IMG/VR virus record: IMGVR_UViG_3300031623_000041
Location: 1-25,663 of that record
Length of the DNA stretch: 25,663 nt
Source: a virus
Direction: 5' to 3' (one strand)
In this document: positions 1 through 25,663 of the stretch, one piece after another
How positions within the stretch are numbered: the stretch's first letter is position 1
Layout: each line of letters begins with the position of its first letter
Translations under genes and position numbers: made by a program
Notes under the pieces: model-generated
The model's input: only the letters and a program-made list of their open reading frames with translations
Database searches by the model: none
What the model was told of the DNA's origin: nothing

Positions 1-127
1 TCTTCCGGGCGCGCCACTCTGAAAAATTGATAACGTCTCCAGTTTCGTTTTCGTCGCCATCTTCCAAAATGAAAAGACCATCCTTGCGCTTCTTAATTCC
101 AGATTTTTCCTTCTTCAACTGGATATA
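1..127. repeat. Left copy of the 127-bp terminal overlap
   Basis: Bases 1-127 are identical to bases 25537-25663. A 127-base exact end overlap is what a de Bruijn assembler with k=127 leaves on a circular or terminally redundant molecule. The small-terminase frame reads through the join, so this is an assembly overlap of a closed or circularly permuted genome rather than a biological repeat. Confidence 0.95.
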
Positions 128-193
128 CAAGTTGCGTTCAGTCATACCCAACTTTGCCGCAAGTTCCCGATGTGTTCCGTCAAATGTTTTCAT
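1..193 (-). CDS. Terminase small subunit, Nu1-like (N-terminal part, gene spans the window join)
   Basis: This is the 5' end of the small terminase; the rest is at 25226-25536. Joined through the 127-bp overlap, the frame encodes 167 residues, starting at the ATG at 193-191. The N-terminus reads MKTFDGTHRELAAKLGMTER and continues into a basic helix, a helix-turn-helix of the kind used by lambda Nu1-type small terminases to bind the packaging site. No strong Shine-Dalgarno sequence precedes the ATG; a GAG lies about 11 bases upstream. The gene follows a 77-bp intergenic region that is the best candidate for cos. The HTH and position are seen; the packaging role is inferred from its place directly before a GpA-type large terminase. 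Confidence 0.8.
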   Translation of the reverse strand, partial: MKTFDGTHRELAAKLGMTERNLYIQLKKEKSGIKKRKDGLFILEDGDENETGDVINFSEWRARK

Positions 194-270
194 GAATCAA
201 TTAACTCGAAATATCTAGAAAAAAACTGCCATGCGCATAACCCGCAACTTAATCGCCCCAGAGGGACCCG
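194..270. other. Candidate cos/packaging region
   Basis: A 77-bp non-coding gap directly upstream of the small terminase, in a genome with almost no gaps. Its outer half is GC-rich, unlike its surroundings, with CGCCCCAGAGGGACCCG at 253-269 and a CATGCGCATAACCCGC stretch near 228-243; the inner half is AT-rich. Lambda-type phages carry cos at this place. No cleavage point can be shown from sequence alone. Confidence 0.35.
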
Positions 271-921
271 CTACCTAGCCGATCGGAGAGCATTATTTAA
301 CGCCGCGTCAAACCGCATACGATATTTTTTCTTGACGGCAAGCTCAACGATCTTCCTGAATGGAAAGCGTCCGCCTTGATATTGCGTTGTTGGTTCCCAA
401 GTGATTAACATCTTTAGTTTGCCCGGCTTTCGTTTGGTTCGTTTGATCCGTTCGTATATGCCAGCGTCCCTGCCCTTTGGTTGTCCAGAGAAATACTTGT
501 CCGGCTTTGCCAATAACGTTTTGATCTTGGTGCGTGGCATATTGCCGAACTTGTTCAGCTTTAGATTCTTCGCGATTGGTACTGGTATCGCTTTACCTTG
601 TGGTGATCGTGTCCCACCCAGGATGTGTCGCTTCATGATCTTGGCCGGTGATTCACTCCACTTCGTTGATTTAAATCCAAGACCAGCAAAGCCAACGGTT
701 GCCACTAAATTTTTCTTCTTTGATTTCTGTACTTGAACTGAGCTGATGATTCCTTTGGTTGGTCTATCGAGTCGTCTTGGTAGGGATTTTTGAAGGTATG
801 AACGCGCATCAAACGCCACGTCATTCAACGCCTTCGAAGTAGCAAAAGGGATTTGCTTGCGCTGGATTTTGTTTAGATGTTTGGTGAGTTGCTTGGTGTT
901 CGCAACAACAGACATTTGCAT
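271..921 (-). CDS. gpZ-like tail-completion / minor tail protein
   Basis: 216 residues, very basic. An N-terminal helix (ANTKQLTKHLNKIQRKQIPF) continues into ATSKALNDVAFDARSYLQKS, then a DRPTKGI motif, a middle beta segment (LVATVGFAGLGF), a basic loop-rich region and a long C-terminal helix with FRKIVELAVKKKYRMRFDAA. The 'RKQIPFATSKALNDVA' pattern and basic C-terminus match lambda gpZ-like minor tail proteins (192 residues) and related phage proteins. ATG 921 has GGAAGG six bases before it. In lambda Z lies between FII and U; here it is the first late gene, before the terminase. Virion role is likely, exact step inferred. Confidence 0.6.
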   Translation of the reverse strand: MQMSVVANTKQLTKHLNKIQRKQIPFATSKALNDVAFDARSYLQKSLPRRLDRPTKGIISSVQVQKSKKKNLVATVGFAGLGFKSTKWSESPAKIMKRHILGGTRSPQGKAIPVPIAKNLKLNKFGNMPRTKIKTLLAKPDKYFSGQPKGRDAGIYERIKRTKRKPGKLKMLITWEPTTQYQGGRFPFRKIVELAVKKKYRMRFDAALNNALRSAR

Positions 922-951
922 TGAAGGCCTTCCATAGCCGGTGAATCATCC

Positions 952-965
952 ATGACTGAATCATT
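952..965. promoter_or_regulatory. Dyad motif ATGACTGAATCATT, candidate operator
   Basis: Almost identical to 6274-6288 in the early control region (one A fewer). A further core copy (TGACTGAATCA) is at 3148-3158 inside a small gene. Confidence 0.4.
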
Positions 966-1019
966 CTAAATATATCTGGTTTTCAAGTAATGCGGAACTT
1001 ATTGGGGAAAATAGTTGGC

Positions 1020-1053
1020 AGTAAGCGGAAGTAAGCGGAAGTAAGCGGAAGTA
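1020..1053. repeat. 10-bp tandem repeat (about 3.4 units)
   Basis: AGTAAGCGGA three times, exactly, followed by AGTA. A fourth copy with one inserted base (AGTAATGCGGAA) is at 986-997. The 10-base period puts every copy on the same face of the helix, as expected for cooperative binding of a protein such as the neighbouring HTH protein, the small terminase or a late activator. Confidence 0.85.
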
Positions 1054-1060
1054 GTGACAA

Positions 1061-1261
1061 TTATTCTGTGATATTCCCTGACATTAAAAACGTTTTGAGC
1101 GACTCGCCGGTGATTAAATGTCGGCGCGTTGGTTGAAATGTCTCAAGACGACCATCAGTTATCCATTGGCGGACAGTACGTTCAGATACGTTGAACAGAT
1201 CGCAAACCTCTTCGACCCTGTAAAACCTTCGGTCATTCAGATATGCGTTTGTAGCGTTCAT
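1061..1261 (-). CDS. MerR/excisionase-like helix-turn-helix protein
   Basis: 66 residues from the ATG at 1261. The core FYRVEEVCDLFNVSERTVRQ followed by WITDGRLETFQPTRRHLITG is the HTH_17/excisionase motif: a helix-turn-helix, then an arginine wing. A longer in-frame start at 1348 would add a hydrophobic N-terminus not typical of the family, so the shorter start is preferred, though no ribosome site is obvious. With no integrase in the genome, it is more likely a regulator or a terminase-like binder of the tandem repeat just downstream than an excisionase. Confidence 0.7.
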   Translation of the reverse strand: MNATNAYLNDRRFYRVEEVCDLFNVSERTVRQWITDGRLETFQPTRRHLITGESLKTFLMSGNITE

Positions 1262-1766
1262 GATATTTTTTTGTTGAGGTGAATAGAAAATATGCGACAG
1301 CATCAGCGGCGGCAGTACGATCATCAACGAATAGAAACGGCACACCAAAGCGACTCAACCACGATACAACCGAATGCGTAGCGGCTTCAGGCGTTATCCT
1401 CGAACGATATTCACCATTGCGTAACTGTTGCCAGGACGCTTCCACGACAACACAACGTGCTTCGTACGCTTTCATACGTTGCAACTCTCTTTCGAAGCGT
1501 GAGCGTCCGCTGGTCATGCACCCGATCAAATCTGGCAATGACTTTCGTTCAACGCAAATCAAATCCTCGAATCCTGAAACGGAATAGTCGCCTGTCGGTA
1601 GCGTGTCTGTGATTGTTCGAAGTGGCAACGCCAGCGGAAGTTGTTCGCGAGTGTCAATTACAGCAAGCACGTCTTCAGGTAATAATTTAGGCCGCCGCTT
1701 TCTTGCCGTTGGATGTGGTTTTGGCTCAGCGAATAATGCGTGGCGATTTAGATTAAGCGTTTGCAT
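1233..1766 (-). CDS. ERCC4-type (XPF-like) nuclease
   Basis: 177 residues. It contains VIDTREQLPLALPL, TGDYSVSG (G59-D60) and CVERKSLPDLIGCM, which together give the GD...ERKxxxD signature of ERCC4 nucleases, with E73, R74, K75 and D79 as metal-binding and catalytic residues. Beyond this come SGRSRFERELQRMKAY and SVVSWLSRFGVPFLFVDDR. These enzymes cut branched or flap structures, so it probably resolves replication or recombination intermediates before packaging. It overlaps the initiator by 14 bp and its end overlaps the next gene by 29 bp. Confidence 0.85.
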   Translation of the reverse strand: MQTLNLNRHALFAEPKPHPTARKRRPKLLPEDVLAVIDTREQLPLALPLRTITDTLPTGDYSVSGFEDLICVERKSLPDLIGCMTSGRSRFERELQRMKAYEARCVVVEASWQQLRNGEYRSRITPEAATHSVVSWLSRFGVPFLFVDDRTAAADAVAYFLFTSTKKYHERYKRISE

Positions 1767-2283
1767 TTTCCTGCTGTTTTTTCAGTTTCAGAATATGCCT
1801 CCGATTTGCCTGTGAATTTTTAATATCAGCGGGACTTAATTCACGAGAAGAAAAATTTAGAATATTTTTTTTATTCCCCTTTTCTAAATTCTCTTTCCTT
1901 TTCTCTTTATATAAAGGAGTAACTACCCCCGATTCGGGGACTGTTTCGGTGCCATCCTTGTTGGACTTAGACCCCCGATTCGGGGACTGTTTAACTCCCC
2001 CCGATTCGGTAGTAGTTAGGACGTGATAAATCTGATTGTTTTTAACACCTCCTTTTCCCTCTGTATTTTTCTCAATCCATCCGAAATTAACCAACCTTTT
2101 TGTATAGAATGGAATCTTCTTTTTATGGATCCCGGTATCTTCAGATAATTTTCGAATTGAAGGCCAACAAAGATTATCTGGATTTGGATTTGATCTGTAA
2201 ATTAACCAAGCCAAAACCCTCATATCGTTTGCCGATAATCTGGAATCCATCAATACTTCAATCGGCAATTTAACATATTTCAT
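1753..2283 (-). CDS. Replication initiator, O-like, with the origin inside the gene
   Basis: 176 residues. The N-terminal 75 or so form a winged helix of the HTH_36/O type: MKYVKLPIEVLMDSRLSAND, MRVLAWLIYRSNPN, CWPSIRKLSEDTGIHKKKIP, FYTKRLVNFGWIEK. This resembles phage initiators that bind iterons. Codons about 91-120 carry three GC-rich iterons, and codons about 121-145 are the AT-rich, purine-strand-biased tract. This is the order in lambda O/ori: DNA-binding domain, iterons, AT-rich DUE. The C-terminal part is short and basic and is reduced compared with lambda O (299 residues), so host helicase recruitment may differ. The stop overlaps the next gene by 14 bp. Confidence 0.65.
   Translation of the reverse strand: MKYVKLPIEVLMDSRLSANDMRVLAWLIYRSNPNPDNLCWPSIRKLSEDTGIHKKKIPFYTKRLVNFGWIEKNTEGKGGVKNNQIYHVLTTTESGGVKQSPNRGSKSNKDGTETVPESGVVTPLYKEKRKENLEKGNKKNILNFSSRELSPADIKNSQANRRHILKLKKQQENANA
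1845..1921. other. AT-rich, strand-biased tract next to the iterons (candidate DNA unwinding element)
   Basis: On the minus strand the sequence is nearly all A and G with interspersed T (for example AAAGAGAAAAGGAAAGAG), a strong contrast with the GC-rich iterons beside it. The initial melting region of lambda ori is similarly AT-rich and purine-biased on one strand. Confidence 0.55.
1925..2010. repeat. Iteron cluster, probable replication origin
   Basis: Two exact 22-bp repeats (1925-1946 and 1971-1992), centred on the near-palindrome CCCCGATTCGGGG, and a third partial copy (CCCCCGATTCGG, 1998-2009). Spacings are 46 and about 26 bp. They lie inside the initiator gene and are followed by an AT-rich tract at about 1845-1921. 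These features are those of an iteron-type origin. Confidence 0.7.
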
Positions 2284-2307
2284 AATAATTCCATCCGTAG
2301 AATTAGA

Positions 2308-2430
2308 TTAATTAGACGCACCTTTTTTTTTGCCCCTTGCAATCCTTGCCTTGTGTCTTTTTATAAAGGCAGAAGAAGGTTCCACTTTCATATTTTCTAT
2401 GTTACTACCTGTTAATGTCCAATTAGTCAT
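2308..2430 (-). CDS. 40-residue basic protein
   Basis: Its ATG overlaps the SSB-like stop (ATGA at 2427-2430) and has a GGGGAG ribosome site 3-8 bases upstream. Product MTNWTLTGSNIENMKVEPSS followed by AFIKRHKARIARGKKKGASN, basic at the C-terminus. A run of nine A (codons AAA AAA AAA, 2328-2320) lies near its end; slipping by -1 would extend it into the next gene start. No function known. Confidence 0.5.
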   Translation of the reverse strand: MTNWTLTGSNIENMKVEPSSAFIKRHKARIARGKKKGASN

Positions 2431-3032
2431 TTGCTCCCCTCAGCCAAAGATTCTGCACCCGATGGCATCTGATCCATAATGACAGGCGGTTTTTCTCCAA
2501 TACGCGATTCAACGCCAAACGGTGATTCACCCAAAAACAATTCACGCAAGTCAATTTTGGCCTCGGTTGCTTTTTCAATGGCGATTGCTGGCGGAGCAGA
2601 AATTGGCGGTTCGGCAACGATGGAATAAGTAGTGCCGAGCTTTTCCCCCTCGCGAGTGATCGAAATATTGTATTGACGTGGATCGCCCCATGCTTCGTTA
2701 TTTGCGAGAGTTGTCAGCGCTTGATGAATTGTCGTTTGCGTTATTTCCCAGCATTTAACTGCTTCGTCAGAATAATCCCAAATGGTGATTGCCCAAAAGT
2801 GTTTTGGATCGTCATCGCTTGCGCTTTTGACATCTTTATATGCGTTCATATCGCCGCGTATCGGCGTGTTTCCATCAATGGTATGTTTCCACCCAAGATA
2901 ACCCATTATCGCTGTATGCGCGTGTCTGAAGTCTCCGAGGATACGAATCTTCGAAGTGCCGCTTTGTGGTCTGAAATATATGTTGTTTGTTGTTGGCGGT
3001 TCATAATCTGCCGGTAGCCAATTTGTTGCCAT
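2427..3032 (-). CDS. Single-stranded DNA-binding protein (OB-fold, phage type)
   Basis: 201 residues from the ATG at 3032, preceded by AAAGGAAAATC; a longer in-frame start at 3122 lacks support. It has YFRPQSGTSKIRILGDFRHA, an insertion, FWAITIWDYSDEAVKCWEIT and IHQALTTLANNEAWGDPRQY with NISITREGEKLGTTYSIVAE. This sequence of strands and the 'ITREGE.L.T.Y.V' segment is that of phage-encoded ssDNA-binding proteins with a gp32-like core. The C-terminal 50 residues are Pro/Glu-rich but not strongly acidic at the very end. It would coat single-stranded DNA during replication started at the nearby origin. Confidence 0.65.
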   Translation of the reverse strand: MATNWLPADYEPPTTNNIYFRPQSGTSKIRILGDFRHAHTAIMGYLGWKHTIDGNTPIRGDMNAYKDVKSASDDDPKHFWAITIWDYSDEAVKCWEITQTTIHQALTTLANNEAWGDPRQYNISITREGEKLGTTYSIVAEPPISAPPAIAIEKATEAKIDLRELFLGESPFGVESRIGEKPPVIMDQMPSGAESLAEGSK

Positions 3033-3183
3033 GATTTTCCTTTCTGTTTGAGAATTTACTAAAATATCGAACGAATAAATCCCGCGCATAATTACGCCTT
3101 CGCTCGTTCTTCGCCGCGACATTGCGACGAATTTGTGATGCTCTGATTGACTGAATCAAAGCTACGTTGTTAATTGTTTCCAT
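3001..3183 (-). CDS. Small basic protein between nuclease and SSB
   Basis: 60 residues, strongly basic (IRRNVAAKNERRRNYARDLF, then RKENHGNKLATGRL). It begins 6 bp after the nuclease stop, with AGGTGA close to the ATG, and its end overlaps the SSB-like start by 32 bp in another frame. It fills a stretch that would otherwise be 156 bp of non-coding DNA in an operon without gaps. Reality moderately supported. Confidence 0.45.
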   Translation of the reverse strand: METINNVALIQSIRASQIRRNVAAKNERRRNYARDLFVRYFSKFSNRKENHGNKLATGRL

Positions 3184-3188
3184 TTCAC

Positions 3189-3665
3189 CTATATCGTTAA
3201 TGGTTTAAGTTCCATTTGAGACAACGCATATCCTCTGCCCCTCCCAAAGTTTTTAATATTAACGTCCTGCAAAAATTCATCTGCTCCCACTTCACCAACT
3301 ATCCGATAATTTGGGAATTCTCCAATAATCAAAACGTATTTATCTGGCGGATTTTCTTTCTTTTTGAGCGTTGCCAATAAATGTCCACTCTTATATTTGG
3401 TAGTTTTAATATCAATCGTGACACCCAAACGAGACACACAATCAAAATTTGGAATAATGTCGCCAGTTTCTAAATCGGGATATAAATTCATCAATTTGCA
3501 ATAAGCTAATTCAGCCCCAAAACCTTCAAGATCGATTTCCTCATTTGATTGATTGCTTATCTTTAAATCTGGAATATTATTTGAACGTGCGTTTTCATAT
3601 CGAGATCGTGCAATAAATTTAGCAAGACGCTGTTCATTATTTGAAAGAGTAATTTCGTGAGACAC
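3189..3665 (-). CDS. PD-(D/E)XK-like nuclease
   Basis: 158 residues, GTG start 1 base after the previous stop. It contains a helix with GFGAELAYCKLMNLYP, then FDCVSRLGVTIDIKTTKYKS, whose spacing E, D, D-I-K resembles the restriction-endonuclease fold (acidic helix residue, Asp, then (D/E)xK), followed by GHLLATLKKK and the C-terminal RGRGYALSQMELKPL. I recall hypothetical phage proteins of this form. Role is unknown: host DNA breakdown or recombination are possible. The active-site assignment (E49 or so, D73, D83, K85) is an inference from spacing. Confidence 0.55.
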   Translation of the reverse strand: MSHEITLSNNEQRLAKFIARSRYENARSNNIPDLKISNQSNEEIDLEGFGAELAYCKLMNLYPDLETGDIIPNFDCVSRLGVTIDIKTTKYKSGHLLATLKKKENPPDKYVLIIGEFPNYRIVGEVGADEFLQDVNIKNFGRGRGYALSQMELKPLTI

Positions 3666-3824
3666 TTATTTTGCTTTCTGTTCTTTGTTTTGCAACCAGC
3701 GAATCTCCAACATTAAATCCTCGCGGGAAATTTCAGCGCGTCGCATCTCGTAATCCTGAAGCCATGAGATCGTACTGTTGTGTCTGTCCGAATACATTTT
3801 CCGGTCTTTCCGATCATCATCCAC
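3666..3824 (-). CDS. Small charged early protein (GTG start)
   Basis: 52 residues. The GTG at 3824 is chosen because GGAGG lies 7 bases upstream (3836-3832), the correct distance. The product is highly charged: DDDRKDRKMYSDRHNSTISW, then LQDYEMRRAEISREDLMLEI. It overlaps the previous stop by 8 bp and ends directly before the next start. No family recognised. Confidence 0.5.
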   Translation of the reverse strand: MDDDRKDRKMYSDRHNSTISWLQDYEMRRAEISREDLMLEIRWLQNKEQKAK

Positions 3825-3999
3825 GCGATTTCCTCCAACGTGTTTGCCCCTTTATATTTGCAATCAAACCGCATTCTTTGGAACAATAACGCGTCCGTTT
3901 CTGTTGCTTTTTTGGATGATTGATAATTTCTTTATCGCAAATTCCGCAAGTCTTATTCATCGATTTAATTAATCGTTGCTTTCCTTCGTAATTGCTCAT
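3817..3999 (-). CDS. Small zinc-knuckle protein
   Basis: 60 residues with CGICDKEI (18-25) and RYCSKECG (37-44), a treble-clef-like CxxC/CxxxC pair, followed by a basic tail GQTRWRKSRG. It is similar in layout to the second knuckle of the 5559-5044 protein (FCVICKSTF/VVCSKDCR). The start at 3999 has AGG five bases before it and overlaps the previous gene by 35 bp; an internal ATG at 3960 has no ribosome site. Nucleic-acid binding is likely. Confidence 0.55.
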   Translation of the reverse strand: MSNYEGKQRLIKSMNKTCGICDKEIINHPKKQQKRTRYCSKECGLIANIKGQTRWRKSRG

Positions 4000-4189
4000 A
4001 CAAACCTAGCGTAAACAATTCCGGTAGCGTTTGATCGTCTATGACTTCCTGCGCTTTGCGATTTATAGTTTCAGTCACGCGCATTTCCGCCTCCTTCAAT
4101 TCAGATGTGAAAATTTGATTGAATATTTGCATTTCCTTAGTGCAACTTTCCACCGCGTTTATTAATCTTTCAAATGAATCATTTTCCAT
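3965..4189 (-). CDS. Small helical early protein
   Basis: 74 residues. The start is set by GGAGG at 4200-4196, six bases before the ATG at 4189; longer in-frame starts lack a site. The product (MENDSFERLINAVESCTKEM, then RVTETINRKAQEVIDD) is almost entirely helical and acidic-to-basic along its length. It overlaps the previous gene by 11 bp. No family recognised. Confidence 0.55.
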   Translation of the reverse strand: MENDSFERLINAVESCTKEMQIFNQIFTSELKEAEMRVTETINRKAQEVIDDQTLPELFTLGLYEQLRRKATIN

Positions 4190-4397
4190 TTTCATCCTCC
4201 ATTGTAAAATTAAGCCGACCATCTTTGATTTCTGCGACCGGCAAATCCGCGTTAATGCACCCACATATTTCGCGTTCTTCAACTAATCCCTGAAGTGGCA
4301 AACGTTTCATATATAAAATGTATCCGCGTCCGTCGCATCGTTTGCACGGTTCCACTAATTTTCGAAGTCGTTTTATGTTTTCTTGATCGTCGGTCAT
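4179..4397 (-). CDS. Small zinc-ribbon-like early protein
   Basis: 72 residues; overlaps the previous stop as ATGA. It contains VEPCKRCDGRGYILY, a DnaJ-like CxxCxGxG half-knuckle, followed by REICGC at about 43-46, so four Cys can bind one zinc. The rest is polar. In phages such short ribbons occur beside replication or transcription genes; no defined role can be given. Confidence 0.55.
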   Translation of the reverse strand: MTDDQENIKRLRKLVEPCKRCDGRGYILYMKRLPLQGLVEEREICGCINADLPVAEIKDGRLNFTMEDENGK

Positions 4398-5047
4398 AAA
4401 AAATCCTTTACTATTCTTTCCCTAGTTGGATGTCTCAACTTCCTTTCAGCCTTTAAAATAATTTGACGCATACGCGACTTGGTAATTCCTTTTTCACCTG
4501 TAAGCACTTTTTGCCCTGTCATTTTTTCCACGTTTCTTGCTATTTCAGTAAGTGTTTGTTGAGGCTCATCTATTCCATAGTATGAACGCATGACAGTTTC
4601 TTCCCTTTTAGTTAAAGTTTTGAGCATATCTGAAACAGCATCTCGTTTTTGATCTTCAAAAATAATCTGTTCAGGATCATATAACCCATCTTCCAATAAT
4701 GGTTTGTCTTCTCCAGGCAATATATATTGAGTAATTTCTTCAAAAGACAATTCAGTCTCAGCCTTGTTTGTAAACAAAGGTTTATCTAAATGCTGTATTG
4801 GGAACATTTCGTATGGTGTGACGTTTAAAAATTCAGCAAGTTTTAAAACACTCTGCTTAAATTCGCCTTCTTTTGCCTTTTTTTCACATGAATATGGAAT
4901 AACTTTTAAATTCATGAAATTATAAACTGCCGGCAAACTGACACAGCTCAGTCTTGCTAATTCTGCCGCAGTTTCTATTCCGTTTCTTTTCATGAGCCTG
5001 TAAAGGATGTTATTTTTTACTTTGACTTCAATTCTATAATCTTTCAT
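4394..5047 (-). CDS. XRE-type HTH fused to sigma factor region 4
   Basis: 217 residues in two DNA-binding parts. Residues about 12-83 form a Cro/CI-like helix-turn-helix (RNGIETAAELARLSCVSLPA, then SVLKLAEFLNVTPYEMFP), with a 16-residue insertion near 49-64. Residues about 145-209 match sigma70 region 4: LTKREETVMRSYYGID, TLTEIAR, then ITKSRMRQIILKAERKLRHP, the segment that binds the -35 element and the polymerase beta-flap. An extra 14 residues separate the two helices. Regions 2 and 3 are absent, so it cannot be a full sigma factor. It may retarget host polymerase, possibly to late promoters or to repress the early one. Confidence 0.72.
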   Translation of the reverse strand: MKDYRIEVKVKNNILYRLMKRNGIETAAELARLSCVSLPAVYNFMNLKVIPYSCEKKAKEGEFKQSVLKLAEFLNVTPYEMFPIQHLDKPLFTNKAETELSFEEITQYILPGEDKPLLEDGLYDPEQIIFEDQKRDAVSDMLKTLTKREETVMRSYYGIDEPQQTLTEIARNVEKMTGQKVLTGEKGITKSRMRQIILKAERKLRHPTRERIVKDFL

Positions 5048-5559
5048 TCTTCATCTCCCATCTCATACATCAAAGCCGATCCAAACAGTTCATCCGGAAT
5101 CCACCCATAAGCCGAATTAACTTCCGGAGTTTTTCCTGCTGGTGCAGATGGGAATTTCGTTATTTCTCCACCCTTTTTGATGAATTCTAAAATTTGATTT
5201 TTGTTATCTGAGCAACTTGAATTGAATACTGGCGAACTGTGAGTCTCCAGATTCGCCGGAATTTCGGACTTGAGGAAACTCATAGGCGAAATTTGCGGAC
5301 GCAAGCCTCGCGCTAATCGTTTTTCTTTGGTTCGTATGATGTTTAATTTAGACCGACAATCCTTCGAACATACAACATGATGGTTCCGGATAGGCATGAA
5401 TGTGCTTTTGCAGATAACGCAGAATTTTGGGGGATATTTTTTGCGACGATTTTGTGCTAATTTTCGCGCTCTTTCTTTCTTATGATATATCGCGCAGAAG
5501 TCGCCGCAGAATTTTTGCTGGAGGCCTTTTAGTTTTTTTGAACAGATAACACAGTCCAT
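5044..5559 (-). CDS. Protein with two treble-clef-like zinc knuckles
   Basis: 171 residues. Two zinc modules: C3xxC6 with C18xxxC22, and C47xxC50 with C64xxxC68, the latter in FCVICKSTF and VVCSKDCRSK. They are joined by a strongly basic helix (KKERARKLAQNRRKKYPP). The C-terminal 90 residues are polar and ends acidic (MYEMGDEE). Its second module resembles the one in the 3999-3817 protein. It probably binds nucleic acid. Its stop overlaps the start of the sigma-like regulator by 4 bp. Confidence 0.6.
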   Translation of the reverse strand: MDCVICSKKLKGLQQKFCGDFCAIYHKKERARKLAQNRRKKYPPKFCVICKSTFMPIRNHHVVCSKDCRSKLNIIRTKEKRLARGLRPQISPMSFLKSEIPANLETHSSPVFNSSCSDNKNQILEFIKKGGEITKFPSAPAGKTPEVNSAYGWIPDELFGSALMYEMGDEE

Positions 5560-5593
5560 GTTTTATCTAATTAAGTGTGGTGGCGTGTCTCCC

Positions 5594-5755
5594 CTACGGC
5601 ACCATTGATTTTGAATCTTTATCCATTTTCTCGCGGATCGACTGAGTGACCCAAGACGATTTTGATATCTTGATTCCCTGCTTGGATTCCACGTCTTTCA
5701 AATATTCTGAAAGTAGTGTATCGATCTCAGCAGGAAGTTGTATAGTTTTTCTCAT
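5594..5755 (-). CDS. Ribbon-helix-helix DNA-binding protein
   Basis: A 53-residue gene starting at the ATG at 5755, overlapping the previous stop by 4 bp. The product MRKTIQLPAEIDTLLSEYLK has a short strand RKTIQLP, a first helix to about 24, then a second helix starting SKSSWVTQSIREKM. Strand-helix-helix with the KSSWV turn is the Arc/MetJ/CopG fold, which binds DNA as a dimer through the strand. It is likely an early transcription regulator and a candidate binder of the dyads in the control regions. Its stop lies 35 bp before the next gene. Confidence 0.7.
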   Translation of the reverse strand: MRKTIQLPAEIDTLLSEYLKDVESKQGIKISKSSWVTQSIREKMDKDSKSMVP

Positions 5756-5955
5756 ATTGTATTAGTTTTGTCAAACTTATGTGGAAAATTATATTCTCCA
5801 TGATATTCGGGAATCAACTCATCAAATGCCCCTTCAACAATTGTATTCCCATTCTCCTTATACATATCATTAATGTTTTGTTTCAACTCCTCCTCAGTTT
5901 TTCCTTTATTCCAAGAGAAATCCATTAACCATTCAATTCTTCTTTTCATTTTCAT
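5752..5955 (-). CDS. Early protein of unknown function
   Basis: 67 residues, coupled to the gene before it by ATGA (5952-5955) and to the one after it by ATGA (5752-5755). Basic start (MKMKRRIEWLMDFSWNKGKT), helical middle, then DELIPEYHGEYNFPHKFDK. No motif recognised. The tight overlap on both sides supports it as a real gene. Confidence 0.55.
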   Translation of the reverse strand: MKMKRRIEWLMDFSWNKGKTEEELKQNINDMYKENGNTIVEGAFDELIPEYHGEYNFPHKFDKTNTI

Positions 5956-6164
5956 GCAACATCTTTAAAACAAGTGGGGCAGAATATTTTTCTTACTCCG
6001 CCACGTTTAACAAATTTCCATCCGGCCTTCTTAGCCATATCCATTGCACCATCTTTACATCGGTTGTCATTGTCTACATACATATTCGGATGATTCTCAT
6101 CTTCTAGGGATGAGCAACCCTCGTGTTCACATTCAAATTCGTGGCATTTCCATAATTTGTACAT
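5952..6164 (-). CDS. Early protein, small zinc-binding
   Basis: First gene after the early promoter, 70 residues. It has CHEFECEHEGC near the N-terminus (Cys/His rich), an acidic middle, a basic AKKAGWKFVKRGGVRK and a final CPTC. The Cys pairs suggest one zinc site joining the ends of the chain. Ribosome site GAGG sits close to the ATG (3 nt). Immediate early position and small size suit a protein that changes host function, but no function can be assigned. Its stop overlaps the next start. Confidence 0.6.
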   Translation of the reverse strand: MYKLWKCHEFECEHEGCSSLEDENHPNMYVDNDNRCKDGAMDMAKKAGWKFVKRGGVRKIFCPTCFKDVA

Positions 6165-6180
6165 ATTCCTCTTTGGTTAT

Positions 6181-6204
6181 CAAGTTAAGGTTATTCTTAA
6201 CTTG
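6181..6204. promoter_or_regulatory. Perfect 9-bp inverted repeat at the early transcription start
   Basis: CAAGTTAAG (6181-6189) and CTTAACTTG (6196-6204) with a 6-base spacer. It begins at the predicted start point and covers about +1 to +24, so it is a good candidate for a repressor operator. It could also act as a 5' RNA hairpin; it is not followed by a T run, so it is not a terminator. Confidence 0.65.
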
Positions 6205-6210
6205 AATACA

Positions 6211-6238
6211 ATTATCCTCTTTTGTACATATATGTCAA
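6211..6238 (-). promoter_or_regulatory. Early promoter, sigma70 type
   Basis: On the minus strand: consensus -35 TTGACA (6238-6233), 16-bp spacer, -10 GATAAT (6216-6211; five of six match). Transcription should begin near 6204, 40 bases before the first early ATG. It is the only clear consensus promoter I found, and it faces the early gene cluster. Confidence 0.75.
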
Positions 6239-6273
6239 GCCTTTTTATTGCTTTTTCTCATTTAATTACGTTA

Positions 6274-6289
6274 ATGACTGAAATCATTA
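6274..6289. promoter_or_regulatory. Dyad motif ATGACTGAAATCATTA, candidate operator
   Basis: Arms TAATGA and TCATTA flank CTGAAA; the surrounding CGT(T)AATGA / TCATTACG extends the symmetry with one bulged base. Nearly the same sequence (ATGACTGAATCATT) is found at 952-965 in the other large intergenic region. It lies 35-50 bp upstream of the early promoter. Confidence 0.45.
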
Positions 6290-6409
6290 CGAATCTTTTT
6301 TATAATATTTAGTGGTTATTATTCTAAAATATAACATAACATTGCAAAAAGGACAATGCAACGTAAATATGAAAATATTTAATTGAGGGAAAAATACTTA
6401 GGAGAGATA

Positions 6410-6820
6410 CTAATATGTCCAGATTGCCGGCTGATTGAATGGCGCATCCATTGACGAATCGCGATTGTCCAAATGTAAAAATCTGGATTTTCTTTCATTG
6501 CGAAAGTTGAGGCCGAGTCCATTAAAGCCAATATTCTGAGCTAATTTTACGAGATTTAGAACGGAGCTGGTGTTAATGTGTCCGGTGAGGATGTCCACGG
6601 CACGTCCGAAAGTATGGATTCCGGCTTTTGTTTTGTGACTTGACACGTCAGAATTGTGCAATTGACAGCGGCGGCCACTCGAAATCCTTAAAGCGAAACC
6701 AGCTTCATCACGAAGCGCTTGCAACATCCGCATAAATTCGTCGTCCATTTCGTTTTGACCACAACCATAATGACATTGGCAATGCATTTCGTCTGTACTG
6801 AAATTTTTCGTAATTTGCAA
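6410..6820 (-). CDS. Endolysin, peptidase M15 (D-Ala-D-Ala carboxypeptidase type)
   Basis: A 136-residue zinc peptidase that would cleave peptidoglycan cross-links. I chose the TTG at 6820 because AGGAGG lies 4 bases upstream and because the resulting N-terminus, MQITKNFSTDEMHCQCHYGCG, is the standard opening of M15 phage lysins. Core motifs: SSGRRCQLHN (48-57), then GIHTFGRAVDI with ligands H69 and D76, and FLHLD with H116. The C-terminus PAIWTY is also typical. There is no signal peptide, so release depends on a holin. It lies after the late terminator, apart from the other lysis genes, so its expression probably depends on read-through. Confidence 0.88.
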   Translation of the reverse strand: MQITKNFSTDEMHCQCHYGCGQNEMDDEFMRMLQALRDEAGFALRISSGRRCQLHNSDVSSHKTKAGIHTFGRAVDILTGHINTSSVLNLVKLAQNIGFNGLGLNFRNERKSRFLHLDNRDSSMDAPFNQPAIWTY

Positions 6821-6938
6821 AATTCCTCCTACTATATAAAAACCGAATTGCCGACGCGTCAAATCCTTCACGAGATTACTCGATCAATTCGCGTCAAACG
6901 AAATTATCGCAACAACTAACATTACGATTATTATGAGC
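6821..6938 (-). other. Short non-coding leader before the endolysin
   Basis: This 118-bp stretch lies between the terminator and the endolysin start. It ends with a perfect Shine-Dalgarno AGGAGG at 6830-6825. The endolysin frame stays open upstream to a GTG at 6871, but that start lacks a ribosome site. A TTGACG and a TATATA at roughly 18-bp spacing occur, yet transcription from them would begin inside the ribosome site, so no promoter is claimed. Confidence 0.4.
6825..6830 (-). promoter_or_regulatory. Shine-Dalgarno AGGAGG deciding the endolysin start
   Basis: A perfect AGGAGG sits 4 nt before the TTG at 6820. No comparable site precedes the GTG at 6871, which argues for the shorter protein with the family-typical N-terminus. 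Confidence 0.65.
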
Positions 6939-6970
6939 AAAAAAGAAGTCCGCCAATCAAGGTCAGACTT
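6939..6970 (-). terminator. Rho-independent terminator of the late operon
   Basis: On the minus strand the arms AAGTCTG (6970-6964) and CGGACTT (reading 6952-6946) form a 7-bp stem with one G-T pair. It encloses a 12-nt loop and is followed by C and six T (to 6939). It starts inside the last codons of the 7145-6963 gene. It is the only convincing intrinsic terminator found in the window. Confidence 0.7.
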
Positions 6971-7145
6971 TTTCTTTTTGCGCAATACTTTTTTCGAGCA
7001 AAGCCACCAATTTGTCGTCGACTTTATTTGACGAAAGTGAGCTTAAATATTTCAAAATTATGAGTGCTGTCTGTTCCATAATTTTGCTATTTCCCAAATA
7101 TCCTATCGCGAGAGTTTTTACGACTCCAAAAATTATCATTGGCAT
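6963..7145 (-). CDS. Small hydrophobic-N-terminus protein, end of the late operon
   Basis: A 60-residue protein with MPMIIFGVVKTLAIGYLGNS at the N-terminus and a helical KYLSSLSSNKVDDKLVALLE at the C-terminus. From memory, similar small proteins ('..TKALGYVLGTK..' followed by 'DNKIDD..V.LVEK') occur in lysis regions of aquatic phages with no known function. Its last codons form the ascending arm of the terminator at 6939-6970, making it the last gene of the late operon. Confidence 0.5.
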   Translation of the reverse strand: MPMIIFGVVKTLAIGYLGNSKIMEQTALIILKYLSSLSSNKVDDKLVALLEKSIAQKEKV

Positions 7146-7146
7146 T

Positions 7147-7320
7147 TTAACACTCCTTGTTTTGATGCGGTTGAAAAGTTTCCACGCATTGCCATTGTGA
7201 CAAATCTGAAAACCCTTTTATCCAGTAGCCTAATTTGGGGCTATTTGTGTTCGTACAATTTGCTAATAAAATCCAGAGAGCAACTATTAACAAAACACAT
7301 TGGAATAATTTCCATTCCAT
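7147..7320 (-). CDS. Small probable lipoprotein, candidate outer-membrane spanin
   Basis: A 57-residue gene that fits exactly between its neighbours: 1 bp after the previous stop and 1 bp before the next ATG. The product starts MEWKLFQCVLLIVALWILLA followed by NC at 21-22: a short signal peptide with a lipobox-like LLANC in which the -1 Asn is atypical. The mature part would be about 36 residues with a second and third Cys (45, 57). Short lipoproteins paired with a coiled-coil inner membrane protein are outer spanins, which fuse inner and outer membranes in the last step of lysis. Not certain: the lipobox is non-canonical. Confidence 0.5.
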   Translation of the reverse strand: MEWKLFQCVLLIVALWILLANCTNTNSPKLGYWIKGFSDLSQWQCVETFQPHQNKEC

Positions 7321-7321
7321 C

Positions 7322-7600
7322 TTAATGATCTTGTCGATCTCTGCGATCTCGTCCTCCTAAAGAAACTCGCAGATCGGTCAACGTTACATTCATTGCACTA
7401 ATTCTTGCCGATAATCCATCGACTTTTTCTTCCAGGTTATGAACAGTTCCCTCGTTCAGTAATTTGACTTGCTGTTCTAAACTCATCACGCTTGAAAATA
7501 ACCAAGTGCATAAAGCAATTATTCCAGCAACAAGAAATGGAGTAACTGCACGAACTAAAGAATGCTCTGCAACGGCACTCATTTGATCTGTTATTGCCAT
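7322..7600 (-). CDS. Single-pass membrane protein with coiled coil, possible inner-membrane spanin
   Basis: A 92-residue protein: a short N-terminal part, one membrane segment at about 19-40 (AVTPFLVAGIIALCTWLFSS), then a heptad-like helix at about 41-80 (MSLEQQVKLLNEG, LEEKVDGLSARISAMNVTL) and a basic/acidic tail RDRRDRQDH. This N-in, C-out architecture with a periplasmic coiled coil matches an inner-membrane spanin. The next gene starts 1 bp later and encodes a probable lipoprotein, as expected of an outer-membrane spanin partner. A small holin is the alternative. Confidence 0.5.
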   Translation of the reverse strand: MAITDQMSAVAEHSLVRAVTPFLVAGIIALCTWLFSSVMSLEQQVKLLNEGTVHNLEEKVDGLSARISAMNVTLTDLRVSLGGRDRRDRQDH

Positions 7601-7607
7601 TTTATTT

Positions 7608-7880
7608 TTAAAAATTTGCTGATAATGTTTTGTTTCTTTTTTTTGCCATATCTTCTTTTTTCTGTTTTGTTCTTTTCTTTTCGATCAACTTTCGCATATC
7701 TTTTTCTTGCTGGTTAAAACGGTCAAAATCTTCAATCGTCAATCTTTTCTTTGCTTTTTCTTTTTCCATATCTGCCAAAATTTTCGCATTTAAAGACCGT
7801 TCAATTTGTTGGCGCTTTTCTTCTGTTCCTTCAGATTCTTTTTTGCTGAATAATTTTTTGAATGAATCCAAGAATTTCAT
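7608..7880 (-). CDS. Small highly charged helical protein in the lysis region
   Basis: A 90-residue protein rich in Lys and Glu, predicted almost wholly helical or coiled-coil: FLDSFKKLFSKKESEGTEEK at the N-terminus and EDFDRFNQQEKDMRKLIEKK in the middle. No membrane segment. It is coupled (ATGA overlap) to the holin candidate before it and 7 bp from the next gene. Function unknown; could modulate lysis or be unrelated. Confidence 0.5.
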   Translation of the reverse strand: MKFLDSFKKLFSKKESEGTEEKRQQIERSLNAKILADMEKEKAKKRLTIEDFDRFNQQEKDMRKLIEKKRTKQKKEDMAKKRNKTLSANF

Positions 7881-8146
7881 ATTTTGTCATGGTGATGATT
7901 GTTGAACCAATACTGAACAGCGTCTTTTTGCGAGATAACGAGCATTCCGACAATGGCCGAAATTAAGTCGCGAGAACTGTCAGGCGCTATGCGATAAAAT
8001 AACAAAATGAGCATCAAAACCAGCAACATAAATTGACACAACGTAATCAGAAAACGTGCGCCGAATTTGAACAACCAGCGCCGTTCAGCGTCTCCGACCG
8101 GTTCGTCTGGTACTAACGCGTCGATAATCTCGTCTTTTTTGCCCAC
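7877..8146 (-). CDS. Putative holin
   Basis: An 89-residue protein with an acidic soluble N-terminus (MGKKDEIIDALVPDEPVGDA), a strong membrane segment at about 30-53 (ARFLITLCQFMLLVLMLILL), a second weaker hydrophobic segment at about 60-75 (LISAIVGMLVI) and a charged C-terminus with three consecutive histidines. Size and two-segment topology fit a phage holin. It opens the gene group that leads to spanin-like genes and an endolysin. Its stop overlaps the next start by 4 bp. The alternative is a generic small membrane protein. Confidence 0.5.
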   Translation of the reverse strand: MGKKDEIIDALVPDEPVGDAERRWLFKFGARFLITLCQFMLLVLMLILLFYRIAPDSSRDLISAIVGMLVISQKDAVQYWFNNHHHDKI

Positions 8147-8161
8147 AAGCGATTCTGAGCG

Positions 8162-8389
8162 TTATTCTGTTACAGATAGTGCTTTAAGTTGGTCTGTAGT
8201 AGTACAGGAATCAGCATTCTTTGTAATGTCTCTGAGTCGTGCTTTCTCTGCCACTATTGCAGTTGTGTCTGACCCTGCTTCCTGTGCTTGCATGAACAGA
8301 ACATCTTGTGCTTCCAAGAGAGGTTTACGATCTGCTCTCAGACGATCTTTTGTAATGTCTTTTGCTTTAGGTATGCTTATTGTTATCAT
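8162..8389 (-). CDS. Small helical partner of the fibre-assembly-like protein
   Basis: A 75-residue protein; an in-frame upstream extension to 8431 exists, but the ATG at 8389 overlaps the previous stop as ATGA and is clearly the start. The sequence is MITISIPKAKDITKDRLRAD, then KPLLEAQDVLFMQAQEAGSD, then TTAIVAEKARLRDITKNAD. It is a two-helix, charged protein. Proteins of this pattern often follow the preceding gene type in phage fibre regions, so the pair probably acts together, perhaps as a chaperone or as part of the tail tip. Confidence 0.6.
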   Translation of the reverse strand: MITISIPKAKDITKDRLRADRKPLLEAQDVLFMQAQEAGSDTTAIVAEKARLRDITKNADSCTTTDQLKALSVTE

Positions 8390-8598
8390 GCTCCCACTCC
8401 GTCTGTAAGGTCTGATTCGGCAACTTCCCAAGCATTCCTGAATGATCGGTCAGTTGGTATATCTGAATCCTCAACAATCTTATATTTCAGTCCAGTTGGA
8501 ACATCCTTCTGAGCAAGTTCTTCCATTGTGCCTGACCAGTTTGGTGAAGGTACTATTACTGCAACTGTATTTTCTACTGTTTTGTACATAATTCTCAT
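8386..8598 (-). CDS. Small fibre-assembly-like protein
   Basis: A 70-residue protein with VAVIVPSPNWSGTMEELAQK, VPTGLKYKIVEDSDIPTD and RSFRNAWEVAESDL. The 'KYKIVEDSDIP.DR.FRNAWE' stretch is familiar from small proteins coded after phage fibre genes; a chaperone role has been suggested for such proteins but I cannot verify it. Its stop is overlapped by the next start (ATGA at 8386-8389), so the two are translationally coupled. Confidence 0.55.
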   Translation of the reverse strand: MRIMYKTVENTVAVIVPSPNWSGTMEELAQKDVPTGLKYKIVEDSDIPTDRSFRNAWEVAESDLTDGVGA

Positions 8599-8601
8599 TT
8601 T

Positions 8602-8964
8602 TTAATCTCCGAAAACAATGTGATAACAAACTTCTCTGTCATAAGCTGCAGAAGCATTGTACGCATAATTTAAAGCCCGAAAAGTCCCGACTGCCCTAGA
8701 ATACGCCTCGAATCTATTTGCAAAAGAAGTTGATGCAGCATTGTTTCCGCATCCTGAAACTACAACGTATTTATCATTCTGCATATTAGTTCGAAAATTT
8801 GTAGAATAATCACCTGTTCCATTATCAGTAACACTTGAAACATTAAACGAATCCCGAATTGCTAGAGTTCCAGTCCCATTAAAATTAACCCATGCTTTTG
8901 CAGTATCCTGTGATCTGCCAATAATTCCTGACTTTCTTGAACTTGTTCCTAATATTCCACTCAT
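8602..8964 (-). CDS. Virion protein, fibre region
   Basis: A 120-residue protein opening with SGILGTSSRKSGIIGRSQDT, followed by AKAWVNFNGTGTLAIRDSFN and SSVTDNGTGDY. From memory, this opening and the 'KAWVNFNGTGT..IRDSFNVSS.TD.GTG.Y' stretch belong to a structural protein domain common in phages of aquatic bacteria, usually at the C-terminal end of fibre genes. Here it is a free-standing small gene. It ends YHIVFGD. Its ATG follows AGGAGAATGAC, a good ribosome site. Confidence 0.55.
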   Translation of the reverse strand: MSGILGTSSRKSGIIGRSQDTAKAWVNFNGTGTLAIRDSFNVSSVTDNGTGDYSTNFRTNMQNDKYVVVSGCGNNAASTSFANRFEAYSRAVGTFRALNYAYNASAAYDREVCYHIVFGD

Positions 8965-8973
8965 GTCATTCTC

Positions 8974-9426
8974 CTATGAAAAGTCTTGATCGATGTAAGT
9001 AATGCCGATGTCGTAATCTTGCCCACCACTATCTGCTGAAGTCATTGTGAATTGAAGTTCTGCATCGGCAGACCCACCTTGCGCCGCATTAAGTATCTGA
9101 ACGGCGGCACTCATAACCGCGGTTCCGCTTGGTTCGTAACCATTGAAAGAGAATACATCATTCCAAACATATGTTTCCCCGACCTGAATATTGAACCGCG
9201 AAAATATCATTGTTGAACCTGTACCACTTGCCGAATGATTGTCATAAGTTTTCATCTGCAAATAACCAAAATCCGTAGTTGCATCCAGCGCATTGCAATA
9301 AACTATTATACTTTTGACTGTATAAACGTGATGTTGAACGCCATAAATTAAAGTCTGGATTGCATCGACATCTTCGAACCAATGTGAATGCAAAGTTTCT
9401 GTTCCTCCGCCTGTAGGGACTGCCAT
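8974..9426 (-). CDS. Putative virion protein, fibre region
   Basis: A 150-residue beta-rich protein with no recognised domain. It has HSHWFEDVDAIQTLIYGVQH, KSIIVYCNALDATTDFGY and YDIGITYIDQDFS at the end. The strand pattern and absence of signal or membrane segments fit a tail-tip appendage. It lies among the small fibre-region genes with a ribosome site (AAAGGAG) before its ATG. Function unknown. Confidence 0.5.
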   Translation of the reverse strand: MAVPTGGGTETLHSHWFEDVDAIQTLIYGVQHHVYTVKSIIVYCNALDATTDFGYLQMKTYDNHSASGTGSTMIFSRFNIQVGETYVWNDVFSFNGYEPSGTAVMSAAVQILNAAQGGSADAELQFTMTSADSGGQDYDIGITYIDQDFS

Positions 9427-9445
9427 CGTTTTACTCCTTTAAATG

Positions 9446-9640
9446 TTAATAACCAAAAACCAAAGATCGGTTTAATGCTGATTGCAAGCAAGAACCTTTA
9501 TCCTTGATTTTGCTTGATGTTGAAGTTGATATGTCACCACTAACAGTTAAATCATCGGTAACAGTTAAATCATCTGCAACGGTCAAATCCACAACCTCTG
9601 ATGAAGTAACAGTTGCGGTGCGTTTCATTAATCTTGCCAT
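9446..9640 (-). CDS. Small fibre-like protein with DLTV repeats
   Basis: A 64-residue protein. The middle is a six-residue repeat (DLTVADDLTVTDDLTVSGD) encoded by an 18-bp tandem repeat at 9541-9594, a pattern typical of triple-stranded fibre shafts. The N-terminus is basic (MARLMKRTATV) and the C-terminus is CLQSALNRSLVFGY, sharing the VFG ending with two neighbours. It looks like a miniature or reduced fibre: start, a short shaft and an end tag with no head domain. Confidence 0.5.
   Translation of the reverse strand: MARLMKRTATVTSSEVVDLTVADDLTVTDDLTVSGDISTSTSSKIKDKGSCLQSALNRSLVFGY
9541..9594. repeat. 18-bp tandem repeat (about 3 units)
   Basis: Units at 9541-9558 and 9559-9576 differ at one base; a third at 9577-9594 is diverged. 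They encode the DLTV-type six-residue repeat of the gene they lie in. Confidence 0.85.
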
Positions 9641-9654
9641 TTTTTACCTTTCTA

Positions 9655-10047
9655 TTATGCGTCGTCAATTACTTCATAACTGATAAAAATGTCGGCAGTT
9701 GCAGGATTTGCTCCAGCTTCCAAGTTATCCGTTTCCATTAAATAAATTGGTTTGTCCAGAACAATCAAAACATCATCTGCCGGACAACTAACTGTCGATG
9801 CAAGGAAATGGACACCAGCTTCATCATCTCCCGATGCTACACCAGCCGATGTAAATCCAGCTTTTGTGACTGATACCGAAACATCAGTTGCTGTCGAAGC
9901 ATCAGTATTTGCAACTGATATATAATTAATTTTTATGAGTTTATTTGCTAATACTGTCAGCATAACATTATCAACCGCTGTCGTTAATGCCGAACCTATA
10001 CTTTCACCGTATAAACTGGTTACACTTACTATGTTGGGATTTGCCAT
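9655..10047 (-). CDS. Virion structural protein, fibre-associated
   Basis: A 130-residue beta-rich protein starting MANPNIVSVTSLYGESIG, followed by KLIKINYISVANTDASTATD, and ending DNLEAGANPATADIFISYEV. From memory, proteins with this MANPNIV opening and a final SYEVI strand are common in aquatic phage structural regions. It seems to be a single jelly-roll-like domain. Gap of 24 bp to the previous gene. Function is inferred from place. Confidence 0.55.
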   Translation of the reverse strand: MANPNIVSVTSLYGESIGSALTTAVDNVMLTVLANKLIKINYISVANTDASTATDVSVSVTKAGFTSAGVASGDDEAGVHFLASTVSCPADDVLIVLDKPIYLMETDNLEAGANPATADIFISYEVIDDA

Positions 10048-10071
10048 TTTATTATTCCTTTCTAATTAAAA

Positions 10072-10644
10072 TTAACTTCCAAAAACGATGCTCATGGCAA
10101 TCGCCCTTCCAATTGTAGGTATTCCAATTCCTCCTGCACCTTCGATATTACCGTCTGTATCAATCAAAAAATCAATAGTACCTGAATCATTCAACACAAC
10201 AAATGAAGCAGGATGAATTTCAGGCGTTGCATCATTTGCATTATCAGAAAAAGCAGTATCAACGGTGAGCGAAGTATCAGAAGCAATTGCAGTAATTGTT
10301 CGAGTTTCGCCTGTGACGACGAGCTGGTCGCCGATCTTGGCTTCAGTTGTAAATACCGTGCTAACACCCGGAACTGTCGTTGAAGCCGCAGGATTAATAG
10401 TTCCTGTAATATCGGTATTGTTTGCCGCACCTTTTACAGACCTTGCGACAGAAACCCAACTTGTTCCAGTATAGTATTTCAAATGATCTGTAGTCGTGTC
10501 GTGCCAAAGTTTTCCTGCCGCAACATTTGACGGAGCAGAATCGCCTGCATTGCTGGCCTCAATTTCCAGAAACAGAAGATTGAAATCTGCACGTACGGCG
10601 GCTCCTGTGTCGTTTGCAATAATATAGTCATGTGTGTTTGCCAT
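10072..10644 (-). CDS. Tail fibre / tip decoration protein
   Basis: A 190-residue protein directly after J, 2 bp gap, with an AGGAG-type ribosome site. The N-terminal part has DTGAAVRADFNLLFLEIEAS and AAGKLWHDTTTDHLKYYTGT followed by SWVSVARSVKG, the 'phage tail-fibre tag' pattern (frame 'LWYDTTTNRLKRRNAAN'). The C-terminal part is Thr/Ser/Asp-rich beta structure and ends GRAIAMSIVFGS. The hydrophobic C-terminus with VFG recurs in two neighbouring proteins. Probably part of the fibre or side structures of the tail tip. Confidence 0.6.
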   Translation of the reverse strand: MANTHDYIIANDTGAAVRADFNLLFLEIEASNAGDSAPSNVAAGKLWHDTTTDHLKYYTGTSWVSVARSVKGAANNTDITGTINPAASTTVPGVSTVFTTEAKIGDQLVVTGETRTITAIASDTSLTVDTAFSDNANDATPEIHPASFVVLNDSGTIDFLIDTDGNIEGAGGIGIPTIGRAIAMSIVFGS

Positions 10645-10646
10645 TC

Positions 10647-13600
10647 TTAAACTCCTTTTGCCATATAATTATAGTTTCTTGTTTGCGAAACTCCACTTGA
10701 ATTATAAAAATTAATACCAAACCCTGTTTTTGTTTCTGAAGAAATTGTCATGTAATCACCTGTAGCCATGTTCACTGGCGTAACTACCAAATCTGGTATA
10801 TTATAAAATGTTGTATCGTAAGTAATTGTTGTTGCAGTCTTTGCCCTATCAGATTCAAACTTCTGAACCATGTCAACAAGCAATTCCAACTCTCGCAAAG
10901 TAAACTGGGAATTCTCGTCAAAGTCTTGGAATGTTACTTTTATTTGAACGCCACGTGCAACAACATCTATGATTAGAAACTCCCTATAATCTGTCCATTC
11001 TGCATCTACAGCGGCAGGATCATCTTCAGTAACCCGAACCTCTACAGTTAGATTATCCAACTGGCCTACCGGATCAAATGATTCTCGTAAATCTACTTTA
11101 CCCCAATAGTCCATAAAATTCGAACCATCAGTAACCAATGAGGTAAATATTTTGTTTGTATGAATCCTTGCAGGAAGAACTGCACCCAAATCCCTTTTTA
11201 CACCAGTATAAGTTGCTGGCTCTGTACGTCCTCCAAGTTCATCAATTGACGGAACCCATGTGTCCATTAATTCTGTAACTGTATCAATCAACGAACCACC
11301 AAGAAATCTTAAAACATCGTCACCAGCATCTACTGTCTCATAGAACCCATCCATTGTACCAGCCCATAATTCCTGTTCTGGAAAGGTTGCAACCGATTCT
11401 GAACCATAAGATGAAACAGAACCGCTACCTAAATAATCAGTAGATTCTTTTCCACTACTGCTCACCCATTTTGCTACATACGTTCCTTCAACAACAGGAA
11501 CAACAGTTGTAGTATTTCCAGCCGCTATCTGTGCAACTGGAATTGCATCAGCCCATAATGTTGAATCTTCCTGTAAAACTTTAATCTGAGCATGACTAAT
11601 GTCTGTTGTATCCTTCGGAGGCTGAACCGTTATTATTGCATTTGCACCATGATTTGCAACAGTAAAATTAGAAACTTTTTCAGGTTCCGCCGTAATTCCT
11701 TCCAACTCCACATCTTCCGAAGTTAGCCATTCTGATATTGATCCAACCGAATTCCTTGCACGTACACGGAACTTAAAAGTCCCTTTTGTAAAATCCTGCA
11801 GGAGCATTGACTTACTGATTGTACTGCCAGCATTAACCCATTTTGCTTCTGGACTTTCTACAAGATGGCCTGTTCCATAAACTTTCTTAGAAAGCGAATC
11901 TGTCCTTATAACATAATTATCTTCAGGCGCATCAGGTGTAAGAGAAACATGAAAGTTATTTGCCAAACCATTTAAAATATAAGATTCGCCACTTCCTGCC
12001 ACAATTCCCGGTCTTACATAATATGTAACTCCTTCGGTTATACCAGCAGGTAAGACTCCATTCGCATTTGTTGCATCTGATGCAGTAAACACTATTGGCA
12101 TATTGTCTGGAAACCCATGATTTTTTGCTGAAAATATAAGTTTACTGGTGGAGGTAGTAAGAGAAGCAACTGTACAGGTAGCACCAGCAGCCGGAAAAGT
12201 GAATGTTAATACATCTCCTGTCTTATAACCAGTTCCAGCAGAGGATATTGAAAGCTCTACAGTTAGATTATCCAACTGGCCGTCAATAATACTTCCACTA
12301 ACCCTAATACCTGAACCAGAACCTCCTGTTAATGGGATACCCCCAAATGAAGCATCAGCATAAGTAACATTTTGTACAATACTATCAACAGAAGCTACGG
12401 GGCCACTTTGAGTAGAATTTCCATATATCTGTGTGACTAATGCAGATGAGACATTTTTGTAATTAACATCATGTGAAGTTGTAAATGCTCCAGATGATGT
12501 CCAATCTAGTTGTACTGCAATCCTAACTCCAGCAGAAGCAATTGAAGAATAAACGTTTTCTTCTACTGACAACCCAATTGGTGTAGTAACACTCTTTGGA
12601 TCGGGCAAAGTAGTATTTGGAGATTCTGCCGGAATCCATCTAAAGTCCCTAGCATAAATTGCATCATTATGTTCAACACAAGATAAAGAACACGTTCCGT
12701 CTGCATTTAGTGAAATTGCTCTTACAATAAATTCCTTTGCAGACCATGCTGGTGTTGAGTGAGTAACCGTAACAACATCTCCTACTATAACGTTCATTGC
12801 TTCTGCGGTTGTTCTAAACGATACCTTTAAGGAATCTCTTGAGCGGAGACACGCCTGTTTTGCTAAATCCCGTGCTTGATTAAAATTTGTTACTCCTCCA
12901 AGGTTAAGTGTTTTTGTGTGTTTTACATCATTATCAGCAGACAGAAAAGCAGCATAAACAATCTTGTCATTATTTATATCTGGGTAGCGTACTTCATCTG
13001 ATTTCCATTTCTTGTCTGGATTTATAAACTTTGCAGTTACTTGATTTAATCTTTCACCTTTTGAACCCCCAACAATATTGATACCTCCAATGATATGCTT
13101 TTCAAGGAAGTTAAACTCACCTGAACCTGAATAAACATCATCAATCTTCATTGTGTAAAGACCATTGATCCAATGTAACCGACCGTTACACGTTGCCAAA
13201 ATCCGCTTTACGTTTGTTAGTAATGGTTGAGCTGTATCAAGGATAATATTGCAGTCATGCCTCCTTATTTCACTAAAAAGCTGACCACAAATACCTGAAG
13301 CAGTTGCAAATGAAGTTGTATCAATTTCATCTGCTGGTATTGAACAACCATATCTTTCATTTGTCAAATACTCATACAGAATCCAAGCAGGATCACTTGA
13401 TTCTTTAGTTGTCCCTGAATTGTCCTTTATTACTGGCCCAGTTACATCAAAAGCAAGTTTGGGCATTCCTGACTTCCAAATGTCCACACCTTCTGTTGAT
13501 TCACCTAAACCCTCAACACCAGCTCCCGGCCCGAAAGAGTTTGCTCCGGGGAGAGTACCATTCGAAAAAAAACCTTCCCAATGATGCCTGTAACTAATCT

Positions 13601-14204
13601 GCTCACACGCAATGCCTTTCATCCGATGCGAATCACCATCATCATCCCCGCGCCAATTTTTACCACTTGATCTAAAATATCCCCCTGACAAATCTGGCCC
13701 TTCTACAAATGCCGGCTCTGCAATTCCTGCATCTGAACCATAACTTGTTCCATAAGCATAGTTAGGCCCATCTCCAGTTTCTCCATTTGTCCATATCAAT
13801 CTGTCGTGAATAGCATTTCCACTATTACGCCAATAATCTGAACTTTGAAGTACCACATCATCCACATATACTGCCCATCTTTGGACTGTTCCTTCACATA
13901 ATGCCCAACATTGATACATATTTAAAAGCTCTGTTCCTGAACCATCTTCCTCAACTTCTTGGTAAACTAAAATTCCACCAATTCTTCTGTGACCATAAAT
14001 AACAGGAATTGAAACATCAGTTCCTTGCTTTGGCCTAAGTTCGTCTCCTGCTTCTTCTTTATTTTCTACTCCTGGAGTTGCAGGAGTGATGGTCTGTATT
14101 AGTTCTATAGCACTTGGAAGAATTGCACCTCCAATTATGTCATTAATTGTATTCTTTATCGGGTCTGCTACATTCTCTTCAAACCAAGATGATACGACGC
14201 TCAT
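10647..14204 (-). CDS. Tail tip attachment / host-specificity protein, gpJ-like
   Basis: The largest gene: 1185 residues. The N-terminal third carries the Phage-tail_3/J core: GTDVSIPVIYGHRRIGGILV, EGTVQRWAVYVDDVVLQ, a region with WILYEYLTNERYGCSIP and EIRRHDCNIILDTAQPL, and LNQVTAKFINPDKKWK. Fibronectin-like beta domains follow (TPIGLSVEENVYSS onward and AEPEKVSNFTVANHGANA). Between about 640 and 775 there is an inserted low-complexity beta module with SAGTGYKTGDVLTFTF and NNFHVSLTPDAP. The C-terminal part (about 1020-1185) resembles tail-fibre carbohydrate-binding repeats. An exact 27-bp repeat encodes GQLDNLTVE twice, 405 codons apart. gpJ recognises the outer-membrane receptor in lambda. 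Confidence 0.85.
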   Translation of the reverse strand: MSVVSSWFEENVADPIKNTINDIIGGAILPSAIELIQTITPATPGVENKEEAGDELRPKQGTDVSIPVIYGHRRIGGILVYQEVEEDGSGTELLNMYQCWALCEGTVQRWAVYVDDVVLQSSDYWRNSGNAIHDRLIWTNGETGDGPNYAYGTSYGSDAGIAEPAFVEGPDLSGGYFRSSGKNWRGDDDGDSHRMKGIACEQISYRHHWEGFFSNGTLPGANSFGPGAGVEGLGESTEGVDIWKSGMPKLAFDVTGPVIKDNSGTTKESSDPAWILYEYLTNERYGCSIPADEIDTTSFATASGICGQLFSEIRRHDCNIILDTAQPLLTNVKRILATCNGRLHWINGLYTMKIDDVYSGSGEFNFLEKHIIGGINIVGGSKGERLNQVTAKFINPDKKWKSDEVRYPDINNDKIVYAAFLSADNDVKHTKTLNLGGVTNFNQARDLAKQACLRSRDSLKVSFRTTAEAMNVIVGDVVTVTHSTPAWSAKEFIVRAISLNADGTCSLSCVEHNDAIYARDFRWIPAESPNTTLPDPKSVTTPIGLSVEENVYSSIASAGVRIAVQLDWTSSGAFTTSHDVNYKNVSSALVTQIYGNSTQSGPVASVDSIVQNVTYADASFGGIPLTGGSGSGIRVSGSIIDGQLDNLTVELSISSAGTGYKTGDVLTFTFPAAGATCTVASLTTSTSKLIFSAKNHGFPDNMPIVFTASDATNANGVLPAGITEGVTYYVRPGIVAGSGESYILNGLANNFHVSLTPDAPEDNYVIRTDSLSKKVYGTGHLVESPEAKWVNAGSTISKSMLLQDFTKGTFKFRVRARNSVGSISEWLTSEDVELEGITAEPEKVSNFTVANHGANAIITVQPPKDTTDISHAQIKVLQEDSTLWADAIPVAQIAAGNTTTVVPVVEGTYVAKWVSSSGKESTDYLGSGSVSSYGSESVATFPEQELWAGTMDGFYETVDAGDDVLRFLGGSLIDTVTELMDTWVPSIDELGGRTEPATYTGVKRDLGAVLPARIHTNKIFTSLVTDGSNFMDYWGKVDLRESFDPVGQLDNLTVEVRVTEDDPAAVDAEWTDYREFLIIDVVARGVQIKVTFQDFDENSQFTLRELELLVDMVQKFESDRAKTATTITYDTTFYNIPDLVVTPVNMATGDYMTISSETKTGFGINFYNSSGVSQTRNYNYMAKGV
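11040..11066. repeat. 27-bp direct repeat in the J-like gene, copy 1
   Basis: Identical 27-base copy of 12255-12281, same frame, encoding the GQLDNLTVE segment near residue 1050 of the J-like protein. Confidence 0.9.
12255..12281. repeat. 27-bp direct repeat in the J-like gene, copy 2
   Basis: Identical copy of 11040-11066, 1215 bp away (405 codons), near residue 645 of the J-like protein, next to the start of an inserted beta module. Confidence 0.9.
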
Positions 14205-14207
14205 AGA

Positions 14208-15152
14208 TTATCTCGATCCAGACCAACCACCGTGAGACCCACCATCGTAAGACCCACCACCGCCCCCCGACGAAGACGAAGAGGGGACAAACGAGCTGTC
14301 AGATTCACTTGCAGGATTTGTAACATCACCCCATAGTAATTTCCTGCCTGTTTGTGGTGCAAATTCCATTGACAAATCGTTTTCAAAGTGATGTTGCTGT
14401 GATGCACTATTTGTCTGTCTTCCATTCCCTCTTGTAAAATCTGACCAATGGTTGGCAACTGATAATTCCATCACCGAATCTTCTCCAGATTCCTTAATAC
14501 TCATGCCTTCAATTCTTCCAGAATAAACTGAAAAAAGAGTAGAAGAAGCACCTCCTATTGGCTCATAAGTATTTGGATCAAGAAATATTCTTTTGATAGT
14601 TACCTTTTTATTCAAATGTCCATTGTTTAACACATCAGAAATAAGAGACTGATTTACAGCAGAAATACCAAGAGTTATTGATCCAATATTAATGTTTGAA
14701 CTTTCTTGTATTCCATCCAAACCAAGTATAAAACCATTTGCTAAATATCTGAATGCTCCAGTAAATGCGAGGAGAATCGAAGAGTTTGTATAAATGGCTT
14801 CACTACTCAAAGTAAAATTGGGTGATGTCCCAAGTGACGCAATGGTAGTACCTACTGCCAAAGAACTTGGTGTTCCATAATATTCTGCCACAAAATCAGT
14901 CATTGTCATTCCTGCAATGAGTTGAGGAAACAGCATTTCGGCAATACCATTGGGGCCATAAAGCGTTGCTGAAGTTGAATCAGCAGTTATTGAGGCCATA
15001 TATTTGTAAGTTGTGGAACCACCCGGAGAAATATCGACAGGTGCATCAGTAAAAAGCCAAGTTGAATCCAATTCTAAAGACACTAAATGTGCCATCATAA
15101 ATTGACCCTTTGCAAGTTCATCAGTTATTGCACTTGCCAGACCCCTGCTCAT
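14208..15152 (-). CDS. Tail tip protein, gpL / DUF2163-like hub component
   Basis: A 314-residue protein starting MSRGLASAITDELAKGQ, followed by AHLVSLELDSTWLFTDAP, an opening used by phage proteins that build the tail-tip hub. The C-terminal half has VYSGRIEGMSIKESGED and WSDFTRGNGRQTNSASQQHH, close to the 'RINGRRYNDASQQ' region of this group, then MEFAPQTGRKLLWG. It ends in a 30-residue Ser/Gly-rich tail (SSSSSGGGGG, then GGSHGGWSGSR) that looks flexible. No iron-sulfur cysteine set like that of lambda gpL is seen. The next gene begins 3 bp downstream. No separate K-type NlpC/P60 peptidase or I gene lies between this and J. Confidence 0.65.
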   Translation of the reverse strand: MSRGLASAITDELAKGQFMMAHLVSLELDSTWLFTDAPVDISPGGSTTYKYMASITADSTSATLYGPNGIAEMLFPQLIAGMTMTDFVAEYYGTPSSLAVGTTIASLGTSPNFTLSSEAIYTNSSILLAFTGAFRYLANGFILGLDGIQESSNINIGSITLGISAVNQSLISDVLNNGHLNKKVTIKRIFLDPNTYEPIGGASSTLFSVYSGRIEGMSIKESGEDSVMELSVANHWSDFTRGNGRQTNSASQQHHFENDLSMEFAPQTGRKLLWGDVTNPASESDSSFVPSSSSSGGGGGSYDGGSHGGWSGSR

Positions 15153-15751
15153 AGTACCTCTACAAAATCAACTTCATACGAAAACAACCCGGTTGTGCCT
15201 GTTGCAAAACTCTGGACTCCTGAAGTCAAAGCAACTGTAAATGGAACTGATGTGTGTGTGATCGCACTATTATCTGCCGGACTTGTTATAAGTGCTGGTT
15301 CAATCGTGATTTCTGTATTTGCACTTGCCGAAGCATTGCTTGTTACATCGGCAACCACTTTGTAAACCTTATCGTGATTTGCCAGTTTTAAATAATCTCC
15401 TGCTTTGAAAATTACGACTCCGGTTGACCATCCATCAGTATCAAGTGTTCTTCCTGTCTGGTCTGCACCTCTAACAAGTGGTGTTCCTGCTGGCGCTCCC
15501 AAACCTGTTGACAGAACTGGCAGGATCAAAGTAAACGTTTCATACTGACCACGCTGTTTCATAACAAACGCATCTATTGGCGCGAACTCTGCTCTTGTCA
15601 TTGGAGGAAACGTTGCAGTCATGTTGAAAAATTGACCTCCAATCTGCCGTGCCTGTCTTCGTCCGCTGATGGTTCGTGATACAAATGTGGGTTGAATTGA
15701 ATTCACTTCAAGCGAATTAAATGCAGGACTACTTGGAAAGGTTCCACTCAC
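15149..15751 (-). CDS. Distal tail / minor tail protein
   Basis: A 200-residue protein beginning at GTG 15751, overlapping the tape-measure stop by 4 bp. The N-terminal part contains VSRTISGRRQARQIGGQFF and ATFPPMTRAEFAPIDAFVMK followed by QRGQYETF, a motif set I recognise from minor tail proteins encoded directly after tape measures. A beta-rich C-terminal part ends GLFSYEVDFVEVL. It occupies the position of lambda gpM, and by place should form the first ring of the tail tip. Its stop overlaps the next start (ATGA). Function by context and general resemblance. Confidence 0.65.
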   Translation of the reverse strand: MSGTFPSSPAFNSLEVNSIQPTFVSRTISGRRQARQIGGQFFNMTATFPPMTRAEFAPIDAFVMKQRGQYETFTLILPVLSTGLGAPAGTPLVRGADQTGRTLDTDGWSTGVVIFKAGDYLKLANHDKVYKVVADVTSNASASANTEITIEPALITSPADNSAITHTSVPFTVALTSGVQSFATGTTGLFSYEVDFVEVL

Positions 15752-17649
15752 ATCAACCCGGACTGTGCATTGTTCCTCATTGCTTTATTAATCATTCCAA
15801 CAATCATTCCTCTTCGTGCCTGTAATAACTGGTCAAATCCACGTGCATCATTTGCATTAATATTAAACGTGACATTTGCATTACCCATTTGATTGTTTGG
15901 CGTGATACTGCCGGTCTGTCCTGGCGTGAACAATTCCATACCTTTTTCACCAACGATATATGATTGACCGGCATTTACAGTTCCGCCCGATGCTTTTCCC
16001 TCATATTTTTGTGCTTTAATTCTCGCCACATTTGCGACTCCTAAAGCGGTAATCACGCTTGCGAAGGCAATGCCAACCGGAGGCGGCTGAACGGCAAGTG
16101 CCGCCGTGGCGGCGCGGTAGGTACTCATTATCGTTTCTGCAATCGATAGTGCTTTGCTGGCATCAAACCATGATTTGTTGAATCCCTTCATTGAATGGAT
16201 CATCGTTTGCGACGTAGATAATGCTTGATCTATCCTTTGTGCATTCAATCCTTTTTCTTTTTCGCTCAATTCTGTAACAGAATTTGCCATATCCGCAAAT
16301 GCTTCCGTGAATACGCTTTGGTATCGAATAACATTCACAATTTTTGCATCTGTTTCTTCAGTATCTTTCTGAATTGGATCGATTTTTTCTTCCAACTCTC
16401 TTTTCAATTTTTCCGGAGCTTCCACAACTTGAGAAATTAGAAACGCTGAGGCTCGAATGTTCTGAGTCTCTTTTGCCATTTCCAGTTCCTTCAACATCTG
16501 TTTCAATAATAATTCTTTTTCTGCTCTGTGCATTTTTACTTGTTTAACTGCTTCCGCATTTAATGTATTAATATTACCCATTATTGAGACCTGTTTTTCG
16601 TCCAGTAACTTGATCGGCTTTAGCCCAATAGCCGACTTAATAAGATTTATTCCCTTGATCACCGTATTAATAACTGGTAAAACAAAGTTTCGGACGTGCA
16701 TAAATGCCCCAGCTAAAACGGTTCCGATAATTCCTGCTAAATGTTCGACTTGTGTTCTTGCAATTTTAAGCTGGATACCCAAAAATTTAAAAAATGCTTT
16801 TGAAACTACTGAGACAAGAGAAAATCCGTATTGCAAGCCAAGTAGTGCTTTCATTAATGTTTTCATGGAAAAGAATGAAGACCCTTCGCCTTCCATTCTT
16901 TTTGCTGGAATCAAAAACGCTTGCAACCCCTCGGCGGCAGTCTCAATTGCCGGAGCCATATCTGCAAGCGAGTGCATTAAAGTCGTTTGAATAGTGTGGC
17001 TCAATTTGTTAACTGCATCGTTTGCATCTTCGGAGTTTCTAATCAAAGATTCTCGAATAATTCCACCAGACGAAACCAACTCACCGCGAAGTCTCTCCAA
17101 CCCATCTGACCCATTCGACAACATATTGACCATCACGCGTCCACCACGACCAAATAATGTCATCGCGGATGATAACTTATCCGCTGGGTCTTTCATCGTC
17201 TTATAACGATCTGCGACCTCTCCTAATATTGTTTCGTGATCCTTCCAATTGCCGTTTTGATCTTTTAAGTCAATATTTAGCCGGTCAAATTCGTCGGTGA
17301 TTGTCTTGATTCCCTTCTGACCATCCCCCAGGTTCCGGACAAATTTCACTAAATTATTGTCCATTGATTCAAATGTCTCACCAGCTTGCTCACCAGCAAA
17401 ACGGAATGTCTGAAGTGCCGTTGTCGTAATACCTAATCGATCCGACATTTTCCCGATTCCGTCTGCTAATTTCAGACTCTCTTTTGTGAAATTAACGAAA
17501 GCTCGAACACCTAAAGCCAAACCAATTCCACCCAGCGCACCCTGCAAAGACATAACGCTTGAACTCAGTCCTGAGACTGACTTCCTAACAGAACTAAATG
17601 CACCTTTAGTTTTATCAGTTGCGGTTATTTTTATATTTGTCGCTGGCAT
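15748..17649 (-). CDS. Tail tape measure protein
   Basis: A 633-residue protein that sets tail length. The N-terminus (MPATNIKITATDKTKGAFSS) followed by GLSSSVMSLQGALGGIGLAL and GIGKMSDRLGITTTALQ is standard for tape measures. Long helices are interrupted by hydrophobic segments near 270-330 (ALLGLQYGFSLVSVVSKAFF; HLAGIIGTVLAGAF) and near 520-550. The C-terminus has the usual SGGTVNAGQSYIVGEKGMEL followed by FTPGQTGSI. At the family rule of about 0.15 nm per residue the tail would be roughly 95 nm. The start overlaps the end of the T frame by 35 bases, and the stop overlaps the next GTG start (GTGA). Short compared with lambda gpH (853). Confidence 0.92.
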   Translation of the reverse strand: MPATNIKITATDKTKGAFSSVRKSVSGLSSSVMSLQGALGGIGLALGVRAFVNFTKESLKLADGIGKMSDRLGITTTALQTFRFAGEQAGETFESMDNNLVKFVRNLGDGQKGIKTITDEFDRLNIDLKDQNGNWKDHETILGEVADRYKTMKDPADKLSSAMTLFGRGGRVMVNMLSNGSDGLERLRGELVSSGGIIRESLIRNSEDANDAVNKLSHTIQTTLMHSLADMAPAIETAAEGLQAFLIPAKRMEGEGSSFFSMKTLMKALLGLQYGFSLVSVVSKAFFKFLGIQLKIARTQVEHLAGIIGTVLAGAFMHVRNFVLPVINTVIKGINLIKSAIGLKPIKLLDEKQVSIMGNINTLNAEAVKQVKMHRAEKELLLKQMLKELEMAKETQNIRASAFLISQVVEAPEKLKRELEEKIDPIQKDTEETDAKIVNVIRYQSVFTEAFADMANSVTELSEKEKGLNAQRIDQALSTSQTMIHSMKGFNKSWFDASKALSIAETIMSTYRAATAALAVQPPPVGIAFASVITALGVANVARIKAQKYEGKASGGTVNAGQSYIVGEKGMELFTPGQTGSITPNNQMGNANVTFNINANDARGFDQLLQARRGMIVGMINKAMRNNAQSGLM

Positions 17650-18141
17650 CTTTTAACTGCTGATTTCGATGATTTAAATAAGTTGCCCACAATTCAATTT
17701 CGAAGGTGGAAAATTCCATTACTTCATCAATCGATTTGTGTAAATGTTCTGCAAGCGTAAACAGAAACATTAATTCATTATCAGAAATTAACTTTTTTTT
17801 AACATTTCTGCATCGTCTGCATCCGGTGTCATTTCCTGAATTATTCTTCCAACAACATCCGGATCAGATTCGTGCATCAAACTCTGAATATCATGCTGAC
17901 GGAAAATATGCTTTCCATCAATATCCAGCGCACGAATTACTAAAGTCTGGCAAATTGCCTCGCTTGCTTTTCCTGCATTCACGAGAGCGTATATTTTTTC
18001 TTGTGCCTTGAAGTTAATCAGCGGCTTGAAATATATCTTGAACGGATTATCCTTGTCGCTCCATTCTGGAACTTCAATGGTTTGTAATTCGCCATTCAAT
18101 CTCTCGCGAAATTGTGCAGTTGCTTTTTCTATTGCAGACAT
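17615..18141 (-). CDS. Tail assembly chaperone GT fusion made by -1 frameshift
   Basis: Slipping back one base at A AAA AAA (17794-17800) lets translation continue for 59 further codons to the TGA at 17617-17615, giving a 175-residue G-T protein. The added part contains ELMFLFTLAEHLHKS, then IDEVMEFSTFEIELWATYL and NHRNQQLKDASDKYKNNRN. The hydrophobic LHKS..EVMEFS..E..LW motif is that of lambda gpT-type domains. The frame then overlaps the first 35 bases of the tape-measure gene. In lambda about 4% of ribosomes shift at GGGAAAG, and the G:GT ratio is needed for tail assembly. The slippery heptamer, open frame and T-like motif are seen; the efficiency is unknown. Confidence 0.85.
17788..18141 (-). 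CDS. Tail assembly chaperone, gpG-like (unshifted product)
   Basis: A 117-residue protein ending DAEMLKKS. Helical and acidic at the C-terminus (TPDADDAEM), with a central segment PWSD-like (VPEWSDKDNPFKIYFKPL) and a helix RIIQEMTP. Small proteins at this place between tube and tape measure bind the tape measure and recruit tube subunits. The final codons are TTA AAA AAA AGT TAA, which contain the frameshift heptamer described separately. Most ribosomes should stop here to give the short G form. Confidence 0.85.
   Translation of the reverse strand: MSAIEKATAQFRERLNGELQTIEVPEWSDKDNPFKIYFKPLINFKAQEKIYALVNAGKASEAICQTLVIRALDIDGKHIFRQHDIQSLMHESDPDVVGRIIQEMTPDADDAEMLKKS
17794..17800 (-). other. 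Slippery heptamer A AAA AAA for -1 frameshift
   Basis: On the minus strand a run of eight A (17800-17793) is read as TTA AAA AAA AGT in the G frame. The heptamer A AAA AAA is in the X XXY YYZ register, just two codons before the G stop. It joins the G frame to the T frame. Confidence 0.85.
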
Positions 18142-18142
18142 A

Positions 18143-18544
18143 TTACGCGACCGTCGTTAAGACCCCGGTTCCTTGAACAGTAACCGATGATCCAACCATG
18201 TCTCCGATTGATCCGCTTTGACCGGTATCCGTAATAATTCCGGTTCCAGCCCATGATTCTGCTTCTGAAACAGTATTAGGCCAAATTTTAATATCGACGG
18301 ATTCGCCCACAATTAAATCGGCCTGAACCGCGTTGCTCAAATCATAAAGCAATTCACACGACGCAGTCCAAGAACTAAGACCAGTTGTAAACGTTTTTGC
18401 GTCGCCTGTCGTTCCCATTGAAGTTGTCTCAATTGAATCTATTGTCTGAGAAATATTCCACGATTTTAAATTTGTGACTGTAGCTAAAGTCCCTCCTGCT
18501 GTGATTGCCTGGAAGACTCCATCTTGCCCTTTGTAACTTGCCAT
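18143..18544 (-). CDS. Major tail tube protein
   Basis: A 133-residue beta-rich protein lacking cysteine except in one strand. The N-terminus (MASYKGQDGVFQ) followed by TNLKSWNISQTIDSIETTSMG and SSWTASCELLYD, and the C-terminal pattern GTGIITDTGQSGSIGDMVGS with a final strand, is typical of siphophage tail-tube subunits. These polymerise as stacked hexamers around the tape measure. It sits between the terminator-like gene and the frameshifting chaperone gene, exactly where lambda V lies. No Ig-like C-terminal extension is present. Confidence 0.85.
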   Translation of the reverse strand: MASYKGQDGVFQAITAGGTLATVTNLKSWNISQTIDSIETTSMGTTGDAKTFTTGLSSWTASCELLYDLSNAVQADLIVGESVDIKIWPNTVSEAESWAGTGIITDTGQSGSIGDMVGSSVTVQGTGVLTTVA

Positions 18545-18566
18545 TGTAACTCCTTGATATTATTAG

Positions 18567-19007
18567 TTAAATTGCTGATTCTGGATTATTATCCAAGTTT
18601 CGATACTCAACGGAATAGTTAAGCACCACCGTTCCAATGGGTTTTGCGCCATCGGCATTAAATTCTATTTCTGTTGAAGACAAAAAACTGTTATTTGCCA
18701 GCGAATTAATCGAAACATCACCGGCCAACGCAACTTCAACTTCTTTCGAAATCAAATCCAAAGTGTCGTCCGGTTGTGCCGCGGAAACCACACCTTGTAC
18801 AACAACATTCAACATCCGAGTTATTGGTCGTGGCGAAGCCATTTCCGTTACCTCAGAATCTTCCGAAGTTGTATACACTAACAGACACGGAAGTTTGGAT
18901 TCCTCCACCGGAAAAATACGGCTTTGGAAAACATTCGCGCCAGTTGTCACTAAACTTGTAACGTCTGCCGCAACCCTTTCACGAATTGATTGTCTCAAAT
19001 GCGCCAT
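18567..19007 (-). CDS. Tail terminator protein, gpU-like
   Basis: A 146-residue protein with an N-terminal helix (LRQSIRERVAADVTSLV), then GANVFQSRIFPVEESKLPCLLVYTTSEDSE and RPITRMLNVVVQGVV, a pattern characteristic of gpU-type tail terminators. A helix DDTLDLISKEVEVAL and a final strand GTVVLNYSVEYR follow. gpU caps the tail tube when the tape-measure length is reached and forms the tail-side interface with the head. Size is close to lambda gpU (131). Position between FII-like and tube genes supports it. Confidence 0.78.
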   Translation of the reverse strand: MAHLRQSIRERVAADVTSLVTTGANVFQSRIFPVEESKLPCLLVYTTSEDSEVTEMASPRPITRMLNVVVQGVVSAAQPDDTLDLISKEVEVALAGDVSINSLANNSFLSSTEIEFNADGAKPIGTVVLNYSVEYRNLDNNPESAI

Positions 19008-19315
19008 CAGCTAATCCTCAAACGCAATTTTGTCATCGATTCGTTGTCAGGCATCACCTCCACGATTGTATAACCAACTGATGAAATCGAAAGCGTGTCG
19101 CCCTGAATAACACTTGGAACATCTGAAGTGCGAACCAAAGCGACAGGTTGCGAAGATTCAACAGTTTGATCACCGATGCTTTCAGCAAAATATGCCTTGC
19201 TAAGTAGCGCCGTGATTGTTGCCGTTGAACCTGCCGATGTATCACCAAACGATGCGGCCGTATCGCCCCAATCTTCGAGGAATTCCAACCGCATCGCATC
19301 GTCTTCAACTGCCAT
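19007..19315 (-). CDS. Head-tail joining protein, lambda gpFII-like
   Basis: A 102-residue protein with acidic N-terminal helix (EDDAMRLEFLEDWGDTAASF), a small beta domain with VALVRTSDVPSV and GDTLSISSVGYTIVEVMP. The size (lambda gpFII 117) and the pattern 'ATI..LL.KAYF' followed by a C-terminal strand pair fit the FII/head-tail attachment family. It lies just before the tail-terminator-like gene, as FII does in lambda apart from the missing Z. Its last base is shared with the first base of the following start codon. It probably forms the ring linking the head to the tail. Confidence 0.7.
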   Translation of the reverse strand: MAVEDDAMRLEFLEDWGDTAASFGDTSAGSTATITALLSKAYFAESIGDQTVESSQPVALVRTSDVPSVIQGDTLSISSVGYTIVEVMPDNESMTKLRLRIS

Positions 19316-19317
19316 GA

Positions 19318-19509
19318 TTATTTCTTCTCGCGTTTGTTAGGCGCTTCAACATTCGAAGATTTCAAACCAACTGAACGGTTTGTTTCTTCCATTGTTGCCT
19401 TGCCAGTTAAACACAAACGCTTTGCTTCGTCTGAAGTCATCAAAACGGTTTGACCCTTTTCGAAAGACCTGCTTTCAAACTCGACATTTTCAAGAATAAT
19501 AATTTTCAT
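19318..19509 (-). CDS. Small capsid-adjacent protein of unknown function
   Basis: A 63-residue protein between the capsid and the head-tail joining genes. An N-terminal beta segment (MKIIILENVEFESRSFEKGQ) is followed by a SDEAKRL helix and a lysine-rich tail. Small proteins of this shape, with a short strand-rich domain that contains a threshold-like TSDEA helix, are often found beside phage capsid genes, but I know of no proven function. It ends 2 bp before the next gene. Real by context and spacing; role unknown. Confidence 0.65.
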   Translation of the reverse strand: MKIIILENVEFESRSFEKGQTVLMTSDEAKRLCLTGKATMEETNRSVGLKSSNVEAPNKREKK

Positions 19510-19532
19510 GGTTGCCTTTCTAGGTTAATTAA

Positions 19533-21422
19533 TTATGCAGTCAACAAATCGAGACACGCCGCAAAACTTTGCGCGTGACGAACTGCAATGTCGATTTCTT
19601 GAAGGACGACTATACGAACAGTTCCTTTTGTGGAATTCGTATACTGATCCACCAGAACATCTGGCGTATTCCACATTCCTAGAATCAACTGACTAAAATC
19701 TCCAAAGACAATTGCCGAAGAAAGTGATTGATTCCCCTTTGTTAAATTAGATTTAACATTGGTTGTGATTGCCAGCGGATAACCATAAAGACTTGTCCAC
19801 GGATCATTCAGAATCATAACTGAATCAGTTGAACCGACTTTTGGAGTTGAAGCCATTTTGCTTTTAACTTTTGGATTAGTCAAAAATCCAAGAGTACCAG
19901 CATTCAGCGCCGCATTATCGATTTCAACTTCTTTAACCAAAGTTGGAACGTGAGTCGCCCAAGCAGGAGCAAGGCCATTGGCTCCGCCGGCAATATTCCC
20001 GATCCCCGTGGTATCAATAATACCAGATGGTTCATTACTTGCCCCACCGTGAATTGCTGTTGATTCAATCTTATCGGCCATAGCAGATAAAATGTCGTCG
20101 CGAACAATTTGCTCAATTGATGGATCGCTTTCCAAGAGCAATAATCTGCTGACATCTTCGTAGCAACCTAAAGTTTTTCCGGAAAGTGTCAATTGACCAG
20201 TAACTTGATTAACTGCGGCTACGGCAGAATCTTCTGCCACAAATGCCGCCGCAACACCAGTTGTTACTTTCGGAATCGAAATCTTAGTGGTTAATCCACT
20301 CATGATTCGCATTCCAAGATCGGGCATAACCATCTTTGCACGAAGCGCGGCAACAAATTCAGACCCCATATTATGAACAGGAGCCATGAATCCACCACTC
20401 GCGTTGGTTCCAACGGTCATCACAGTTCGTTTTTCAAGTTCAGTTTCATTGCGATTGCCAGTCCAAGCAAAATCCGGGACAAAAAATCCCTGTGGAGATT
20501 TGCCTTGACGATGACCTACTTCTTGACTCATTTCTTGCTCGAATCCAGACCCAGACCAATCACCACGACTTGCGGCATTCAATGCACGGAGCAATGAATA
20601 TTTACGTTGCTCTTTCGGTTTCACATCAACATGATCGGGTGAAACTTCAAGTGGTTTTGACTCAATCTTGTTCAGCATCTTTTCACGAAACGCAAATAGA
20701 CCGGTTCCGTTGTGAATGCTTTCATCTGCAAAGTCGCGCAAATTATGACGTATTCCTAGCGCTTGCATTTCTTTGATTTCTTTTGAGCGTTCCGCAAGTG
20801 CTTCCTGACGTATTTTGTCGGAATCTATACTTGGCGTTTCCGCTACTATTTCAACTTTAGTATCTTCCATTTTTTTACTTTCAATAATTGGTTTTTTAAT
20901 TTCGGCACGACCTACACCAATATCTGATCTGTCCGCTGGAATACTTACTAAACTTATTTCCATTGGAGTCCATCCGGCTCGGTATACGTCAGTCCCATCT
21001 CGTTGTTCATCCTGTTTCACTAAATTGTTGACAGAATATCCAACGCTAATATTTGTCCGAATTTTGTCATTGACATCTTGCAAAATTTCTGACGCGAGAT
21101 CACTTTTTCCAAAGCGTACTCCGGCGCGAGACTTTCGCGTCGTTTCGTCGAGACTTGCTCGCTCAATAACTCCAATCTGGACTTCTGGATTGTGGTTTAA
21201 GAGTAAAGGCGCTCGGCCTGACTCCATAAAATCAAGATCAATATCCTGTCGTTCATGTGATAATATTTCCCAACCGAAGCTCCGCAAAACTGGCTCCTCC
21301 GATGCAAACGACAAATTGATCGTTCTGTTTTCTTCTTCACCTTCCGCACGCGTAAACTCTAAAGACATCGTGCGAGTTTCTAATCCTTCTAAATTTTTTC
21401 TTTCTTCTTTATTCAACTTCAT
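19533..21422 (-). CDS. Prohead protease fused to HK97-fold major capsid protein
   Basis: One 629-residue reading frame encodes both the maturation protease and the capsid subunit. The N-terminal third has the prohead-protease signature: the catalytic His in LLLNHNPEVQIGVIE (about residue 77) and the catalytic Ser in ISVGYS (about 126). A charged helical linker of about 150 residues, comparable to the HK97 delta domain, follows. The C-terminal half is HK97-type capsid: TVGTNASGGFMAP, HGGASNEPSGIIDT, FLTNPKVKSKMAS and the C-terminal IDIAVRHAQSFA. An upstream GTG at 21428 is in frame, but the ATG at 21422 has AAGG five bases upstream and is preferred. No internal stop separates the parts, so capsid and protease should be made in equal amounts and separated by proteolysis. 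Confidence 0.93.
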   Translation of the reverse strand: MKLNKEERKNLEGLETRTMSLEFTRAEGEEENRTINLSFASEEPVLRSFGWEILSHERQDIDLDFMESGRAPLLLNHNPEVQIGVIERASLDETTRKSRAGVRFGKSDLASEILQDVNDKIRTNISVGYSVNNLVKQDEQRDGTDVYRAGWTPMEISLVSIPADRSDIGVGRAEIKKPIIESKKMEDTKVEIVAETPSIDSDKIRQEALAERSKEIKEMQALGIRHNLRDFADESIHNGTGLFAFREKMLNKIESKPLEVSPDHVDVKPKEQRKYSLLRALNAASRGDWSGSGFEQEMSQEVGHRQGKSPQGFFVPDFAWTGNRNETELEKRTVMTVGTNASGGFMAPVHNMGSEFVAALRAKMVMPDLGMRIMSGLTTKISIPKVTTGVAAAFVAEDSAVAAVNQVTGQLTLSGKTLGCYEDVSRLLLLESDPSIEQIVRDDILSAMADKIESTAIHGGASNEPSGIIDTTGIGNIAGGANGLAPAWATHVPTLVKEVEIDNAALNAGTLGFLTNPKVKSKMASTPKVGSTDSVMILNDPWTSLYGYPLAITTNVKSNLTKGNQSLSSAIVFGDFSQLILGMWNTPDVLVDQYTNSTKGTVRIVVLQEIDIAVRHAQSFAACLDLLTA

Positions 21423-22917
21423 CTTCACCTTTGTCGATTTCAGGTTGCGCCGCGCTTTTCAAACCCAACGGCATTAAGTTAATCTTTAAATCGTAGCGTT
21501 CCGCCATTTCGAGATCGGCTTGTAAAGTCGAGAATGTTTCTTCAACATCACGCCCACCGATTTGTTGTGCTATGTCGCTGAATGTCAAAAATCCATTTTG
21601 CAATCCAATAACGGCAGAATTAACTTCCTTCTGTGGATCGACCCATTGATAACCCCTTGCTCGAAAGATCACAGAATTTGCAAACTTATTAAATCGATCA
21701 GACGGAAACGGAATCGCGCCACTCGTAATTCCCAAACTCAAAAACTCTCGAAAAATAGGATTTGCAAAATGTTCAATCAAAAACCTTTGGTGCATTTTGT
21801 AGTTGTCTCGCGATTCAATCGTACCGGCTCGAATCGATGAATAACTGACTGATTCCAGATTGCTCGAAAGCGTCACATAATCCAAACCAAGACCGGAAGC
21901 AATCGAACGCAACATGGCTTTGTGAAAATCAGCAAATGCAGAATTTGGGTGATCCATCCCCGGAACTCCCACAATATCCACACCTGGCGGAAGCTGTGAG
22001 ATGCTTCCAGGTTCGCCAGCATCCATAATCGCCGCTTCACCATCAAAATCATCCCCGGCATATCCAACGCCGTCTTGAGTTTTCAAAAACATCGACTTCG
22101 AAGCAGACAATCGAGCGGCCACCAATTCAGCTTCAGCGTATCCGTTGAGCTGATGTATCTTATCCATCACCGGTGCAAACAATGGAACGCCACGCGTTTG
22201 TTGGCTACGTTCCGGGCGGTAAATGTGCATTATATCTTCAGCAGGAACTCGAACACGTCCGCCAATCTTTCCATGTGTGTCGTATGGATGTGCAGAACCA
22301 TCGTGAAGATGATATGCGACCGGTTTGTTGTACTGGTTCAACTCAACGCCCATGACAATCCGATTGCCGTTTTCAGCCGGTGTGTTTAATTCTTCATCTA
22401 AATAATCCGGCTCTAAAAACTGGATTGCATAACCAAATCGATTGTCGGCATTTCGAATGTGTTTGATTAATACTTCGCCGTCTCTAACGAGTGATTCCTG
22501 AACTAACTGTTGGCAATCAATCCATGAGTGACGACCACTAATTTCGCAAACTCCTTTTGCACTCCATTCCTTCCAAGCTCTTTCGACAATATCGTTTCCA
22601 GACATATCCAAATCACCTTTCAATTGTCCAGGTCTCGGAATGTTTCTTGCCCTCACTTGCAAATGTAAACCTTTATCACCAACAACTTGTGTCCGAAAAA
22701 TCTGCAATGCTTTTGCGGCAATCGGTTCATTTCGTGCGAGCTGTCGACAGCGGTCTCTTAATTTGCGTAAAGCTGGACGAATCTCTGAATCTGCACTTGT
22801 TGAACTGCCAAGAAATCCAGATAACAATCTACCGGCTCCGGCTCCGGAATAATTCCGCTGGTAAGGAAATCGTCGTTTTTCTGTTTTGCCCCAAGATCGT
22901 GGGTTGTACCATGCCAT
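21409..22917 (-). CDS. Portal protein, lambda gpB family
   Basis: A 502-residue portal subunit that would form the dodecameric ring at the packaging vertex. The N-terminus carries RPALRKLRDRCRQLARNEPI and AAKALQIFRTQVVGDKGL, typical of the lambda-type portal family. The middle has the conserved IDCQQLVQESLVRDGEVLIK and the stem/wing region VPAEDIMHIYRPERSQQTRG. Length matches the family (lambda gpB 533). It follows the gpW-position gene by 3 bp and its last bases overlap the start of the protease-capsid gene by about 14-20 bp, indicating translational coupling. Very sure. Confidence 0.93.
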   Translation of the reverse strand: MAWYNPRSWGKTEKRRFPYQRNYSGAGAGRLLSGFLGSSTSADSEIRPALRKLRDRCRQLARNEPIAAKALQIFRTQVVGDKGLHLQVRARNIPRPGQLKGDLDMSGNDIVERAWKEWSAKGVCEISGRHSWIDCQQLVQESLVRDGEVLIKHIRNADNRFGYAIQFLEPDYLDEELNTPAENGNRIVMGVELNQYNKPVAYHLHDGSAHPYDTHGKIGGRVRVPAEDIMHIYRPERSQQTRGVPLFAPVMDKIHQLNGYAEAELVAARLSASKSMFLKTQDGVGYAGDDFDGEAAIMDAGEPGSISQLPPGVDIVGVPGMDHPNSAFADFHKAMLRSIASGLGLDYVTLSSNLESVSYSSIRAGTIESRDNYKMHQRFLIEHFANPIFREFLSLGITSGAIPFPSDRFNKFANSVIFRARGYQWVDPQKEVNSAVIGLQNGFLTFSDIAQQIGGRDVEETFSTLQADLEMAERYDLKINLMPLGLKSAAQPEIDKGEDEVE

Positions 22918-22920
22918 AAG

Positions 22921-23505
22921 TTAAAACCTCACAAGAATATTTTGACCAGTTCGTTTACCTTTTTTTGCACGATCCTTTTGAACTTCACGGCGGAAAACTG
23001 TATTGTAATAATTTAATTCGCCGCGTACTTCGTCCATCGAACGCAATGTGTTCGAACGGTCTGAAACTGAATAAGCCGTTGTCAATTTTTGAGCTAAACT
23101 TTCTAAAGTCGATTCTAAATGATCAACCATCTTTCCGGCGTGTGTTCGCGGATCGGCAGAAGATGTAACCAGATTCTCGACAACTTCAAATTTGCCAGTA
23201 TCTAATTTAATACGTTGAGAGTCAGACGAACGTGTAATATACATCGCCCAGCTATAAGTTCCGGCAGTATAATTCGCCGTGGTCGCGCTGGCTATTTCTA
23301 CAACGTAATCGTCGCCTGACTCCGATGCGGTGAAACTAAAATTCGTGCTACCTGAACCCAATAGTCTGGCGCGGTAACTTAACGCATAAGACGCTGGAGC
23401 ATAATCTGCCCCCAAATCTTCGCGCTTCCACAACCAACGATCACCAAGCGTCAATGTTTCCGGCTCCGTTGTTGGATAATTTGTTGATGAAAATTGATTT
23501 GCCAT
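22921..23505 (-). CDS. Probable head-tail connector (gpW-position protein)
   Basis: A 194-residue protein between large terminase and portal, where lambda carries gpW. The N-terminal part (about 1-110) looks like a beta-sandwich, with alternating hydrophobic strands and the segment YTAGTYSWAMYITR. The C-terminal part (about 115-194) is helical and starts DPRTHAGKMVDHLESTLESL, resembling the gpW-like helical domain seen in other phage proteins at this locus. It is followed by a very basic tail (RAKKGKRTG). Much longer than lambda gpW (68 residues), so this would be a two-domain version. Start ATG lies 3 bp after the terL stop. Function rests on position and the C-terminal resemblance; no search was possible. 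Confidence 0.55.
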   Translation of the reverse strand: MANQFSSTNYPTTEPETLTLGDRWLWKREDLGADYAPASYALSYRARLLGSGSTNFSFTASESGDDYVVEIASATTANYTAGTYSWAMYITRSSDSQRIKLDTGKFEVVENLVTSSADPRTHAGKMVDHLESTLESLAQKLTTAYSVSDRSNTLRSMDEVRGELNYYNTVFRREVQKDRAKKGKRTGQNILVRF

Positions 23506-23508
23506 TTT

Positions 23509-25374
23509 TTACCAGTTAGTCGCCCATGATTTCGGACGTGGTTTAAATTGATTTTTTGGTTCGGTCTTTCTTACTTCTGATAATTTCTTCTGAATAACGC
23601 TCATATTCGCGTTTAACGAACGAAATGCGGCTAGGTTATAAACCATCAAATCAAGTGCTTCGTTGCGAGGACGCAAGCGCTTAAACTCCATTCGAGGGAT
23701 TCCGGCTTTATATCGTTTAACAAGTCGCTCCGATGTCAATTGCAAGAAAAATTCTTCATCTAAAAAATCCGGAAAATGTACAAAACCTGAATCTTTTGGA
23801 TCATCAATCTTCAATCTTGCAAGTATTTGCGTTTTAAGCGTGTTCACACCAAGCGGCCAAACGTTACACCGCAAAGTATTATTTTTGGTTGGTCTGCCCA
23901 CCTCAGCCCGATTTTCCCCACCTACGCCCTTAATTGCTCGAGCGCCAGTCGCCTCTAGTCGTTTACAAAATCGATAAACATTTCCAGTCTCATAACCGGA
24001 ATCAATAAACGATCTTGTGATTCTTAAATCATGACCCGACGGATGAGGCCAAGTCGTTTTTAAATATTCCTCAACTTCGTTCCAAAGACTTTCGCCTGTT
24101 GGTGAACCATAGAAAATTTGGAAACCAACAACCCAAGTTTGGTTATTTGCTCCGTAACCATTAACCAGAACTTCGATTCGGTCGGCTTGCACGTCCGCAC
24201 TTGCACACAAAACTCCGATGCTCGAATCCGGTAACGGCGTTTCAAAGTTCTTAGCGCGAACCATAATGTCATTGGTTTCAACTCCATCGCCCTCATCTTC
24301 TTCCCAACTCTGAGCCAAAACTGTATTAACGAAAACGCGAAGTGCTTCCTGTCCGGTATGTTTTGATTCCAGAAACAGTTTAGCCAATTCTGCAATATCG
24401 ACCCACGGACTATAAAGCCCCGATAAATGGAAACCAGCAGTTCCCGAAAATGGTGCAGTTGCAATCCATTCTCCGGATCGTATTGCTTGTTTTCTCTGTA
24501 CGTCTGACCATTCAACATCGCATTCGTTACAATGATATTTTGCGGTTTCTGGTTTGTCCTTTTCCCATCGTACTTGTGACCACTCCAAAACTTGCGGCTT
24601 TTTACAATCGTGACATTTCAAATTGTAATATCGTTGGTCGCTGTCTTCGAAAGCACTTTCAATCCTCGAAGCACCTTTGACTGTCGGTGTCGAGAACATC
24701 GCGACTTTGCGATTGAAGAAATTCTGAGTTCTACGACTTGCGAGCAATATTGGATCTCCTTCGGAACCACTCGACAACGCCATCCGATCAACTTCATCCA
24801 TCAAAACCACGCGGATCGGACGACTACTCAGCGAAGCTGGCGAATTACTTCCAGCGATTGACAACCTCGAACCATTCCGGAATTGCTTTTGCAGAATCGT
24901 ATTGTCTCCATCTTTCATCCGCGGATCGCCAATCTGTTCGCGAATTGCCGGTGTCGTTGAAATCATCGGCGCAAGTCTGTCAACTGACCAAGCCCTTGCA
25001 AGTTCCAAAGTCGGTAAAAGAACTAAAATCGGACAAGGATCATGTACCAAGAAGAAACCACAAATATTATTCATGATCTCAGTCTTTCCAATTTGGCTCG
25101 AAGTACAGCAAACAATCCGTTCTGTTTTCGGATCGGAAAACGCTTGCATGATTCCGCGCTGATATTCTGCTCTTTCAGTTTTCCACTTCCCCGGAAACGG
25201 AGAGCTGGAAACAGTCAGCATTCGTTCAGCGTCCGCCCATTGTGCTACGTCCAGTTTCGGCGGTAGTTTCGTCAGAATCGTCAGCAATTCCGATGCGAGC
25301 GATTTGTCCTTGAAGCTCAACAAGCGTTTCGCGGACAGCTCCTTCGATAATTTCTTTGCAGACATTGGCATCAT
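23509..25374 (-). CDS. Terminase large subunit, lambda GpA family
   Basis: This is the ATPase and nuclease of the DNA-packaging motor. Counting from an upstream TTG at 25389 (626 residues): Walker A SSQIGKTE near residue 97, Walker B VVLMDE at 193-198, a coupling motif FSTPT near 231, and a zinc pair CHDC (258/261) with CNEC (286/289). Nuclease-domain acidic residues lie in ASADVQ (D398) and SFIDSG (D462). The segment WADAERMLTV followed by GKWKTERAEYQR is the conserved GpA N-terminus, so the start must lie upstream of 25239, inside the small-terminase gene. ATG codons occur at 25374, 25371 and 25365; I chose 25374. GpA enzymes usually act at cos sites, so cohesive ends are likely. Confidence 0.93.
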   Translation of the reverse strand: MMPMSAKKLSKELSAKRLLSFKDKSLASELLTILTKLPPKLDVAQWADAERMLTVSSSPFPGKWKTERAEYQRGIMQAFSDPKTERIVCCTSSQIGKTEIMNNICGFFLVHDPCPILVLLPTLELARAWSVDRLAPMISTTPAIREQIGDPRMKDGDNTILQKQFRNGSRLSIAGSNSPASLSSRPIRVVLMDEVDRMALSSGSEGDPILLASRRTQNFFNRKVAMFSTPTVKGASRIESAFEDSDQRYYNLKCHDCKKPQVLEWSQVRWEKDKPETAKYHCNECDVEWSDVQRKQAIRSGEWIATAPFSGTAGFHLSGLYSPWVDIAELAKLFLESKHTGQEALRVFVNTVLAQSWEEDEGDGVETNDIMVRAKNFETPLPDSSIGVLCASADVQADRIEVLVNGYGANNQTWVVGFQIFYGSPTGESLWNEVEEYLKTTWPHPSGHDLRITRSFIDSGYETGNVYRFCKRLEATGARAIKGVGGENRAEVGRPTKNNTLRCNVWPLGVNTLKTQILARLKIDDPKDSGFVHFPDFLDEEFFLQLTSERLVKRYKAGIPRMEFKRLRPRNEALDLMVYNLAAFRSLNANMSVIQKKLSEVRKTEPKNQFKPRPKSWATNW

Positions 25375-25663
25375 CTTCAACTGCGACAATTCCGGCGATT
25401 GCTGTTGGAATCGTTAGCAGACTTGTTTTTGTTACATGAAAGGCCGAACCAAGTTGCGACAAAACTTCTTCGCGACTTAACAATTTACCTTCCAACATTT
25501 CTCTTTCACGCTGAGACTTTAACGCGTCTTCTTTCATCTTCCGGGCGCGCCACTCTGAAAAATTGATAACGTCTCCAGTTTCGTTTTCGTCGCCATCTTC
25601 CAAAATGAAAAGACCATCCTTGCGCTTCTTAATTCCAGATTTTTCCTTCTTCAACTGGATATA
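25226..25663 (-). CDS. Terminase small subunit, Nu1-like (C-terminal part; continues at positions 193-1)
   Basis: Main body of the 167-residue small terminase, whose first codons lie at 193-128 on the other side of the join. After the N-terminal helix-turn-helix comes a charged region with an acidic stretch (LEDGDENETGD), then a long helical, charged segment and a C-terminal part containing TLVELQGQIARIGIADDSDE. The length fits the Nu1 family (lambda Nu1 is 181 residues). In lambda, Nu1 binds cosB and recruits the large subunit through its C-terminus. The end of this gene overlaps the large-terminase start by about 140-160 bp in another frame. That the frame stays open across the artificial ends is the strongest evidence for circularity. 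Confidence 0.8.
   Translation of the reverse strand, partial: YIQLKKEKSGIKKRKDGLFILEDGDENETGDVINFSEWRARKMKEDALKSQREREMLEGKLLSREEVLSQLGSAFHVTKTSLLTIPTAIAGIVAVEDDANVCKEIIEGAVRETLVELQGQIARIGIADDSDETTAETGRSTMGGR
25537..25663. repeat. Right copy of the 127-bp terminal overlap
   Basis: Exact copy of bases 1-127. Removing one copy gives a unit genome of 25,536 bp. It contains the GGGCGCGCC palindrome seen at 7-15. Confidence 0.95.

Follow-up and report, generated by a model that had tools for sequence, protein, structure and literature searches.

The gene at 1753-2283 (minus strand) of the phage DNA analyzed here (the window, a stretch of 25,663 nucleotides) raises the question of whether an origin of replication lies inside the gene of its own initiator and, if so, how the host helicase is brought to it. 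Comparisons with known phages make it very probable that this is an O-type initiator gene carrying its origin within the gene, on the plan of lambda O and of a known kind. Sequence evidence for the origin part of this reading is good; the mechanism of recruitment is a proposal. What is familiar is the O-type in-gene iteron origin, and what is unusual here is its shortness and its apparent lack of a loader, a textbook origin on a very small scale.

The phage genome is a circular assembly of 25,536 bp. Circularity follows from a 127-bp direct overlap common to both record ends (window 1-127 and 25537-25663) and from an independent, near-identical contig (L004, 99.98% over 13.7 kb) that crosses the end junction. 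The phage is tailed, with terminase, portal, head, and tail genes found, and its main genes lie on the minus strand. The replication end of the genome comprises an SSB-like gene, the initiator, an ERCC4-type nuclease gene, and an Xis-like HTH gene. The product of the SSB-like gene, upstream of the initiator (2427-3032, minus strand), matches a family of unknown function (phrog_8542, E=1e-13) as well as SSB families (E=0.004-0.016) and weakly resembles phage single-strand DNA-binding proteins. A relative of this gene occupies the same place in L035 (IMGVR_UViG_3300020465_000703), a 5.5-kb contig reached through TerL relatives. The nuclease gene (1233-1766, minus strand) overlaps the end of the initiator gene and takes the position of P in lambda. 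Between a tail gene and the Xis-like HTH gene, a perfect 10-bp tandem repeat (AGTAAGCGGA, 3.4 copies, 1020-1053) could provide candidate binding sites of the Xis-like protein. Elsewhere in the genome, the product of 4394-5047 is similar to the sigma-70 region-4 end (phrog_351, E=2e-13) and is perhaps a phage sigma factor, and the least stable region (6165-6409), in which TTTGTACATAT is repeated and a perfect 10-bp hairpin occurs, is a possible regulatory region or alternative origin. As a host clue, TerL gave only a distant Phycisphaerae MAG contig (44%), which was set aside as host evidence.

The initiator is an O-like protein of 176 aa with an HTH_36 domain (profile match at residues 15-70, E=2.5e-8), a repeat-bearing linker, and a short basic tail. 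It matches O-like and replication-initiator families (phrog_391, E=7e-11; phrog_270, E=7e-11; phrog_345, E=4e-9). Lambda O matches the Pfam Phage_rep_O N-terminal domain, whereas the window initiator does not and matches HTH_36 alone. The AlphaFold models are of low quality (mean pLDDT 39 and 47), and the fold assignment accordingly depends on the profile match; in these low-confidence models the tail is predicted to be helical. The original prediction placed the repeats in the linker of a winged-helix protein about 120 residues shorter than lambda O. Indeed, the repeats lie inside ORF 1753-2283, past the HTH_36 domain, and the lengths are 176 aa vs. 299. From the AT-rich segment to its end, the window protein has ~49 residues compared with ~150 in lambda O, and the large O-type C-terminal domain after the origin is absent.

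Two exact repeats and a partial third were found in the linker, as first noticed. The 22-bp sequence ACCCCCGATTCGGGGACTGTTT is present with 100% identity at 1925-1946 and 1971-1992; on the coding (minus) strand the iteron reads AAACAGTCCCCGAATCGGGGGT. The partial copy (1997-2018, minus strand) is 68% identical over 22 bp and shares exactly the 12-bp iteron core CCCCCGATTCGG at 1998-2009. The near-palindrome CCCCGA-T-TCGGGG, which had been ascribed to every copy, is complete in the two exact ones and incomplete in the third. Because the exact iterons are 46 bp apart, they fall in different reading frames, and one copy is translated as SPNRG and the second as VPESG. Over 500 synonymous codon shuffles, the longest exact repeat in the gene averaged 9.5 and reached at most 13, compared with the 22 observed. 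Thus, the difference in frame and the shuffles, which never exceed 13, show that coding does not explain the iterons. A long out-of-frame repeat occurs only in the initiator gene (22, with 10 the next longest, among the 24 main window genes tested). A degenerate fourth iteron between the exact copies (TAAGTCCAACAAGGATGG, 9/18) was rejected as no better than chance. Elsewhere in IMG/VR, exact iteron pairs were found only in L004, the near-identical contig of the same phage; a relaxed pattern also matched contigs L016 and L017, where no initiator-like gene stands at the site, and these matches were taken as unrelated.

The best named relative of the initiator is the O-like gp48 of EBPR podovirus 1 (~33% identity), which also has an HTH_36 domain and, in the same linker, six iterons of the form ATAGTCCCGAAAWCGGGAC. 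This form and the window iteron have AGTCCC-N2-AA-N-CGGG in common. A weight matrix was built from the six EBPR iterons alone and scanned on both strands of the window genome (51,034 positions). The exact window repeats rank first and second (score 13.8), ahead of a third-best site in an unrelated place (11.2), and the partial iteron ranks 79th. With column-permuted matrices, both top scores fell inside the initiator gene in only 2 of 2000 trials. The EBPR system differs in its six iterons, in the length of gp48 (308 aa from an upstream start), and in the directly adjoining gp47, which is P-like by PHROG (phrog_109, E=2e-16) and unmatched by Pfam lambda P.

A putative unwinding element, the tract at 1847-1920, lies 3' of the iterons on the coding strand; both the AT-richness and the purine bias claimed for it earlier hold. 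Among non-overlapping 60-bp stretches of the genome, only 6280-6339 is less stable than the 1853-1912 segment of this tract, and the coding strand is 90% purine at 1869-1908. An imperfect inverted repeat (1847-1862/1882-1897) lies inside the tract. In the window phage, L035, and lambda, the iterons are immediately followed by the 45 nt of the initiator gene that are richest in AT. A lysine-rich KRK(E/D) segment is encoded within this AT-rich tract or at its edge, which suggests that this part of the protein is shaped by a requirement of the DNA.

A P-like loader (PF06992, phrog_109), DnaC/IstB (PF01695), and DnaB (PF03796) were all absent from a six-frame search of the window genome, and the DnaD-like profile phrog_186 matched there only the initiator, over the N-terminal part of the profile (19-167 of 308). 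These results agree with the claim that no P-like loader adjoins the initiator, the next gene being the ERCC4-type nuclease. In lambda, the C-terminal domain of O is the part contacting P. The joint loss of this domain and of P would fit reliance on host helicase loading. According to two papers, most bacteria load DnaB by DciA and not by DnaC or DnaI (PMC5109545, PMC12547741), which makes a phage without its own loader plausible.

The L035 contig resembles the window phage in TerL (68% identical), in its tail gene (62% identical), and in its SSB-like gene. In the same syntenic place, L035 has an initiator of 190 aa (L035:722-1291), which is flanked by the SSB-like gene on one side and followed directly by the tail gene. 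Its DNA-binding domain is of the DnaD-like/SPP1 gp38 replisome-organiser type, and its gene contains six to seven repeats of ACAACNAACGGCACA in more than one frame, less striking than those of the window (codon-shuffle p ~0.003-0.013), together with an AT-rich tract. Thus, the two initiators differ in the type of DNA-binding domain and in repeat sequence; the DNA-binding parts are unlike (269 of 300 shuffles score as high). Conversely, their last ~45 residues are 38% identical, a similarity reached by 1 of 2000 shuffles, or by 2 of 2000 when the KRKE start is left out. In the window phage, this C-terminal tail comprises residues 128-176 (1756-1902, minus strand). Phage records and viral contigs yielded no examples of the tail beyond the window phage and L035. 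The simplest reading of this one phage pair would be a swap of the DNA-binding domain and origin with the tail kept, and the tail appears to be the best candidate for contact with the host replisome. More speculatively, the tail may be a portable host-replisome hook, retained in related phages, onto which entire DNA-binding domains and matching iterons are swapped, so that a protein of ~180 residues replaces O plus P, although we consider this broader proposal doubtful.

In the mechanism proposed here, the N-terminal winged-helix domain of the initiator would bind the two or three iterons that lie within the sequence encoding the protein itself, and the resulting complex would strain the AT-rich tract immediately downstream and open it. 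Host factors would then bring host DnaB through the short C-terminal tail, a route suggested by the absence from the phage of both the O C-terminal domain and any recognisable P-type loader. Recruitment of the host by the tail, taken as a step on its own, is put forward tentatively, with chances somewhat below even. Should the tail by itself recruit the host helicase or the loader of that helicase, this would reveal the minimum required for a phage to take control of host replication and would offer a short peptide for assay against DnaB, DciA, or DnaC. Likewise, a true swap of domain and iterons at one locus would show phages changing origins as a unit.

Origin activity at the initiator gene is what we infer from these features, and several points count against it: only two full iterons are present (lambda has four and EBPR podovirus 1 six), the third is weak, and there is no skew signal. 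The cumulative GC-skew peak anticipated at ~1.9 kb failed to appear, with detrended extremes at 356 and 10843 and an amplitude that is not significant. The iterons might instead be operators through which the HTH protein represses its own operon or sets its timing, with the origin elsewhere. Autoregulation is frequent among HTH proteins, the genome is least stable in an intergenic region (near 6.2-6.34 kb), and a 10-bp tandem repeat lies at 1020-1053. However, the iterons lie ~265-360 bp inside the gene and away from any start, the protein matches replication-initiator families, known O-type origins share this place and form, and the 6.2-kb region holds just a 2-copy 11-mer and one hairpin, all of which leaves the operator reading improbable. 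With just two full copies, the repeats could also be a product of chance or a coding duplication without a DNA role, but their different frames, the codon shuffles, and the match to the EBPR iterons make this hardly credible.

Another alternative accepts the in-gene origin and differs only at the loading step. A loader may be encoded and unrecognised, for instance in the small upstream genes, as an ordinary O/P pair that has been rearranged. Several small genes at 3-10 kb match nothing and could include a loader too divergent for profiles, and EBPR podovirus 1 keeps an O/P pair. Nevertheless, the O-type C-terminal domain is absent too, and in the syntenic L035 the tail gene comes directly after the initiator, so a hidden loader is judged unlikely. 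The original prediction suggested a reduced origin that could recruit host DnaA/DnaB directly; its DnaA variant would accord with the lack of a recognised phage loader. This variant gained no support: DnaA-box-like words are not enriched (65 vs. 80 expected by chance) and no exact box lies near the repeats. DnaA recruitment is rated as very improbable. The preferred reading is still an O-type origin inside the initiator gene and, more tentatively, host DnaB brought through the tail.

The same in-gene plan recurs in lambda, phiV10, VaK, Cumys, Decurro, and two Vibrio phages. The out-of-frame repeat test, or an inexact version of it, flags the initiators of lambda, EBPR podovirus 1, Decurro, Cumys, VaK, and the two Vibrio phages; the phiV10 initiator has many repeat copies in a single frame. 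The distant HTH_36 initiators of Phab24, BS46, and MED4-184 have no convincing in-gene repeat array. Thus, in-gene iterons are common but not universal among HTH_36 initiators. A 161-aa protein of cyanophage MED4-117 was considered as a short homologue and rejected, since MED4-184 has one gene of 255 aa where MED4-117 has two shorter ORFs; the MED4-117 initiator (L013:2474-3242) is probably a split gene. The loaderless plan has a precedent in Arthrobacter phage Decurro, which has a very small genome (15.5 kb) and no recognised loader adjoining gp23. This protein, annotated as a replication initiation O-like protein, resembles the window initiator in its HTH_36 domain, its short length (222 aa), and two palindromic out-of-frame 23-bp repeats, and differs in its iteron (CCAGATACCCCCGGGGGGGTACG) and cysteine-rich C-terminus. 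In lambda, iterons and an AT-rich region lie in the middle of O (PMC7466680). Lambda O differs from the window initiator in having four iterons of another sequence, a Phage_rep_O N-domain, 299 aa, and the P loader. The predicted likeness to the lambda O/ori plan is supported by the reading-frame test, the EBPR matrix, the AT-rich tract, and the matches to O-like families: both phages have out-of-frame, near-palindromic in-gene iterons with G/C arms, followed by an AT-rich tract that encodes KEKRK.
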